Shown here piece after piece: positions 1 to 64,000 of a DNA stretch of 64,000 nt; positions within the stretch are counted from its first letter, which is position 1, and each line of letters opens with the position of its first letter. The DNA comes from Bdellovibrio bacteriovorus (GTDB lineage: Bacteria; Bdellovibrionota; Bdellovibrionia; Bdellovibrionales; Bdellovibrionaceae). The notes beneath the pieces are model-generated. The model saw nothing but the letters and a program-made list of their open reading frames with translations. It did not search any database and was not told where the DNA came from. The stretch is from NCBI RefSeq assembly GCF_002208115.1, contig NZ_CP020946.1, positions 3,534,001 through 3,598,000 of the forward strand. The letters run 5' to 3'. A program made the position numbers and the translations under genes.

Positions 1-509
1 GTCTTGGACATACCGATAACGCCCGCTTTTGCCGCCACGTAATTCGTCTGACCGAAGTTTCCATAAAGCGCCACAACAGACGCGATATTGATGATGCGCT
101 TGCTGCTGGAGTTTGGATTGAATTTTTCCAAAACAGATTTAGTGACATTGAACAAACCCGTCAGATTGGTATTGATCACCGCATCCCAGTCTTCAGGTGA
201 CATCTTTGCAAAAGATTTGTCGCGGGTGATACCGGCGTTGTTCACAAGAATATCCACAGCCCACGGCAAAGACGCCGCCGCTTTCGCGACGGAGTCACGA
301 TTGCCAACATCGACTTGCGCGATGTGAATCTGCGATCCGTATTTTGCAAATTCAGATTTTGCAGTTTGCAAAGCTGCTTCAGAATAATCCCAGATGGAAA
401 CATTTCCACCGGCTTCCAAAAAGCTTTTGGTGATTTGAAAACCGATACCGGAAGCTCCGCCGGTCACGATGGCATTTTTGTTTTTGAAATCAAAATTAAT
501 ATTTGTCAT
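1..509 (-). CDS. SDR-family dehydrogenase, FabG-like (3' end outside window)
   Basis: NAD(P)-dependent short-chain dehydrogenase/reductase, most like 3-oxoacyl-ACP or 3-hydroxyacyl-CoA type enzymes. About 169 residues are visible; the C-terminus lies beyond the left edge. Seen directly: the glycine-rich cofactor motif TGGASGIG at residues 16-23, NNAG at 90-93, Asn115 in the TNL turn, and the catalytic Ser144, Tyr157 and Lys161 in the YxxxK arrangement. The start is the ATG at 507-509, directly after which the first beta strand begins. It is divergent from the KASIII-like gene at 654, so the 145 bp between them probably hold promoters for both. With the KASIII and acyl-CoA ligase genes it suggests a small acyl-chain pathway; the substrate cannot be told from sequence. 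Confidence 0.9.
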   Translation of the reverse strand, partial: MTNINFDFKNKNAIVTGGASGIGFQITKSFLEAGGNVSIWDYSEAALQTAKSEFAKYGSQIHIAQVDVGNRDSVAKAAASLPWAVDILVNNAGITRDKSFAKMSPEDWDAVINTNLTGLFNVTKSVLEKFNPNSSSKRIINIASVVALYGNFGQTNYVAAKAGVIGMSK

Positions 510-653
510 GAACTTGAAGTACCCCCACAAGCCCCCGGTCCGTCAAAGGAAAAAGCACTTTTTCGCTCGGAGTATAGAGTTAATGCTCTAAATTTCTTTT
601 CTTGCCAAAGACCGCAAATTGAATTCTAGATTAGCGAAATCGCAAAGGATTAA

Positions 654-1664
654 ATGATGACGACGACAAGAAAAGCGACAATTGCAGGGACCGGGATGTA
701 CGCGCCTGAACGCGTGATCACCAATCAATATTTCAATGATCTTTACAAAAAAGACATCGGAACCTTCCTCGCGGAAAACCGCAACATCAAGGAACGCCGC
801 TGGATGAATGAAGATCAGCGCACGTCGGATTTGATTCTGCCCGCCGCCGAACAGGCGATGAAAGCTGCTGGCATCACAGCCAAGGATCTGGATCTTATTA
901 TCGTCTCTACTGACACACCTGACTATCTTTCCCCGTCCACGGCCTCGGTGGTGGCTTACCGCCTGGGCGCAGTGAATGCGGGTACTTACGACATCAACAC
1001 CGCGTGCGCGGGTTTTGTTGTGGGCTGCGATATCGCTTCAAAATATATTTTCGCCGACAGCAAGTACAAAAATGTTCTGGTGGTGGGCGCCTATGCGATG
1101 TCCAAGTATCTGAACTTTGATGATTACAAAATTGCTTCGCTGTTTGCCGACGGCGCGGGAGCGGTGATTTTGCAGCCGTCCAAAGACAACACCGGATTCA
1201 TCGACAGCCAGATGTACACCGACGGTCAATATCACGACTATATGGGCATCTATGCCGGGGGCACAGCCCAGCCGGTCACTCACCAGGTCGTGGAAAACAA
1301 AGGTCACCTGTTGGCTTTCCCAAAACGCATTCCGCCTGAAACCAACGGCATCCACTGGCCGCGTTTGACTAATATTTTATTGGATCGCATCCAGAAGAAA
1401 CCGTCTGATATCAAGCATTTCTTCATCACCCAGTTCAACGTGCAAAGCATCTATGAAACTTTGGACAAACTGGAGCTTCCGCGCGATCGCGCCCATTACG
1501 TGATGGACCGCTACGGATATACCGGTTCTGCCAGCATCGGCATGGCGGTGGCGGATGCGGCCAATCAGAAAAAAATGAAAAAAGGCGACTTGGTCTTTAT
1601 GTTGGGCTCCGGCGGTGGTATGAGCATGGCTGCACTGGCTCTGGAGTGGGGATACGACACTTAA
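654..1664 (+). CDS. 3-oxoacyl-ACP synthase III (KASIII/FabH-like), atypical active site
   Basis: Thiolase-fold condensing enzyme of the FabH/OleA/HMG-CoA-synthase superfamily, 336 residues, the usual length. The nucleophile is clear: Cys118 in NTACAGF. The C-terminal glycine loop LGSGGG (about 317-322) is also present. The other two members of the canonical Cys-His-Asn triad are not: where FabH has HQAN this protein has TQFN (Thr259), and where FabH has GNTSAAS it has GYTGSAS (Tyr289). It may therefore act as an acyltransferase or on an unusual donor rather than as a normal decarboxylating synthase; this is inference. A second in-frame ATG follows at 657. It sits 17 bp before the acyl-CoA ligase gene, so the two are probably cotranscribed. 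Confidence 0.85.
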   Translation: MMTTTRKATIAGTGMYAPERVITNQYFNDLYKKDIGTFLAENRNIKERRWMNEDQRTSDLILPAAEQAMKAAGITAKDLDLIIVSTDTPDYLSPSTASVVAYRLGAVNAGTYDINTACAGFVVGCDIASKYIFADSKYKNVLVVGAYAMSKYLNFDDYKIASLFADGAGAVILQPSKDNTGFIDSQMYTDGQYHDYMGIYAGGTAQPVTHQVVENKGHLLAFPKRIPPETNGIHWPRLTNILLDRIQKKPSDIKHFFITQFNVQSIYETLDKLELPRDRAHYVMDRYGYTGSASIGMAVADAANQKKMKKGDLVFMLGSGGGMSMAALALEWGYDT

Positions 1665-1681
1665 TCCACGAGAAGGTAACG

Positions 1682-3178
1682 ATGGAACTGGATTGGCTGA
1701 AACGCTGGAAGCTTTATTCTCCGAAAAATATCGCCATTAAAGATGGCGATACGGGCCGTGAATTTTCCTACGCTGATTTTTTCGATCTGGCCAACGCCGG
1801 AGCGCACGTGCTGCACGAAAAGTTCGGCATCTGCAAAGGGGACCGTGTGGCGGTCCTGGCCACCAACGAACTGGAATACGTGTTTCTGTTCTTTGCTTTG
1901 CAACGCCTGGGCGCCATCATGGTGCCGGTCAACTTCCGCCTGACCCAGCGAGAGGTCAATCACATCGTCGCCGACTCTTCGCCAAAACTGGTTTTGTTCC
2001 AGGAAGCGTATCGTGACATCGTCGAAAACCTTCCGGGCACAAGACACTATCTCCTGCAGGGACCAGACAGCTTCGCTACAGATCTGCAAAATCCGCCAGC
2101 GCAAGGGGAAATGCCCTTCGTGCCGAACGAGAATGATCCGGCGATGATCCTTTACACGTCAGGCACCACAGGCTCCCCAAAAGGCGCCATCCTGACCTAC
2201 AAAATGATCTTCTGGAATTCGATCAACACAACGTTGCGACTAAATATTTCACAAACCGACTGCACGGTGATCTTTTTGCCATTCTTCCACACCGGTGGCT
2301 GGAATGTTTTAACGACTCCGTTCATTCATCGTGGCGCCAAAGTGGTGTTCTTGAAAAAATTCGACGCTGAACAAATTTTAGCTTTAAGTGAAAAAGAAAA
2401 AGCGACGCTGTTGTTCGGTGTTCCGACCACCATGGAAATGATGGCAAGGTCCCCACGTTTCAACGACACCAACTTAGAAAACATCCGCTATGCCATTGTC
2501 GGCGGCGAACCGATGCCGCTGGAGCTGATCAAGACCTGGGATAAAAAAGGCGTTCCCGTCCGCCAGGGCTATGGTCTGACCGAATTTGGTCCGAATGTGT
2601 TTTCACTGAATGAAGAAGATGCCCTTCGCAAAATCGGCTCTATCGGTTTTCCGAACTTCTATATTGAAGCCAAAGTCGTCGACCCTGAAGGCCGCGAGCT
2701 GGGGGCCAATCAGGTGGGCGAACTGCTCTTACGCGGTCCGATGATCATGCAGGGCTACTGGCACAACGAAAAGGCCACGCAAGAAACCATCAAAGAAGGC
2801 TGGCTTTGCACCGGCGATCTGGTTCGTCGTGATGACGAAGGTTATTATTATGTTGTCGGACGCAAAAAAGACATGTTCATTTCGGGTGGAGAAAACGTGT
2901 ACCCGCCCGAAGTGGAGCAGATCCTGCGTTCCCACCCCGGCGTCTTAGAGGCGGCGGTCATTGGCATTCCGGATGACAAATGGGGCGAGGTCGGCAAAGC
3001 CTTTGTGGTTCGCAGCAGCAATGACCTGACGCCGGAAACCCTGCACCAGCACTGCGTTCAGAACCTGGCGAAGTTCAAAATTCCCAAACATTTCGTGTTT
3101 TTGCCGAGCCTTCCCAAAGGGGACAGCGGCAAAATTCTGAAGCGCGTTCTAGCGGAAACGGTGAATCAAAGCTTCTAA
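1682..3178 (+). CDS. AMP-dependent acyl-CoA synthetase (fatty acid--CoA ligase type)
   Basis: Member of the ANL adenylating superfamily, 498 residues: activates a carboxylic acid with ATP to an acyl-adenylate and then the CoA thioester. Motifs read in order: P-loop YTSGTTGSPKG at 158-168, the A5-type motif GYGLTEFG near 295, the hinge region GRKKDMFISGGENVYPPEVE near 405-425, and the C-terminal catalytic lysine in PKGDSGKILKR. The start is the ATG at 1682, chosen over an in-frame upstream codon because GAGAAGG lies 5 bp before it and the upstream option overlaps the KASIII stop. The chain length of the substrate is unknown. It likely supplies acyl-CoA to the KASIII/SDR pair encoded beside it. 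Confidence 0.92.
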   Translation: MELDWLKRWKLYSPKNIAIKDGDTGREFSYADFFDLANAGAHVLHEKFGICKGDRVAVLATNELEYVFLFFALQRLGAIMVPVNFRLTQREVNHIVADSSPKLVLFQEAYRDIVENLPGTRHYLLQGPDSFATDLQNPPAQGEMPFVPNENDPAMILYTSGTTGSPKGAILTYKMIFWNSINTTLRLNISQTDCTVIFLPFFHTGGWNVLTTPFIHRGAKVVFLKKFDAEQILALSEKEKATLLFGVPTTMEMMARSPRFNDTNLENIRYAIVGGEPMPLELIKTWDKKGVPVRQGYGLTEFGPNVFSLNEEDALRKIGSIGFPNFYIEAKVVDPEGRELGANQVGELLLRGPMIMQGYWHNEKATQETIKEGWLCTGDLVRRDDEGYYYVVGRKKDMFISGGENVYPPEVEQILRSHPGVLEAAVIGIPDDKWGEVGKAFVVRSSNDLTPETLHQHCVQNLAKFKIPKHFVFLPSLPKGDSGKILKRVLAETVNQSF

Positions 3179-3195
3179 CAGGTCCGTCATTTTCA

Positions 3196-3228
3196 GTTAT
3201 ACAAACGCCCTTACGGGGGTTATACAAA
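3196..3228 (+). repeat. Direct repeat GTTATACAAA, two copies
   Basis: The 10-base word GTTATACAAA occurs at 3196-3205 and again at 3219-3228, a spacing of 23 bp (about two helical turns), in the short gap upstream of the exported-protein gene at 3252. A CGCCC/GGGGG pairing lies between the copies. It could be a regulator binding site; nothing else supports this. Confidence 0.35.
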
Positions 3229-3251
3229 GGCCACGTAACCGGAGACTTTCT

Positions 3252-3776
3252 ATGAAAAAACTGATGATGGGCCTGATGTTGGCCGTAAATCTGATTTCCC
3301 TCAACGCCTTGGCAGACAAGCAATTCGTGGGCGCTGGCAAATTCTATGATCTTATTGCTGATTACAAAACTGTTTGTAAATCTGCAGAGTGCACCAAGCC
3401 GTATCGTGAGATGATCGTTTACACAAACGGCGTGCGTGATTCCTTCCTGACAAAATTCCAATTCTCTAAGCTTGAGCGTATCTCTGACAAGCAAGCCTTC
3501 ATCTGGATAGACACTGTCCTGCAAGGCGACTTCCACGCTGACGGCAAGACCGTTTTGGAAGAAGTCGTGGCGATCTTTAAAGGGACTTCCCTGGTTGCTT
3601 ACAAAGTCGATTACAGCCAGTTGGCTTGGTATGTCGGCGCTTGTGGCTGGGATGGCGAAAGCATGTCGGGTTTGGAAAAATGCCCGATGGGTAAAATCCA
3701 TGAGTCCAGCTTTGTGTCCCCGGATTTCAAAACCTATATCCGCAACGACGACGACATCGCCGACTTCTATAACTAG
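3252..3776 (+). CDS. Exported protein of unknown function
   Basis: 174-residue protein with a clear Sec signal peptide: two lysines after the start Met, a hydrophobic core rich in Met and Leu, and cleavage predicted after ALA near residue 21. The mature part has four to five cysteines (for example CKSAECTKPY and GACGW), compatible with periplasmic disulfides. No known domain is recognised. GGAG lies 8 bp before the ATG. It stands alone between the acyl-CoA ligase and the metalloprotease gene on the same strand. Confidence 0.8.
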   Translation: MKKLMMGLMLAVNLISLNALADKQFVGAGKFYDLIADYKTVCKSAECTKPYREMIVYTNGVRDSFLTKFQFSKLERISDKQAFIWIDTVLQGDFHADGKTVLEEVVAIFKGTSLVAYKVDYSQLAWYVGACGWDGESMSGLEKCPMGKIHESSFVSPDFKTYIRNDDDIADFYN

Positions 3777-3798
3777 GTCCTAGGTCGAGTATTCATTT

Positions 3799-3839
3799 CT
3801 TGTCAGGTTGCGCGTGGAAAACTCGTGTAAACTGACAAG
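3799..3839 (+). repeat. Inverted repeat CTTGTCAG/CTGACAAG before protease gene
   Basis: Perfect 8-bp arms at 3799-3806 and 3832-3839 with a 25-bp spacer. The right arm ends 3 bp before the start codon of the matrixin-like gene, so an RNA hairpin would cover its ribosome binding region. It may equally be a DNA operator. Confidence 0.4.
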
Positions 3840-3842
3840 TAT

Positions 3843-4499
3843 ATGTTCAAGTGGATCGTCCTTTCTGTAACCCTTCTATCTTTGTGCGCCTGTGAAAAGG
3901 GCCCCAGTCTTGGGCCCGGCGACGACGATCTATTAGCCAGTGAAAACCAGGCCGACTGCGGATTTGTGCAAAATTCTTATGGTCAGCGCATCTCCTGGAA
4001 GTCCAACATCCCTGTAAAATTAAAGCTTCACAGCAGTTATCCTTTGGAATTCGAAGATGCGCTTAACAAAGCAGCCCAGCACTGGAATGATGCTGCCGGC
4101 ATGACTTTGTTCACCTTCAGTCGTGTGACCGACTCTCAGGCAAACACCGCCGCCAAGGACAGCAAAAGCACTGTGCACGTCCTGACGGAATGGCCGTGGC
4201 AGGAAGCTCCGAAAAAGAACTATCAGGCGTTGACCACCCTTTACTGGCGATCAAACCAGATTTATGAAGCCGATCTGATTCTGAACGAACAGTTCTTTAA
4301 CTTCTTTACTTACGACATCCCATCCATGGGTTCAGGTGTGCATCTTGAAAGTTTGATGGTGCACGAACTGGGGCATGTGTTGGGCCTCAAACACCGCGAC
4401 AACACCGTGGCCAGTGTTATGTGGAGTATTTTAAGTTCAGACACAATCCGCAACACCCTGACTCAGGCGGATCGTGATACAATAAAGTGCGAGTATTAA
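3843..4499 (+). CDS. Matrixin-like zinc metalloprotease lipoprotein
   Basis: 218-residue predicted lipoprotein protease. The N-terminus is a lipoprotein signal with a lipobox around LSLCAC (Cys15 or Cys17). The catalytic zinc site of the metzincin type is explicit: HELGHVLGLKH at 174-184, three zinc-binding histidines plus the catalytic Glu, followed by a Met-turn SVMW at 191-194. The catalytic domain begins near residue 45, directly after the lipid anchor, with no visible pro-domain. It is separated by only 4 bp from the next gene, a membrane-anchored unknown, so the two are probably one operon. In a predatory bacterium a prey-protein or envelope substrate is possible but not shown. Confidence 0.88.
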   Translation: MFKWIVLSVTLLSLCACEKGPSLGPGDDDLLASENQADCGFVQNSYGQRISWKSNIPVKLKLHSSYPLEFEDALNKAAQHWNDAAGMTLFTFSRVTDSQANTAAKDSKSTVHVLTEWPWQEAPKKNYQALTTLYWRSNQIYEADLILNEQFFNFFTYDIPSMGSGVHLESLMVHELGHVLGLKHRDNTVASVMWSILSSDTIRNTLTQADRDTIKCEY

Positions 4500-4503
4500 T
4501 ATT

Positions 4504-5196
4504 ATGAAGAGACAAAAGTCACCGCTGCAAAAAATGTCGCGCATGATGAGCCTGATTTTACTGATGGCGGCTCTTCCCTTTGCTTTGCACGTACTGAATG
4601 AAAAGCTTTCCCCGCAGCGCAAAGTCGCCTCTGACGGAGGCTTAAGCTCGGTGGGCACGGTCTCTGACAGCTTTGACTTAAGCGAAGCCACCCCTGAGGA
4701 ATTCAGAAAAGCCTTCAAGTACCAGGTTCTTAAAAATGTCGAGCTGGATCAGTTCAGCGAGGGTCCGGGCATCAAGCTGGGGCTGTTCCTGATGAAAAGT
4801 CCGGCCGGGTCCCGCGTGTTTGTGTGTGACCGCTATCCCACCGTGGATCTGCTGTTCTCAGCAGAAGGCGTGGCAATTTCCGGTGAAATTCCAAAGATGG
4901 TCGTGCGCATCCCGTGCGTGGTCAGCGATGACCAGAACCATATCGCCGCTTTCCCGATTCCGTTTGCGCGGATCTTCGCAAGCCCGGTCAGTGATTTTGA
5001 ATTCGACATCACCGCCCCTGGCATTCGTGAGGGTGGCAAAATCTATTTCCGCAATGTCGTGGATGAATGGCCGCGCGAATGGGCCTGGACCGGTGTGAAA
5101 TTTTACGGGAAGGATGCTTCAGACACTTTAGAGATCACCGGCTATGAAGTGATCTCTGTTCTGGGAGAACCCCTGGTATTGCCTCAGGGGCAGTAA
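4504..5196 (+). CDS. Membrane-anchored protein of unknown function
   Basis: 230 residues. One hydrophobic segment near residues 14-30, preceded by Lys/Arg, suggests an uncleaved N-terminal anchor with the rest in the periplasm. No known domain recognised; the body has alternating hydrophobic patterns suggesting beta structure. It lies 4 bp behind the metalloprotease gene, so it is probably cotranscribed, and its stop is 4 bp from the convergent BamE-like gene. Confidence 0.75.
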   Translation: MKRQKSPLQKMSRMMSLILLMAALPFALHVLNEKLSPQRKVASDGGLSSVGTVSDSFDLSEATPEEFRKAFKYQVLKNVELDQFSEGPGIKLGLFLMKSPAGSRVFVCDRYPTVDLLFSAEGVAISGEIPKMVVRIPCVVSDDQNHIAAFPIPFARIFASPVSDFEFDITAPGIREGGKIYFRNVVDEWPREWAWTGVKFYGKDASDTLEITGYEVISVLGEPLVLPQGQ

Positions 5197-5200
5197 GCAC

Positions 5201-5644
5201 TTAACGAACCGGCTCGAAATCAGGAACGTAACGAACCTTGTCTTCACCCTTGGATTTCTTTTCATACTCATCATAGGAACGACGGTGGCCTTCCACATCG
5301 CGGGCGATCTGTTCATCGATCTCGCGGTTTTTGCGATCGTTCAATGAATCCATGGCCACGGCATTCTTTTCTGCCGGCGGCTGCCACACATCACCAACAT
5401 AGATGGCGTTGCCTTCAAAGAACTGCACTTCTTTCACAAACTTGATGCGCTTATCATAAAACACATAAGTCCAGCGGTCCTTGCCATGAAATCTTTGAGT
5501 TTGGGTGGGGCTTCCCATCAGATCAAGAACGTCGTCTTTTTCCATTCCAGGCGTGATTTCTTCAAATTGCTTCAGCATGGATGTCTGGCAGGCAGACAGC
5601 ATCAGGCCAAGCGAAATCAACGGTATAGCCGCATATCGGAGCAT
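5201..5644 (-). CDS. BamE/SmpA/OmlA-family outer-membrane lipoprotein
   Basis: 147-residue lipoprotein. The lipobox LSAC places the lipidated cysteine at residue 19. The mature part has the SmpA/OmlA signature: the turn ITPGMEKDDVLDLMGSP, then a WTYVFY strand and an FFEGNAIYVGD strand, as in BamE, a small accessory subunit of the beta-barrel assembly machine. The C-terminal third is highly charged (Arg, Asp, Lys), longer than in E. coli BamE. It is monocistronic on the minus strand. Several paralogues with this fold exist in many genomes, so a role in BAM itself is not certain. Confidence 0.85.
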   Translation of the reverse strand: MLRYAAIPLISLGLMLSACQTSMLKQFEEITPGMEKDDVLDLMGSPTQTQRFHGKDRWTYVFYDKRIKFVKEVQFFEGNAIYVGDVWQPPAEKNAVAMDSLNDRKNREIDEQIARDVEGHRRSYDEYEKKSKGEDKVRYVPDFEPVR

Positions 5645-5730
5645 ACTTCCCCCATTCTTCTAAGGTACCAGCTTCGCCCGTTCCTCGAAAGCGAGCAACT
5701 TTCTTTTGTCTCAATATGGGACAGGGATTT

Positions 5731-6336
5731 TTATTTTTTCAGAATAACCGGATCGGTCAGACTGGCCGGGGCCTGAGGAGCGGACTTTTTATGCCCATCA
5801 GCAGCCTCAGAAGCTTCCACCTTTTTTACATCTTCCGGAGTTTCGTACTGACTGCGAACCTTCTTCAGGGTGCGCTTTACGGAAGATCCCAGGCTCATCT
5901 GATTTTCCATTTCTTCGATGGACTTTAAATCAATGCGTTCGTATTCACGTTTGTCCGCCAGACCCTTTTCCGGGTAACGGTATTTCAGCAGGGTTCTTTC
6001 CCGGTCATAGTCCTTCAGATTCTTTTCCATGTCCTTGTGCAAGGTCATCATGTGGCCCAGAATCTCGTTCACCTTGGCGGGATCCTTGGTGTGCTGCTTT
6101 TCCAGAATCAGCTTTTGAATTTCAGTTTCACCGGCTTTAATTTTGGCTTCCAAGGCCGCCACACGGGCCTGAACCACGCCATACCTGTCCTCGCGGGATT
6201 TGACTTCTTTCGGAGCGGCTTCCTTCTTTTCGCCGTGGCCTCCGCCATGCTCTTCACCCCCGCTGGCCAAAGCCACGGAAGCAGACAAAAGAATTGTCAA
6301 AAAGCTTAACGAAATTTTAGGAACCAGACAGGACAT
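5731..6336 (-). CDS. Periplasmic coiled-coil protein of unknown function
   Basis: 201 residues. A signal peptide ends near residue 25 (VALA-S), followed by a His/Gly/Lys-rich stretch that could bind metal, and then a long helical region (about 50-135) with heptad-like spacing and many charged residues, suggesting a coiled coil. GGAGG lies 7 bp before the ATG at 6336. Its start overlaps the end of the zinc-ribbon gene by 20 bp, so it is translationally linked to that gene and, through it, to secA. No family recognised. Confidence 0.75.
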   Translation of the reverse strand: MSCLVPKISLSFLTILLSASVALASGGEEHGGGHGEKKEAAPKEVKSREDRYGVVQARVAALEAKIKAGETEIQKLILEKQHTKDPAKVNEILGHMMTLHKDMEKNLKDYDRERTLLKYRYPEKGLADKREYERIDLKSIEEMENQMSLGSSVKRTLKKVRSQYETPEDVKKVEASEAADGHKKSAPQAPASLTDPVILKK

Positions 6337-7111
6337 CTTGCCTCCAGGAAATTTTAAAAGGCAGATACTTTATTCGGTTGATCAGGACAGAGGCTTTAGC
6401 CGGAGTCAGGCCCCGCAACACAAGTCTTCCGCCTCCCACATTTGCCAGCAATCCCGCCACATCCCAGCCAAAGCGGGAATCGGTCATGGCTTCGCGCAAT
6501 TGAGCCAGCAGTCGACTGGACTCGATGCCATCGATAGTGACCGTATAGGCCAAGGGCCCTGAAACCGTATCCGCGTTGGCAAAGTCAGTGACGTCAGAAA
6601 AATCGGCGGTGTCTGAAGACATCGGTGCCGGTTCAGAGGCTGGCTGCGAATTCACCGAATCCAAAGTCTGACTGAAATCGTAAGGGGCTTCTTCCATCGG
6701 TGGAACATCCCCCGGAACTTCCACAGGTTCGGCATAAGAAACATTCTCTTGTGGAGGCGCATTCATCTCCGGATCCTGCGACGGCTCGTAAGCCTGCTCG
6801 GCATACTGCTGATCATTGGAATAAGGCTGATCCTGATAGGATTGTTCCGGGATGGAGTTGTCAGGAGTGAAGGTTTCCTGCGCAGCAGAGAAATCCTGAA
6901 TCGGCGGGACAAAGTCATTTCCAGGCTGCTGGAAATCCTGTCCCCCCTGAAAATCGGCCGGAGCTTCTGGCTCCGGCTCGTGTTGTGCCATTTCTGGCTG
7001 TCCATTCCAGTCGACAAAGAAAACCGCATTGCAGTGGGAACACGTGAAAAGAGTCCCCAGATGCTTATCAAGAATCTCTACCGGTTGGTGGCAACTTGGA
7101 CAAGAAGCCAA
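6317..7111 (-). CDS. Zinc-ribbon protein with long disordered linker
   Basis: 264 residues. The N-terminus has two Cys pairs, CPSC at 4-7 and CSHC about 20 residues later, a zinc ribbon of the MJ0042 kind common in delta-type bacteria. A Pro/Glu/Gln-rich disordered stretch (about 40-185) follows, then a compact C-terminal domain of about 75 residues containing LRGLTPAKASVLINRIK. The start is a TTG at 7111 that touches the secA stop codon; GAAGGG lies about 10 bp upstream and no ATG is available nearby. The tight junction with secA suggests coexpression. Function unknown. Confidence 0.75.
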   Translation of the reverse strand: MASCPSCHQPVEILDKHLGTLFTCSHCNAVFFVDWNGQPEMAQHEPEPEAPADFQGGQDFQQPGNDFVPPIQDFSAAQETFTPDNSIPEQSYQDQPYSNDQQYAEQAYEPSQDPEMNAPPQENVSYAEPVEVPGDVPPMEEAPYDFSQTLDSVNSQPASEPAPMSSDTADFSDVTDFANADTVSGPLAYTVTIDGIESSRLLAQLREAMTDSRFGWDVAGLLANVGGGRLVLRGLTPAKASVLINRIKYLPFKISWRQDVLSGS

Positions 7112-9778
7112 TTATCTTTTTCCCTTCGAATCTTTGTCCATGCGGCGACGCTCTTCACGGTTCATCGGACGATCATCACGAGGACCGCTTTGGAAAGTCA
7201 TCTTACGCTTGGGAGCCTCTTCAGTCTCTGGCAGGCTGTGACCGATATCCGCTTCGCTAGGAGATGAATAATCCAATTCATCCAAGTCAGCTTCTTCCGG
7301 ACGCAGGCTTTCCAGAACTTCCTGCTCGTTCTGCTGGGCCACCAGTTGAACGCGCATCACTTTCTCGATGGCATCCGACTTGATGGTGTTGTTCAAAGTC
7401 TCAAAGGCTTTGAACGCCTCTTTTTTGTACTCGATCAAAGGATCTTTCTGCGCGTAACCACGCAATGAGATACCTTCTTTCAGTTTGTCGATCACGTACA
7501 AGTGGTTCTTCCAGTGATGATCAATGCTTTGCAGAAGGATCATTTTCTGAACCTGCTCAAAGAACGGACCCATGGAATTTTTCTGACGATCCCAGACTTC
7601 TTTCACGCCGGATTTCACAGCGTCGGTCACCGTTTCAGTGTTCACAGCCATGGTCGCAAAGTCGATTTTGAAACCGAAGCTTTGTGCCAGGGAGTTATTC
7701 AGACCTTCCAGGCTCCACTCTTCTTTTTTGCCGCCTTCAGGGATGTGGGTATCCAACAAATTGGAAACAACATCACCCAGCCAGTCCAGAGTGGTTCTTT
7801 CGATTTCCTGACCTTCCAAAACCTTGCGGCGCATGCCATAGATCGCGTTTCTCTGCGCATTCATCACAGAGTCGTATTCCATCAGGTTTTTACGGATATC
7901 AAAGTTGTGACCTTCAACCTTGCGCTGAGCGCCTTCGATCGCGTTGGTCACCATTTTGGCTGTGATTGGTTCATCCTCAGGGATGTTCAGCATTTCCATG
8001 ATTTTCTGGATGCGCTCACCATTGAAGATTCTCATCAGCTTGTCTTCCAAAGACAGATAGAATCTGGATTCACCCGGATCCCCCTGACGACCGGAACGAC
8101 CACGCAACTGGTTGTCGATACGGCGGGATTCGTGACGTTCAGTACCGATGATGTACAAACCACCCACGGCACGAACTTCCGCACGCTCCGCTTCAACCTG
8201 AGGTTTGATCTTCTGAACCGCTTCCGCGAATTCCGGAGAATCATCATTGCCCACTTGTGCCTTTGCCAGCATGTCAGCGTTACCGCCCAGCATGATGTCA
8301 GTACCACGACCGGCCATATTGGTGGCGATGGTCACAGCCCCTTTGCGGCCCGCTTGTGCGATGATTTCCGCTTCACGCTCGTGGTGTTTCGCATTCAGAA
8401 CTTCGTGCTTAACGCCTTCTTTGCGCAGGAACGAGCTCAAAGCTTCGGATTTTTCGATGGATTCAGTACCCACCAGAATCGGCTGACCCTTGGCCATACG
8501 CTCTTTGATATCAGCGGTGATGGCTTTGAACTTCGCTTTTTCTGATTTATAAACCACGTCTTCCTGATCCTTACGCTGGATCGGACGGTTGGTCGGAATC
8601 ACGTTCACTTCAAGATTGTAAATCTTTTTGAACTCAACTGCCTCTGTATCCGCAGTCCCGGTCATGCCAGACAGTTTTTCGTACATACGGAAATAGTTCT
8701 GGAAGGTGATGGTCGCCAAAGTCTGATTTTCAGACTTCACTTCAACGCCTTCTTTGGCTTCGATGGCCTGGTGCAGACCATCGCTCCAGCGACGACCCGG
8801 CATCAAACGACCGGTGAATTCATCGACGATCACGATCTCGCCGTCCTTGATCATGTATTCCACATCAAGACGATACAGATAGTGAGCTTTCAGACCCTGA
8901 TACACGTGGTGCAGGATTTCGATGTTTTGCGGATCGTAAAGGTTGGAAAGACCCATCAGCTCTTCGACTTTCGCGTTTCCAGCGTCAGTCAGGGAGGCTG
9001 TTTTGGATTTTTCCTCCATGGTGAAGTGAACATCGCGCTTCAGGTGCGGGATGATCTGATTCACAGCATAGTATTTGTCAGTGGAGGATTCCGCAGGACC
9101 GGAAATGATCAGCGGCGTACGCGCTTCGTCGACCAGGATGGAGTCGCACTCATCGACGATGGCATAATAGTGAGGTCTTTGAACATAGTCGTTCAAATCA
9201 AACTTCATGTTATCGCGAAGATAGTCGAAACCAAGTTCATTGTTGGTGCAGTAAGTGATGTCACAAGCGTACATCTGCTTGCGCTGCTGGTCTGTCAGAC
9301 CGTGAACGATGATACCCGTGGTAAGACCCAGCCAGCCGTAAAGACGACCCATGTGCTCGGCATCACGACGAACCAGGTAATCATTCACAGTTACAACGTG
9401 CACACCGCGACCCGTAAGAGCGTTCAGGTAAACCGGCAAAGTAGCCACCAGGGTTTTACCTTCACCCGTTCTCATCTCGGCGATGTTACCGCGATTCAGA
9501 ACATAACCACCGATCAACTGAACGTCATAGTGGCGCATTCCCAACACACGCTTAGAGGCTTCACGGCAGACCGCAAATGCTTCCGGCAGGATATCGTGAA
9601 CTGTTTCGCCTTTCTTCAGTCTCTCTTGAAACTCGGGAGTCTTGGCTTTGAGTTGATCATCCGTAAGAGCTGCCATCTGAGGTTCCAGGGCATTGATACG
9701 ATCCACAGTGGGCTGGATCTTTTTCATCTCGCGGTCGTGCTTCGTTCCGAACATTTTTGTCAAAATTTGTGTAACCAT
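7112..9778 (-). CDS. secA: Preprotein translocase ATPase SecA
   Basis: 888-residue SecA, the ATPase that drives proteins through SecYEG. Seen: Walker A MRTGEGKT, the helicase-like DEADase box read as [19 protein letters not shown], the preprotein cross-linking domain, NMAGRGTDI, the Arg-finger region [13 protein letters not shown], and the helical scaffold with DHHWKNHLY. The protein ends in a Lys/Arg-rich tail without the CxCx(n)CH zinc element that binds SecB and lipids in E. coli SecA. The start ATG is at 9778. The downstream zinc-ribbon gene begins directly at its stop. The 130 bp upstream hold a short palindrome at 9839-9851. Confidence 0.98.
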
Positions 9779-9838
9779 AGCCTATGAGGATAGACCCAAA
9801 TTGACATAAGCGGCAAGGTAAGGGGGCAATTTCTGGAT

Positions 9839-9851
9839 GCGTCATTGACGC
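9839..9851. repeat. Palindrome GCGTCA-T-TGACGC upstream of secA
   Basis: Perfect 6-bp arms around one base, in the gap between trmL and secA. Weaker flanking complementarity (TTTCTG and CAGAA) could extend the stem. There is no U-run, so it is more likely an operator or attenuator part than a terminator. Confidence 0.35.
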
Positions 9852-9908
9852 GATTTCATTCAGAATTTCAAAGACTTCCTCGAGAGTGACCCCGACCAAA
9901 GCCTTAAA

Positions 9909-10391
9909 CTATCGCAATGTAAATCGCACCTGACGAAGACCCTCATAAGCCGCGATCGCCACACTGGTAGCGAGATTCAGGCTGCGAGCCCCCTCCCCAA
10001 TCATGGGAATGGTGACGGTCTGCTGTGGGTGCTTTTGCAGGAATTCGGGATCCAGTCCTTTGGTTTCTTTACCAAAAACGAACCAGTCTCCGGATTGGTA
10101 CTGAGGTTCAAAATAGGTGCGCTGGGTCTTGGTGGTGAAAAGCCAGATGCGGGACGGATCTTCGACGTGTTTCCACCAGTCCTCGAAGGTTTCGTGGCGA
10201 TACCAGGTCAGGTGAGGCCAGTAATCCAGCCCCGCCCGTTTCAAGTTGGTGTCGTTGATCTCAAAACCCATTTTTCCGACAATGTGCAGTTCGCAGTTGG
10301 TGCCAACACACGTGCGCCCGATATTTCCGGTGTTTTGCGGGATTTCGGGCTCGATAAGAACAATGCGGAAAAGCTTTTCTGTATTAGGCAA
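9909..10391 (-). CDS. trmL: tRNA (cytidine(34)-2'-O)-methyltransferase TrmL
   Basis: 160-residue SPOUT-class methyltransferase that modifies the 2'-OH of the wobble base in certain tRNA-Leu species using SAM. The length and motifs fit TrmL: PEIPQNTGNIGRTC near the N-terminus (motif 1), FGKETKGL (motif 2) and the knot motif 3 read as IPMIGEGARSLNLATSVAIA. Start ATG at 10391, overlapping by 8 bp the end of the gamma-glutamylcyclotransferase-like gene upstream, so the pair is an operon. Confidence 0.93.
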   Translation of the reverse strand: MPNTEKLFRIVLIEPEIPQNTGNIGRTCVGTNCELHIVGKMGFEINDTNLKRAGLDYWPHLTWYRHETFEDWWKHVEDPSRIWLFTTKTQRTYFEPQYQSGDWFVFGKETKGLDPEFLQKHPQQTVTIPMIGEGARSLNLATSVAIAAYEGLRQVRFTLR

Positions 10392-10986
10392 GGTGTCTGT
10401 AAACCTCTTGGCCCAGTTTGGACAGCGCCAGTCGACGACCTTTATCGACGATCAGCTCAAGATTCATCAGCTCACGATAGAGCGTCAAATCAATCGGTAC
10501 AATCTCCCGGCCAGAGGAGCGACCCAGTCTCTGAATATAAGTGACCTGCTTGTCACTGAGTTTGGAAGTCAGCACCGGCTGCTCTTCCATGGAACGTCTC
10601 CAGTCTCCGCCTGAAATCACCGTGGCATTCACCGGCAGCTTCAGAGGATTCAGGAAATAGATCCAAGCTTTGACCGGAGCGGACATGCCTTCCGGGTGCA
10701 CTTCGATCTCTTCTCTGGAGTAAAGGCTCTTGTCAGGATCCAGACGGTTGTAACCGTGGAATTCATCCATCAGGCTCAACAATAAATCGGATCCCTTAAG
10801 TTCAATCAGTTGCCCCGGAACCAGGTCAGATCCCCCTTTGACCACAGCCGGGAAGCCCACTTTCAAGCGGTAGGCTGTCGCCTTAACCCTTGCAAATACT
10901 GAAGATTCCACGAAATTCTGGATCTTGCTGAAATGGACCATGCCCTCGCAAAAAGAACCGTAAACGAAAAAACGCGTTGTAGTCAT
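10384..10986 (-). CDS. Gamma-glutamylcyclotransferase (AIG2)-like protein
   Basis: 200 residues. The N-terminus FFVYGSFCEGMVHF matches the substrate-binding YGS(L) loop of the GGCT/AIG2 fold, and the fold continues to about residue 125 with EEIEVHPEG and AWIYFLNP. The remaining 75 residues form an extra helical extension with many Arg and Leu. I use the ATG at 10986, preceded by a G-rich stretch; a longer in-frame extension exists upstream but has no family similarity. Members of this fold cyclise gamma-glutamyl amines, but many have unknown substrates. It overlaps trmL by 8 bp. Confidence 0.75.
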   Translation of the reverse strand: MTTTRFFVYGSFCEGMVHFSKIQNFVESSVFARVKATAYRLKVGFPAVVKGGSDLVPGQLIELKGSDLLLSLMDEFHGYNRLDPDKSLYSREEIEVHPEGMSAPVKAWIYFLNPLKLPVNATVISGGDWRRSMEEQPVLTSKLSDKQVTYIQRLGRSSGREIVPIDLTLYRELMNLELIVDKGRRLALSKLGQEVYRHLA

Positions 10987-11200
10987 TATCCCCCCCGAGT
11001 ACGACAACAAAGTTTGATTTTCCGAAAAAGAGGTCCCGTGTGTACCAAAAACCACATGGCACCGCAAGCCGCTTTGCCAGGGCATTTTCTTTTTTTCCAA
11101 GCAGTGACACTTACTGGTCTGCGTTATTACGAAATTAAAAAAAATAAATGACCTTTCTAGTTTTTGCATTCCTGATTTCCTTTGCTATCCTTTTGAAAAT

Positions 11201-11210
11201 CCAAATTTGG
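11201..11210. promoter_or_regulatory. Palindrome CCAAATTTGG upstream of glnB
   Basis: Perfect 10-bp palindrome 27 bp before the glnB start codon, in the 251-bp divergent gap. A TTGCAT/TATCCT pair spaced 16 bp (about 11165-11192) lies just upstream and could be a weak promoter, putting the palindrome near the start of transcription. No sigma-54 GG-N10-GC pattern was found. Confidence 0.3.
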
Positions 11211-11237
11211 AATTTCTTTTCCTGAACAAAGAAGTAG

Positions 11238-11576
<339 letters not shown>

Positions 11577-11607
11577 ATTATAGTTTTAACCCCCAGGGAG
11601 GCTCACG

Positions 11608-13020
11608 ATGACCGGTAAAGATGTATTGAAGTTCGCCAATGAAAAAGGCGCGAAAATGGTGGATCTGAAGTTCTGCGATATGCTTGGAACTTGGCAGCAC
11701 CTGACTGTGCCTTTGCACCAACTGACTGCTGAGGCTTTTGAAGAAGGCTACGGCTTTGACGGAAGCTCCATCCGCGGATGGAAAGGGATCGAGGAATCAG
11801 ACATGATCATCATGCCGGATCCTTCCACAGCGATGATGGACCCCTTCATGCAGGTTCCAACATTGTCTTTGATCTGCGATGTCTGCCTTCCTGAAACACT
11901 TCAAGCTTACAATCGTGACCCCCGCCAAGTGGTGAAAAAAGCCATCGCTTACATGCAGTCCACCGGGATTGCTGACACAGCTTACTTCGGTCCGGAAGCG
12001 GAATTCTTCATCTTTGATGACATCCGTTACGAACAAACCAACAACTCTGCCTTCTATATGATCGACAGTGACGAAGCTGTCTGGAACACCGGCCGCGACG
12101 AAGGTGGCAAAAATCTGGGTTACAAAGTCCGTCCTAAAGAGGGTTACTTCCCGGCCCTGCCAACAGACTCCCAGCAGGATCTAAGAACCGAAATCTGCCT
12201 TGAACTTGAAAGATGCGGCATGCAAGTGGAACGTCATCACCACGAAGTTGCCTCCAGCCAGGGTGAGATCAACTTCCGCTTCGACACCGCCCTGAACATG
12301 GGCGACAAAATGATGTGGTTCAAATACATCGTGAAGAACGTGGCAAAACGCTACGGTAAAACCGTGACCTTCATGCCAAAACCGATCTTCGGCGACAACG
12401 GTTCAGGCATGCACATCCATATGTCCCTGTGGAAAGATGGAAAAAACCTGTTCGCGGGCAACAAATACGCCGGCCTTTCTGAAATGGCTTTGCATTACAT
12501 CGGCGGTGTTTTGAAACACGCTCCGGCTCTTTGCGGTATCATCAACCCGACAACCAACTCTTACAAGCGTCTGGTTCCGGGCTTTGAAGCTCCGACAAAA
12601 CTGGCTTACAGCTTCAAAAACCGTTCTGCGGCAATGCGCATCCCGAACTCGGGTCCAAATCCGAAGGCAAAACGTATTGAGTTCCGCACTCCAGATCCAT
12701 CTGCCAACATTTATCTGGCGGAAGCAGCCATCCTGATGGCGGGTCTTGACGGCATTATCAATAAAATCAATCCGGGTGATCCACTGGACAAAGACATCTA
12801 CGGTTTGCCGCCTCAAGAGGCAGCCGCGATCCCTTCTGTTCCGGGCACTTTGGAAGAAAGCTTGAATCATCTTATGAAAAACTGCAGCTTCCTGAAAAAA
12901 GGCGATGTTTTCACTGATGACTTGATCGAAACCTGGGTTCAGTACAAAATCGACAAAGAAGTGCGTCCGGTTCAACAAAGACCGGTTCCCTACGAGTTCC
13001 ACCTGTACTACGATTGCTAA
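11608..13020 (+). CDS. glnA: Glutamine synthetase, type I
   Basis: 470-residue GSI subunit of the dodecamer that makes glutamine from glutamate, ammonia and ATP. Motifs: FDGSSIRGW (N-terminal beta-grasp latch), [10 protein letters not shown], the metal-binding [19 protein letters not shown], the ATP-binding [18 protein letters not shown], the glutamate loop [13 protein letters not shown], and the IYGLPPQE site whose Tyr398 corresponds to the adenylylated tyrosine of GSI-beta enzymes. GGGAGG lies 6 bp before the ATG. Presence of Tyr51 in GlnB and Tyr398 here suggests the classical GlnD/GlnE cascade. Confidence 0.98.
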
Positions 13021-13038
13021 AGCGCTTTTGCGCAGGAG

Positions 13039-13064
13039 GCAGCGCAAGCCCTGGCTTGTGCTGC
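13039..13064 (+). repeat. Hairpin between glnA and the GcvH-like gene
   Basis: Arms GCAGCGCAAGCC and GGCTTGTGCTGC pair over 12 bp with a single G-T mismatch and a very short loop. There is no U-run, so it may be an mRNA stabiliser or a weak attenuator rather than a terminator. It starts 19 bp after the glnA stop. Confidence 0.45.
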
Positions 13065-13096
13065 TGGACTAGATCAGCTTTAGATAAGGAAAGAAT

Positions 13097-13504
13097 ATGG
13101 CATCTGACGACGTAAGAAATTTTATGGGCTATCTGTGGATCCGAAAGGAAGATGGACTCATCACTATCGGTATCAACGAAGACGGTCTTGAAGACTTCGA
13201 ATCCATTTCTTCTGTGGACCTTCCTGCAGAAAATGAACAGGTCGAAGAAGATGTCGTGATCGGAACTCTTGAAACTGATGACGGTCCGCTGGACATCTAC
13301 ACTCCGGTTGCCGGAACTGTGGTGGAAGTAAATTCCCAGGTTATCGACGATCCATCTTTGATCATGGAAGACCCATATGAAGAGGGTTGGTTGATCCGCA
13401 TCGAGGCTGATGAAGAAGCCGATGAGGACGATGAAGACGAAGATGATGATGACGACGACGATGAGGATGAAGACGACGATTATGACGACGAGGACGAAGA
13501 CTAG
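13097..13504 (+). CDS. GcvH-like biotinyl/lipoyl-fold protein without lipoyl lysine
   Basis: 135 residues. Residues 13-102 follow the glycine cleavage H protein closely: LWIRKEDGLITIGI, then a lipoyl-type hairpin, PVAGTVVEVN, and the H-protein tail DPYEEGWLIRIE. At the place where GcvH has ESVKA with the lipoylated lysine this protein has ETDDG (Asp61-Asp62). The last 30 residues are almost only Asp and Glu. It therefore cannot carry lipoate at the usual site, and I see no gcvT or gcvP nearby. The position behind glnA suggests a link with nitrogen or amino-acid metabolism, but function is unknown. AAGGA precedes the ATG. Confidence 0.8.
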   Translation: MASDDVRNFMGYLWIRKEDGLITIGINEDGLEDFESISSVDLPAENEQVEEDVVIGTLETDDGPLDIYTPVAGTVVEVNSQVIDDPSLIMEDPYEEGWLIRIEADEEADEDDEDEDDDDDDDEDEDDDYDDEDED

Positions 13505-13515
13505 TCCTTAACGAC

Positions 13516-13544
13516 AAAGCCCCGGAAAACCGGGGCTTTTTTTA
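13516..13544 (+). terminator. Rho-independent terminator after GcvH-like gene
   Basis: AAAGCCCCGG (13516-13525) pairs with CCGGGGCTTT (13530-13539) around a four-A loop and is followed by a T-run. It ends the glnB-glnA-GcvH-like unit and lies 9 bp before the stop codon of the convergent membrane gene. Confidence 0.9.
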
Positions 13545-13552
13545 TTCCCGAA

Positions 13553-14107
13553 TCAGTGCCAGGTGGTTCCCTTCGGCGCCATGCGATCCAGTTTTCTGGC
13601 GGTCAGCCAGGCCCCAATCACAAAAGCAGATCCGATCAAAATGTGCACAATGTGATCGGCGGTTCCCAGCTCGAGGTATCCTGGAATCAAACGCCACCAG
13701 AATGAATCATAGTCCATCGTTGGAGGAATCATCGTGGTGTTGGATCCGAAAAGGAATCCCGCAAGACCCAGCATTCCATAGATCGCACCAAAGATATAAC
13801 TAAAGCGCTCAGCAGAAATCAGAGAATTATTCACCCCAAACCACAAGGCCGCAATGCCCGAAAATATGTGCACCAGATTGTGGGTCCAGCCCAGATGCAT
13901 TCCAAACAGGTTCGGCAAAACAAATCCAGCCATTCCCACCAGCACAAAGGCAACGCCGACAACCATACACACCCATTGAGCCGGCGAGGTTTCGTTTTCA
14001 GCCAGCACGACGGGTTTTTCTTCGGGACGCTGAACAGGTTTCGAGACTTTCTCTTGTTTAGGAATTTCTTTGGGTGTTCTTTCAAAGTTCGGTCTTTGCG
14101 GTTCCAT
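13553..14107 (-). CDS. DUF4383-type membrane protein
   Basis: 184 residues with a charged N-terminal tail (about 40 residues, many Pro, Lys, Glu) and four predicted transmembrane helices. HNLVHIFSGIAALWFG and DHIVHILIGSAFVIGAW are two similar histidine-containing helices, the pattern of DUF4383 proteins. Start at the ATG of 14107 because AAAGGAGC lies 7 bp upstream; an in-frame extension further upstream has no ribosome site. Function unknown. Confidence 0.75.
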   Translation of the reverse strand: MEPQRPNFERTPKEIPKQEKVSKPVQRPEEKPVVLAENETSPAQWVCMVVGVAFVLVGMAGFVLPNLFGMHLGWTHNLVHIFSGIAALWFGVNNSLISAERFSYIFGAIYGMLGLAGFLFGSNTTMIPPTMDYDSFWWRLIPGYLELGTADHIVHILIGSAFVIGAWLTARKLDRMAPKGTTWH

Positions 14108-14257
14108 AAGATGCTCCTTTGTTTTAACAGCACCATTATCCGCCTTCCCCAAGGGCTTCGGCAGAAGACTTATGGAATTTTGACAAGATTCATTGACCGA
14201 TCTGCGATTCAACAGGAATCCGGTGACCCTGTTTGGACCTTCTGCTAAATTCCGTCC

Positions 14258-15145
14258 ATGTCTGCAAGGTTTGAGAATCTGATTTTATATGCCATCTGCA
14301 CTCTGATCTGGGGCTCCACCTGGCTTGTGATCACCTTTCAGATTGATGCCGCTTCTCCGGTGACCTCGGTTTTCTGGCGTTTTCTGCTGTCAACAGCTCT
14401 GCTGCTGCTGTTCTGTTTCTGGAAAAAACAAAATCTAAAATATTCCCGTCACGACCATCTGCTGTTTGCGGGTCAGGGTGTATTGATGTTTTCCATCAAC
14501 TACATGCTGACCTATGTGGCGGAAACGATGATCAGCTCTGGCATGGTCGCACTAAGTTTCACTTTGCTGGTTTACTACAATATGTTCGGCATGCGCCTGT
14601 TCTTTAAAAAGCCGATCACCGCAAACGTCATCTGGGGATCATTGCTGGGTGGCGTGGGGATTGTTTTCATTTTTCTGAATGAGATTCTGAATTTCGATCC
14701 CAGCTCTAAAACCATCTGGGGTCTGCTGGTGGGATTCCTGGCGACGCTATCCGCTTCCCTCGGAAATATGGTCGCGCAAAAGAGCTATCAAAAACGAATC
14801 CCGGTGGTGGTCACCAACACCTGGGGCATGTTGTACGGAAGCATGTTCACTTTGATCGTGGCGCTGGTGCTGCAACATGATTTAAGCATACCGCTGAATG
14901 CCCGCTTCCTGGGGGCTCTCTTCTATCTGGCGCTGTTCGGCTCGGTGATTGCCTTTGGGGCGTATCTGTCTTTGGCGGGAAGAATTGGAGCGGAGAAAGC
15001 CGCTTATACAAGCGTGCTTTCTCCGGTGATTGCCCTGACACTTTCCAGCTTCTTTGAGAACTTCCACTGGACGCCTTATATCGTCATTGGTGTGGTTCTG
15101 TGCCTGCTGGGAAATGTACTGACGCTTACCAAGCGGGCGGGTTGA
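14258..15145 (+). CDS. DMT-superfamily (EamA) transporter
   Basis: 295 residues with ten hydrophobic helices in two similar halves, each an EamA domain. Recognisable family features: CTLIWGSTWLVITFQ at the start of the first half, with WRFLLSTALLLLF, and GAYLSLAGRIGAEKAAYTSV at the end of the second half. Inner-membrane carrier, probably an exporter of amino acids or other small metabolites; the substrate cannot be predicted. Its last 20 bp overlap the convergent lipoprotein gene. Confidence 0.92.
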   Translation: MSARFENLILYAICTLIWGSTWLVITFQIDAASPVTSVFWRFLLSTALLLLFCFWKKQNLKYSRHDHLLFAGQGVLMFSINYMLTYVAETMISSGMVALSFTLLVYYNMFGMRLFFKKPITANVIWGSLLGGVGIVFIFLNEILNFDPSSKTIWGLLVGFLATLSASLGNMVAQKSYQKRIPVVVTNTWGMLYGSMFTLIVALVLQHDLSIPLNARFLGALFYLALFGSVIAFGAYLSLAGRIGAEKAAYTSVLSPVIALTLSSFFENFHWTPYIVIGVVLCLLGNVLTLTKRAG

Positions 15146-16403
15146 TTCCCGGAGGAAGGAAGAACACACCCACTTGGAACATGATGGAAATCGTTTTATC
15201 TGTTGTTTTTCTTAAGTCACGGCCCTGCGGGGCGCCGTTATCGACGATGATCAAACCGTCATTGCTGCCGGAAATATAAGTGTGTCCCGGAGTATAACCC
15301 GCCCCATTCATCATGATGGCACCCAAAATCGGTTTATACTTCGTTGAATCCCAGGCAACCCAGCCGGCTTTATAAAGAGCCATGGAATAATTCACGACGG
15401 CCGCGGTGCTGGACCAGATCAACTGATTGCCCTTGGTTTTATTAAAGTCATCAGTCACCCGATAGCCCGCACGCTGATAAGCCTGACGCAGAAGTTCCGA
15501 CTGAAATTCGGCACAAGGAACATTCGAAAATCCGTGACGAACCGCCGTACCTTGGGTCGCAATACTCCAGGCTCCGGTGGTTGTGATCGCTCCGGTTTTT
15601 TCAAAGTCGATAGATCTTTGGGTCGCAACCTTTTTATCGATCATCAAATAAGATTTCGGAGTAGCGACCTCGCGGTTCACCGCTTTTTGCAGTTCTGCAA
15701 AAATACTTTGGTACTTTTCACGCTGGGCCACGGACATGGTTTCCGGCTTCACGCCCTGATTCAATTTTGCGCCAAAACGTTTGGTTACGGACGTGACGTA
15801 ATTAAACTTGGGCTTTCCGTTGGGCTGATAGTACTTCAGAAAACCCTCTCCCGGTGCCGCCGCCTGAACCACTGCAAAGTTTCCTTCGGTTCCTTCCAGG
15901 TTGCCAACAATGGAAGCAAAAACAAACAGTCCGCCCGAGGTTTTGTTGATTTCATCAATCTTGCTTTGCGGGAACTGCGTCTTGAACGCCTCAGTGACAG
16001 AAACGATTTTCACCGGATACAGAAATCCGGTGCTGGATCTTTCGATGGCTCCGCTGGAGGTGCGGTAATCCAGATGTTTGACTTCGTAATTGGATGGAAC
16101 CTCGATCTGGGTTCCCGCGGGAAGTTCGACCTTGTTTTCAAGGATGCCGGATTTTTCATGGCGCAGGGTCATGGCCTGATTTAACAACAACTTCTGACTG
16201 GTGACCGCTGAACCACCGCCTGCACCGGTATTGCCGCCCGCTTCTTCCTCCGGGGACTCCACTTCCGGAGTCGGCGGCACAAGCGAGGCGCTTTCGTTGC
16301 CGGTTTCATCAATCGCCGGGAAATCATTGGCTGGTGCGCATGCCGCCAGAGTCAAAAGTGCTGCCAACAAAAAAGACTTGGTGATTTTTGTGGTTCCTGC
16401 CAT
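15126..16403 (-). CDS. Lipoprotein with NlpC/P60-like C-terminal domain
   Basis: 425-residue predicted lipoprotein: signal peptide with lipobox LAAC, then a low-complexity Pro/Glu/Gly/Ala linker (about 20-60), a middle region of unknown fold and a C-terminal domain with the order of an NlpC/P60-like cysteine peptidase: Cys in NVPCAEF, His in PGHTYI, and a polar residue in IIVDNGAPQG. If active it would cut peptidoglycan peptides. The start at 16403 is preceded by GGAGGTC; the longer in-frame start is not. Assignment of the active site is by eye and moderate. Confidence 0.65.
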   Translation of the reverse strand: MAGTTKITKSFLLAALLTLAACAPANDFPAIDETGNESASLVPPTPEVESPEEEAGGNTGAGGGSAVTSQKLLLNQAMTLRHEKSGILENKVELPAGTQIEVPSNYEVKHLDYRTSSGAIERSSTGFLYPVKIVSVTEAFKTQFPQSKIDEINKTSGGLFVFASIVGNLEGTEGNFAVVQAAAPGEGFLKYYQPNGKPKFNYVTSVTKRFGAKLNQGVKPETMSVAQREKYQSIFAELQKAVNREVATPKSYLMIDKKVATQRSIDFEKTGAITTTGAWSIATQGTAVRHGFSNVPCAEFQSELLRQAYQRAGYRVTDDFNKTKGNQLIWSSTAAVVNYSMALYKAGWVAWDSTKYKPILGAIMMNGAGYTPGHTYISGSNDGLIIVDNGAPQGRDLRKTTDKTISIMFQVGVFFLPPGINPPAW

Positions 16404-16539
16404 CGGACCTCCGTTCACAGAGGTCTTCGGCCGACTCACATTAGGAATTTAATGTTTTTTGTGGTGTAAAAACTTTTTTCACAAGATTGACTGCAAGTGC
16501 CCAAATTCTGAATGAAAGAACAAGACGGCTTGTTTGTTT

Positions 16540-16562
16540 ACGGACCTCGAGGCGAGGTCCGT
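16540..16562 (-). repeat. Hairpin downstream of the chemoreceptor gene
   Basis: ACGGACCTCG and CGAGGTCCGT pair perfectly around AGG, 10 bp past the end of the chemoreceptor gene. On the minus strand the stem is followed by TAAACAAAC rather than a U-run, so termination would be inefficient. Confidence 0.5.
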
Positions 16563-16571
16563 GATCTTTCT

Positions 16572-17987
16572 TTACTTTCCGACCAGGGACTTTAATTCAC
16601 TCACAAGCCCCTGCATCCCGTGGGACATCTGTGACATCTGATCGCTGGTCTGCGCCACTTCCTGCGCAACCTGGGCGTTTTTTTGTGAAGCCTGATCCAG
16701 CCTGTTCATTGCTTCACTGATCAAAGTGATGCCGCGGGACTGTTCATGACTGGCTCCGGCGATTTCGTTGTTGATCTCAAGCACTTTCTTGGCTGAATCC
16801 AAAAACTTTTGCAGCTGTTCACCGCTTTCGGCCGCCGCCTTGCTGCCGTCGTGAATGCGGGAAACACTTTCTTCGATCATCTTGGATATGCCCTTGGCTG
16901 AATCAGCACTTCTTTGCGCCAGTCCCCGAACAGCATCCGCAACCACCGCAAAACCTTTTCCCATCTCTCCGGCTCTGGCCGCTTCAACAGAGGCATTCAA
17001 AGCCAACAGGTTCGTCTGAAAGGCAATATCATCGATCACCTGGCTGACATCCCGGATCGCTGCGGAGGATTCTTTTAGTGTCTCCATCGAGGCAATCAGC
17101 TTCTGCACGGACTCGGCCCCGGCCTTGGATGCGGCAAAACTTTCGGCCGACAATGCTGATGCGGTTTTTGCGCTTTCTGAATTCAACTTCACCATGCCGG
17201 AAAGCTCCTCTAGCGAAGCCACCGTTTCTTCAAGTGAGGCGGCGGACTGAGTCGCACCCTGCGCCAAATCCTGACTGGCCCGATTCAAGTGTGCACTGGT
17301 TTCATCCAGTGAATCCCCTGAACTTTCGATATTGGCCGCAAACCGGGTCATTCGACTTACCAGACTCTGGGTCACAAGCATTCCACCCGCCAAACAGAAC
17401 AAAACACCAAGAACTGCCACCACCACATTCAGGGTTCTTAAACCCGCACCTGATTGATGGGCCGTTTCGGCATCCTTTTCTATCAGCCCCCCCAGCGCTT
17501 CCATTTTTTCCTCAAGCACCTTAAAGCTCTTGTTGAAATCTTCAAGCTCGCTTAAGGCCGCCCGATATCCCTGGGTGCTGGCAAGACCCACAATCTTTCG
17601 GGTCTGCCCAATGTACCTTTCCATTTCGGGCTTGGTTTCGGCAATGGCTCGACGAGTGCTTTCGTTCAACGGCAATTCTTCCAAAGCCTGCAGGTACCGT
17701 TGGAAGTCCCCCGCTTTTTCCTCTGTCTCTTGCGCAATCGCCTTGAGATTGTCTGCTTCGTTGCTTTCAGCCGCCAGCAAGGAAGCCAGCACCACGGAGC
17801 GCAGACCGTCATGCATCATATCCGCCAGAGTCATATTACGAACCGCTGGCAACTGAACTTTTGCAACATTATCAAACTGATTCATCAAGGTGGTGGAGTT
17901 CACATAGGAAAGAACCGCCACTCCCATCAGGACAACGATAAATCCACCACACAGGAACAACAGTCGTTTTCTTAAAGTCCAGTTCAT
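16572..17987 (-). CDS. Methyl-accepting chemotaxis protein
   Basis: 471 residues. Transmembrane helix at about 10-30, a periplasmic four-helix-type sensor region to about 185, a second helix near 188-210, and a long cytoplasmic coiled coil. The hairpin tip that contacts CheA and CheW is intact: QTNLLALNASVEAARAGEMG then FAVVADAVRGLAQRS. HAMP is not obvious. There is no C-terminal receptor pentapeptide for CheR tethering. It follows the outer-membrane-protein gene by 9 bp on the same strand and may belong to one transcript with the NhaC and parvulin genes. Ligand unknown. Confidence 0.95.
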   Translation of the reverse strand: MNWTLRKRLLFLCGGFIVVLMGVAVLSYVNSTTLMNQFDNVAKVQLPAVRNMTLADMMHDGLRSVVLASLLAAESNEADNLKAIAQETEEKAGDFQRYLQALEELPLNESTRRAIAETKPEMERYIGQTRKIVGLASTQGYRAALSELEDFNKSFKVLEEKMEALGGLIEKDAETAHQSGAGLRTLNVVVAVLGVLFCLAGGMLVTQSLVSRMTRFAANIESSGDSLDETSAHLNRASQDLAQGATQSAASLEETVASLEELSGMVKLNSESAKTASALSAESFAASKAGAESVQKLIASMETLKESSAAIRDVSQVIDDIAFQTNLLALNASVEAARAGEMGKGFAVVADAVRGLAQRSADSAKGISKMIEESVSRIHDGSKAAAESGEQLQKFLDSAKKVLEINNEIAGASHEQSRGITLISEAMNRLDQASQKNAQVAQEVAQTSDQMSQMSHGMQGLVSELKSLVGK

Positions 17988-17996
17988 GACTGCCTT

Positions 17997-18800
17997 CTAC
18001 CAAAGCTTGGATTCGATTGAGAGATAAACGAAGACACCCCGTTCATGTTCAACCGCTGACGGCCCCAGCCCCAGCAGTGCTCCAATGCCCGGAACCACTT
18101 CTGTTTCCTGACCTACATCAAAAGCCGTACGAATCCCCGGAACGATGTAATAAGTGGACTCGCTGGCCTTGGTGTCCTGAGCCACCACAGATTCGGCATT
18201 ATTAAAGGCAAATTCACACAACAGATTCGTTTTCGGGGTCACATTGTAAATAACACTGGTGCCGAAGTTAAATCCGAATACAGAGGCCGTATCCCCATCC
18301 GAATTCTTGGCATCCGGAGTGTAGGTAAATCCGGCATTCCAATGGTTGGTCCACTTTTCATTCAGAGTCAGAGACACCGCCTGATTGAATTGGAAACCCA
18401 CCACGCCGTTGCCAAAACCTTTTTTATAATCTCCGGTCGGCACAATCAGAGTAAAGCGAGGAGCGATGGCGACAAGTTCGGTGTTGAGTAGCTGATAACG
18501 ATAGTTCAAGAGCACGTCACCCACCTGGGTTTCCTCTTCAACACCGTTCAGTTTCATCACCGGGATCACGTAGGAAAACTGATGGGTTTCATCGGTTATT
18601 GGAATCTCATTTGTAAAGTTATAAGTCCATTCATGAGCCGGATCCATGTACTGATAGGACTGGATGAACTGAACAACACCGGCCTCCTGGTTGTAGGCCT
18701 CTTCAATTAAAAAGGAATTGTCTTTGACGACTTCGGCGGATGTCACCGCGCACACAGACAACACACTCAGCACAACAGCGAGACTTCTAAAGAACAGCAT
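17997..18800 (-). CDS. Outer-membrane beta-barrel-like exported protein
   Basis: 267 residues. Signal peptide ends near residue 22 (VTSAEV). The rest is a series of amphipathic beta strands with aromatic residues at strand ends and the terminal strand YLSIESKLW ending in an aromatic residue, as expected for an outer-membrane barrel. It resembles the loosely defined transporter family around MetA-type phenol-pathway proteins, without evidence for that function. Located between the NhaC and chemoreceptor genes on the same strand. Confidence 0.7.
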   Translation of the reverse strand: MLFFRSLAVVLSVLSVCAVTSAEVVKDNSFLIEEAYNQEAGVVQFIQSYQYMDPAHEWTYNFTNEIPITDETHQFSYVIPVMKLNGVEEETQVGDVLLNYRYQLLNTELVAIAPRFTLIVPTGDYKKGFGNGVVGFQFNQAVSLTLNEKWTNHWNAGFTYTPDAKNSDGDTASVFGFNFGTSVIYNVTPKTNLLCEFAFNNAESVVAQDTKASESTYYIVPGIRTAFDVGQETEVVPGIGALLGLGPSAVEHERGVFVYLSIESKLW

Positions 18801-18843
18801 GTAATTTCCCTCCGGATATTAATGATATTCTTTCGAATTTATC

Positions 18844-20127
18844 TTACCGACGCAAGGTTCTCCATACCATCGAGACCATAGTCACCAGACCCAGGAAGTA
18901 ACAATATTGCACACTTCCCGCCAACCCCAGTGGAGAAATCTTTGCCATCTGACTGGCCAGCAATATCTGGGCCCCATAAGGAATCACCCCTTGCACTACG
19001 CAAGAAAAAATATCCAGAATACTGGCGCTGCGAGCCGGGGGCACACCTTCTGTTCTTGCCACCTCCCGCGCCAAATCGCCGGTGATGATAATGGCCACCG
19101 TGTTATTTGCCACCGCAAAGTTTGCCAGCGACACCGAAAGAGCAATACTGAATTCGGACCACATCTTTTCCAGACGGGCATTTCGAAACTGCAGTTTCTT
19201 CAGCAACGACTTCAGAGTCTGAATGCCCCCTTGCTCTTTCATCATCTGACCCAAGCCGCCCATAATCATGGAAAGCAGGAATATTTCCTGCATTTCCTTA
19301 AAGCCGGCATAGATGTCCTGCCCCAGACGCAAGACTGTATAGTCAGCAAAGAACAGCCCCAGCATTCCCGCCAGAACAATTCCCAGCATCAACACCAAAA
19401 ATACGTTCATTCCCAGCAAAGCCAGAACCAGCACCACCGCGTACGGCAAAGCTTTGTAAAGCTCCCCGGCTTGGACCGGCACACTTGTACCGGACTTCAC
19501 CGTAAAATAGAGAAGAATCATCGTCAGGATGGCCGCGGGCAGACTGATGCCAAAGTTCACCCGGAACTTGTCACGCATCGATGCCCCCTGGGAACGAGTG
19601 GCCGCTATCGTCGTGTCGGAAATAAATGACAGGTTATCCCCGAACATGGCTCCGCCGACCAGTGCCCCAAACACCAATGTTTTATCCAAACCACCTGCGG
19701 CGGTAAGCCCTAAAGCAATCGGCCCCAATGCCGAAATGGTGCCCATCGACGTTCCGATAGCTGTGGATATCAAAGCCGCCAGAAAAAAGAAGCCTGGGAC
19801 CATCAGACTTTCGGGAATCACTTTCAAGCCCCAATATATAGTGGCATCGACGCCGCCAATGGCCTTCACCACCGAACCGAAAGCTCCGGCCAATAAATAG
19901 ATCATGCACATGGTGAGAACATTAAGATCCCCCAGGCCCTGCATAAAGGTTGTCAACTTTCGGTCAAAAGTTCCCTTCATCAAAACAAACGCCAGGATCA
20001 CTGCCGGCAGTGTGGCGACCGGAGAAGGCAATTGATAAAAGGCGAAGTCCACGCCCTGCCACAGATAATAGAATCCACTTCCCAAAAACACCGCGATGAA
20101 TGTCAGCAAAGGAAGAAACGGTCTCAT
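18844..20127 (-). CDS. NhaC-family Na+/H+ antiporter
   Basis: 427 residues with about 11 transmembrane helices. The NhaC-type core is recognisable: STAIGTSMGTISALGPIALG, followed by FGALVGGAMFGDNLSFISDT, and in the second half NNTVAIIITGDLA. Exchanges cytoplasmic Na+ for H+ or, in some relatives, dicarboxylates or amino acids. Starts 2 bp behind the parvulin stop, so the two are cotranscribed. Confidence 0.88.
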   Translation of the reverse strand: MRPFLPLLTFIAVFLGSGFYYLWQGVDFAFYQLPSPVATLPAVILAFVLMKGTFDRKLTTFMQGLGDLNVLTMCMIYLLAGAFGSVVKAIGGVDATIYWGLKVIPESLMVPGFFFLAALISTAIGTSMGTISALGPIALGLTAAGGLDKTLVFGALVGGAMFGDNLSFISDTTIAATRSQGASMRDKFRVNFGISLPAAILTMILLYFTVKSGTSVPVQAGELYKALPYAVVLVLALLGMNVFLVLMLGIVLAGMLGLFFADYTVLRLGQDIYAGFKEMQEIFLLSMIMGGLGQMMKEQGGIQTLKSLLKKLQFRNARLEKMWSEFSIALSVSLANFAVANNTVAIIITGDLAREVARTEGVPPARSASILDIFSCVVQGVIPYGAQILLASQMAKISPLGLAGSVQYCYFLGLVTMVSMVWRTLRR

Positions 20128-20129
20128 AC

Positions 20130-20402
20130 CTACTCCGTTCGTCGGATGATGTGATAACCAAAGCGCGTGCGCACAGGTTGTAATGTTGTCTCATTCACCT
20201 TCAGGGCAAACGCGGCCTCTTCGAAAACCTCGTCCATTCGGCCTTCGGCAAAAACGCCCAGATCACCACCGACCCGGGCCGAAGGACACTGAGAGTACTT
20301 TTGCGCCAGTTCCTCAAAAGTCTTTCCACTTTTCAGCGCGCGCAGAATGTCGTCGGCTTCGTACTGATGTTTTACCAAGATATGGCTGGCTCTGATTTTC
20401 AT
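20130..20402 (-). CDS. Parvulin-type peptidyl-prolyl isomerase
   Basis: 90 residues, a single-domain rotamase of the PpiC kind. All typical pieces are present: KIRASHILVKHQ, FEELAQKYSQCPSARVGGDL with the SxxxGGDLG core, FAEGRMDEVFEEAAFAL, and FGYHIIRR at the end. No signal peptide, so cytoplasmic. Start ATG at 20402 with AAGGGAC upstream; the longer in-frame version adds only non-conserved residues. Divergent from the solute-binding-protein gene, with about 50 bp between the start codons. Confidence 0.95.
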   Translation of the reverse strand: MKIRASHILVKHQYEADDILRALKSGKTFEELAQKYSQCPSARVGGDLGVFAEGRMDEVFEEAAFALKVNETTLQPVRTRFGYHIIRRTE

Positions 20403-20453
20403 ACTGTCCCTTTTAATTTGACGATCACTTAAAGGTTCCATAAGGTCGTAAAT

Positions 20454-21209
20454 GTGAAATTCACTTTATTTTTGCTTCTTTTCAGTTTTTCCGCGTGGGC
20501 AAAACCTGTGGAAGTCCATGTTGGTGGTTACGAATTTCCACCCTATGTGATCAACTCCAGCGGCCGCTATGAGGGCCTGACGCTGGACTTTATCTCCTTA
20601 CTAAACAAAAAGCAGAATAAGTATAAGTTCATCTTTGTTCCAACGACCTCCACCCGAAGATACCACGATATGAAATCCGGGCGATATCAAATCATTGCCT
20701 TTGAAAGCAAATCCTGGGGTTGGGGTAACGAGCAGGTTGAAACCAGCAAGATCTTCCGCTTTGGTGCCGAGGTCTTTGTCGCCAATAAAGAACGCGCCAA
20801 AGATCAAAGCTTCTTCAATGAACTTAAAGGTAAAACCATCAAGGGCATGCAGGGCTATCACTATGGTTTCCTGGGGCTGTCCACCAGCAACAAGGCTTTA
20901 AAGGGATTCAATGTGGAATTCACCAACACCCCTGACGGAAACATCCGGTCGGTGGTGATGAAACGAGCTGACATCGCGGTGATCGCCAAAGAGTATCTGG
21001 ACATATACCTGAGCAAACACCCCGACGACCGCGACAAAATCCTGGTTTCCAAGAAACCTGACCAGCTTTATGAACTAGGCGTTTTGATCGGCAAAGAAAA
21101 GAGCCCGATCTCGGTTGCTGAAATGAACCGATTGATTGATTTGGTCCTGACAGATGGCTCGTGGCCAGCCTTGCTGAAAAGCAAGGGCATCAGCGAACAA
21201 AGACTTTAA
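20454..21209 (+). CDS. Periplasmic solute-binding protein, family 3 type
   Basis: 251 residues with signal peptide ending at SAWA (residue 16). The mature part follows the bacterial extracellular solute-binding family 3: VHVGGYEFPPYVI, GLTLDFISLLNK, and the middle ELKGKTIKGMQGYHYG. No transporter permease or ATPase gene is adjacent, so it could be an orphan binding protein or a sensor component. The stop overlaps by 4 bp the convergent gene at 21206. Confidence 0.85.
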   Translation: MKFTLFLLLFSFSAWAKPVEVHVGGYEFPPYVINSSGRYEGLTLDFISLLNKKQNKYKFIFVPTTSTRRYHDMKSGRYQIIAFESKSWGWGNEQVETSKIFRFGAEVFVANKERAKDQSFFNELKGKTIKGMQGYHYGFLGLSTSNKALKGFNVEFTNTPDGNIRSVVMKRADIAVIAKEYLDIYLSKHPDDRDKILVSKKPDQLYELGVLIGKEKSPISVAEMNRLIDLVLTDGSWPALLKSKGISEQRL

Positions 21210-22132
21210 TCTTTGCCTTCGTCTCCGAAGATCAAATCCACCTTCAAATAAAGCGTCATCACCGGGGCAAAGTCATCCTTGCGCCCCCAGGAAATTTCCG
21301 GCGTGGTTTTCAGATAAATCCAGTCGATGCCGGTTCTTTGCGTGTAGGTTGATGACAGCACCAGGCTGTCACCGTAAAGAGAGTACCCTTCCATTTTGGT
21401 GTTAAAACGAAAATCATACGACAGGGCCGAATCCGCCGTGAACGTCTGAATCAACGAAGGGCCGTGGTGAGTTCCAAATCGCTCATTGGTCATTGCCCAG
21501 TTGGCTTCATTGATAAACCGGAAAAGCAAATCACGATTAAAGGCATAGTCCGTGGTTAAAGACGTGGTTTCTTCCCACTCGTCTTTCTTGGACCAGCGAA
21601 ATTCCTGATAGAACGAGTTTTCAAAAATTCCCATCAAGAAATTGCGACGCAGACGAAGCTTCACAAAATAGTTCACCGGAATCGTCACCACCAAGCCGGC
21701 CTCGGTATTCAGATCCCAGTAACGCTGAGCCTGTTGCTCGGTATTCAGAGCTCCCTCGGCCCCAGAGTCGCTTCGTGAAAAGTATTTATCGCGAATGCTT
21801 TTTTCCCACTTCTGAAAATTGGGCAGGTAAAGATTCAGGGACGTGGAAACATCCTCGGCTCCCAGGTCTCCGTCACGGACATAATAGGTCTGTGACACAC
21901 GCAAGGTGCTGGTGTTACGGGCATCGTCGGCCCGGGTGTTTCCAAACAGGGCATCGACACTTTCAGAAAGACGGATCACTCGATTGGACAAACTGGCACG
22001 AGTGTCTTCCAGATACCCCCGGCCGGTGCTTAGGACCTCTCCGGAAAGGGGCTCTGCGGGCGGATTCTGAGGGTCTTCGGCATGAACCGGAATCGCAAGA
22101 AATAAACAAAAAAGAACCGAAAACAACCTCAT
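21206..22132 (-). CDS. Exported protein of unknown function, probable outer-membrane barrel
   Basis: 308 residues. Signal peptide ends at VHA (about residue 18). A short helical part (about 35-65) precedes a long region of alternating polar and hydrophobic residues rich in Tyr, Trp and Phe, suggesting a beta-barrel; it ends with strands LYLKVDLIFGDEGKD. No family recognised. Monocistronic, ATG at 22132. Confidence 0.65.
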   Translation of the reverse strand: MRLFSVLFCLFLAIPVHAEDPQNPPAEPLSGEVLSTGRGYLEDTRASLSNRVIRLSESVDALFGNTRADDARNTSTLRVSQTYYVRDGDLGAEDVSTSLNLYLPNFQKWEKSIRDKYFSRSDSGAEGALNTEQQAQRYWDLNTEAGLVVTIPVNYFVKLRLRRNFLMGIFENSFYQEFRWSKKDEWEETTSLTTDYAFNRDLLFRFINEANWAMTNERFGTHHGPSLIQTFTADSALSYDFRFNTKMEGYSLYGDSLVLSSTYTQRTGIDWIYLKTTPEISWGRKDDFAPVMTLYLKVDLIFGDEGKD

Positions 22133-22238
22133 GGACTCAGGTTAAGGGGCTCACTCACAAATGTCATTACTGGAATCAGCCACTTAACGTGGATCGCCAT
22201 GGGTCGCTATTACGCCCCGATTATGATTATTTAAGAGG

Positions 22239-24617
22239 GTGAGAAAAGTATCCTTGGATGTCCGACAATTTGCCCTGCCCTGCCCTCGACGCGGAAGCAT
22301 CGAGCTGCATTCCGGCTATGGCGCCCCTCCGATGAGCGGGCAGGAAATCCACGTGGCCATTCAGCGCCGCCGTCAGCGTGAATTTGATGACTATACTCCG
22401 GAAAAGAAAATGAGCTGGGTCTTTGAGGCCGGGCCTTATGAATTCCATGTTTCCGGACGTGCCGACGGCATCACTGAAAATCCGGTGCAGATCGAAGAAA
22501 TCAAAACGGCTTTTGATGTCGAAGAACTTTGGCGCAAGCTGCGTTCGGATGACAACCATCCTTACATCTGGCAACTGCGCACCTATGGATACTTCCACTA
22601 CAAGGAAACCGGGCGCATTCCGTTTTTGAATCTGCATCTGGTTTCATCCCGCAATTTCAAATCCATGGACCTGCGTGTAGAGCTGGACATCGCCCATTAT
22701 GAATTGTGGCTGGCTTTGCGCCTGGAGGAACTGGTTGAAGAAACCAAGGTCAAAGAAAAGCTTTTCAAAGCCCGCCAGAAAATGGCGGAGGAAATGTCTT
22801 TCCCCTTTGCGACCCCGCGTCCGGGCCAGCGGGAGCTGATTGAAAGCATCGAAGCCCAAGTGGCTGATGAACATCCTTTGCTGGTCCAGGCCCCGACGGG
22901 CTTGGGAAAAACCGTGGGTGTGCTTTATCCGAATCTGAAGGACTCTTTGTCCCGCGGGCAAAAAACCGTGTACGTGACACCCAAGAACTCGCAGCATATT
23001 GTCGCAGAAGAAGCGGTTGAAAAGCTGCAGGAACAAGGCAGCAAGATCCGTTCTTTGACCCTGACAGCAAAAAGCAAAATGTGCCTTAAGGCCGAAACCC
23101 TGTGCAATCCGGGTTACTGTGAATTTGCGCGTGAATACTACACCAAACTTGCCGAGCATGATCTGGTAAACAAACTTTCCAAGAAGCGCAAACTGACTCA
23201 GGAAAAACTTGTCGAAATGGGCAAAGAATTCGAGGTCTGCCCGTTTGAACTTTCTGTCGAAGCCATCGAGCGCGCCGACGTGGTGATTGGTGATTACAAC
23301 TATGCCTTTGCCCCACGAAGTCTGCTGGGCCGTCTTTCTGAGCCCTTACTTGAAGCGGGTGAAAAACCGAATCTGGTGATTGATGAAGCCCACAATCTTC
23401 CAAGCCGGGCGCAGGACTATTTCTCGCCGTCATTGAGTGTGCAGGAACTGGATATTCTGGAAGGTGACTTCACCAAGCTTCCCGCGACCTTTTCATTGCA
23501 GGCCGGATCTTTGATCCGCAAAGCCAAGTCGCTTATCCAGGAATATGGCGAAGAGGGCGGTTCCCGCAAAGTGGATATCGATATTGAACCTTTCCTGGAT
23601 CATGAACGCGCGATTCGCGCCCTGACCACAGAATACCTTGAAAGCGAAACCGAAATCATCACCCGTGACCCGATGCTGCGCCTGATGAATCTGTGGAGTG
23701 ACTTTATCGCGGCCCTTGAATACAGCGGTCCGGAGTTTTTCACGACTTATCAAAACAGCCGCTTCACGGAAATGTTGAAGGTCACCTGCTGTGATGCCTC
23801 GGAGCAACTGAAAATTGCCTATAAGCAGTTCAAGAATGTCGTGGCATTTTCTGCCACCCTGAAGCCTTTCACCTACTATCAGGAGCTTTTGGGGTTTGAT
23901 CTGGAAAAATCCAAGACCTTGGAATTCCAGTCGCCTTTTAAACCCGAGAACCGTCAGTTGATGATCATCCCGCAGATTTCCACCAAGCTCAGCGACCGCG
24001 TGGTCAGCTCGGGCAAAGTGGCCGAGGTTATTTCCCGGGTCACCCGCGTGAAAGCAGGCAATTACATTGCCCTGTTCCCAAGTTTTGAGTTTCTGGCGCA
24101 AGTGGAAAAACAGCTTCAAGTCCCGCACCTGCGTGTGCTTCGCCAAGAGCGCGACATGAAACAACTGGATGTGCAGATTTATCTGGAAGAAATGAAAGCC
24201 GCCAACGAGCCTATCTTGTTGTTAGGTGTGCAAGGCGGTGTGTTTTCAGAAGGCGTTGATTTCCCGGGTGACATGCTGATCGGAGCCTTTGTCATTGGCC
24301 CGGCGTTACCAAGCTTTGATTTTGAGCGCGAACAGATTCGCACCTACTTTGACGGACGCTATGGCAAAGAAAACGGCTTTAACTACACTTATGTGTATCC
24401 GGCCATGGCCAAAGCCATTCAGTCGGCAGGCCGGGTGATCAGGTCTGAAACCGACAAGGGTGTGATCATTCTGATGGATTCGCGTTTCTTGAATCCGGTT
24501 TACGCCGAAGCCATGCCACAAGGATGGTTCAAGGAAAGTCCGCGCGAGCTGGTATCACAAAAGATCCTTTCTGATCTTGAAACTTTCTGGAAGAACAGTG
24601 AAGCGCCATGCTCTTAA
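22239..24617 (+). CDS. PD-(D/E)XK nuclease fused to XPD/DinG-type helicase
   Basis: 792-residue fusion. Residues 1-165 hold a RecB/Cas4-like nuclease core: Asp76 in GRADGI, Glu87-Ile-Lys89 and the trailing Gln112-x3-Tyr116. Residues about 185-780 are a superfamily 2 helicase of the XPD/DinG type: Walker A APTGLGKT (218-225), four cysteines placed as in the Fe-S domain (282, 289, 294, 334), DEAH at 382-385, and motif VI QSAGRVIRS. It should unwind DNA 5'-3' and cut it. Start is a GTG at 22239; a TTG five codons later is possible. The last 10 bp overlap the DEDDh/GIY-YIG gene, implying joint translation. Confidence 0.88.
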   Translation: MRKVSLDVRQFALPCPRRGSIELHSGYGAPPMSGQEIHVAIQRRRQREFDDYTPEKKMSWVFEAGPYEFHVSGRADGITENPVQIEEIKTAFDVEELWRKLRSDDNHPYIWQLRTYGYFHYKETGRIPFLNLHLVSSRNFKSMDLRVELDIAHYELWLALRLEELVEETKVKEKLFKARQKMAEEMSFPFATPRPGQRELIESIEAQVADEHPLLVQAPTGLGKTVGVLYPNLKDSLSRGQKTVYVTPKNSQHIVAEEAVEKLQEQGSKIRSLTLTAKSKMCLKAETLCNPGYCEFAREYYTKLAEHDLVNKLSKKRKLTQEKLVEMGKEFEVCPFELSVEAIERADVVIGDYNYAFAPRSLLGRLSEPLLEAGEKPNLVIDEAHNLPSRAQDYFSPSLSVQELDILEGDFTKLPATFSLQAGSLIRKAKSLIQEYGEEGGSRKVDIDIEPFLDHERAIRALTTEYLESETEIITRDPMLRLMNLWSDFIAALEYSGPEFFTTYQNSRFTEMLKVTCCDASEQLKIAYKQFKNVVAFSATLKPFTYYQELLGFDLEKSKTLEFQSPFKPENRQLMIIPQISTKLSDRVVSSGKVAEVISRVTRVKAGNYIALFPSFEFLAQVEKQLQVPHLRVLRQERDMKQLDVQIYLEEMKAANEPILLLGVQGGVFSEGVDFPGDMLIGAFVIGPALPSFDFEREQIRTYFDGRYGKENGFNYTYVYPAMAKAIQSAGRVIRSETDKGVIILMDSRFLNPVYAEAMPQGWFKESPRELVSQKILSDLETFWKNSEAPCS

Positions 24618-26173
24618 AAGATCTTCCGGTTTTCTTTTTGGATTTACAAACCACGGGGGCTAAACCCGGCGCTGCTGATATTCTGGAAGTGGCTTGGTCA
24701 TTGTCCGACAAAGACGAAGTTCACAGCGTGCTTTCGGCACAAGCCGAAGACCGCCCGGTGCCTCGTCGCATTTTGTCCCTGACCGGGATCGCTGCTGAAG
24801 AACTTGAAAGTGCGACACCACTGTCTGAAATTTTTGAGCGTCTGTACGTGGATATTCAAGATCGACCGGCGGTGATTCACTTTGCCCAGTTTGAAAGACC
24901 TTTTCTGAAGGCTGCTTTTGAAACCTTCGAGCGCAGCGAATTCCCCATCATCTGCACCCATGAAATCGCCAAACGACTTTTTCCCAACCTGCCCGCACGC
25001 GGGATCAAGGGACTGGCAGGATATTTCGGTCATGCATCCGGGGAATTTAAGCGGGGGGCAAGCCATGTGGAAGCCACGAGAATAATCTGGCAGCACTTGG
25101 TGAAAGAACTGGAAGGCAAAGGAATATTGACCTTCGTGGATATGCAGACCTGGCTATCCACGGAGGCTCCCAAAAAGCGCACCAAATATGAATACCCAAT
25201 GGCCAAGGAAAAACGCCTGAACCTTCCCAAGGTGCCGGGAGTTTACCGCTATGTTTCGCAATGGGGTGAAATCCTTTACGTCGGCAAAGCCACGTCCCTG
25301 CATGACCGGGTGAACAGTTACTTCCGCGGGCAAAAGGGCCGTGACTCTTTCAAACTTGAGATGCTGACACAGGCCTATGATCTGATCGTGACAGAGTGCC
25401 GGACGCCGCTGGAATCCGCTTTGCTTGAGACCGACGAAATCAAAAAATACAACCCTCGCTACAACATCAGCCTAAAAGCTGGCGAGCGTGGTTTGGTATT
25501 CTTTAGCCGTGACTTTACATCAATGAGTCCGGAACAAGATGACGAACACAGCATCGGGCCTTTCTCGAATGCTTTGGTCTTTGATTCGATTCTGAAGCTG
25601 AACGAATCCCTGAAATCGGAAGACCAGACATTTAATCCCGAAATGTTCTTTGAACCTTTGGATGCAGAACTTCTGAAATCCGGTTTTGCTCTTTTCTGCG
25701 AACGTCTGGGAAAAAGCCCGGATGTGTTTAAGTCCTTAAGGTCTATTTTCGCACAAGGCTTGATCTTTGTGAAAAATGCTCCGGACGAAGAAGAACTCGA
25801 TGAAGCCGAAATCGAGGCCGAAGCTGCGGACTGCGATGACGATACCGGCGAAGAAATCGAAATTGAACTGACTGCCGAAGACATTGCCGACAAATTTGAA
25901 CGTCACTTTAAACGTGCGGCGCACGCTTACCTGCGCGCCCGTCGCATGACCAAACTTTTAAACTGCGACATTGAATATTCCCTCAGCGCCAAAGGCAAAA
26001 AATTCCAACTGCATTTGCGTGGCGGACACCCCACCCCAGAGCCCACACCCCAAACACGCAGCACCTGGAGCGGGCATTCGGTGGACACCTACGACCGCAT
26101 GGCCGTTCTGCTGACCGAACTCGAACGCGTGCGCAGCAAAAATGGCCAAGTGTCAGTCCAGCGGAAATATTGA
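24608..26173 (+). CDS. DEDDh exonuclease-like domain fused to GIY-YIG nuclease
   Basis: 521 residues. Residues 7-170 have the fold of the DNA polymerase III epsilon family, but the catalytic motifs deviate: ExoI reads D12-L-Q14 instead of DxE, ExoII HFAQFE (Glu96 instead of Asp), and ExoIII lacks the normal His and Asp (Lys148, His153). Residues about 210-300 are a UvrC/Cho-like GIY-YIG nuclease: GVYRYV, ILYVGKA, the Arg in LHDRVNSYF and a Glu in LLETDEIKKYNPRYN. A very acidic stretch lies near 395-425. It overlaps the helicase gene by 10 bp. Probably a DNA repair protein in which GIY-YIG is the active nuclease. Confidence 0.85.
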   Translation: MLLKDLPVFFLDLQTTGAKPGAADILEVAWSLSDKDEVHSVLSAQAEDRPVPRRILSLTGIAAEELESATPLSEIFERLYVDIQDRPAVIHFAQFERPFLKAAFETFERSEFPIICTHEIAKRLFPNLPARGIKGLAGYFGHASGEFKRGASHVEATRIIWQHLVKELEGKGILTFVDMQTWLSTEAPKKRTKYEYPMAKEKRLNLPKVPGVYRYVSQWGEILYVGKATSLHDRVNSYFRGQKGRDSFKLEMLTQAYDLIVTECRTPLESALLETDEIKKYNPRYNISLKAGERGLVFFSRDFTSMSPEQDDEHSIGPFSNALVFDSILKLNESLKSEDQTFNPEMFFEPLDAELLKSGFALFCERLGKSPDVFKSLRSIFAQGLIFVKNAPDEEELDEAEIEAEAADCDDDTGEEIEIELTAEDIADKFERHFKRAAHAYLRARRMTKLLNCDIEYSLSAKGKKFQLHLRGGHPTPEPTPQTRSTWSGHSVDTYDRMAVLLTELERVRSKNGQVSVQRKY

Positions 26174-26367
26174 ACTTCGAGTCCGATTCTGTTGCAAAAT
26201 AGGACATGATTTCAAAGACGAGCTATAAACAGGTCGGAATTTCTCCTCACAAAAGGGGACTTTTGCCCCGAAATTTGCCGCCATTTCCCTCAGAACGAAA
26301 TTAAGCTGTGCTCACGGTTGGAGCCGATCCTGCATTAGTCATTCAACAGAAACCAAGGGGTTGAAGA

Positions 26368-26601
26368 ATGATGAACAAACAAATCTCAAAAGAAAATTGG
26401 AAGAGTTTGAAAGCCGAGCTGCGTGCAGCTTGGAATGAACTGACCGCTGAAGAAATCGAAAGCACACGCGGAAGCATCAAAGCCATCTATGGTTTGGTTC
26501 AGCAGAAATGCGAACTGCATGAAGTAGAAGTAAAAGAAAAACTGACTTCGCTGCTTAAAAAATACGAGCATCCACCGACTCGTTTCCACAAAGTTTCTTA
26601 A
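26368..26601 (+). CDS. Small CsbD-like protein
   Basis: 77 residues, soluble and helical. The start KENWKSLKAELRAAWNELT and the later YGLVQQKCELHEVEVKEKL resemble CsbD-family stress proteins, which are about 60-70 residues. Two adjacent ATG codons (26368, 26371) follow a GGGG-containing ribosome site. Alone between the GIY-YIG gene and an outer-membrane protein gene; the 194 bp upstream must hold its promoter. Role unknown beyond a link of the family with stress. Confidence 0.65.
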   Translation: MMNKQISKENWKSLKAELRAAWNELTAEEIESTRGSIKAIYGLVQQKCELHEVEVKEKLTSLLKKYEHPPTRFHKVS

Positions 26602-26725
26602 CAAACGGCTTGTGTCACCTCCATGACGCATCCTAGGGGTCCCTCTGTTTCCTGCATTCTTTCAGAGGGGCCCCGACTCCTCTCCCGTAAACTCACAATC
26701 AGAAATCACAACAAGGAGAAGCACC

Positions 26726-27241
26726 ATGAAACATCTGATGATTCTATTCACCGGTCTATTGATCGCCACAGGTATTTCCACTCTGGCGCAGGCCCAGACG
26801 GCTGAAGATATAAAAAACGGAACAAATAACGTAAAGCTCTTGATGGGCTCCACTCAAGCCGCGGTAAACTTTGGCGTTGAGTACGAGCGCCGTACTGGCA
26901 CTTTCGGGTTGGGCGCTATGCTCATGCATTCCACGAAAAACTCGGATGCGAACAAACCCGAAAGCACCACGCTGGGCGCCTTTGTGGCGTCTCACCTGTA
27001 CGACCAGAATGACCTGGATCTTTACATCTCTCCAGGGGTGGCGGTGACCAATATGGATCAGATCCAGAGTTCCGGAGACGATGAAACACTGTTTGGACCA
27101 ACACTTAATTTAGGAGCGACCTACACTATCAACGCAAATTGGGGTGTGGGTTTCGAGTACCTGACGATCTATAACTGGTTCAGCGACAAAACCGCAGACC
27201 ACTATAACTTTGCGAATGCCGTGCTTTCATACAACTTCTAG
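26726..27241 (+). CDS. Small outer-membrane beta-barrel protein
   Basis: 171 residues. Signal peptide ends at AQAQ (about residue 24). The mature protein is a set of amphipathic strands, for example VNFGVEYERRTGTFGLGAML and the last strand FANAVLSYNF ending in Phe, the usual signal for barrel insertion. An eight-stranded OmpW/OmpA-like barrel is plausible from the length. AAGGAG lies before the ATG. Followed by a strong terminator, so monocistronic. Confidence 0.75.
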   Translation: MKHLMILFTGLLIATGISTLAQAQTAEDIKNGTNNVKLLMGSTQAAVNFGVEYERRTGTFGLGAMLMHSTKNSDANKPESTTLGAFVASHLYDQNDLDLYISPGVAVTNMDQIQSSGDDETLFGPTLNLGATYTINANWGVGFEYLTIYNWFSDKTADHYNFANAVLSYNF

Positions 27242-27286
27242 TTGATGATTCAGAACCTGACTTATTGATTGCCAAAGCTCGACTTG

Positions 27287-27323
27287 AAAGGGCTCTGGGG
27301 CCACGACCCAGAGCCCTTTTCGT
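27287..27323 (+). terminator. Rho-independent terminator after barrel gene
   Basis: AAAGGGCTCTGGG (27287-27299) pairs with CCCAGAGCCCTTT (27307-27319), 13 bp perfect, loop of 7, followed by TTTT-CG-TTT. Confidence 0.9.
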
Positions 27324-27395
27324 TTATAAAGCCCCTAAACCGACTATGTCCGAAAATGGCTATAGTCAGTCTGAAAACCGCGCTATACTGACTTC

Positions 27396-28835
27396 ATGAA
27401 AAAGGACGATGTATTTTATAATGCCATGCTGGCCCGGGATCCCCGTTTTGACGGCAAGTTTTTTGTCGGAGTCAAAACCACGGGTATCTATTGCCGTCCG
27501 ATCTGTCCTGCGAAACCCAAACGTGAAAACGTCGAGTTCTTTTCGAATCACTTGGCCGCTGAAAAGGCGGGCTATCGTCCCTGCCTGCGCTGCCGTCCAG
27601 AAAGTGCGCCTCAGTCCCCGGCCTGGATCGGGAAATCAGCCTTGGTTCGCCGTGCGATCAAGATGATTGATAAAATTGAAACCCTGGAATTCAACGAAGA
27701 TGAATTTGCAGAACTGTTTGGGGTCAGCGCCCGTCATTTGCGCCGGCTTTTTATCGAAGACGTCGGAAAAACCCCGAAGCAATTGTCTTTCGAAAATCGC
27801 CTGAATCTGGCAAGACAACTGATCACCGAAACCGCGCTGCCTATCACTGACGTCGCCTTTGCGGCCGGCTTTAATTCGATTCGCAGATTCAACGATGCGT
27901 TTAAAGAGCGCTTCAAAAAAAGCCCTTCAGAAATCCGTCGAAAACCTGTGAAAGATGATTCCACTTTGACCATTCGTCTTTCCTATCGCCCGCCTTTTGA
28001 TTTTAACGGTTTGCTGCACTTTTATCGATCCCACGCCGTGGGACAGCTAGAGTGGTTTGAAGAAGGCGTCATGCACAGAATCGTTGAGGTGAACGGCAAA
28101 GTGGGACAGATCACCTTGAGCGATCTGCCTGATGAATCGTGCATAAAGCTGCAGATCAACTTCCCCGACACAACGGCCTTGCATGCCATCATATCCCGCG
28201 TGCGCAGCCTGATGGATCTGGATTCAGACCCGGTTGTTGTTGCCAATACGCTAGAGACCGACAAAGACATGAAGGCCTTGCTGAAAAAACATCCGGGCAT
28301 CCGGCTGCCTTCGTCCTGGGATCCGTTTGAAGTGGTCGTCGCCGCCATTTTGGGTCAGGTCGTGAGTGTGGAGCGGGGCCGGGCGCTGGTGAATGATTTG
28401 ATCGAACTTGCCGGCAGCGACTCAGGATTTTTGCGCGATGGAAAATCGGTGCGGCTGTTCCCGACTCCTGCGCAGGTGATTAAAGCTGATCTGAAAAATT
28501 TAAAAACCACCACCCGCCGAAAAGAGACTCTGGTGGCCCTTTCCAAGGCCCTGGTCAAAGGTGAACTTTCGCTGGAGCCTACCCAAGATGTGGATAGTTT
28601 CGTGGAAAAGATCCTGGGCATTCCCGGGATTGGTCCGTGGACAGCCAGCTACATGGCACTGAAGGCTCTTCGTCACACCGATGCCTTCCCTGCCACCGAT
28701 TTGATTATTGCTCGTGCGATGGCTGAACACCCCAAGACCAAGTTTGAAAATTTCAGCCCGTGGCGCGGCTATGTCGCCGCCTTGTTGTGGCGGGAGTATT
28801 CCCACGTCTTGAAGAAAACCCGGAGGAAAAAATGA
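27396..28835 (+). CDS. Ada-type regulator fused to AlkA DNA glycosylase
   Basis: 479 residues in three parts. Residues 1-70 are an Ada zinc-binding domain with its four cysteines (IYCRPICPA and RPCLRCRP). Residues about 85-190 are an AraC-type double helix-turn-helix (ITDVAFAAGFNSIRRFNDAF). The rest is a 3-methyladenine DNA glycosylase of the AlkA type: AlkA N-domain, helix-hairpin-helix LGIPGIGPWTASYMALK and the catalytic Asp in FPATDLIIARAM. It should excise alkylated bases and may also sense methyl phosphotriesters and regulate transcription, as Ada does. The stop overlaps the ATG of ogt (ATGA), so the pair is coupled. Confidence 0.93.
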   Translation: MKKDDVFYNAMLARDPRFDGKFFVGVKTTGIYCRPICPAKPKRENVEFFSNHLAAEKAGYRPCLRCRPESAPQSPAWIGKSALVRRAIKMIDKIETLEFNEDEFAELFGVSARHLRRLFIEDVGKTPKQLSFENRLNLARQLITETALPITDVAFAAGFNSIRRFNDAFKERFKKSPSEIRRKPVKDDSTLTIRLSYRPPFDFNGLLHFYRSHAVGQLEWFEEGVMHRIVEVNGKVGQITLSDLPDESCIKLQINFPDTTALHAIISRVRSLMDLDSDPVVVANTLETDKDMKALLKKHPGIRLPSSWDPFEVVVAAILGQVVSVERGRALVNDLIELAGSDSGFLRDGKSVRLFPTPAQVIKADLKNLKTTTRRKETLVALSKALVKGELSLEPTQDVDSFVEKILGIPGIGPWTASYMALKALRHTDAFPATDLIIARAMAEHPKTKFENFSPWRGYVAALLWREYSHVLKKTRRKK

Positions 28836-29314
28836 ATCTGCTTCAATGGAAAATGAGTTCCCCGTTAGGGGATCTGTACATGGTCGCCTCTGAAAAAGGC
28901 CTGCAGTCCCTGTATTGGGAAAAGACCACGGGGATTCCGTTGGCCCCTTCCCTTACCGGGAAAGACGGTGCCGTTAAAATTCTTAAGCAAACTGAAACCG
29001 AACTTACCGAATATTTTAAAGGCCAGCGCCAGGATTTCGATGTCCCGCTGGATGTTGTCGGGACAGAGTTTCAAGAGTCGGTCTGGCGGCAGCTTAAAAA
29101 AATTCCTTATGGCAAGACCGTGTCTTACACCGACATCGCCCGCCGGATAAAAAAAGAAAAAGCGGTTCGCGCGGTGGGAACAGCCAATGGAAAGAATCCG
29201 ATTTGCATCATTGTGCCCTGCCATCGAGTGATTGCCGCAGGCGGGGGCCTGGGCGGGTATTCTGGGGCCTGGGCGGGTATTCTGGGGGCTTGGAACGCAA
29301 AGAAGCTTTGCTAA
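28832..29314 (+). CDS. ogt: O6-methylguanine-DNA methyltransferase, C-terminus frame-shifted
   Basis: 160 residues as read. Suicide enzyme that moves a methyl group from O6-methylguanine to its own cysteine. The active site is intact: PCHRVI with the acceptor Cys, preceded by the helix-turn-helix VGTANGKNP. The tail is abnormal. A 20-bp tandem duplication (29244-29263 and 29264-29283) shifts the frame after GGYSG, so the normal GGLERKEALLRLE end is replaced by AWAGILGAWNAKKLC. With a single copy the gene would end at 29331 with a family-like C-terminus. The start is the ATG in the ATGA overlap with the AlkA fusion, behind GGAGG; a longer in-frame start lies inside that gene. Confidence 0.9.
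   Translation: MNLLQWKMSSPLGDLYMVASEKGLQSLYWEKTTGIPLAPSLTGKDGAVKILKQTETELTEYFKGQRQDFDVPLDVVGTEFQESVWRQLKKIPYGKTVSYTDIARRIKKEKAVRAVGTANGKNPICIIVPCHRVIAAGGGLGGYSGAWAGILGAWNAKKLC
29244..29283 (+). repeat. Perfect 20-bp tandem duplication inside ogt
   Basis: The unit ggggcctgggcgggtattct occurs twice head to tail. It is not a multiple of three, so it shifts the reading frame of the last 20 codons. It could be a recent slippage mutation, a phase-variable switch or an assembly artefact. Confidence 0.95.
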
Positions 29315-29335
29315 GATTGGAATCTGAATAGTTCT

Positions 29336-29364
29336 AAAACAAGAGGACCCAGGAAGGTCCTCTT
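29336..29364 (-). terminator. Terminator of the small basic exported protein gene
   Basis: AAGAGGACC (29341-29349) pairs with GGTCCTCTT (29356-29364). On the minus strand the stem is followed by GTTTTAG, a short U-run, 19 bp after the stop codon of the gene at 29383. Confidence 0.75.
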
Positions 29365-29382
29365 GTACAACAACGGGAGGGC

Positions 29383-29583
29383 TTACTTGGTTACAGCTCC
29401 TTCTGCCTGATCTTCAGTTTTCTTGTCTTTTTCCTTGCCGTGCTTTTTGCCTTTCTTTTCTACCTTCGCGACCGTTTTTTGGATGCCTTGATGTTCGTTG
29501 GTGGAAGAGGCCGCTGGCACACCTTCAGCGAAAGCAAAGGAACCGGACAAGATCATAGACATTGCGATAACTGCGAATCTCAT
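29383..29583 (-). CDS. Small exported lysine-rich protein
   Basis: 66 residues. Signal peptide MRFAVIAMSMILSGSFAFA, then a mature chain of about 47 residues dominated by Lys, Glu and Gly (EKKGKKHGKEKDKK). No domain; probably disordered. A ribosome site (GGAGGTTC) precedes the ATG and a terminator follows, so it looks like a genuine expressed gene. Function unknown. Confidence 0.7.
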   Translation of the reverse strand: MRFAVIAMSMILSGSFAFAEGVPAASSTNEHQGIQKTVAKVEKKGKKHGKEKDKKTEDQAEGAVTK

Positions 29584-29863
29584 TGTGAACCTCCATTTGG
29601 TTACTGAGTTCTTGAAAACAAGAATACCAAGAGGTTCTTAAGTCCCAATTAAAACAGGATTAATTCTTTTTTAGAGCGGAATTCCCCCGCAGTTCCATAG
29701 GGTTGCACTCCAAAATAAAGACCTTTTTATTTTCAAAATCGCGTTTTCGGGGGCAAATGGACACCTCAGAAACGGACCAACGGATTGTTTTGCAAGCTTG
29801 GAACAAGACTATTGGCGACAACCACCAGCCCCGCCCCCTAAAATGAAGGGACGGAGAACATCA

Positions 29864-30106
29864 ATGAGCAAATCAGGTGCAACTTCAAAAGCGTCCCGTA
29901 AAAACCAAACCACAATCCCGGCGCGTGTTCGTCAGGCTTTAGGCATCGCCAAAGGCGACACCCTGTTGTGGACTGTGAATGGTGACGAAGTGAATATCCG
30001 TATCATCAACCGCAAACAAGTTGATTGGACAAAAACATCCGAACTGTCTTTGCTGGAGTGGACTGCTGAAGCCGAAAAACCAAAAGATCCCGAGGTCAGC
30101 GTTTAG
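29864..30106 (+). CDS. AbrB/MazE/SpoVT-type DNA-binding protein (PrlF-like)
   Basis: 80 residues. The SpoVT-AbrB swapped-hairpin fold is visible: SRKNQTTIPARVRQALGIAKGDTLLWTVNGDEVNI. This is the form used by PrlF- and MazE-type antitoxins and by AbrB regulators. GGAG lies 9 bp before the ATG at 29864; the longer in-frame start upstream has no ribosome site. No toxin gene follows: the next gene is a convergent methyltransferase overlapping its last 11 bp. It is therefore either a stand-alone regulator or an orphan antitoxin. Confidence 0.8.
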   Translation: MSKSGATSKASRKNQTTIPARVRQALGIAKGDTLLWTVNGDEVNIRIINRKQVDWTKTSELSLLEWTAEAEKPKDPEVSV

Positions 30107-30827
30107 CCGCTGACACCAAGAGCATCATGGGCCGCTCCAGCTCTTCCAAAAGTGCTGGAGTCTTTGCAATCTGCTCTGCTGAAGGAGCAAACTCTTTCAC
30201 CTGAAGAATCTCAAACCCGCAGGAAATAAGCGTGTTGATCGTGGTGGCCATCGTGCGGTGATACTTGATCACGCCATCAATAAACCAATCCGTTTTGCGC
30301 TCCCCTTCGACAGAATACCCATTCACCGGCCAGGTCTTGCGCCCCTCTTCATCCATGATCCAGTGAGGGTGAGCCGCCGCCATATACACCGGATGCTCGA
30401 TACTGAAAACAAACTGACCACCCTTGCTGAGCGAATGATGAATCGTTTTTACCAAACGTTCAAAATCCCGGACGTAGTGAAAGGTCAAAGAGCTAAATGC
30501 AATATCAAAAGACTCTGGGGGAAGCGTCAACTGATCCAGATCGGCAATACGATATTCAATCAGTGTGTCTTTTGTGTCTTTACGAGCACGTTCAATCATC
30601 TTTTCAGATAAATCCAAACCCAAAACGGACTTAGCACCATTATCTCGCATCCAGCGCGACACCCAGCCAAAACCGCACCCCAGATCGACAACACGTTTAT
30701 CAGAAACCGGAATAAGCATCGACTGCAAAGCCGGCCATTCAGGCGCCCCTTCCAAACCGTGAATCTGTCTTGGCAACTGGGTGTAGCCTTCAAAGAATTT
30801 GGGATTGTCATAAATATTCTGAGCCAT
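30096..30827 (-). CDS. SAM-dependent methyltransferase, class I
   Basis: 243 residues of the UbiE/Methyltransf_11 kind. Motif I is VVDLGCGFGWVSRWM, followed by the acidic residue in VLGLDLSEKMIERA, motif II FDIAFSSLTFHYV, and motif III near GGQFVFSIEHPVY. Substrate unknown. The start codon is one base from the stop of the upstream XRE-type regulator gene, so the two form an operon. Convergent overlap of 11 bp with the AbrB-type gene. Confidence 0.9.
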   Translation of the reverse strand: MAQNIYDNPKFFEGYTQLPRQIHGLEGAPEWPALQSMLIPVSDKRVVDLGCGFGWVSRWMRDNGAKSVLGLDLSEKMIERARKDTKDTLIEYRIADLDQLTLPPESFDIAFSSLTFHYVRDFERLVKTIHHSLSKGGQFVFSIEHPVYMAAAHPHWIMDEEGRKTWPVNGYSVEGERKTDWFIDGVIKYHRTMATTINTLISCGFEILQVKEFAPSAEQIAKTPALLEELERPMMLLVSAAKR

Positions 30828-30828
30828 G

Positions 30829-31596
30829 CTATTTCACCTCAAGTGGGTACTGCTGCCAGTTGGTTTCAAACGGTGCAAACGCATACAGCCAGCGCACCGA
30901 CTGAAGCTGATCCGCTGACAAAAGATTCTTGTCGCGCAAGGCCCGGGCGCGGTACTTCGCCCCCAGCGCGTGAATCTCTTCCACCAGCTCGGTGATGCTG
31001 GTTTTGGATAACTCCACTTCTGCCGAATGCATGCACACGTCTTTGTTCTTTAGAACCACATCAACGTGATCCAAAAACTGCATAATCTGCGGGCGCAAAA
31101 TCGCACGGGCCAGGGGGCCTTTGTGTTGAAAGCGAATATTGCCAACAGCCTTGATGCGAACCTGATTTTCAGGAAGAACTTCCAACAATCCAAATTGTTC
31201 GATTTTACGAAGGACTTTGAACATCTTCTGACTTGAAAGCTTCCAGACTTCGGCCAGCTTATCGGGACTGACTCCGCGATGAAGTGATCTGAAGATTCCA
31301 AACATCGCCGGATTCGCGGCAAAAAACTTTTCCTGATCTTCCGAAAGAACATAGTCGACTTCTTTGTCCTGATTCGCGAGTGCCGCCAGATCAAAGAATG
31401 AAATCCCCACAAGGTCACAAATCCTAAAGACCGTTTGCAGGTTGCAGTTCTGGGTTGAGAAAAGTCTTTTCACGGTGACTTCAGACACTTCCATCCGAAG
31501 CGCCAGATCCGCATAAGTGATCTTCTTGGACTTTAAAACCTGTTGAAGGCTTTTAAGCAGCTTTTTGGCATCAGTGTGTTGGTTGATTTGATCCAT
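30829..31596 (-). CDS. XRE-type transcriptional regulator with large C-terminal domain
   Basis: 255 residues. The first 70 contain a helix-turn-helix of the Cro/C1 type: KKITYADLALRMEVSEVTVKRL, followed by FRICDLVGISFFDLAAL. The remaining 180 residues form a helical region that looks like a winged-helix-containing effector part (RVSPDKLAEVWKLSSQKMFKVL). I take the ATG at 31596; an in-frame ATG at 31638 has no better ribosome site. Upstream are GTATC/GATAC words (31610-31614, 31622-31626, 31650-31654) that could be its own operator. Cotranscribed with the methyltransferase. Confidence 0.75.
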   Translation of the reverse strand: MDQINQHTDAKKLLKSLQQVLKSKKITYADLALRMEVSEVTVKRLFSTQNCNLQTVFRICDLVGISFFDLAALANQDKEVDYVLSEDQEKFFAANPAMFGIFRSLHRGVSPDKLAEVWKLSSQKMFKVLRKIEQFGLLEVLPENQVRIKAVGNIRFQHKGPLARAILRPQIMQFLDHVDVVLKNKDVCMHSAEVELSKTSITELVEEIHALGAKYRARALRDKNLLSADQLQSVRWLYAFAPFETNWQQYPLEVK

Positions 31597-31609
31597 AATT
31601 ACTGCTTTC

Positions 31610-31655
31610 GTATCACTAAAAGATACTGATTTAAACATATTTGATAAAGGTATCT
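31610..31655. promoter_or_regulatory. GTATC/GATAC half-sites upstream of XRE regulator
   Basis: GTATC (31610-31614), AGATAC (31621-31626) and GTATCT (31650-31655) form two nested inverted repeats in the divergent gap between the XRE regulator and the Cys-rich exported protein gene. A candidate autoregulatory site only. Confidence 0.3.
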
Positions 31656-31692
31656 TACTTTGACATTTCTAATTCCAACAAGGAGTTATCAA

Positions 31693-31962
31693 GTGATCAA
31701 AGTACTTATTCAAACAACAATCATGATCCTTTTCAGTGTCGCCGCTTCAGCAGCCTATCTTCCTCCTGCAGAGAACGTTTCTTACTGGTGCTATCAGGGT
31801 TGCATCGACGACTATTACAGCAACCACAACGAGTGTGTGGCGAAATGCTATGGCGGCAGAACCAACCCACGTCCAAAAGCCAATCCATACCCGCAGCAGA
31901 AACAAAACTGCCAAAACAACAGCCAAGCCGAAACCATCAAAGGCTGCATGCCCGGCTGCTAA
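31693..31962 (+). CDS. Small exported cysteine-rich protein, twin CX3C
   Basis: 89 residues. The start is a GTG at 31693, chosen because AGGAG (31681-31685) lies 7 bp upstream; longer in-frame starts have no ribosome site. Signal peptide ends near ASAA. The mature chain has C-x3-C-x10-C-x3-C (YWCYQGC then ECVAKC), the pattern of a disulfide-locked helical hairpin, and one more CMPGC at the C-terminus with a Gln/Asn/Pro-rich stretch between. No family recognised. Located between divergent regulator and a monocistronic exported protein. Confidence 0.75.
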   Translation: MIKVLIQTTIMILFSVAASAAYLPPAENVSYWCYQGCIDDYYSNHNECVAKCYGGRTNPRPKANPYPQQKQNCQNNSQAETIKGCMPGC

Positions 31963-31968
31963 AAAAGT

Positions 31969-31991
31969 GGGGCCCAAAGTGAGTGGGCCCC
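31969..31991 (+). terminator. Hairpin after Cys-rich protein gene, weak terminator
   Basis: GGGGCCCA (31969-31976) pairs perfectly with TGGGCCCC (31984-31991), six bases past the stop codon. No U-run follows, so termination may need Rho. Confidence 0.5.
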
Positions 31992-32136
31992 GTAATTACC
32001 TGCATTTTCTGGTCATCGGGGCCGACTTCGTTGGCTCTGATAAAAAAGTCGTTCTTTCGCACTGTTTTATTATAGACATCACTTTGCCGCTAATTAAGCT
32101 CATGGATGAAAGTAACCTTGTCGACAGGGAGTCTTC

Positions 32137-32664
32137 ATGAAGCTTCTTTCAGTACTGATTTTTTTGATGCCCCTCTTTTCCTTTGCCGGAGAAATTCCCG
32201 GCGGCACCTACAGACTGCAGGGAGTGACCTTTACAAACTGGACACAGTGGACTTGTGAAGGCACTCGCTGGAAGATGAAATCCACCAAACAACAAATCCA
32301 AAAGCAAACGCGGGATCTGAATGTTCGGGATTTAGGCTGGGCACTGACTGCTTCCGGCATTGATATTTTAAAACCGGCGACCACCGCCACAGGCTGCGCT
32401 TATCTGCACGGCACAGGCAAGTACGGCAATAGAAACTCTCACGTCATCATTCCTTACAATGACAGCAATCCATCCGCATGCATGAAAGACAACGGACAGA
32501 TACTAACCCTGACGATGGGCCAAGAGATCAAATTGCCACTGGGGCCCTGCACACCTGCAAGCCTTATTCAGACAGGCACACTCAAATTTCGTTATGGCTA
32601 TGACCTGGATTCCGAAGGAAACGTTATCTGGAACCCGCAGCCTATTGAGTTCGTAGCGCAATAA
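32137..32664 (+). CDS. Exported protein of unknown function
   Basis: 175 residues with a signal peptide (MKLLSVLIFLMPLFSFAG, cleavage after FA). The mature part has four cysteines (WTCEGTRW, TGCAYLHG, SACMKDN, LGPCTPA), probably two disulfides, and a beta-rich pattern of lipocalin size. No family recognised. The 174 bp before it contain no other gene. Convergent with the gene at 32698. Confidence 0.75.
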   Translation: MKLLSVLIFLMPLFSFAGEIPGGTYRLQGVTFTNWTQWTCEGTRWKMKSTKQQIQKQTRDLNVRDLGWALTASGIDILKPATTATGCAYLHGTGKYGNRNSHVIIPYNDSNPSACMKDNGQILTLTMGQEIKLPLGPCTPASLIQTGTLKFRYGYDLDSEGNVIWNPQPIEFVAQ

Positions 32665-32697
32665 AAGTTCTGCGGGTCTTGAGTTGCTGCGACACCC

Positions 32698-33054
32698 TTA
32701 TTGGGAGACTTTGCAATCCACAGGAGCCATCCCAGGGTGGCCATCGACGACAAGCTTAAAGTTGCTTTTGGACGTCACGTCCACCTTGCCCAGACAGATG
32801 GGTTTATTGTCGGTGGAGATGATTTCGTATCTTAGGACAAGCTCATTGGTGTCCAACACTCCGTAGTTTTTCTCGAAGGCCTCACCCGGTGCAAGGATCT
32901 TGTCATCCACAACACTCAGCGGGGCTCCGCCACTTGCACGAGTCAGAATCAAGTCCGCCATAAAACGCACATCCGTTGAATTCACAACCTTTGCCGTCAT
33001 CGCCTGCGCAGCGCCGCCAAGAATCAATACAGAAAACATAGTTAGGAATTTCAT
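32698..33054 (-). CDS. Small exported protein of unknown function
   Basis: 118 residues. Signal peptide MKFLTMFSVLILGGAAQA, mature part of about 100 residues with beta pattern (VDDKILAPGEAFEKNYGV) reminiscent of small immunoglobulin-like or pilus-chaperone-size domains, two cysteines (PICLGK, PVDCKV). The ATG at 33054 follows GGGGG by 5 bp; an in-frame ATG at 33066 has no ribosome site. Function unknown. Confidence 0.7.
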   Translation of the reverse strand: MKFLTMFSVLILGGAAQAMTAKVVNSTDVRFMADLILTRASGGAPLSVVDDKILAPGEAFEKNYGVLDTNELVLRYEIISTDNKPICLGKVDVTSKSNFKLVVDGHPGMAPVDCKVSQ

Positions 33055-33139
33055 CAGTACCCCCATTTACATTTTTAACACTGGCAACCCGGCAGAGATA
33101 TTGGAAATTGGAGATTAGAGGATTTTTGCTTCGCAAAAA

Positions 33140-33216
33140 TGGTAGGGGGCGAGGGACTTGAACCCCCGATCCCAGTGTTATGAGCACCGTGCTTTAACCA
33201 ACTAAGCTAGCCCCCC
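33140..33216 (-). tRNA. tRNA with anticodon CAT (elongator Met or Ile2)
   Basis: 77 nt with CCA encoded. Reading the minus strand, GGGGGGC pairs with GCCCCCT as acceptor stem (first pair G-U), D-arm AGCTTAGTTGGTTAAAGC, anticodon loop CTCATAA with anticodon at 33180-33182, and T-arm GGGGGTTCAAGTCCCTC. The discriminator base is A. It lacks the initiator features, so it is an elongator tRNA-Met or the lysidine-modified tRNA-Ile2; acceptor bases do not settle which. Confidence 0.95.
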
Positions 33217-33284
33217 ACGATCTGGAATGAAGAGAGCCTATCAAACTAAAAAAGGCTTGGCAAAACCACAGTGCATTAGGGGTC

Positions 33285-33713
33285 TTAAATAACTTCATCC
33301 AGCTTCAGCTCGGGAAACGCTGATTTTAATTTTGCCAAGGTCTTCAGCTCCGGATTGGCACGCTCCGGGTCTTCAAGACGCTGATAAGCTGACAAGTGCG
33401 TAATTCCAAGCGCATCACACATCTGACGCTGGGTCAGATTTCTCTTTAGCCGGATCGAGCGGATTTTGCACGCCACAGCCACGGTCGGGGAAACCACCAC
33501 GGCAACAAAATCTTTACCATTAAGGTTCTTCTGCGGCTCAGGGAAAAGCATCTGCGAATCCTCCGGCTCAGACAGATAAAGATCCAAAGCCTCCTGCAAA
33601 TTGCAATAAAGCTCCTCTAGGGTATCCCCCTGCGACTGACAACCTTGAAGCTCAACCCCCTCAGCCCAGAAGCCTTTTTTTGAACTGCCGTGAATTCGGA
33701 AATGATATTTCAT
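33285..33713 (-). CDS. hicB: HicB-family antitoxin with helix-turn-helix
   Basis: 142 residues. N-terminal partial RNase H-like fold of HicB (WAEGVELQGCQSQGDTLEELYCNLQEALDLYL), then a C-terminal helix-turn-helix (IRLKRNLTQRQMCDALGITHLSAYQRLE) that would bind the operon operator. Neutralises HicA and represses the operon. Its ATG shares one base with the hicA stop codon (TAATG), so translation is coupled. Confidence 0.92.
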   Translation of the reverse strand: MKYHFRIHGSSKKGFWAEGVELQGCQSQGDTLEELYCNLQEALDLYLSEPEDSQMLFPEPQKNLNGKDFVAVVVSPTVAVACKIRSIRLKRNLTQRQMCDALGITHLSAYQRLEDPERANPELKTLAKLKSAFPELKLDEVI

Positions 33714-33910
33714 TACTTCGCCACCCTTTTAAGAAGCTTTTGCTCAAGACCCCGCTTGAGCTCCTTATGCATTGGAATCGTTTCCCGCTCGGAACCCTTT
33801 CCGACGACAACATGACTGCCTCGTTGGCGCAAAACAGTCCATCCGTCCTTTTCAAAAAGCTTGAGCATATCTTTTCCACTCAGAGGCATAACCGCCCCCG
33901 TGGACTCCAT
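33713..33910 (-). CDS. hicA: HicA-family mRNA interferase toxin
   Basis: 65 residues (or 58 from the ATG at 33889). The HicA core is clear: GKDMLKLFEKDGWTVLRQRGSHVVV with the catalytic His in GSH, and TIPMHKELKRGLEQKLLKRV. It cleaves mRNA when free of antitoxin. hicA precedes hicB, the usual order for this type. A perfect inverted repeat lies only 4 bp upstream of the first ATG, which may mean that translation really starts at the second ATG, MPLSGKDM. Confidence 0.93.
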   Translation of the reverse strand: MESTGAVMPLSGKDMLKLFEKDGWTVLRQRGSHVVVGKGSERETIPMHKELKRGLEQKLLKRVAK

Positions 33911-33913
33911 AAT

Positions 33914-33929
33914 ACCACTTTTAAGTGGT
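33914..33929. promoter_or_regulatory. Candidate HicB operator, inverted repeat
   Basis: ACCACTT-TT-AAGTGGT, perfect 7-bp arms, directly upstream of hicA. Position and symmetry fit a site for the HicB helix-turn-helix. Confidence 0.6.
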
Positions 33930-33993
33930 CAAATAAACAGCAAAGATCTTGTCTCATATAGAGCCAGGACCAATGCAAGAACAGGCCTCATTT

Positions 33994-34002
33994 CTGCTAT
34001 AA
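33994..34002 (+). promoter_or_regulatory. Extended -10 promoter TGCTATAAT
   Basis: A perfect TATAAT preceded by TGC, the extended -10 form, with no convincing -35 box. It points toward the long hairpin at 34085 and there is no credible protein gene downstream of it before the convergent rpoD, so it may drive a non-coding transcript of about 190 nt. Confidence 0.45.
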
Positions 34003-34084
34003 TGAAGGGAAAAGCCGGGAAATACGTCGTCCGACTCTCAAACATGGATAACTTCGGAGTAATAAAAAATAAGGTCCTAGAAAA

Positions 34085-34205
34085 AAAAGGGCCATCTAGG
34101 ATTCTTTCGCAGCGACCTTCGGCCCCGCCTGGATGGCGGTATTCCAAGCCGATAGAGCCCGGATGGCGTGTCGCGGAGAAAGGAGCCTAGATGGCCCTTT
34201 TGTTT
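34085..34205. ncRNA. Long structured hairpin with U-runs on both strands (terminator and/or ncRNA)
   Basis: A perfect 16-bp stem AAAAGGGCCATCTAGG (34085-34100) and CCTAGATGGCCCTTTT (34186-34201) encloses 85 nt that fold further: CTTTC/GAAAG, CGAC/GTCG, CGGC/GCCG, and a tight CCGCC-TGGAT-GGCGG hairpin at 34125-34139. The word GGATGGCG occurs twice inside. Plus strand ends TTTTGTTTT; minus strand ends in nine U, so it can serve as the rpoD operon terminator. The size and order of the inner structure suggest a functional RNA or a MITE/REP-type element. The rest of 33935-34229 has nothing I can support. Confidence 0.6.
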
Positions 34206-34229
34206 TCCCGCTTAAAGACCGTCAACAGC

Positions 34230-36059
34230 CTAGCTGTCGACGAAGGCCTTAAGTTTGTTGCTGCGAGAAGGATGACGAAGCTTTCTTAGAGCTTTCGCCT
34301 CGATCTGACGGATACGCTCACGGGTTACGTTGAAGTCCTGACCCACTTCTTCCAAAGTATGATCTGACTCTTCCCCGATACCGAAACGCATACGCAGGAC
34401 TTTTTCTTCTCTTGGAGTCAAAGTCGACAGCACACGGCGGGTTTGTTCAGCAAGGTTCAGGTTCACAATCGCTTCTGCAGGATTGATAACCTTTTTGTCC
34501 TCGATAAAGTCGCCCAGGTGTGAATCTTCCTCTTCACCCACTGGAGTTTCCAAAGAGATAGGTTCTTTCGCGATTTTCAGAACTTTACGAACCTTATCAA
34601 CTGGCATGTCCATTTTATCCGCGATCTCTTCCGGGGTCGGCTCACGGCCAAGTTCCTGGATCAGGTAACGGGATGTACGAACAAGTTTGTTGATGGTTTC
34701 GATCATGTGCACAGGGATACGGATCGTGCGCGCCTGATCGGCAATAGCACGAGTGATCGCCTGACGGATCCACCAAGTCGCATAAGTCGAGAATTTGTAA
34801 CCACGACGGTATTCGAACTTATCAACGGCTTTCATCAAACCGATGTTACCTTCCTGGATCAGATCCAGGAATTGCAGACCACGGTTGGTGTACTTCTTCG
34901 CGATGGATACAACCAGACGAAGATTGGCTTCAACCAACTCGGATTTAGCGGCATCAGCTTCACGCTCACCTTTCCAGATGGCCGTGTAGGTTTCTTTCAC
35001 CCAGTTGTGATTCATTTCAGTTTCTGAATCCAAACGGCTGATACGCTTTTCCGCTTCCTGAGCCTGCAATACGTAGGATTTGAACTTTTGATAGTTCAAA
35101 CCAGTATCGCGGGTCATGCGGGTCAGTTCTTTTTCGTTCGCATCAATCAGTTTCATACGTTCAGCCATAGCTGCAACGTCTTTGGAGAATGTACGCTCCA
35201 CACCGTCTTTGATACGACGACGAAGAGTTCCGATACGGTTCACCAGGTTTTTGAACTTGATCACAACGCGGTTGATGGTCTTACGGTTGAAGTTCACAGA
35301 CTCGAAGTTCGCCATCAGCTTGTCATTCATGACAACAAGCTCTTTCATGGCAGCCTGACGAGCCGGAGTGTTTGTCTCTTCTTTACGAAGGGTCGCAAAC
35401 AGCTTTTCCGCCGCTTTCTGATATTCAGTGACCTTGCCGATCAACTCGTGAATTTTATCGATGTATTCCTTTTCATCGTACTGAGTGTCCTCGTCCTCAA
35501 GGCCACGGAAGATCGATTTAACTTTGATACGGCCTTCATCAAGGCGCTTACCAAGCTGGATGATCTCGTAGGTACCCAGAGGGGACAAAAGGATCGCACG
35601 AACGATCTCGCGCTCCCCTTTTTCAATACGACGGGCAATTTCCACTTCCCCTTCACGGGTCAGCAGGGAAACACTTCCCATTTTGCGCAGGTAAAGGCGA
35701 ACAGGGTCGTTACCCTTGACGTCTTCACTTTCGGCCAATTCTTCTTCATCAACTTCTTCGTCTTCAGAATCGACGTTTTCAAGGAAGGAGCCTTCGCCTT
35801 CCTCAGCTTTCGAACTTTCAGACAAGTCTGAAATTACTACACCACCGGCCTCAAGGCCCTGCATGAACGAGTCCAGCACGGATGGAGCGATAATTTCAGG
35901 GGGAAGGAGCTCATTGATCTCTTCGATCGTGAGTGCACCCTTCTCCTTTGCAAGCTTCAGGAATCTCTGGATTTCTTCTTTAATCAGAGCTTCCTGTTCC
36001 TGCAAAGAAAGAACCTTCACAGGCTCTTTCTCTTGTTTGTTTGGTAGGTTCGGTTTCAT
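34230..36059 (-). CDS. rpoD: RNA polymerase primary sigma factor RpoD (sigma-70)
   Basis: 609 residues, group 1 sigma factor that directs housekeeping transcription. Region 1.1 at the N-terminus ([20 protein letters not shown]), an acidic stretch near 70-90, region 1.2 [23 protein letters not shown], a long non-conserved region, then 2.1-2.4 with [17 protein letters not shown], region 3, and 4.2 with [20 protein letters not shown]. The ATG at 36059 follows GGCGGGG; a TTG one codon earlier is possible. It ends the rpsU-yqeY-dnaG-rpoD operon, followed by the long hairpin. Confidence 0.98.
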
Positions 36060-36073
36060 CAATACCCCGCCTT

Positions 36074-37942
36074 TTACCCTTTATTCAGAGAGATTCGGTT
36101 TCTCTGAATATTCATAATCTGTTCCAACTTATCCGAACTAGGTTCGTTTTTAAGATCACGTGCTAAGCGCTTTGCTTGTTCGCGCAGGAAATTTTCTTTT
36201 ACGCGCTTAAAGCAATCGCGCAGGAGTTTCATTTCTGCCTCTTCGTCGTACCCTGGGTCGCCCTCATTCGCTGGGCTCACTTGGAATAAATATTCAGGCT
36301 GATCGACGTAAGAGACAAGCAGACTGGTCAATTTATCAAATTTACTGAGATCTTGTCTATACACATCCGTGGCTTTTTCGAGGATCTTTTTCACTCCCTC
36401 ATGGGCCACGCTCTCGAGCAGATTTTCATTCACAAATTGATCGAAATTGGCACGACTTTTGAGTACCAATCCCAACAGCATCAGCTCTGCTTTAGAGGCA
36501 CCCTGCAGACTGATTTTGCCTCCCTCTACACCAGAGGACACGTCTTGCGGGGGTTTCTGGTTAGCCGAGCCCATATTCGGGTTTGGCTGCACCGTCCTAG
36601 TCATTGCCGGGCGATTTTGTGAATTTACAGGGCCGCTGCCCTGTATTCCCACAGCCTGACGCAACCAAGGAAGCCCTACGTTCATTTTCTGGGCCGCCTC
36701 TGCTAAATACAGGTCTCTTAAACGCAGATCCGGGATGGACTCAAACAGAGGTTTTAACTTATCCGCCAGCTTCACCTTTTCCGAGGCGTCACCGCGATAA
36801 CCTTCCATCCAACGGGCCAAAATCATCACAAACAGGTCCGGAGCGCGATCCAGCTCGATTTTCAGAGCTTCCGATCCGTATTTCTTCACATAATCATCCG
36901 GGTCCATACCGTTTGGCAGCGTCAGCCCCTTCGGATACAGATCCGCCGCCAACAGGATCGGCAAACTGCGTTCAGCAGCTTCCATCCCGGCATTGTCCCC
37001 GTCAAACAGGGCCACCACGTTTTTGGTCATGCGCTTAAGCATTTTCCCGTGGTCCGGCGTCAGCGCGGTCCCCATCGTCGCCACGACATTGCGAATGCCG
37101 GCCTGGTACAGGGACACCAGATCCATATACCCCTCTACTATAAGGGCCAGATCGTCGCTGCGGATGTAACGGGCTGTCTGGGACAATCCGTACAACACCT
37201 TCCCCTTCACAAAGACCGGGGTCTCTGGAGAGTTCAGGTACTTGGGCTCATTTTCTTTTTTCTCTAAATAACGGCCCCCGAAGGCAATGGGCTCTCCCAT
37301 CGCGGAAAGAATCGGGAACATCAAACGGTCACGGAAAATATCAAAGTGTCCGGACTTGTTGTTGCGGGCCTTCACCAGACGGGCTTCTTCCGCCAGCGCC
37401 ATCGGCACATTTTTGCTAAGCAGGTATCGTTCCAGACCGTCCCATTCAGGCACGGCATAACCCACTCCGAAAGCTTCAATCACTTCCTGGGACAGGCCCC
37501 GGCTGGCGATGTATTTCTTCACCGGGTGGTCGTGTGGAACACGCTTAAGTTGCTCTGAAAAATAATCAGCCGCGAGCTTGTTTACTTTTAACAACAACTT
37601 CTTTTTGTCACTGGCCTGATCGCGCTGGGCATCTTCCTTATCCGGAGCCGGCATCGGGATGCTGGCACGTCCGGCAAGATATTCCACCGCCTCAGGGAAA
37701 CTCATCCCCTGATAGTCGCGCAAAAACGAAAACAGGTTGCCACTCTTGTGACAACCGAAACAGTGATAGACCTGTTTGGTTTCGGAAACGGAGAAAGACG
37801 CCGTTTTTTCAGCGTGATCAGGAAACGGACAGCGGCCCATAAGGCCGCTACCACTAGGTTTCAACTGAGTGTACTGAGAGATGATGTCAACGAGGTTGTT
37901 GGCCTCTTGCACCTTCTCGATAAAGTCTTGTGAAAATCGCAT
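36074..37942 (-). CDS. dnaG: DNA primase
   Basis: 622 residues; makes RNA primers at the replication fork. CHC2-type zinc domain at the N-terminus ([17 protein letters not shown] then [12 protein letters not shown]), the RNA polymerase core with [14 protein letters not shown], and the TOPRIM signature [16 protein letters not shown] with [14 protein letters not shown]. The C-terminal part (after about 430) is the helicase-binding region, with a low-complexity Gln/Asn/Pro linker. Placed between yqeY and rpoD, 14 bp before the rpoD ATG. Confidence 0.98.
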
Positions 37943-37956
37943 GTATCTCCAACAAA

Positions 37957-38403
37957 TTAGGAAAGCTTGGATTTAATAACTTCGCTCACTACTTTGTTGT
38001 CTGCGGCGCCGCCGGATTTCGCGATGACTTCTTTCATCACAGGACCCATGTCCTTCACGGATTTAGCACCCAATGCTGCAATTACTTCGGTAACAAGAGC
38101 TTCGATTTGTTCACGGCTCATCTGTGCTGGCAGATAAACTTCCAGTACTTTCAGTTCCGCGGTTTCCTGATCAACAAGATCTGTACGACCTGCTGTCTGG
38201 AATTGTTCGATGGATTCTTTGCGCTGCTTAACCAGCTTTTTGATCACGTTCATCACTTCATCAGAAGTGATTGGATCCGGTCTCATGTCGATTTCACGGT
38301 TTTTGATCGCAGCCTGGAGCATGCGAAGAGCTCCCAATTTTGCGGATTCTTTTGCGATCATGGCAGCTTTAACGTCAGCGGAGATTTTGTCTCTGATTTC
38401 CAT
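37957..38403 (-). CDS. yqeY: GatB/YqeY domain protein
   Basis: 148 residues, the full length of YqeY proteins, which share the C-terminal tail domain of GatB. Seen: KISADVKAAMIAKESAKLGALRMLQAAIKNREID, KKLVKQRKESIEQF and MGPVMKEVIAK near the end. Possibly linked to aminoacylation of tRNA, but the role is not established. GGAGGC lies before the ATG at 38403. The insertion between rpsU and dnaG is also seen in several other bacteria. Confidence 0.92.
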   Translation of the reverse strand: MEIRDKISADVKAAMIAKESAKLGALRMLQAAIKNREIDMRPDPITSDEVMNVIKKLVKQRKESIEQFQTAGRTDLVDQETAELKVLEVYLPAQMSREQIEALVTEVIAALGAKSVKDMGPVMKEVIAKSGGAADNKVVSEVIKSKLS

Positions 38404-38440
38404 AGTGCCTCCAAAAGGACTTACGAGAGGATTCGGTCAT

Positions 38441-38468
38441 AAAACAGAGGCGACCAGTGGTCGCCTCT
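38441..38468 (-). terminator. Terminator or attenuator between rpsU and yqeY
   Basis: AGAGGCGACC (38446-38455) pairs with GGTCGCCTCT (38459-38468); on the minus strand GTTTTATG follows. It would let rpsU be made in excess over yqeY-dnaG-rpoD, as in the E. coli macromolecular-synthesis operon, which has a terminator at the same relative place. Confidence 0.85.
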
Positions 38469-38495
38469 TGAAAAAACAATCTTTCAAAAAGGGAA

Positions 38496-38696
38496 CTAGT
38501 CGTTCCAACCTTTTCTGGATTTTTTCACTGCGCGTTTACGAGCAGAGATAGACTTCTTTTTAAGTCTTACAGAAGGTTTTTCAAAGTGTTCGCGTTTTTT
38601 AACTTCAGAAAGAATACCCGCTTTTTCGCAGGACTTTTTGAATTTTCTGAACGCAGATTCAAAAGACTCACCGTCTTTGATCTTTACCATTGCCAC
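38496..38696 (-). CDS. rpsU: 30S ribosomal protein S21
   Basis: 66 residues, basic, typical S21: [37 protein letters not shown]. Small-subunit protein near the anti-Shine-Dalgarno region of 16S rRNA. I use the GTG at 38696 because AAGGAAGG lies 8 bp upstream; the ATG two codons later is possible but further from the ribosome site. First gene of the macromolecular-synthesis operon. Confidence 0.96.
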
Positions 38697-38868
38697 GACA
38701 ATCACCTTCCTTTCGATGTGGAATAAGAATTTGAGAGAAAGAGTGTATAACAAAGCAGCACAAAAGGGGCAAGTTCTGGGGTCCTGACGCGGTATATTAT
38801 TCTCAAGTCGGTGCTTTTTTATTGAACAGGCCAAAATCGGATGGGACAAATGCAACAGAGGGGACCCT

Positions 38869-39927
38869 ATGAAAGCACTTATCTATCTGATATCACTGTT
38901 GTTCGTCGGAACCAACCAAGCCTATGCCTGGGAAGCGTTCTATGTCCTTAAGCCCGATGAACTGCGCTTTTCCAAGGCAAAGAGCTCTTGGTCACAGGAA
39001 GCAACACCCACAGACTGCCGCGCGCGCCTGAAAGAAATCGCCTGCATTGTGAATCCGATTCAGGATCCAAAAGAATCCCGTCGCTGCCAACCCGGCAGTG
39101 AAGCCATGGCTCCGGCGTTGGAACGTATCTATGATGTGATCCCCGCAAAGCTTCAACAGACCTTTTGCACTATGAAGGTGATCTTTATCGAAAACGACAC
39201 CGAGGTTTTGGGCTATGCCGGCGTTCTTGCCTGGGACTCCAACAGCCAGCCGCAGGGTTCTTTCATGGGACTTCGCAGAGCTTTGCTTGAGCAAAACTAC
39301 GACGCCACTTCCGTGATCGGGTGGAAGGAACAAAAGGCTTTTGGACTGACACCGCCGCCGTTTGTGCATCTGCCGGAAGGCCCACGATCCAGCATTGTAC
39401 TGCCGAATTCCCTGTCGGCTTTGCACTATGTGATCGTTCATGAAATCGGACACATTCTGGATTTTTCCAACAAAGCCAATGACTTTATCTGTCCGGCCGG
39501 GGAAGCCTGCGCTCCGGTCAACAACCCGGATGATTTTTTAAAAATGATCCCCGCGCCAAATTCCTGGACCGCTCTTAGCTGGCAGTCGCCCATGAAACCC
39601 AAGGACCTCCAGACGTTTCCACTGTGGTCAAAGCTCTGCTTTTATGACTGCAAAGAACAGCTGAGTGTGGCCGACATGGAAGACTTCTATCGCCAGCTGG
39701 CGCCCACAGACTTTATCAGCACCTATGCGGCGGTCAGCCCCTGGGAAGACTTTGCCGAAAGCCTGACCTTCCATGTGATGGCCCAGCATGAGGATTTTGA
39801 ATATCAGATTCAAACTCCGTTTGCGTCCTATGACCTTAAGAAGAAGTGGGACGGCCTGGGAATCAAAAAAATCTGGATGCAGGATTTCCTGAACCGCGAT
39901 CTGAAATACCCAACACCTTTGAAATAG
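38869..39927 (+). CDS. Exported HEIGH-type zinc metallopeptidase candidate
   Basis: 352 residues. Signal peptide ends at AYA (residue 20). HEIGH at 191-195 gives two zinc ligands and a catalytic Glu; a Glu in [12 protein letters not shown] about 105 residues later is a plausible third ligand, the gluzincin-like arrangement. Many cysteines in the first half ([22 protein letters not shown]) and around CPAGEACAP suggest disulfides and extracytoplasmic location. No precise family recognised. Preceded by 172 bp containing the divergent rpsU promoter region. Confidence 0.75.
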
Positions 39928-39963
39928 TCTAAATTGGGGGAACAACAACAGGAGTTCCCCTTT

Positions 39964-40719
39964 ATGATGGAAATGCTAGCGAATCCGCAAATCTGGATCG
40001 CCTTCTTTACTTTGTTTGCCCTTGAACTGGTTCTGGGCATCGACAACGTTATCTTTATCTCAATCCTTGCCGGTAAACTTCCGAAGGAACAACAGGACAA
40101 AGCCCGCATCGCCGGTCTAAGCCTTGCCGTGATCACACGCGTGATTCTGCTGTTCTCTTTGTCCTGGATCATCGGTCTGACGGCACCGCTGTTTACAGTC
40201 TTCGGCCAGGAAATCTCCGGCCGTGATTTGATTCTGCTTCTGGGGGGTCTGTTCCTGATTGTGAAATCCACCATGGAGATCAATCACAAACTTGAGGGCG
40301 TGGAAGGCTCCCAGTCCAACCCGGTGGCGCATTCCTTTAATGCAGTGATCGTGCAAATCCTGCTTTTGGACATCGTTTTCTCTCTGGATTCCGTTATCAC
40401 CGCAGTTGGTATGGTGAATGAGATTTCCGTGATGATCGCGGCGGTAGTACTGTCAGCGGCCGTGATGATCGTGTCGGCAAAATCCATCAGCAACTTTGTG
40501 GATTCTCATCCATCCCTGAAAATTCTGGCGTTGAGTTTCCTGCTGATGATCGGCTTCACTTTGATCGTGGAAGCTTTGGAAGTTCACATTCCAAAAGGTT
40601 ATGTTTACTTCGCAATGGCGTTCTCGGTCGGCGTTGAAATGCTGAACATCCGCATGCGCAGAAAGAAACCGGCAGAGCCTGTGAAACTGCGTGAAAGAAT
40701 CGCCGAGGAAACAAAATAG
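39964..40719 (+). CDS. TerC-family integral membrane protein
   Basis: 251 residues, about seven transmembrane helices. Family signature LELVLGIDNVIFISILAGKL in the first helices and its counterpart LLDIVFSLDSVITAVGMV in the second half, each with Asp in the membrane. TerC relatives are linked to tellurite resistance, Mn2+ export or metal loading of secreted proteins. AGGAG is upstream of the ATG at 39964. Its TAG stop overlaps by one base the GTG start of tadA, implying coupled translation. Confidence 0.93.
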   Translation: MMEMLANPQIWIAFFTLFALELVLGIDNVIFISILAGKLPKEQQDKARIAGLSLAVITRVILLFSLSWIIGLTAPLFTVFGQEISGRDLILLLGGLFLIVKSTMEINHKLEGVEGSQSNPVAHSFNAVIVQILLLDIVFSLDSVITAVGMVNEISVMIAAVVLSAAVMIVSAKSISNFVDSHPSLKILALSFLLMIGFTLIVEALEVHIPKGYVYFAMAFSVGVEMLNIRMRRKKPAEPVKLRERIAEETK

Positions 40720-41660
40720 TGAGCCACCCTTCCCACGACGAAAAATGGATGCGCAAAGCCCTGGCGCTGGCCCGAAAAGCGGCCGAGCGTGAAGAAGTGC
40801 CTGTGGCCGCCATCGTTGTGGGACCGGAAGGGATGATCTCTTATGCGATCAACACCCGCGAACGTCAGCAGTCCCCCTTGGGACACGCCGAGCTTTTGGC
40901 TTTACACAAAGCCTCGCAAAAGCGCGGCAGTTGGCGTTTAAGTGATTGTACGTTGTATGTGACCCTGGAACCTTGTGTGATGTGTGCCGGCGCCATTCAG
41001 CAATCGCGCATCTCCCGCGTGGTTTATGGCGCCAAAGACGCCAAAGCCGGCGCGGTGGAAAGCCTTTATCATGTCCTGAAAGACCCGCGCCTGAATCATC
41101 AGGTCGAAGTCAGCTCTGGCATTCTTGAACACCAATGCAGCGAGCTTTTGCAGGATTTTTTCAAAGGCCGCCGCGACGAAAAGAAATCCGAAAAAGCCCA
41201 GAAGGTATTCCGCGATCGCGCCAGCGTCGTGGTTTTGCACGAAGGTAAAGTCCTGGGTTTCCATGCAGTGGATCCCACAGCCCAAATTCCTTATTTCTTC
41301 CTTCCCGGTGGAGCGGTTGAAGCAGGCGAAACGGCTGCTGCCACTGCGGCACGCGAGTGTCTGGAAGAAACCGGCTACAAGATCCGCATCCTGGAAGATT
41401 CCGCCTTTGAACGCGTCTATGACTTTCCTTGGGACGGCAAAGTACACGCCTGCCGGACGGTGTTTTACGTCGGAGTTTTGGATCAAGAATGGGTCCCGCC
41501 AGGCAAAATTGAAGATGCCTCTTATCACAAGGGTGTGGACTGGCTGCCAGCCAAAGACGCCGCCAAAGTGTTTGGCTACAGCAAAGACATCCTCTGGGCC
41601 GTGCAAAAACTACTCAAAACCGCCCAAAAGCAAGCAGCCAGAACTGCCAAAAAACCTTAG
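40719..41660 (+). CDS. tadA: TadA tRNA adenosine deaminase fused to a Nudix hydrolase
   Basis: 313 residues. The first 150 are TadA, which converts A34 to inosine in tRNA-Arg(ACG): zinc-binding GHAELLAL with the proton-shuttle Glu, and PCVMCAGA with the two Cys ligands. Residues about 165-300 are a Nudix domain: GGAVEAGETAAATAARECLE then ETGY, matching Gx5Ex7REUxEExGU. A short Lys/Glu-rich linker joins them. TadA is normally a stand-alone protein of about 160 residues. The start is the GTG at 40719, inside the terC stop. The Nudix substrate is unknown. Confidence 0.92.
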   Translation: MSHPSHDEKWMRKALALARKAAEREEVPVAAIVVGPEGMISYAINTRERQQSPLGHAELLALHKASQKRGSWRLSDCTLYVTLEPCVMCAGAIQQSRISRVVYGAKDAKAGAVESLYHVLKDPRLNHQVEVSSGILEHQCSELLQDFFKGRRDEKKSEKAQKVFRDRASVVVLHEGKVLGFHAVDPTAQIPYFFLPGGAVEAGETAAATAARECLEETGYKIRILEDSAFERVYDFPWDGKVHACRTVFYVGVLDQEWVPPGKIEDASYHKGVDWLPAKDAAKVFGYSKDILWAVQKLLKTAQKQAARTAKKP

Positions 41661-41710
41661 GAAAGATAGAGGTTTACAGACCTCTCCCTGACCTGTAGAA
41701 GTTCCGTCAC

Positions 41711-43240
41711 ATGACGACGACTAAATTTACTGACCTTCCTTTGATTGCCCCTCTTCAATTTTCACTTAAAGAAGCAGGATACGAAACTCCAACCCCAATT
41801 CAGTTGGCAGCGATCCCTGTTATTCTTGAAGGGCACGATCTGCTGGGCATCGCCCAGACCGGCACCGGAAAAACCGCAGCGTTTTCTTTGCCGATTCTGC
41901 AGAACCTTTCCAAACACACGCGCAAGATCGAACCAAAATCCCCGCGCTGTCTGATTCTGACTCCGACCCGCGAGCTGGCCATTCAGATTCACGAAAACAT
42001 CGAGGCTTACAGCAAACACCTGAACATGAAACACGCCGTGATCTTCGGCGGTGTGGGACAAAACCCGCAGGTGCGCGCCCTTCAGGGTGGCGTGGACATT
42101 CTGGTGGCAACGCCGGGTCGTCTGATGGATCTGCACGGACAAAAGCATCTGAAACTGGATCGCGTGGAAATCTTCGTGCTGGACGAAGCCGACCGCATGC
42201 TGGACATGGGTTTCATGCAGGACATTAAAAAAATCCTGCCTCTGCTTCCGCAAAAACGTCACAACCTGTTCTTCTCGGCGACTATGCCGCACGAAATTCA
42301 AACTCTGGCCAACCGTATTCTGGTGAATCCGAAGAAAGTGGAAGTGACTCCGGTGTCTTCAACTGCTGAGAAAGTTGAGCAGCATGTGATGTACGTCGAC
42401 AAGCCTCAGAAGCTTGATTTGCTGTTGCATGTCCTGAAAGATGAAGCGCTCTCCAAGGTGCTGGTGTTCGTGCAGATGAAGTACGGCGCCAATCGCGTCG
42501 TGGACCGCCTGACAAAAGCAGGCATCCCTGCTGCCGGAATTCACGGTGACAAATCCCAGAACCAGCGTCAGCGTGCGCTGGAGGAATTCAAGAACGGTGA
42601 TGTGCGTGTGCTGGTGGCAACCGACATCGCAGCCCGTGGCATTGACATCGACGGTATCACTCACGTGATCAACCTGGAACTTCCGCACATTCCAGAATCT
42701 TATGTTCACCGCATCGGCAGAACGGCACGCGCAGGCGCTACCGGTGTTTCGATTTCTTTCTGCACGGCTGAAGAAAGATCCTTCCTTTATGCGATTGAAA
42801 AAACCACTCGCACCAAGGTTAACGTCATCGAAGATCATCCGTTCCATTCCACTGAAATTGCCAATGCTCCGGTGATGACTGTTGGTAAAGCCAAAGCCAT
42901 CCTAGAAGGCCAGCGCCTGCAGAATAAGGCTAAAAACCGTGGCGGCGGCCAACGTCGTCAAGGTGGTGGTGCGCCTCAAGGCGGCCAGGGTGGCGGAAAG
43001 AAAGCCGGTGGTGGGAAACCTGCTCATGGCGGCAACAAGCCAGCTCACGGCGGCGGCAAACCGCACGCGAAGTCCGAGCACAAATCTGAAGGAGCAGCTT
43101 CTCACAAAGCTCACTCAAAACCTGCGCACGCAAAACCGGCTCACAAACCCGCTCACAAAAGTGAAGGCAAGTCTGCTGGTAAAAGCGAGCACGCACCAAA
43201 GAAGCGCAGCTTCTGGAGCCGTCTGCGCAACAAAGACTAA
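41711..43240 (+). CDS. rhlE: DEAD-box RNA helicase, RhlE type
   Basis: 509 residues. Helicase core motifs in order: Q motif near YETPTPIQLAAIP, Walker A AQTGTGKT, PTRELAIQ, TPGRL, DEAD in VLDEADRMLDMGF, SAT, then VATDIAARGIDI and HRIGRTARAG. The last 120 residues are low complexity: Gly/Gln-rich then Lys/His/Ala/Pro-rich repeats (KPAH), ending KKRSFWSRLRNKD, likely a basic RNA-binding tail. Probably acts in ribosome assembly or mRNA decay at low temperature. Single gene, convergent with the amidotransferase. Confidence 0.93.
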   Translation: MTTTKFTDLPLIAPLQFSLKEAGYETPTPIQLAAIPVILEGHDLLGIAQTGTGKTAAFSLPILQNLSKHTRKIEPKSPRCLILTPTRELAIQIHENIEAYSKHLNMKHAVIFGGVGQNPQVRALQGGVDILVATPGRLMDLHGQKHLKLDRVEIFVLDEADRMLDMGFMQDIKKILPLLPQKRHNLFFSATMPHEIQTLANRILVNPKKVEVTPVSSTAEKVEQHVMYVDKPQKLDLLLHVLKDEALSKVLVFVQMKYGANRVVDRLTKAGIPAAGIHGDKSQNQRQRALEEFKNGDVRVLVATDIAARGIDIDGITHVINLELPHIPESYVHRIGRTARAGATGVSISFCTAEERSFLYAIEKTTRTKVNVIEDHPFHSTEIANAPVMTVGKAKAILEGQRLQNKAKNRGGGQRRQGGGAPQGGQGGGKKAGGGKPAHGGNKPAHGGGKPHAKSEHKSEGAASHKAHSKPAHAKPAHKPAHKSEGKSAGKSEHAPKKRSFWSRLRNKD

Positions 43241-43255
43241 GTTTTAGTTTTTAAG

Positions 43256-44068
43256 TCAAAGACCCAGAATATTTTCCGAAGGTTTCACCAGGGGGCCCTT
43301 ACAGGCCTCCAGAAACTTCTTCACCAAAGGCTCTGACGACAGGAATCTTTCTTCCTCGTCGATATGAAACTCCGGGTGCCACTGAACACCCACAAAGAAG
43401 CCGTCTTGAGTGGAACTAAACGCCTCCACCAGACCGTCTTCAGAGGTCGCTTCGACTCGCAGCCCATTCCCCAGTTTTTTCACGCCCTGATGATGGATCG
43501 AAACAATCTCTCCGCCCGCCGTGTACATCTGCTGAAGCATTCCGCCCGGAGTGATTTCCACCCGGTGCGTGAGCTTTTCATAAAGCTCAGACTTAAAGTG
43601 CGCCAGATTGCTGGGAAGCTGGGTTGGCAGATCCTGGAATAAGGTTCCGCCCTTAAAGACATTCATCAACTGAAAGCCACGACAGATGCCTAACACCGGC
43701 TTATTGCGGGTGGCGAAGGCCTTCAGCAATTTCAGTTCATAGCGATCACGAATCGGATCGGTCTTGTGATTGGCCATGACTTCAATGGGTTCTTCACCAT
43801 ACAGGATCGGACAGATATCAACCCCGCCCTGAAGGACCAAACCATCCAGAATTTCTGCGTACTGGTGAACATTCAGATCGTCTTTTTCCAGCAGGCCGGA
43901 TGATTCTAAAGACGGAACCATAAAGACCAGGCCGCCGTGTTTGGCGATCAGGTGTGCCAGATTCTGCTCAAGGTACTGGATTGATTTGCTTTTGATCTCA
44001 AAGCCGTCCGGCGTTTTATAAAGCAGACGAGGAGAAAGACCAATCAGCAAGGGTTTTGCTGCGTCCAT
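43256..44068 (-). CDS. Class-I glutamine-amidotransferase-like hydrolase (PuuD/C26)
   Basis: 270 residues of the peptidase C26 kind, relatives of gamma-glutamyl-GABA hydrolase. The nucleophile elbow is GICRGFQLMNV with Cys; the catalytic His and Glu are in QWHPEFHIDEEE. The N-terminus LLIGLSPRLLY replaces the usual IGIT start. Substrate uncertain; polyamine genes are not adjacent. ATG at 44068. Confidence 0.88.
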   Translation of the reverse strand: MDAAKPLLIGLSPRLLYKTPDGFEIKSKSIQYLEQNLAHLIAKHGGLVFMVPSLESSGLLEKDDLNVHQYAEILDGLVLQGGVDICPILYGEEPIEVMANHKTDPIRDRYELKLLKAFATRNKPVLGICRGFQLMNVFKGGTLFQDLPTQLPSNLAHFKSELYEKLTHRVEITPGGMLQQMYTAGGEIVSIHHQGVKKLGNGLRVEATSEDGLVEAFSSTQDGFFVGVQWHPEFHIDEEERFLSSEPLVKKFLEACKGPLVKPSENILGL

Positions 44069-44127
44069 ACATTAAGTGTGGACCCATAAAACCCCTGGTG
44101 CAAGCCTCTTTGTGAAATTTCGGGGAA

Positions 44128-44805
44128 CTATTCCTGAGCTTCCAGGCGATAGCCCAACGAAGGAACCGCCACGATGCGGCCGTTGAATTTATGAATTTTA
44201 CGTTTCAGATAGTTGATCTGTGAATCCACATTTCGGGACGTCACTTCGGTGTCGCCCCAAATTTCTGAAAGACATTTTTCACGCGTGACCAGGTTGTTTT
44301 TCCCCGCCACCAGAAGCTTCAGAATATCAAACTGCTTTGGTGTCAGATTCACTTCTTCACCATCGACAAACACCTGACGGGAAAGAAGGTTCATCTTCAA
44401 ATTCGCCGCATTCAGTTCTGAAGCCGCTTCCGGCTCTTTTTCAGAAAGGCGAGCTTTGATTCGCAAAATCAGCTCTTTCACATGGAAAGGCTTGGAAATG
44501 AAATCATCCGCGCCGGTTTCAAACGCCTTGATTCTTTCATCAATCGTCGCCGCACCGGACACGAAGATGATCGGTGTATTTTTCGTGGAATCGCTTTCAC
44601 GAACCATACGACACACATCCACACCCATCACACCCGGCATTTTATAATCCAAAAGGATCAGATCCGGACGCTTTTCATTGATCAGGCGAAACGCCGAGGT
44701 GCTGTCTGAAGTGTAAGAACACTCATACGTGGAGCTGAGAATCTCTGCCAGGAGCTTACAGCTTTCTTCATAGTCATCTACAATCACGATTTTTTTTGCA
44801 GCCAA
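44128..44805 (-). CDS. OmpR-family response regulator
   Basis: 225 residues from the TTG at 44805, preceded by AAGGGGA with 8-bp spacing and giving the usual short lead to KKIVIVDDYE. ATG starts at 44841 and 44847 are in frame but have no ribosome site. Receiver domain with phosphoacceptor Asp in LILLDYKMPG, Thr/Ser in FVSGAA and Lys in ISKPFHVKEL; winged-helix output with LTPKQFDILKLLVAGKNNLVTRE and RNVDSQINYLKRKI. No histidine kinase gene is adjacent, so it is an orphan regulator within the window. It follows the SUI1 gene by about 96 bp on the same strand. Confidence 0.93.
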   Translation of the reverse strand: MAAKKIVIVDDYEESCKLLAEILSSTYECSYTSDSTSAFRLINEKRPDLILLDYKMPGVMGVDVCRMVRESDSTKNTPIIFVSGAATIDERIKAFETGADDFISKPFHVKELILRIKARLSEKEPEAASELNAANLKMNLLSRQVFVDGEEVNLTPKQFDILKLLVAGKNNLVTREKCLSEIWGDTEVTSRNVDSQINYLKRKIHKFNGRIVAVPSLGYRLEAQE

Positions 44806-44901
44806 GTCCGTTCCCCTTAAAGGAGTGGAAGTCGTAAACATATTCATATTTAAAAGCATGAGCCCAACAAATGTAAAGTGCAAGCTGCACAGGGTCCAGT
44901 T

Positions 44902-45264
44902 TTACATGCCTTTAAACTTGATCTTCTTCGCTTCCAGAATCTTCTTCAATTGGTCTCTTTTGTCACCCTGGATTTCGATCATCCCGGCTTTGTCGCCCAG
45001 GATGTGGGTTCCACCGACGCCACATTTGGCTTTGAATTCTTTGGCCAAAGTCTTTAAGTACTCTTCATTACGAGGGAATCCATCAAGAACCGTGACCGTC
45101 TTTCCACCCCGTCCCCCTTTTTCCAGGCGGAACACAACGGTGAACTGGCCCTCCTGCACCGTGTCCTCAGGACGACAGCGGCATTCGGATTTTAATTCCT
45201 TACAATTCGGACATGTTACGTTGTCACGGGGATCAGTACTAAAAACTAAGCGAGTATTTTTCAC
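44902..45264 (-). CDS. SUI1/eIF1-family translation factor (YciH-like)
   Basis: 120 residues. The last 85 form the SUI1 domain: RGGKTVTVLDGFPRNEEYLK, CGVGGTH, and IEIQGDKRDQLKKIL. The N-terminus has a small Cys cluster (CPNCKELKSECRC). eIF1 monitors start-codon choice; bacterial relatives have a debated role in initiation. The start is a GTG at 45264 that overlaps the stop of the SpoVR gene (GTGA), so it is translated with the stress-kinase operon, an unusual neighbour for this factor. Confidence 0.92.
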   Translation of the reverse strand: MKNTRLVFSTDPRDNVTCPNCKELKSECRCRPEDTVQEGQFTVVFRLEKGGRGGKTVTVLDGFPRNEEYLKTLAKEFKAKCGVGGTHILGDKAGMIEIQGDKRDQLKKILEAKKIKFKGM

Positions 45265-46790
45265 GAACCTGAGCTCTCTTGATTGGATGGATTAGGGCTG
45301 GGCTCTTCACCCAACTTGTGCTGAGTATACTCTTTTCCATCGAATCTAAAAAGCTGCGGAGTTTCATCCATCACGGTCGCGATATTCACCGGGCGTTTCC
45401 AAAGCTTGAAAACGTTTTTCAGGGTTTCGCTCATGAAATCCGGCTGCATGTCGATGCCTTCATGCAGATGGGTCAAAAGCAGCTCCCCGCGGTTTTCAAA
45501 GTTTGCGTCCTCAATGCGAATGATCGGCTGACCGAAGTTCGTCATATGGAACAGCAATTGGGCTTTGATCGCCTTGAAGTCCTTGGTGTCGACCTCGAAC
45601 TTCTGGGTTTTCTTATTGAACTTGTACACAAACATTTTGTTGCGCACACAGAAGTCTTCCGTCAGGAACTGATCAATGAACGTCACGTCATTGCAGACTT
45701 TTCTGACCTCGAAGATCTTGTCGCGACCCAGGCCCAACTTCCTGTCCCAGTGCTTGCGCTCACGCACGTCATCGCATTCTTCCCATTCACGACCGAACTG
45801 ACCCTTGTTCCAGCGCTCCTCAATATCGCGCATCAGTTCGATGCCGACCTTGTACGGATTATACCCGTTTGGAGCCATCGCCATCGTGCCGGCATGGTGA
45901 TCGGCAAAGTCGATGATTTCAGAGTCATTCAGAATCTTGGTCGTCATCAGTTTCGAGTGCCAGTAAGACGCCCAGCCTTCATTCATGGTTTTCGTCATAC
46001 CCTGAGGCGAGAAGTAATAAGCCTCATCCCGGATGATCGAAAGCACATCCTGCTGCCAGTCCGTCAGCGGCGCATAGTGAATGAAGAAATTAAGAACGTC
46101 TTTTTCAGGTTCCGCCGGGAAGCGCTGAGCTTTGGCCTGCGCCTCGGCTTCCGCTTTCTGTCGCTGCTCTTCAACAAAAGAAGGCGGATTGATATAGTCC
46201 CGCATGTAGGAACGATCCACGCGCAGCAGATAGTTTGGTTCCTGCGCCGGTGGCGGATTCTGCGGCTTTACCACAGACTTTTCCACATAAGGGCTGTAAC
46301 GGTCGATCAGGTTTTCCAGAGACAAACACACGTCGATGAAGTTTTCCACCACATCCTGACCATGACGGTCCATGTAGCGGCGGATGCGCGTGGCATGATT
46401 CGCCATCTGATCCATCATTTTGCGGTTGGTCTTGGAAAACCAGATGTTGTTCTTAAAGAAATCACAGTGACCGTACACGTGCGCCATCACCAGTTTCTGG
46501 TCCATCATGGCGTTACCTTCCATCAGGTACGCATAGCACGGGTCGGTGTTGATCACCATTTCATAGATTTTGGAAAGGCCGTATTCATAGCTCTTGGAAA
46601 GGTGCTCATACTCCATCCCGAACTTCCAGTGCGGATAGCGCACCGGGAATCCACCGTAAGCGGCGAACTGGTTGATTTGATCATAGGTGATCAGCTCAAA
46701 GATCGTCTCAAAGAAATCAAGGCCTGCGTCTTTCGCGATCTGGCAGATTCTTTTTCTTTCGGCTTCAAGTTCGGGTGTCAGATTAGCCAT
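45261..46790 (-). CDS. SpoVR-family protein (YcgB-like)
   Basis: 509 residues, normal for SpoVR/YcgB. Seen: FFETIFELITYDQINQFAAYGG, HVYGHCDFFKNNIWF, MNEGWASYWHSK and HAGTMAMAPNGYNPYKVG, all family landmarks. It belongs to the stress and stationary-phase set with PrkA and YeaH; the biochemical role is not known. GGAG precedes the ATG at 46790. Stop overlaps the SUI1 start. Confidence 0.95.
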   Translation of the reverse strand: MANLTPELEAERKRICQIAKDAGLDFFETIFELITYDQINQFAAYGGFPVRYPHWKFGMEYEHLSKSYEYGLSKIYEMVINTDPCYAYLMEGNAMMDQKLVMAHVYGHCDFFKNNIWFSKTNRKMMDQMANHATRIRRYMDRHGQDVVENFIDVCLSLENLIDRYSPYVEKSVVKPQNPPPAQEPNYLLRVDRSYMRDYINPPSFVEEQRQKAEAEAQAKAQRFPAEPEKDVLNFFIHYAPLTDWQQDVLSIIRDEAYYFSPQGMTKTMNEGWASYWHSKLMTTKILNDSEIIDFADHHAGTMAMAPNGYNPYKVGIELMRDIEERWNKGQFGREWEECDDVRERKHWDRKLGLGRDKIFEVRKVCNDVTFIDQFLTEDFCVRNKMFVYKFNKKTQKFEVDTKDFKAIKAQLLFHMTNFGQPIIRIEDANFENRGELLLTHLHEGIDMQPDFMSETLKNVFKLWKRPVNIATVMDETPQLFRFDGKEYTQHKLGEEPSPNPSNQESSGS

Positions 46791-46843
46791 AATCACTCCG
46801 TGCTACTTCAGTTACGCGACTGACGTCGCTGCACTCTGTCCGC

Positions 46844-47941
46844 CTAGCGGCCTTTACCAAGGAAGTCTTTGATTGAATCCAGGATCTTGTCGCGGTTTTC
46901 GATCTGACTCAAAGTCAGTCGTTCGTCCTCGCCAAATTCCTTTTGCAGATCCTTCAGGAACTGCCCGCTGCCGTATTTACTTTCCACCTGGCCATAACTG
47001 AACACGTTACAGTTCGGCAGGAAGAATTCCTGCAGCATCTTAACACATAGACGCGTATCCTCGCCCGACCAATTATCGCCATCAGAAAAATGGAACGGAT
47101 AAATGTTCCACTCATTCGTGGGATAGTCTGTCTGGATGATTTCCTGGCACAGCTTATAGGCCGAGCTGATCAGGGTTCCGCCCGATTCACTGGTGCGGAA
47201 GAACGTGTCTTCATCCACCTCTTTGGCAGAGGCGTCGTGAATAATGAATCTGGTTTCCAGGCCCTTATAGTGTTTGCGCAGCCACGTGTTGATCCAGAAA
47301 CTTTCCAGACGGACAATTTCCTTCTGCTCATCACCCATGGAACCCGACACGTCCATCATATAGATGACCACGGCCTGGGTTTGCGGCTGCTGCACTTTTT
47401 TAAAGGACTTGTACTGCATATCCCGGCGGATCGGCAGCACCAGCGGATCTTCAGAATTGTAAGTTCCCGATCCCACCATGCGCTTCAAAGCGCGTTTGTA
47501 AGAGGATTTAAAGTGGCGCAAGCCTTCCGGTCCGACCGGAGCCAGGCCCGTGAACTTCGTCTTCAGGGATTCGATGTTCTTAGCACCCTTGGGTTGAATC
47601 AGCGGCAGTTCCAGTTTTTCACCCAGAATGTCCGCCAGTTCGTCCATCGACATTTCGACTTCAACCAGATGTTCACCCGGAGCTTCTCCGGCCTGACCCT
47701 GTCCGCCTTCACCCGGATCGCCAACGTCCTGACCCGGCTGCCCTTCGCCCTGACCGACCCCGCCCTGTTGTTTGGGACCGTACCGGAAGTTGGGAATATC
47801 GATGCGCGGAAGCGGAATCTTCACGAATTCATCTTCGCGCTTCCCGATCATTTCGCCCTGAGAGACGTACTTGCGCAGATCCTCTTTGACCTTGCCTTTA
47901 ACGATCTCTCTGAATCTGTTATGGTCTTCGCGTATCGACAT
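46844..47941 (-). CDS. DUF444 protein (YeaH/YhbH-like)
   Basis: 365 residues of the YeaH/YhbH family. N-terminal charged region with GlyGln-rich low complexity (about 65-95), then a von Willebrand A-like core with the metal-site motif [22 protein letters not shown], and [16 protein letters not shown]. Companion of the PrkA kinase in stress response. It shares one base with the kinase stop at 47941 and lies 53 bp before spoVR. Confidence 0.95.
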
Positions 47942-50016
47942 TATTTATTCTTTACGTCCCCTCGGGCGAAGATACTTGCCACGTAATGCAACACATCCGT
48001 AGCAGAGATTTCATCGTACCCGAAGTCCTTGATGAGACGGGTTTTAACAATATCAATCTTCTCTTGAGTGTCCTTGTCAGCAACATTGCTTACCAAAGTG
48101 GTCAGCTTGATGCTGTCTTTCTGATCCTCGAAGAGCTTCAACTCGATGGCTTTGTGCAGGCGTTCGTTCATTTTGTAATTGAACTTCTTGCCTTCCAAAG
48201 CCAGGGCCCCGATGTAGTTCATGATCTCGCGGCGGAAATCATCCTTACGGGACTCCGGAATTTCGATCTTCTCTTCGATAGATCGCATCAGACGCTCATC
48301 CGGTTCCTCGTCGTTACCGGTGAACTGATTGCGAACTCGCTCTCTTTGCGTATAGGCTTTGACGTTATCTATATAGTTGGCACACAGGCGCTGCATCGCA
48401 CTTTCATCAGCACTGATTGCTCTTTGCACTTCAGCTTTGATGATTTCTTCGTATTCCTGCATGACCACACCCAGAAGTTCCTTAAACTCAGTCTTCAGCT
48501 CTTCGTTGGCGATCAACGAGTGGCTTTTCAGTCCCGATTCAAGCTCTTTAAACACCATGAACGGATTCACAGATCCTTTGTTGGACTGCTGAGCCGCCAC
48601 CAGGGCGTTGGAAAGTTTGTCCTGGATGTAACGAGCAGAAATCCCCTCAAGACCCTCGCGCAAAGTTTCTTTACGAAGCTCGCGCACGTTGTCTTCGGTA
48701 TAGTTCGGCAGGGTTTTACCGTTGTACAGCTTCAGCTTCTGTAAACGGGTCAGGTTGGCTTTCTTCGGCTTTTCCAGACGGGTCAGAATTGCCCACATTG
48801 CGGCCATTTCAACCGTGTGCGGAGCAATACTGATTCCACGCACTTTCTGGGAATTGAAGTCGCGTTTATAGATGTTGATTTCATCTCTCCAGCGCGTGAT
48901 GTACGGAATGTCGATCTTCACGGTACGGTCACGAAGAGCTTCCATGAATTCATTGTCCTGCAGACGACGGTATTCCGGCTCATTCGTGTGCCCGATGATC
49001 ACTTCATCGATATGGGTCTGGGCAAATTTCTTAGGTTTCACCCGGTGCTCTTGCGAAGCCCCCAACAAATCGTACAAGAAAGCCACATCCAGCTTCAGAA
49101 CCTCGACGAATTCAATCATCCCGCGATTGGCGACGTTGAACTCCCCGTCAAAGTTAAAGGCGCGCGGATCAGAATCAGATCCGTATTCGGCAATCTTACG
49201 ATAGTTGATGTCCCCCGTCAGCTCGGTAGAGTCCTGATTCTTTTCATCTTTCGGCTGGAAGGTACCAATACCCACACGGTCCGCTTCAGAGATAAATAAT
49301 CTTTTCACGCGCACGTGCGACAGAACCTGCATCAGGTTGCCGTCGTATCTTTCCATCAAAGCTTTAAAGATAAAGCGTGAAGGCGGGCTCAGTTCACCAT
49401 CTACATGCACACGGAAGCTGCCTTCCTGGCCTTTGTTGATGGAATCATAAACCGTCGAACGAAGTTCTTCCGGAATCAGCAGCAAAGGTTCTTCATTCAT
49501 TGGGGAATGGAAGACCTTCACACCTTTACCCAGCAGACCGTCAAGTTCCAACTTTTCATCGATCCACTCAAAGGTGTACACCGCACCCTGCTTGGTGTGG
49601 GAGTAGCGCTCCAATCCTTTTTTCAGCATACGACAGATCGTGGATTTCGCACTTCCGACCGGGCCGTGCAGCAGAATCACACGTTTCTCAGTTCCGTAAC
49701 CCAGGGCCGCTGCTTTCAGGACATTCACCAATTTCATCAACTGCACATCAAGGCCGAAGACCGCGTCTTTGCCGTTGTTGTGAACGTCGTCGAAGAACTT
49801 GTAGCGAATGACTTCTTTTTTGAAATCGATATACGTTTCAGTGCCTTCCTCAACGATCATGTCATACATGCGCTGATAGGCGTTTCGCGTGATTTTGGGA
49901 TTTTGTTTTACCAGGTCGAGATATTCCTCGAAGGTGCCACTCCAATGCTCTTTGGCATGAGTGCTTGAGTTTTGCCAGTTGGCGACCAGTGAATGCAGAT
50001 CAAACTTAGAGGCCAT
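47941..50016 (-). CDS. prkA: PrkA-family serine protein kinase (YeaG-like)
   Basis: 691 residues. N-terminal AAA-type module (Walker [11 protein letters not shown]) and C-terminal PrkA domain with distant protein kinase similarity. Known relatives (YeaG in E. coli, PrkA in Bacillus) act in nitrogen starvation, stationary phase and sporulation signalling, and recent work describes a protease-like activity in some. Strong ribosome site GGGGAGAG before the ATG at 50016. First gene of prkA-yeaH-spoVR-SUI1 unit. A palindrome lies just upstream. Confidence 0.96.
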
Positions 50017-50047
50017 ATTCTCTCCCCAAGGTGATTGGTGACACACC

Positions 50048-50062
50048 TACTCTGTTAGAGTA
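50048..50062. promoter_or_regulatory. Palindrome TACTCT-GTT-AGAGTA upstream of prkA
   Basis: Perfect 6-bp arms, 32 bp before the prkA start and near the expected promoter of the stress operon. Candidate operator. Confidence 0.4.
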
Positions 50063-50092
50063 TGCCTCATTACTAGACGGTTAACGAGTTTT

Positions 50093-50716
50093 TTAATTTA
50101 GTTGTATTGCTTTGAACCCTTGCGGTTGTCTCAAGGTGAAAAGCTCTGGTTTAAACTGGACCTCAGTCTTGGGTGCTTCGAAGAGCCACTGCATTTCAAA
50201 TTGCGGGGCCGTAATTACGACTTTCTTTTGCCCTTCTTTTCGATCCAGCCATTCGACGCGTGTTTGTTTGGCAATATTCTCACATTGATAAATCAACCCT
50301 GCGGGATCCAATCCACATTTCCAGCCGGGGCCCCGGACCGGTTCATCAAAGGCGATATTGGCCAGATTCATCGGATGCAGTGGCATGCCAATCACATTGG
50401 CGAACGCCCGTTCGGTGTTGCGCCCATAGAAAAACGTCTTCTGAGGATAAACCGCATAAGAGATCTGTGTCGGGCTCATCACAACACTCGCCACTTGAAA
50501 CCCCAGCAAAGCCGTGATTTCAAAACGGGCTCTTTCATTTTTGATCGCAAAGATATCTATATTTAATGACTGGGTCTTATTTTCCTTCTGATTTTTGATC
50601 AGGGCCTTGGTTTCCCACTGCGCTTTCTGAAACGCACCCTCTTTCACTGTCTTGGTGACACAGCCGGAAAGGAAAAGGGTTAGTACGAACATGAAAAAAT
50701 AATTGAACCTGTTCAT
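50093..50716 (-). CDS. LolB-like outer-membrane lipoprotein
   Basis: 207 residues. Lipobox LSGC sets the lipidated Cys near residue 19. The body has the alternating strand pattern of the LolB/LppX fold: SLNIDIFAIKNERARFEITALLG, then GMPLHPMNLANIAFD, and VVITAPQFEMQWLFEA. LolB receives lipoproteins from LolA and inserts them into the outer membrane, so the protein would be its functional equivalent; DUF4292 is an alternative family name. Second of two adjacent ATG codons is better placed to AAGG. Divergent from the membrane gene at 50737. Confidence 0.65.
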   Translation of the reverse strand: MNRFNYFFMFVLTLFLSGCVTKTVKEGAFQKAQWETKALIKNQKENKTQSLNIDIFAIKNERARFEITALLGFQVASVVMSPTQISYAVYPQKTFFYGRNTERAFANVIGMPLHPMNLANIAFDEPVRGPGWKCGLDPAGLIYQCENIAKQTRVEWLDRKEGQKKVVITAPQFEMQWLFEAPKTEVQFKPELFTLRQPQGFKAIQLN

Positions 50717-50736
50717 CATTGCCTTAGCATAGAGAA

Positions 50737-51375
50737 ATGAATTCCCTTAAACAAGCCTTGATTCAATTAAAAGCGGACTGGAAAAACAGCCTCTTTTTGG
50801 GCTGTACAGCCACCCTGTTCGTTCTGGCGGTGCGCTTTACTCCTTATATTAGTGCATTGCTGATTTCCTTTGGACTGCTATTTTTGCAGGAAGTGACCAA
50901 TCGTTACCTGACATTGAAGTCCTGGCCGCGGGATCTGGGTTTTCTGAAGGAAAATACTTTGTCCTTTGTTATCTGTTCTTTGATTCTGCTGCCGACAAGC
51001 ACGCTTCTGGGCTCCGCCATCGGAGTTCTGGAAAGCCCGCAGGATTTCCTGCACACCATTCCGATGTCCTGGGGTCTTTTGATTCTGGCGGTGTATTTCT
51101 ATCTGGTGCTGACCCATGCCCTGCGCATGACCATCGAAGACGGAACCGCTCTTGCAAAAGCGGTGGATATTGCCGCCCTGGCCTCGCTGAAAAACTTCCG
51201 CGAGTATTTCATCATCGCTTTTTATATGGCGCTGGCGGTTTTGATTTCAGGAATTTTGTGGGGCGCAGGCTTCATCGTGACTTTGCCAGTGATCTTCTTT
51301 GCCGCCCACTATTCTTTCCTGGCGACGAAAGAACGCGGACTGCTGCAGGAAAAGAAAACCGAACCGGCTTCTTAA
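50737..51375 (+). CDS. Integral membrane protein of unknown function
   Basis: 212 residues, six predicted transmembrane helices with a short cytoplasmic N-terminus. Helices include SLFLGCTATLFVLAV, LSFVICSLILLPTSTLL, LLILAVYFYLVLT and FIIAFYMALAVLISG. The pattern resembles DUF975 or YesL-like proteins only loosely. Followed by a strong bidirectional terminator. Divergent from the LolB-like gene with only 20 bp between starts. Confidence 0.7.
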   Translation: MNSLKQALIQLKADWKNSLFLGCTATLFVLAVRFTPYISALLISFGLLFLQEVTNRYLTLKSWPRDLGFLKENTLSFVICSLILLPTSTLLGSAIGVLESPQDFLHTIPMSWGLLILAVYFYLVLTHALRMTIEDGTALAKAVDIAALASLKNFREYFIIAFYMALAVLISGILWGAGFIVTLPVIFFAAHYSFLATKERGLLQEKKTEPAS

Positions 51376-51384
51376 CCCGGAAAA

Positions 51385-51418
51385 AGAAAAAGCCCGCAGT
51401 TTGCGGGCTTTTTTATTT
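51385..51418. terminator. Bidirectional Rho-independent terminator
   Basis: AGCCCGCA (51391-51398) pairs with TGCGGGCT (51402-51409), A-run before and T-run after, so it works for the membrane gene on plus and the TPR lipoprotein gene on minus. Confidence 0.92.
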
Positions 51419-51436
51419 TAATTCTAAATCCAGGAT

Positions 51437-53320
51437 CTATTTTTCAGAAGCGTGTTCCGCCACCGGCTTTTCAACGGAAGCTGGCAGACGAGGCGTGCCG
51501 TTCAGTTCCTGCTTTTCGATCGCCGTGATCTTGCTGCGGATTTCCTGAACTTTTTTAGGCTCAGTTTCAAGGTCCGCGGCTTTCTTATACATCTTCTTGG
51601 CTTTATCCACCATCGAGTGCTTATAGTAGGCATCACCCAGGTGCTCAGCAATAATGCTCACCGTGGACTGATGTTTGTAAGCCGCTTCCAGGAACTTGAT
51701 GGATTCAGCGAACTTGTTTTGTTTGTACAAAATCCAGCCCAGAGTATCCAGCACATAACCATCCGTCGGCTCAAGCTCCAGCGCACGACGCGCCAGTTTT
51801 TCCGCCTCCGGAAGTTTCACTCCCATTTCAGCCCAGGTGAAGGCCAGATAGTTCAGGCCTTGCACGTGGTTTGGATCCAGCTCCAGAACTTTTTGCATTT
51901 CCGTCACAACCACATCTTTGTTGCCCATACGGTCGTTGATCGTGCCGTAATAGAAACGAAGCTGAGCGTTTTCCGGGAACTTTTTCAAACCCTGCTCCAA
52001 AGTGGCAGAGGCATTTTTGTAATCACCTTTTTCATCCAGCAAGGAAGCATACATCGCGAAGATCTGAGGCTGATCCTGGCGTGCTTTCAAACCAGCGGCC
52101 GCCACTTCCAAACCTTCATTCAGTCGGCCCAAACCTTTCAACAGGTAAGCGGCATGAACCACGGCCTCACCATAGTAAGTGCTGGTCGCCGGGATCTTCG
52201 TGTATTCTTTCACGGCTTTTTCATGCTGACGGGTTTCTTCGTAAACCGCGGCCAGATAGAAGCGAACCTTGTCTGACTCTGGCGCATCTTTCAGAATTTC
52301 TTCCAGCTTTGCCACCGCCGTGTCGTAACGTTTCTGCTCAATCAGAATCAACGCCATTTTCATGCGAACATTCAGTGGCTCGTCGGAGTCCTGCTCCATC
52401 ACTTCCAGTTGTTCATAGGCGTTTTCATAGTCACCGCGCTCTATATAGATCTGCGCCAGGACTTCAGCCACACGCGGGCTTGGGGAATTTTCTTTCTGGA
52501 AAGCGCGATACAAAGACACGGCTTTGTCTTCAGATTTCTGCTTGGAATAAAGCACACCCAAAGAAAGTACGGCATCGGCAAAATCAGGTTTCAGATCCAA
52601 AGCCTTCTTGAAGGAAGTCTCTGCCGCCTTTTGGAATTTGGTTTCAGACTGTTCCAGACGCACGCGTCCGATATAGTAGTGAGCCAGGTAAGGCGTGTTG
52701 TATTCAGGATTCTTCAGCAAAGACTCAAAGTACTTCACGGCTTTGTCGGACTGTTTCTGCTCGGAATACAAAGCACCGATGTAAAGCGGAGCCTCGGTAT
52801 TGTCCGGCTGAAGCTTCATCACGGTGTTGTATTGTTCCATCGCCTTTGGATAAAGCTTCAAAGAAGAATACAAACCACCCAGCAACAGGTGACCGTCCAC
52901 GTTCTTTGGATCTTTCGCCACCGCTTCTTCAGCCTGGGCCAAAGATTCAGTGATCATGCCCTGCTTCAGAAACTCTGCCGCCAGACGCATGTTCACGGCC
53001 GGGGAATTGGTATCATAAATAAGAACCATCTTGAAGGCTTCAACCGCTTTCTGGGAATTGCCTTCCAAAGCGTACGCCTCACCCATCGCGAAGTAATAAT
53101 CGGCCTGAGTGCGCATATAAAGTGGATCCAAGGAGGCCGCACCGTTGTCTTCCGGAGAGACCACCGCCGGAGCAAAGGACGCAGGAGCGCGATTTCTATC
53201 GTTGAATGATGCCTCGTAGTAAGGGGCTTTGTCGTCAGACTCATTTGACGTGAAGGTCGCGCAAGCCGTGAGGGTCATCAGGAAAGGAACGATGATTGCG
53301 GTCCTAGTGTATGGAAACAT
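51437..53320 (-). CDS. Large TPR-repeat lipoprotein
   Basis: 627 residues. Lipobox LTAC near residue 19. A Ser/Asp/Ala-rich spacer to about residue 55 is followed by at least ten tetratricopeptide repeats covering most of the chain (for example AYALEGNSQKAVEAFKMVL, EQKQSDKAVKYFESLLKN and ELDPNHVQGLNYLAFTWAE). TPR lipoproteins serve as scaffolds at the outer membrane, for pilus, secretion or barrel assembly; the partner cannot be predicted. GGAG precedes the ATG at 53320. The neighbouring upstream gene is a pseudopilin-like protein. Confidence 0.9.
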   Translation of the reverse strand: MFPYTRTAIIVPFLMTLTACATFTSNESDDKAPYYEASFNDRNRAPASFAPAVVSPEDNGAASLDPLYMRTQADYYFAMGEAYALEGNSQKAVEAFKMVLIYDTNSPAVNMRLAAEFLKQGMITESLAQAEEAVAKDPKNVDGHLLLGGLYSSLKLYPKAMEQYNTVMKLQPDNTEAPLYIGALYSEQKQSDKAVKYFESLLKNPEYNTPYLAHYYIGRVRLEQSETKFQKAAETSFKKALDLKPDFADAVLSLGVLYSKQKSEDKAVSLYRAFQKENSPSPRVAEVLAQIYIERGDYENAYEQLEVMEQDSDEPLNVRMKMALILIEQKRYDTAVAKLEEILKDAPESDKVRFYLAAVYEETRQHEKAVKEYTKIPATSTYYGEAVVHAAYLLKGLGRLNEGLEVAAAGLKARQDQPQIFAMYASLLDEKGDYKNASATLEQGLKKFPENAQLRFYYGTINDRMGNKDVVVTEMQKVLELDPNHVQGLNYLAFTWAEMGVKLPEAEKLARRALELEPTDGYVLDTLGWILYKQNKFAESIKFLEAAYKHQSTVSIIAEHLGDAYYKHSMVDKAKKMYKKAADLETEPKKVQEIRSKITAIEKQELNGTPRLPASVEKPVAEHASEK

Positions 53321-53425
53321 GAAATCTCCTTAGTCACTAGGCTGATCGGCTTCTTATGAGAATTGCTTGATGCGGCTTGAGCACCCTTTCAGCAAACGCG
53401 ACCAAGGGCGCGGCTGATAAAGTGC

Positions 53426-53926
53426 CTAGTTATGAGACACGCTCAGAAGGACACCCAGATCGTCTCCCTCATAAAGAGGCTGGGCTTCCAGAGGTCGGTC
53501 CTCGTCATCGAGCGAAGCTGTTTCGATTTTCTGATTTGGACCGGACGACCACACCAGGATCTTGATCTTGCCAGCGGCATCCGCTGCAGAAAGGATGCGA
53601 TAACGATAAGGCTGACCCCAAGGGTCTGTGCCCATGGTCCCCGTGCTGCGCAGGTTTTCAGCACTCAAAGCGGACTTATCCTCTGAAACCGAAGCTGGCA
53701 GCCTGCCTCCGGCCTTGTCTTCCGACACTGTATTTTTTGATGCTTCGCGGTAAATTTGTACAACTTGGTACCCAACGACCTCTGCTTTTTGGCGGGCTGT
53801 CTCACTTCTAGAGTCCTGAATCTGACGATTCCAGGGGGTCGCAATGATGGCTGTAGAGAAGCCTACGAGGCCCAGCAGGGCCAACACACCAGAGGACTTA
53901 AACTCTTGTTTTTGCTCATTTTTCAT
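53426..53926 (-). CDS. GspG/pseudopilin-like membrane protein
   Basis: 166 residues. N-terminal helix GVLALLGLVGFSTAIIA after a short polar segment ending Ser-Ser-Gly, and a C-terminal part with the major-pseudopilin signature TDPWGQPYRYR and IKILVWSSGPNQK. The Glu at position 5 of mature type IV pilins is absent, so prepilin peptidase processing is uncertain. A Ser/Ala/Glu-rich insertion (about 75-105) sits between. No other secretion gene adjoins; the TPR lipoprotein 105 bp downstream is on the same strand. Confidence 0.65.
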   Translation of the reverse strand: MKNEQKQEFKSSGVLALLGLVGFSTAIIATPWNRQIQDSRSETARQKAEVVGYQVVQIYREASKNTVSEDKAGGRLPASVSEDKSALSAENLRSTGTMGTDPWGQPYRYRILSAADAAGKIKILVWSSGPNQKIETASLDDEDRPLEAQPLYEGDDLGVLLSVSHN

Positions 53927-54077
53927 TAATTATCCGCCCAAGATTGAAGGTCGTCCTTAAACATTTCGGCGGGCTTTGGAAAAAACTTTAGACAAAGGTC
54001 TGTAAAATTCGAAAAAACGAATGGCTATTTGCAGAAAAAATAACGCCTAGAGTCTTTTCTTTTGATTTTAGGACCCC

Positions 54078-54106
54078 TTGACAAGGGGTGGCGGCAGGGA
54101 TAGGTT
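54078..54106 (+). promoter_or_regulatory. Sigma-70 promoter candidate for PhaR-like gene
   Basis: Perfect -35 TTGACA (54078-54083), 17-bp spacer, -10 TAGGTT (54101-54106), and a start codon 85 bp later. The -35 box sits inside the short hairpin CCCCTTGACAAGGGG, which could be an operator. Confidence 0.6.
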
Positions 54107-54190
54107 GCGCCCATCTGCAAGGGGACGCCGAATCATAAGGCACCGTTAACCCCTTGGGACTTTGGGGAAATTTCAAATTGGGAGGCACTT

Positions 54191-54736
54191 TTGATCAACC
54201 AAAACGAAACAATGACATCGAAGCCAAATTCTAAAGTTAAAATCATCAAGCGCTATCAGAACCGCAAACTCTACGACACTCAACAAAGCTGCTATGTGAC
54301 TTTGGACGATATCGCTAAGATGATCCGCACTAACGAAGAAGTGATGGTTATCGACAACAAGTCTAAAAATGACATCACTGCTGCGACTCTGACTCAGATC
54401 ATCTTCGAAGCTGAAAAGAAAGCATCTCAGTACGCTCCTCTTTTCACACTGCGTGAGATCATCCAGAACGGTAACGGCAGCATCTCTGGTTACTTGGCTA
54501 AACTTGGCGCGTTCCCTCAGGACTACATGACCAAGCAACAAGTGAACACAGTTGTTGAAAACGCTTCTACTGACAGCGTTAAACAAAACTTGGAAAACCG
54601 CGTTGCAACTGCAGCGACTCGCTACAACACAGACACTACTGCTAAAGTAGCTGCTGAAAAAGCGACTGTACTTCCAGGTCTTCAACAAGACGACGAAACT
54701 CCAAACCTGCCAGGCACTTCTTTGTTGAACAACTAA
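54191..54736 (+). CDS. PhaR/PHB-accumulation-regulator-like DNA-binding protein
   Basis: 181 residues. The N-terminal 65 residues match the PHA-synthesis regulator DNA-binding domain: IIKRYQNRKLYDTQQSCYVT, LDDIAKMI, VMVIDNKSKNDIT and ATLTQIIFEAE. The rest is helical and Thr/Ala-rich. PhaR represses phasin and binds polyester granules in other bacteria, but no phasin or PhaC gene is visible. The start is a TTG at 54191, 5 bp behind GGAGG; the ATG at 54212 has no ribosome site. Confidence 0.85.
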   Translation: MINQNETMTSKPNSKVKIIKRYQNRKLYDTQQSCYVTLDDIAKMIRTNEEVMVIDNKSKNDITAATLTQIIFEAEKKASQYAPLFTLREIIQNGNGSISGYLAKLGAFPQDYMTKQQVNTVVENASTDSVKQNLENRVATAATRYNTDTTAKVAAEKATVLPGLQQDDETPNLPGTSLLNN

Positions 54737-54766
54737 GAAGACCTTTCAGCAAGGGTTTCTAAAGAA

Positions 54767-54793
54767 GGCTCCGCAATGCGGGGCCTTTTTTTT
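54767..54793 (+). terminator. Rho-independent terminator after PhaR-like gene
   Basis: GGCTCCGCA and TGCGGGGCC pair (one G-U or mismatch) and are followed by nine T. It ends 13 bp before the convergent lipoprotein gene stop. Confidence 0.88.
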
Positions 54794-54805
54794 ATTCAAT
54801 TTCCG

Positions 54806-56056
54806 CTATTTCAAGGATCTCCAGATCACGAACTTCTTTTGACCGGCTTTGATTTCCACGTCGCGAGAATCAAGACCCTCCCCGGTGGATGTATTGCTGT
54901 AGTCCACACCTTCCAAGCGGAACTTGTAGGTGCCCGCGCGCAACGGCACACGGATAATTTGAATTGTCTGAGGCAGGAATGACCACTGACGCACATCCGC
55001 GCGATCCGCCATCAACAATGCGATGTAAGCCAAATCCCCCAAAGCCTGATTCTGCTGACGAATTTGATCGGACAAAACCGCCTTGGTCGCAACCCCCGCC
55101 ACCCTTTTCGCAAAAAGAATTCCATAATCCTCTTCCAGAGTTTTGATGGCGGCGGCCTGCACATCATAAACTTCACGGCTCAGGAATGGCTCTGAATCAG
55201 AAGACAAATACAACCGCGCCCGCTGAGTTTCACTGCGCACCGGCACCAGCGTCGGCAAAGTATGACCATTGTTTTTACCCGCAGACTTTCGCGGCCCCCA
55301 ACCCTGCTGATAAATAATCACCAGTTCCCCGTTTGCGCGGTCATACCAGCGGTCGGATTCCACAACGTCAGGGAATTTCTTTTTCCAATCCTTGTAACTG
55401 TCCATGCGACGGGCCAGCTTCGCTGAACGAATCAGGTCCTCGCGGATCGTGGAAATGGAGGGGTCAATTTTGTAGGCCTCCGCATAGGCGATGTAAGCAT
55501 CGTCGTAACTGCGGCTGGCTTCCCAGATCACGGCCGAAAGATATTTACTGAAAGAATTCAGTTCAAACGCCTGCTTTTCGTCCGCGCGGTATTTCAGATA
55601 TTTTTCATTGATACGACGGGCTTCAACCAGAGCATCATCCAGTTGATCCATCTCCAGGAAGTTCATCGCCAGATAGGCATTGATAAAAATCTTTTCGAAA
55701 GTGTCGCCCTTGTACTGAACCATTTCCTCGTTCAGCGCCAGGGATCCGGCAATGCGCGACACCGACTGATAGTCGACCAGTTCGGACAGACGATCAGCCT
55801 TCATCAGAATCTGATTGCTCTCTTTCAGTTGTCCGGCGACCTGCAGAGCCACGCCGTAGTCCATCAGATACGCCAGTTGGTCGTCATTTTCCTTGTCGGC
55901 CAGGGGCTTTAAATCCGCCAGGGCCTTGGTGAAATCATGACGAGCCAATGCCTCGCGGGCCGGCTGCACCTTGCTTTGGTAAGTGGCGCAACCAATCAGG
56001 GGCAAAACTAAAAAAAGACCCACGGCATGCGTGAGTCTTTGAGCAATAAGATTCAT
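54806..56056 (-). CDS. COG3014-type TPR lipoprotein
   Basis: 416 residues. Lipobox LIGC near residue 24. Helical repeats of the TPR kind up to about residue 220 (FTKALADLKPLADKEND, QLDDALVEARRINEKYL, SYDDAYIAYAEAYKID), then a charged region with LVIIYQQGWGPRKS and a C-terminal beta domain. This matches the lipoprotein that accompanies LpoB in gamma-proteobacteria (COG3014). It lies just behind lpoB, TAA-TTG-ATG, so the pair is one transcript. Probably periplasmic, anchored in the outer membrane, function unknown. Confidence 0.75.
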   Translation of the reverse strand: MNLIAQRLTHAVGLFLVLPLIGCATYQSKVQPAREALARHDFTKALADLKPLADKENDDQLAYLMDYGVALQVAGQLKESNQILMKADRLSELVDYQSVSRIAGSLALNEEMVQYKGDTFEKIFINAYLAMNFLEMDQLDDALVEARRINEKYLKYRADEKQAFELNSFSKYLSAVIWEASRSYDDAYIAYAEAYKIDPSISTIREDLIRSAKLARRMDSYKDWKKKFPDVVESDRWYDRANGELVIIYQQGWGPRKSAGKNNGHTLPTLVPVRSETQRARLYLSSDSEPFLSREVYDVQAAAIKTLEEDYGILFAKRVAGVATKAVLSDQIRQQNQALGDLAYIALLMADRADVRQWSFLPQTIQIIRVPLRAGTYKFRLEGVDYSNTSTGEGLDSRDVEIKAGQKKFVIWRSLK

Positions 56057-56059
56057 CAA

Positions 56060-56659
56060 TTACAGACCGATGGATTTCTTTTTGAATGTTTTACGGATCT
56101 GTTTTTGGTCAGACCAGGTGATCATGCTGGATTTCAGATTGGTCAGATTCAAAGTCAGTTTGTAGTAAACGGACTTGTCTTTGCCCACTTCCTGAACGAT
56201 GGAATCCAGACGGCCGTTGATGATGAAGTCTGCGCCAATCTGGCCACCTGGGCCTTTTTTGGTGCCTTCTTCAACCATGCCGGAATTCTGATAGTTGTAT
56301 TCATCAGCGATATCCTGACGGGCTTCCTTGTCGATGAAACCAACCTTGCCGGATTTCATAAGCTCCACACGAACCATGTCCATGATGCTTTGAGTGTCGA
56401 TGTGTTCGCTGGTTTTATTCTGCAGGCCAGTCACCATAACCACTGGCATTTTTTTAGCGCCGTTGATGGACGGAGAAGTCATCAAACTTGCCACCAGATC
56501 CTGAACTGCTTTCTGCATGTCTGTTTCAGACCACTGATCATTCAGAAGATTTTCACGGTTCACGTCGTCGTACTGGCCTTTCACGAAAGCTTTCGGACCA
56601 CAACTGGTCATTGCCAAGAAAGAAAGAGCCACGGCTGCAAAAGTCAGATTCTTTTTCAT
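56060..56659 (-). CDS. lpoB: LpoB-like penicillin-binding-protein activator
   Basis: 199 residues. Lipobox MTSC near residue 20. The core MPVVMVTGLQNKTSEHIDTQSI, DKEARQDIADEYNYQNSG and GADFIINGRLDSI matches LpoB, the outer-membrane lipoprotein that reaches through the peptidoglycan and stimulates the class A synthase PBP1b. AGGAAGG lies 5 bp before the ATG at 56659; the longer in-frame start has none. Pairing with the COG3014 gene supports the assignment. The long disordered linker of E. coli LpoB is absent. Confidence 0.85.
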   Translation of the reverse strand: MKKNLTFAAVALSFLAMTSCGPKAFVKGQYDDVNRENLLNDQWSETDMQKAVQDLVASLMTSPSINGAKKMPVVMVTGLQNKTSEHIDTQSIMDMVRVELMKSGKVGFIDKEARQDIADEYNYQNSGMVEEGTKKGPGGQIGADFIINGRLDSIVQEVGKDKSVYYKLTLNLTNLKSSMITWSDQKQIRKTFKKKSIGL

Positions 56660-56819
56660 AATACCTTCCTGTCCATTTCGGACACTTCCAAAGTCTATGC
56701 TGGGGTATTTCAGGGCGCAAGTCATGCCCCTCCGTTTCAGGACGGCTGTCCTAAATCCGTCCGCTAAATAAGGCCTGTTTTCCATTAAAAACCCCGTAAT
56801 TTTGCAACGAGGGACAAAT

Positions 56820-57236
56820 ATGAGAGAAGTGTCCACAAGCCTGCAAGCCTATGAAATCCTGCGCAACGATATAAACCCCTTTGCTGAAGAGCTTTGGGTT
56901 CTTGCCCTGGACTCGCAAATGAATCTGGTGCGCAAAGAAATGCTGTTTCGGGGAACGGTGGATTTCTGTCTGATTCATCCGCGCGACATCTTCCGCTGTC
57001 TGGTGCAAGCCAACGCCAGTTCCTTTATTCTGGCGCACAATCACCCCAGTCAGAACGTGATGCCTTCCGAACAAGACCTGATCCTGACCCGAAAAATCCA
57101 TCAACTAGCGCAGATGTTTGAAATTCCGCTGAACGATCATCTGGTCGTCTGTGAAAACAACTATTTCAGTATGGCTGATCATGGATATTTTAAGAAATGG
57201 CGAAAGACCCGCGCGACACGCAGTCTTACTGTATAG
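56820..57236 (+). CDS. RadC-type JAB/MPN domain protein, stand-alone
   Basis: 138 residues, only the MPN domain of RadC (usual RadC has about 220 with a helix-hairpin-helix part before it). The JAMM motif is present: AHNHPSQNVMPSEQD gives His-x-His and Asp, and Glu34-type residue in FAEELWVLALD. RadC-type proteins often sit in mobile regions and their role is unclear; DNA repair is not well supported. GAGGG is 6 bp before the ATG at 56820. Overlaps the convergent gene by 11 bp. Confidence 0.85.
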   Translation: MREVSTSLQAYEILRNDINPFAEELWVLALDSQMNLVRKEMLFRGTVDFCLIHPRDIFRCLVQANASSFILAHNHPSQNVMPSEQDLILTRKIHQLAQMFEIPLNDHLVVCENNYFSMADHGYFKKWRKTRATRSLTV

Positions 57237-57831
57237 CTTCCGAACTGTAGTCAAACACATTCATGCTGCCGCCACTTGGATTGCGGATCGGAGTCACCGA
57301 CAGAACGCGGGACAGATCTTCACTTAAGATCACACGGTATCCACCACGACGGGCGTTTTCAACAAACTGCCGAGCGTACTCTTCTTTGTATGCTTGCGAA
57401 TACTCGGCCTGTTGTTCAGCGTTGAACAGTTCCTTCTGAACAATGTCATGCGGGGAAAGAGTTTCCTCTTTGCGCGTGCCACGCCCCAGCTCTTCCGCCA
57501 GCTCTTGTGCGCGCGTGTCCGATGTCAGATCCAGACGGTTTTCATTGTGATAAGCGCTTTGTGCAGTGGTGGAATTAAAGTCGGTGTTCATCAGCCGCGC
57601 GTTTTCAACCTGCATGCGCTGGCGGGCCATCTCCATCTTTTCGTTGGTCAACATCAGATGGCGGTTCACGGACTTTTCAAACTTTTCGGATTTCGCTGCC
57701 GCCGGAGCCGAAGCCACTTTTTTCGGCGGATCTTCAGAGCCCAGATAGACAAAGATCATCACCGCCGCCCCTACAAAGAGCAGCAAAGCCAAAAGCATAG
57801 AGTTTTCCTTTTGTGGCTTCTGTGAAGTCAT
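57226..57831 (-). CDS. Membrane-anchored coiled-coil protein of unknown function
   Basis: 201 residues. One transmembrane helix near residues 13-30 (MLLALLLFVGAAVMIFVYLG), Ala/Lys-rich spacer, then a long charged helical region and a C-terminal domain with GGYRVILSEDLSRVLSVTPIR. The ATG at 57831 is behind AAGGGGG. No family recognised. An interlocked palindrome cluster lies 40-60 bp upstream. Confidence 0.7.
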   Translation of the reverse strand: MTSQKPQKENSMLLALLLFVGAAVMIFVYLGSEDPPKKVASAPAAAKSEKFEKSVNRHLMLTNEKMEMARQRMQVENARLMNTDFNSTTAQSAYHNENRLDLTSDTRAQELAEELGRGTRKEETLSPHDIVQKELFNAEQQAEYSQAYKEEYARQFVENARRGGYRVILSEDLSRVLSVTPIRNPSGGSMNVFDYSSEAIQ

Positions 57832-57868
57832 AGCCCCCTTATCGGTCAATGTGGTCCACTTCTCAAGT

Positions 57869-57892
57869 TTGAGACTGTCTCAAGATGAGACA
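57869..57892. promoter_or_regulatory. Two interlocked palindromes with GAGAC half-sites
   Basis: TTGAGAC-T-GTCTCAA (57869-57883) and TGTCTCA-AGA-TGAGACA (57876-57892) overlap, giving three half-sites of the word TGAGAC in 24 bp. They lie between the membrane protein gene (minus, start 57831) and the pilin gene (plus, start 58164). The rest of 57893-58163 contains nothing else I can support except a C-rich ribosome-site region before 58164. Confidence 0.55.
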
Positions 57893-58163
57893 CTTCGGGG
57901 GTATTGATCCACGTGTTTACTGCCTCATGTTTCAAGTTAAAGGTCGTTTAAAATCAGAGGCTTCCAAACATTTCCTTGATCAAAGCCGCGGCTTTTTCAG
58001 GCTACGCCGAACGGGTGAGCTAAAATTTTGTCTCATTTGTCAAAAATCTGCGCATTAATCACGAGTCATTAACCACTTTAGGGCATTTTCGGTGTCGGCA
58101 CAGAAAGTGAAGTTAAGAAGCTGTCAAATTACCCCCCGAACCCCCTTTTGAAAGGATCCCCCC

Positions 58164-58685
58164 ATGAAAATGATTAAAACTCTTGCCGCTGTCAGTGCCC
58201 TGGCTTTCTCGGTTAACACCTTCGCCGCTTCCCAAGGCGCTTTGACGATCACAGGTGTTGTTGCCAACAACACTTATCTTTCCCTGACCAGCATGGGCGG
58301 CAATGATGCCAATGTGGATCAGACTCTGAACGTGGATCAGATCGTAAACGGAGCTGTGACTTCCAAGACTTTCGCAAGTATCTTCCACGAAGTTTCAAAC
58401 TCCACCGGGGGTTACAAAATCACGGTTTCCTCTGCTCAGGCGGGTGAACTGCGCGGCCCAGGCACTGCGAAAGTAAAATACTCTTTGGATTATTCTTCCG
58501 CAAAGATCTCTATTGCCAACTGCGCTTTGACGGCAGCATGTGAAGCTTCTTCCGGTGCTTTGACCGCTAAAACAAGCTCTGCAGTTTCTGTGGTTGTTAA
58601 GGCCACTTCCACAGCGGCTGAAATTGCGGCTCTTCCATCCGGCACATACTCTGACGTTGTGACCGTGACGATCGCAGCTCAGTAA
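58164..58685 (+). CDS. Major pilus subunit candidate, chaperone-usher type
   Basis: 173 residues. Signal peptide ends at TFAA (about residue 22). The mature protein is small-residue rich, with ITGVVANNTYLSL near the N-terminus, two cysteines (NCALTAACE) that could form a disulfide, and the terminal strand GTYSDVVTVTIAA typical of fimbrial subunits. The convergent partner at 58736 ends GSYSDTINLTIQ. Encodes the likely shaft protein of the locus although it is on the opposite strand. GAAAGGATCC precedes the ATG. Confidence 0.7.
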   Translation: MKMIKTLAAVSALAFSVNTFAASQGALTITGVVANNTYLSLTSMGGNDANVDQTLNVDQIVNGAVTSKTFASIFHEVSNSTGGYKITVSSAQAGELRGPGTAKVKYSLDYSSAKISIANCALTAACEASSGALTAKTSSAVSVVVKATSTAAEIAALPSGTYSDVVTVTIAAQ

Positions 58686-58704
58686 TTTAAAACTGCAAAA
58701 CAAA

Positions 58705-58738
58705 ATAAAAAGCCGGTCCCTGCGACCGGCTTTTTTTA
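58705..58738. terminator. Bidirectional Rho-independent terminator
   Basis: AAAGCCGGTC (58709-58718) pairs with GACCGGCTTT (58724-58733), A-rich before and T-run after. It separates the plus-strand pilin from the minus-strand adhesin gene. Confidence 0.92.
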
Positions 58739-59656
58739 TTGGCTGGATTGAATGGTCAGATTGATCGTGTCGCTGTAGGACCCTTGCGCTTTGCCGCTGG
58801 TATTCCCGATGATGATTGTCACCGGATTCACCAGCCCGCTGGCCGGCGAAGTCCCCGTCTGCGTGGCAATCTGGGTCCACCATGGGATCGCGTAAGTGGT
58901 TCCATTGATCTTAAAGGTGTAATCGATCGTATCCGTGCCGTTGACCTGCTTTAGCTTTCCACCGTTGTCAGACCAAGCATACAGATTATAGCCCGAATTG
59001 TATTTCACAATCACATCAGCGGTGCCTTGGGCCCCGGTTGTCAGGTTGTTACCAAAGTTGATCGTGTGCGTGGTTTTGGAAAGATCAAAGGCCCCACCGG
59101 AAGACACCACCGACAGATCGGCTTTCTTGGGCGATCCGAATGTCAGCAGAAAAGCCTGTGAAGCCACCAGCGTGTAGTTTGAGATGTTTCCCTGATACAG
59201 GCGCACCGTCACGGTATCAAGATAAGTTCCCGCAGAGCGCCAGTCATTCGCGGTGTCAAAGGCCACGGTATAAGACGACGTTTTGGTATTATAGAACGTA
59301 CTTCCCTGAAGCTTGTCACAGATGACGTCCGAGCAGGAATTTACATCCGGGAACTTTTTCAGAATCTGCAAACCCGCATTGTCGGCCGAGATCTGGTACG
59401 GCCACACATCCGAACCTTTTTTGACAGAACGATTGGTGTAGGAATTCGAAGATCCATAATCAAAAGTCAGAAAATAATTGCAGGTACCTTGTGTGGTGTT
59501 GCCAAAGACTGTGACGTTAAAGGTGTCCTTCATCGTCCCGCCAGTCTGGAAATACGGCGCTGGCTGAGCCAGAATCAACCCCATGCTTGAACAGGCCGAG
59601 GCTCTGACTCCGGCAAACGTAAGTGCTGCAAGCAGAAGACCCACGATTAATTTCAT
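58736..59656 (-). CDS. Spore-coat-U (SCPU) domain protein, putative pilus tip subunit
   Basis: 306 residues, about twice a single SCPU domain. Signal peptide ends at RASA. The first domain (about 22-160) has cysteines (NYFL, SCSDVICDK); the second (about 170-306) has VNGTDTIDYTFKINGTTYA and PVTIIIGNTSGKAQGSYSD, the classical SCPU ending. Two-domain SCPU proteins are tip adhesins in Csu-type archaic chaperone-usher pili. The start overlaps the usher stop (ATGA, 59653-59656), so it is the last gene of the chaperone-usher-tip operon. Confidence 0.8.
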   Translation of the reverse strand: MKLIVGLLLAALTFAGVRASACSSMGLILAQPAPYFQTGGTMKDTFNVTVFGNTTQGTCNYFLTFDYGSSNSYTNRSVKKGSDVWPYQISADNAGLQILKKFPDVNSCSDVICDKLQGSTFYNTKTSSYTVAFDTANDWRSAGTYLDTVTVRLYQGNISNYTLVASQAFLLTFGSPKKADLSVVSSGGAFDLSKTTHTINFGNNLTTGAQGTADVIVKYNSGYNLYAWSDNGGKLKQVNGTDTIDYTFKINGTTYAIPWWTQIATQTGTSPASGLVNPVTIIIGNTSGKAQGSYSDTINLTIQSSQ

Positions 59657-62070
59657 CGCTGCTCCTTTGTTCCGGTTTTAACGGTGCCCAGATTCAACAT
59701 TCTGTCAGCATTGCCGGGAATCTCAAATGTGAATGGAGCAAGACCTGATTGATCTGTCACAACCCGGTACACACCCGGTTCCAAACCTTCAATCAGGAAG
59801 CGCCCCTGCTTGTTGGTGAAGAAGGTGTTGTCCACGAGTTGTCCGTTGGCATCAAACACATCACCCGCGGCGTATTCCACCGCTTTGCCTGTGGCTGTCA
59901 GCAACTGCCCCTTGACCATGACTTTTTTGGCGATCTTCAGATCCAGCAAAATACCACTGCGATAAGTGGTCTGAGTTCCATAGAATTCTTTATCCAGCAG
60001 ATAGCCCATTGGCAAAGAAGTGATATCCACATTCACTGTGTTTCGGTAATAAGACGACTGATCACGCAGCACCACCGTTCGGCGCGGCCCCAACTGAGCC
60101 TGCCCACGATCCCCCGTCGGATTGACCATGATGGTCTGCCCGTCTTCCAGATTCTTGGCGTGAATCAACACAAAGCTGTCGGTCACTGGTTGCGTGAAGG
60201 CCCCCTGACCACCCACCCACGCAAAACCAGTGTTCAACCCCAACGACGTCAGGTTGTATTCACTTCCCTGCTGGGCATGGTTCATATGATCCAGGCGCAC
60301 ACTGAAGGGCTGCTTCAAATATTCCCCCGAGATGCTGCGCGTGTTCCCCAGCTCGCTGTTTTGGATGTTTGCATTCCAGCGATAGTCATCATATTGATAG
60401 CGATTGTTGCGGGCCACGGTGGCATTGGTGGTTTTTTGAAGTGAGTCGTAATAAGAGCTCGCGCTGTAATAGCCCTGACTTTCATTCCAATAGAACGAAA
60501 TCAAGAAGCGGTCTTCTTCTTTGTCCTGCAAAACCTTGTTATAGACAAATTCCAGGCGCATCTGGCTTTTCAGCGGAATCATCAGATTGGACCGATACGT
60601 GCGTTGGTCTTCTCCCGTCATATATTCCAAAGTATTGGCACCCACGCCCCACAGCCACGAGGAATCCAGACGGAAATTGAGCTGCGCATCGTAGCGGCGC
60701 AGGTACCTTAAAGGATCCACCACGGGGGTTTGCACCATCACCGGGCTGAAGTCGCGATCCTGATTTTCAAATTCCAAAGCCAATAACAAAGGCATCTGAC
60801 GACCCAGAATTTTATCCAGACTTCGATATGTCAAACGCTCGGCAAAACCACTTTGCTGTGCGGATTCAGATCCTTGCGCCGCTTGCAAAGACAGATATCC
60901 CAAACGGGAAACACCCGACACTTCCGCGCCCAGAAGCATCTTTTCATAATAGCCCTGATAGTTCAGCCCCACCGTCAGTTGATCGGTGATCCCGCGACGG
61001 TTGTACAAACTGACAAAAGCCGCCGAATCGTCATAGGCCCGGTCGCCACCCGAAGGCTGCCACGGAAGACCGGCAGCATAAGAAAATTCTTCCACCCCGC
61101 GAGCCAGCAAGCTGTTTTCATAAAGCAGCGAGAAGTCATAAACTTCCTCTTGCCCCAGGTCATCTTTCACCTTGATGCGCACACTGCTTTGGCCTGTCGC
61201 CAAAGGGAAATCACGAATATTGAAAACCCCCGGAGCCAGGCGCACCTGACTGAACAGCAGGCCGTTGACATAGATCTCCACAATCGAAGTGCGCTTGATA
61301 ATGATTTCGGTGTCACTGAGAGGTCTTAAGGTTTTATAAGGCTGAATTGCAAATTCCCGCGTCGCCGCCAGACCCGCAATGGAAGGTGTGATCTGAAAGC
61401 CCGTTGAGCGGAATGTCAGATCCCCCAGCGTGTAGCGGATCATGCGCTCTTCATCGTCATAGCGGATGCGCGTGTCCTGTCGGCGCCACTGGGAATCAGC
61501 GTCTTCTAAAAAATCCGCGCTGGATTCAAAGACAAAGCCTTTGATATTTTCCACCAGCTCCAGATTTCCGGTCAGAGGCCGACGTTCGCTTTCCACATCC
61601 GGCCCGTACTGCCAGGATTGCTGGGTTCTTAGATTCAAGTACCCACTGTGCCGATCCGGGCGCAGGTACTTCTGATTTTCAAATTCAACAAAGTTCAGAT
61701 CCAGATCCTGAGGCTTTCGATACTTGGCAGGAAGACTGAGGCGCAGCTCCAGGGTGGGCGGGTCAAAGGTCACCGAAAAGCCCACCGCCTCCAAAGACTG
61801 TGTCGTCACCACTCCTTCAGGCGTCACACTGCCTTGCAGGCGCAAAAACAAATCGTCCTTCATGTAGGGCTTCACAGCCTCAAGCACAGTGCGCGCTTCA
61901 ACGGAAAATTCCTCGGCGCGGTCGCGCGGGAACAACCATGCTTCCGTCAACGGCCGGCCATCCAAAACAACCGGCGCCATCAGGAAAGGCTTTCCTAACG
62001 GAGGACGACCTTGTGCCATGACCAGCACCGGAAGCAGGATAGAAAAAATGACAACGAGACAGGACCTCAA
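59653..62070 (-). CDS. Outer-membrane usher protein, FimD/PapC type
   Basis: 805 residues. Signal peptide ends at VMAQG. The usher core is recognisable: N-terminal domain, a beta-barrel with LRPLSDTEIIIKRTSIVEIYVNGLL and GVFNIRDFPLATGQSSVRIKVKDD, and the C-terminal plug-type domain with YAAGDVFDANGQLVDNTFFTNKQGRFLIEG. It exports and polymerises pilus subunits. It overlaps the chaperone gene by 4 bp (ATGA) and the tip gene by 4 bp, an unbroken three-gene operon. Confidence 0.93.
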   Translation of the reverse strand: MRSCLVVIFSILLPVLVMAQGRPPLGKPFLMAPVVLDGRPLTEAWLFPRDRAEEFSVEARTVLEAVKPYMKDDLFLRLQGSVTPEGVVTTQSLEAVGFSVTFDPPTLELRLSLPAKYRKPQDLDLNFVEFENQKYLRPDRHSGYLNLRTQQSWQYGPDVESERRPLTGNLELVENIKGFVFESSADFLEDADSQWRRQDTRIRYDDEERMIRYTLGDLTFRSTGFQITPSIAGLAATREFAIQPYKTLRPLSDTEIIIKRTSIVEIYVNGLLFSQVRLAPGVFNIRDFPLATGQSSVRIKVKDDLGQEEVYDFSLLYENSLLARGVEEFSYAAGLPWQPSGGDRAYDDSAAFVSLYNRRGITDQLTVGLNYQGYYEKMLLGAEVSGVSRLGYLSLQAAQGSESAQQSGFAERLTYRSLDKILGRQMPLLLALEFENQDRDFSPVMVQTPVVDPLRYLRRYDAQLNFRLDSSWLWGVGANTLEYMTGEDQRTYRSNLMIPLKSQMRLEFVYNKVLQDKEEDRFLISFYWNESQGYYSASSYYDSLQKTTNATVARNNRYQYDDYRWNANIQNSELGNTRSISGEYLKQPFSVRLDHMNHAQQGSEYNLTSLGLNTGFAWVGGQGAFTQPVTDSFVLIHAKNLEDGQTIMVNPTGDRGQAQLGPRRTVVLRDQSSYYRNTVNVDITSLPMGYLLDKEFYGTQTTYRSGILLDLKIAKKVMVKGQLLTATGKAVEYAAGDVFDANGQLVDNTFFTNKQGRFLIEGLEPGVYRVVTDQSGLAPFTFEIPGNADRMLNLGTVKTGTKEQR

Positions 62071-62810
62071 TTCTCAAGATCCTTCAGCTCGATCGTGGCG
62101 CTCAACATCTGATTTGCAGGAACGTCCTTGGTTGTTTCAACCTCGGCCGTGGCCGTATCCCCGGCCAGCAGGTTGATGGACTCCACAGCCTTATTCGTGG
62201 TCAGATCCGCAATCACGGACTCACCGGCTTTGATCTTCAGATTCTTAAATAACAAAACCTTGTGGGCCTTGCCGTCATTTGCGAAAGTCACCGCCACTTT
62301 GCGGGCACCGGTGCGTTTCACGTCTTTGACGACCACTTTCGGCAACGCCCCTTCCGGCACAACGTAAGCTGAGGCCACGTACTGCAAAAGAAATTTTAAA
62401 TTCACACTGGTTTTTTTCGGGTCCGAGTTCTTTTCACGAAAATCCACCGGCAGTTGTGAAGCCACCAGGCGATAGGCTTTTTCTTTTCCGTCCTTGATTT
62501 CACCAGACCACGACACACGCACGTTGCGCTTTTCCTTCGGCAGCAGCACGACCTGCTCAGGGTAAATCACAAAGTCTTCAGTCTTCGTGCGCACCTCTTC
62601 GCCTTTGGCATTGGTGCTGCGGGCGAAGGCTTCGATTTGTACGGGAAGCTTTTCATCACCCGGATTTTCAATCACCAGCACTTGGGTGGATCTTGATCCA
62701 CTGGGCGCAAACTCCACAACCATCGGAGAAAATCGGAAGGCCCAGGAAACGGAGGGAATTGCCAAAGCTGCCGAAATCAGAATCAGTGACATTGAAATGA
62801 TTTTTGCCAT
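62067..62810 (-). CDS. Periplasmic pilus chaperone
   Basis: 247 residues, signal peptide ending near VSWA. Two immunoglobulin-like domains of the PapD kind: FRFSPMVVEFAPSGSRSTQVLVIENPG, YPEQVVLLPKEKRNVRVSWSG, and the second domain VVVKDVKRTGARKVAVTFANDGK. It would donate a strand to the subunits until the usher takes over. ATG at 62810; a few codons earlier only an ATT is available. First gene of the operon with the usher and tip protein; the 70-residue gene at 62879 precedes it. Confidence 0.88.
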   Translation of the reverse strand: MAKIISMSLILISAALAIPSVSWAFRFSPMVVEFAPSGSRSTQVLVIENPGDEKLPVQIEAFARSTNAKGEEVRTKTEDFVIYPEQVVLLPKEKRNVRVSWSGEIKDGKEKAYRLVASQLPVDFREKNSDPKKTSVNLKFLLQYVASAYVVPEGALPKVVVKDVKRTGARKVAVTFANDGKAHKVLLFKNLKIKAGESVIADLTTNKAVESINLLAGDTATAEVETTKDVPANQMLSATIELKDLEN

Positions 62811-62878
62811 ATATCCCAATGATAGGGGCTATTTTTGGGCAAAAGAAGACTTCTTAAACCAGTCCTTAACAACTAGTC

Positions 62879-63091
62879 TTAGGGCGCTTGAACTGTGACG
62901 AGAGAAGCCGGAGCCCGCTTGTGAACTACGACTTTAAGGTGAGGTGAATTCTTTGTGATTTGCAGTTCACCGTTCTTGGTTTTCACGTCGACTTTTTCTG
63001 CGACTCTTCCGGAAAAATGCAGCTTATGACTTTTTGCCACCGCCACACCTGAAGCCATCAAAATCGAAAGAAAGACCGCCATGATACGCAT
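62879..63091 (-). CDS. Small exported protein, possible pilus-locus component
   Basis: 70 residues, signal peptide MRIMAVFLSILMASGVAVA. The mature 50 residues (LHFSGRVAEKVDVKTKNGEL, then LKVVVHKRAPASLVTV) are a beta-type sequence whose start resembles the first strands of a fimbrial subunit. It ends 69 bp before the chaperone start codon, on the same strand. No firm family; it could be a minor subunit or a truncated one. Confidence 0.5.
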   Translation of the reverse strand: MRIMAVFLSILMASGVAVAKSHKLHFSGRVAEKVDVKTKNGELQITKNSPHLKVVVHKRAPASLVTVQAP

Positions 63092-63123
63092 GTCTTTCTT
63101 CTCGGACTAACTGGACTAAAGCT

Positions 63124-64000
63124 TTAGGACATTGGTTGGGGATTCTTTTCCTGGATTGGCGGATACACCGGGATGATCACGATAAACTCTGTGCCTACGC
63201 CCACTTCCGAGCGGGCCTGAATTTCGCCCCCGTGGTTCTGAACAATTCCGTAAGAGATGCTCAAGCCCAAACCGGTCCCCTGTCCGACGCCCTTGGTGGT
63301 GAAGAACGGATCGAAGATTTTTTCCAGGACATCGGCGGACATGCCCTTGCCACTGTCTTGAATTGAGACCTGCACCCAGCCACGTTTGTCCTTGGAACCC
63401 TTGTAGTCCTTCAAAGCCGAAGTGGAAATCCAGATGTGACCGCTGCCTTCAATCGCTTGCACTGCATTGGACAGAATGTTCATAAACACCTGATTCACCT
63501 GGCTGGCATAACAGTGAATCAAAGGAGTTGGCTCGTACTGACGATGAATCTCGATGCGGTTTTTAATTTCACCCTGCAACAGATTCAAGGTGGTGTCGAG
63601 ACTTTGATGAACGTCGATTTCCTGAAGTTTGGCTTCTTCCAGGCGCGAGAAATTGCGCAGCCCCAGAACGATGTCACGGGTGCGGCGGGCCCCGTCCTGA
63701 CAGGACGCCACCAGCTTCGGCAGATCTTTCACGATGTAATCAAACTCGTACTCTTCCTTCAAAGCCGGAAGCTTTGGCGGATCTTTTTCGGCCACTTCAG
63801 CCAGCTCGATCAGTCTTTCCGAGTACTCTTTAAGATGAGTCATGTTGCTGTAAATGAAGCCGATCGGATTATTCAGTTCATGCGCAACACCGGCCACCAA
63901 CTGACCCAGGCTAACCATTTTTGCAGAATGAACAAGCTTGGTCTGAGTGTCCTTAAGTTCTTTGTTGGCCGCTTCCAGCTCGGTGATTTTTTTGCGAAGA
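63124..64000 (-). CDS. Sensor histidine kinase, C-terminal part (5' end outside window)
   Basis: At least 292 residues visible, reading frame open to the right edge. A coiled coil ([21 protein letters not shown]) leads into the dimerisation box [18 protein letters not shown] with phosphoacceptor His, then the ATP-binding domain: N box [13 protein letters not shown]1 QDSGKGM, F box DPFFTTK and G2 GTGLGLSI. The HELNNP type belongs to the NtrB-like HPK4 group. The sensor part lies outside. It ends 33 bp before the small exported protein gene on the same strand. Confidence 0.93.

Follow-up and report, generated by a model that had tools for sequence, protein, structure and literature searches.

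An EndoDinG helicase-nuclease gene of Bdellovibrio bacteriovorus overlaps a pseudo-exonuclease/GIY-YIG gene: a candidate DNA-damage repair pair

A 64,000-nucleotide stretch of the Bdellovibrio bacteriovorus genome (contig NZ_CP020946.1; hereafter the window) contains two overlapping genes, one for a helicase fused to a nuclease domain and one for a protein with two nuclease-like domains of other classes. The first-pass annotation had singled out this pair as a little-described system and had left repair, defence against incoming DNA and degradation of prey DNA as possible roles. The locus raises the questions of which of its parts are already known, whether the two genes belong together and what they might do.

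Domain architecture of the two proteins

The two reading frames were found where they had been annotated, on the same strand and with the annotated overlap and domains (Table 1). The helicase motor of gene 1 carries a Walker A motif (APTGLGKT, residues 218-225) and a DEAH box (382-385), and Pfam searches returned Helicase_C_2 (5.7e-38) and DEAD_2 (3.7e-14). A full-length relative in the PDB, 9kqh_A, matches residues 4-763 (E = 9e-90), and four cysteines expected to hold the Fe-S cluster (C282, C289, C294 and C334) are invariant across 25 orthologues, which confirms the XPD/DinG assignment. Helicases of this family move with 5'-3' polarity. The GTG start fits because homologues start with MRK(I/V) at the same alignment column. 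An orthologue from a relative shares 98% identity with the protein encoded in the window.

The N-terminal PD-(D/E)XK domain was likewise upheld. Residues H38, E55, D76, E87, K89, Q112 and Y116 are kept in all 25 aligned sequences, which include those of Listeria, Enterococcus and Legionella; a profile of the domain matched residues 3-183 of 9kqh at 1.8e-27, and Pfam PDDEXK_1 was found in 3 of the 25 members. By sequence its active site is intact. Structure prediction of the domain, aided by one homologue, reached a mean pLDDT of only 41.7 and was set aside. A literature search on 9KQH returned nothing relevant.

Table 1. Coordinates of the gene pair, its domains and nearby genes within the window
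Feature	Position	Strand	Residues and motifs	Basis
Gene 1: EndoDinG-type PD-(D/E)XK nuclease + XPD/DinG Fe-S helicase	22239..24617	+	792 aa; GTG start	
Gene 1, N-terminal PD-(D/E)XK nuclease domain	22239..22793	+	1-185	Invariant residues, 9kqh profile match, PDDEXK_1
Gene 1, helicase motor	22800..24548	+	188-770	Pfam DEAD_2 and Helicase_C_2; invariant residues
Overlap of gene 1 and gene 2 reading frames	24608..24617	+	10 nt	
Gene 2: apparent pseudo-DEDDh exonuclease + UvrC/Cho-type GIY-YIG nuclease	24608..26173	+	521 aa; ATG start	
Gene 2, DEDDh-fold domain	24608..25126	+	About 1-173; D12-x-Q14, HxxxF-E96, no HxxxxD	
Gene 2, GIY-YIG nuclease domain	25202..25480	+	199-291; Y213, Y224, R234, E269, N286	
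Gene 2, C-terminal third	25481..26170	+	Acidic stretch about 390-420	Alignment
Ada-HTH-AlkA fusion, alkylation repair (context only)	27396..28835	+		
Ogt-type methyltransferase (context only)	28832..29314	+	ATG at 28832	Sequence judged by eye

Gene 2 was matched in Pfam by RNase_T (1.3e-6) and GIY-YIG (2.8e-6), with no match above cut-off in its C-terminal third, and in the PDB by UvrC N-terminal domains and by PolC/DnaQ exonucleases, the latter profile matches indicating a DEDDh fold by homology. The five GIY-YIG residues given in Table 1 are invariant in 20 orthologues and align with UvrC structures, and by sequence this nuclease site is also intact. Mean pLDDT for gene 2, again with one homologue, was 34.5, and this model too was set aside. 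The annotation of a DEDDh-like domain joined to a GIY-YIG nuclease thus stood for the fold and for the GIY-YIG part and failed for the DEDDh catalytic residues. All 29 gene-2 homologues examined have DxQ and HxxxFE in place of DxE and HNxxFD, whereas unpaired relatives retain the motifs (14 of 14), and in every case examined motif loss coincides with presence of the helicase. The domain looks like a retained pseudo-exonuclease from which the catalytic residues are gone.

Relation to known systems

Gene 1 is EndoDinG, a class already named, whose published representative is the protein of B. bacteriovorus HD100 (Cheng 2025, PMC11981726); the label "little-described" therefore fell for this gene and holds for its pairing, which appears undescribed. 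It shares with EndoDinG both the PD-(D/E)XK set of H, E, D, E and K and the four-cysteine Fe-S motif. The same review reports the N-terminal domain to be most similar to RecE, EXO5, Cas4, AddA and Dna2, cites endonuclease activity of the HD100 protein as unpublished data and predicts a role in repair. A GIY-YIG or metallo-beta-lactamase neighbour is absent from its main text, as are the terms GIY-YIG and UvrC. No EndoDinG pathway or partner was found in the literature searched, and a search for the gene pair gave nothing relevant.

Gene 2, too, has a known architecture: the Cho+Exo/PRK07883 proteins (PMC1564403; NF005906), which gave its best NCBIfam matches, likewise join a DnaQ-like domain to a UvrC-type GIY-YIG domain in that order. 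Cho cuts 3' in excision repair, and Cho+Exo has been proposed to excise damage (PMC1564403). Gene 2 departs from these proteins in three ways: its best score, 135.7 bits, is far below the NCBIfam cut-off of 495 bits; its match stops at residue 322, which leaves a different C-terminal third; and its exonuclease motifs are replaced.

An epsilon-like domain had been placed on the neighbouring polypeptide and not on the helicase, and this proved correct: the helicase N terminus is PD-(D/E)XK and bears no fused epsilon-like domain of the kind that defines ExoDinG (S. aureus type). ExoDinG and pExoDinG are alike in that an epsilon-like exonuclease or pseudo-exonuclease accompanies a DinG helicase, but theirs is fused to it and that of pExoDinG is DEDDy-like (PMC11981726), whereas here a DEDDh-like pseudo-exonuclease sits on a separate, GIY-YIG-bearing protein.

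Distribution of the gene pair

Gene 2 is present in 43 of 369 genomes of the phylum and almost never without the helicase gene, which 42 of these genomes also contain; the exception, G326, is 64% complete. The two genes adjoin in 36 of the 42 genomes and lie apart in six, counts that ignore phylogeny. The proposal of a two-gene unit is borne out by these numbers and by three Legionella plasmids that carry the same pair with reading frames overlapping by 8 nt. The pair turns up again outside the main clade, with its gene order reversed in two genomes (G060 and G075), and in Legionella. The pair appears to move between lineages, and a putative physical complex of the two proteins is plausible. 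Within Bdellovibrio the pair is nearly fixed, the helicase occurring in 22 of 24 genomes. Among named genomes outside the phylum, sampled through plasmid and phage records, Listeria and Enterococcus have the helicase alone. A scan of IMG/VR gave one weak and short match to the helicase and zero relatives of gene 2.

An alternative metallo-beta-lactamase neighbour

At 36 other helicase genes, a metallo-beta-lactamase exonuclease scoring above the TIGR04122 cut-off is encoded upstream in place of gene 2, and helicase genes with this neighbour are about as many in the phylum as those with gene 2. TIGR04122, the ligase-associated DNA damage response exonuclease, usually lies by a ligase (as at L105), whereas the subgroup found here lies beside EndoDinG. 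The two partners exclude each other strictly as neighbours, none of 87 helicase genes having both beside it, but not in their presence, since 7 genomes contain both partner genes. The helicase tree divides for the most part between a gene-2 clade and a metallo-beta-lactamase clade (99/92), the gene-2 exceptions being Legionella and G075, and thus does not support frequent swapping of single partners. In one genus (g12) the two arrangements fall in different helicase clades; whole units, rather than single partners, may therefore have been exchanged.

Genomic context

The alkylation-repair genes near the pair in the window recur at L067, where an Ada-HTH-AlkA homologue lies beside the pair and an Ogt-type homologue is also present; Ada-AlkA and Ogt are found near a metallo-beta-lactamase/helicase pair in G131. 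In Legionella the neighbours are umuDC, dinB, SRAP, Ku, LigD and UdgX, a setting that speaks for DNA-damage repair rather than for defence or the digestion of prey. Repair-gene context is limited to a single plasmid lineage and two loci on chromosomes; elsewhere on chromosomes the neighbours are generic. A search for LexA boxes gave no more matches than chance, none of them near or upstream of gene 1. Among the three roles originally entertained, repair is favoured, and nothing came out in support of the other two.

Discussion

The pair is best read as a two-protein DNA-damage repair unit, to which a probability of about 0.55 is given. We infer a mechanism in which the pseudo-exonuclease would serve as a module that binds either the helicase or single-stranded DNA and would deliver the GIY-YIG nuclease to helicase-opened DNA. 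The helicase would track 5'-3' along a damaged strand until a bulky or cross-linking lesion stalls it. Incision of that strand by the GIY-YIG domain would follow (UvrC and Cho cut 3' of the lesion), and the PD-(D/E)XK domain would trim or cleave the strand that has been displaced; where the metallo-beta-lactamase exonuclease takes the place of gene 2, it would be the second nuclease. The sequence of these steps is uncertain, since a 5'-3' helicase entering at the GIY-YIG nick would travel away from any lesion 5' of that nick. More tentatively, EndoDinG could form the centre of a modular bacterial machine for excision or crosslink repair. Its single slot would take one of two second nucleases, a GIY-YIG nuclease that a dead exonuclease brings in or an SNM1-like metallo-beta-lactamase exonuclease.

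A rather unlikely alternative, though the strongest, is that the pair acts, like Dna2 or SLX1, on stalled replication forks, on flaps or on intermediates of recombination, the helicase opening the fork and the two nucleases trimming its branches, instead of excising base lesions. The reported nearness of the EndoDinG N-terminal domain to Dna2 and the other proteins named above is consistent with such a role, SLX1-kind GIY-YIG nucleases cut branched DNA according to the literature, and the translesion polymerase and NHEJ genes by the Legionella pairs fit forks as well as lesions. However, the GIY-YIG domain of gene 2 is of the UvrC/Cho type and not of the SLX1 type, and the alkylation-repair neighbours point, weakly, to base damage.

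Destruction of incoming phage or plasmid DNA, as by Hachiman or Hna, is improbable. Helicase-nuclease defence systems exist, the pair's plasmid carriage and apparent mobility would suit one, and the helicase scores 370 bits with the PADLOC model typeIV_DinG (PDLC01439), but this match covers the motor region only. The cas genes and array that mark type IV CRISPR CasDinG were not seen near the pair: neighbouring ORFs are not cas-like, and positions 12000-36000 of the window contain no array-like repeats. No defence genes recur among 72 neighbours, the context in Legionella is one of repair, and near-fixation in Bdellovibrio is not the patchy pattern of a defence system.

That the two are independent repair genes, neighbours by descent in one clade, is quite improbable. 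The uncorrected co-occurrence statistics, the concentration of gene-2 pairs in one helicase clade and the six genomes with separated genes are compatible with it, but the pair recurs outside that clade, gene 2 lacks the helicase in one incomplete genome only, and motif loss tracks the helicase in all cases examined. Degradation of prey DNA, suggested by the predatory host, is scarcely credible given the pair on Legionella plasmids, the lone helicase of Listeria and Enterococcus, an ATP-dependent Fe-S helicase suited to the cytoplasm and N termini with no secretion signal by eye in either protein.

What appears undescribed is the pairing of gene 2 with the helicase, the replacement of its exonuclease motifs and the alternative TIGR04122 neighbour. 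The two alternative nuclease neighbours are testable partners of EndoDinG that point to DNA-damage repair, and the pseudo-exonuclease offers a clear case of an enzyme domain that has lost its catalytic residues yet persists just where the helicase-nuclease is present. If the lesion-repair reading is true, the pair would be a bacterial system that employs an XPD-family helicase against bulky or cross-linked lesions; the single-slot machine, if true, would parallel the eukaryotic XPD/FANCJ helicases with their GIY-YIG, PD-(D/E)XK and SNM1 nucleases.

Domain composition of the two genes

The source genome of the window (3.77 Mb, single contig), from a Bdellovibrio bacteriovorus-like strain, carries two open reading frames that overlap by 10 nt, as the first-pass annotation had claimed. 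The first encodes a PD-(D/E)XK nuclease fused to an XPD/DinG-type helicase, 91% identical to the helicase of strain kdesi, and is a member of EndoDinG, whose named representative is the Bdellovibrio bacteriovorus HD100 protein; endonuclease activity of the latter was reported as unpublished data (PMC11981726). The domains first assigned to this gene, Fe-S cysteines included, were borne out by a full-length relative, PDB 9kqh_A (E 9e-90), and by alignment, in which helicase and Fe-S residues are invariant among 25 orthologues and nuclease residues H38, E55, D76, E87, K89, Q112, and Y116 are unchanged across 25 sequences spanning three phyla. PDB 9kqh_A reads GRAAG where all aligned relatives read GRxDG, and is probably an engineered nuclease-dead mutant; no mention of 9kqh was found in the open-licence literature searched. 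The PADLOC model typeIV_DinG (PDLC01439) matches the chromosomal helicase at 370 bits. No CRISPR array was found near this gene, and the match is likely a false positive for defence annotation.

The second gene (gene 2) encodes a DEDDh-fold domain, a UvrC/Cho-type GIY-YIG domain, and a C-terminal third without an assigned family. The epsilon-like exonuclease earlier proposed for it stands as a fold but not as a set of catalytic motifs: motif I is D-x-Q rather than D-x-E and motif II is HxxxFE rather than HNxxFD in 29/29 homologues examined, and the rows aligned for motif III lack its HxxxxD as well. All three motifs occur in 14/14 unpaired exonuclease/GIY-YIG relatives from the Bdellovibrionota, Actinomycetota, Bacteroidota, and Pseudomonadota; in the Persicobacter row, one position of motif II has H in place of N. 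The gene 2 group conserves the core GIY-YIG residues, from which a few control rows deviate. From its motifs, the DEDDh-fold domain looks inactive. Because homologues 32% identical to the window protein have the same replacements, the loss is, by sequence comparison, an old state.

Conservation of the pair

A census was taken of 369 genomes of the phylum Bdellovibrionota, and sampling beyond it covered plasmid and phage collections. The helicase was found in 87 genomes and gene 2 in 43, 42 of which also carry the helicase (Fisher p about 1e-29, a statistic that ignores phylogeny); the remaining one, G326, is only 64% complete. Gene 2 adjoins the helicase in 36 genomes (34 downstream and 2, G060 and G075, upstream) and lies elsewhere in six more helicase genomes. 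G080 and G281, genus members in which gene 2 is missing, lack the helicase too. With three Legionella plasmids bearing the same pair, likewise ordered and overlapping by 8 nt, the neighbourhood check suggested in the first-pass annotation came out positive, and the pairing is real. In G039, from another family, both genes group within the Bdellovibrio clade, as would fit joint transfer of the two. Diverged pairs in G313 (L113) and G314 (L114), which share this gene order but with a short gap, are 34% (helicase) and 31% (gene 2) identical to those of the window.

An alternative partner

Helicase genes without an adjacent gene 2 usually have a metallo-β-lactamase-fold gene directly upstream, above the cut-off of TIGR04122, "ligase-associated DNA damage response exonuclease". 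The partner subgroup, defined by scores of about ≥328 bits against the L065 protein and including three fragments (G121, G246, and G290), is found in 47 genomes, 44 of them with the helicase, and is adjacent and upstream in 36, G121 included. The G121 copy is split over several frames and sits beside an intact helicase gene. No TIGR04122 protein scored above cut-off in the window's own genome.

No helicase gene has both neighbours at once, and 15 have neither, some of which sit at contig ends. Across the 87 helicase genomes, 35 contain gene 2 only, 37 the metallo-β-lactamase only, 7 both, and 8 neither (odds ratio 0.04, p 5.5e-10, again ignoring phylogeny). A supported split (99/92) in the helicase tree separates 15 gene 2 rows and a single unpaired row from all metallo-β-lactamase rows, on whose side the gene 2 exceptions Legionella and G075 also fall. 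Most of the pattern thus reflects two arrangements passed on by descent, to which a few separate pairings are added. The open-licence literature searched gave no description of the GIY-YIG neighbour, the metallo-β-lactamase neighbour, or the conserved pseudo-exonuclease, which may have been described elsewhere.

Genomic context and proposed function

Coordinates of the pair, its neighbours, and related loci
Feature	Location	Strand	Remark
Helicase (gene 1)	window 22239-24617	+	792 aa
Gene 2	window 24608-26173	+	521 aa
Small ORF	window 26369-26602	+	resembles a CsbD-type stress protein by eye; followed by an outer-membrane-like protein at 26726
Ada-HTH-AlkA fusion	window 27396-28835	+	1.2 kb downstream of the pair
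Ogt	window 28832-29314	+	4-nt overlap with Ada-HTH-AlkA
Legionella DNA-damage islands	L088:10163-19605, L089:9001-17864, L090:1871-17562		pair, umuD, Y-family polymerase, dinB, SRAP
Ada-AlkA and Ogt homologues	L067:1586-3599		G131
Broken metallo-β-lactamase gene	L062:8108-8620		G121 C40
Partner-type metallo-β-lactamase gene in genomes without any EndoDinG match	G062:C12:50027-50995, G077:C2:33440-34405, G081:C68:1993-2967		

On the Legionella plasmids the pair adjoins the first three companions listed, which in turn have SRAP as a neighbour; single plasmids also carry Ku, LigD, or UdgX. The matches to SRAP in L. lytica and to dinB in L. sainthelensi consist solely of fragments lying in more than one frame. 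Because the three plasmids represent one lineage, this context is close to one observation. Ada-AlkA and Ogt homologues also adjoin the metallo-β-lactamase/helicase pair in G131, from another family. The remaining neighbours are generic, and no defence family recurs among the 72 neighbour proteins examined. Of the roles first proposed, repair is favoured by the Legionella and Ada-AlkA/Ogt contexts and defence is not.

In excision repair, Cho is responsible for the 3′ incision, and the known Cho+Exo proteins were proposed to cut the damaged strand and then degrade it (PMC1564403); gene 2 differs in that its exonuclease motifs are replaced. A GIY-YIG exonuclease of Bacteroidetes lies under SOS-type motifs (PMC8565304). 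We infer where and in which sequence cuts would be made, the target lesion, and physical association of the two proteins. The simplest reading is that the pair acts in DNA-damage repair, in which the helicase-nuclease would remove the strand and gene 2 would keep its exonuclease fold only for binding.
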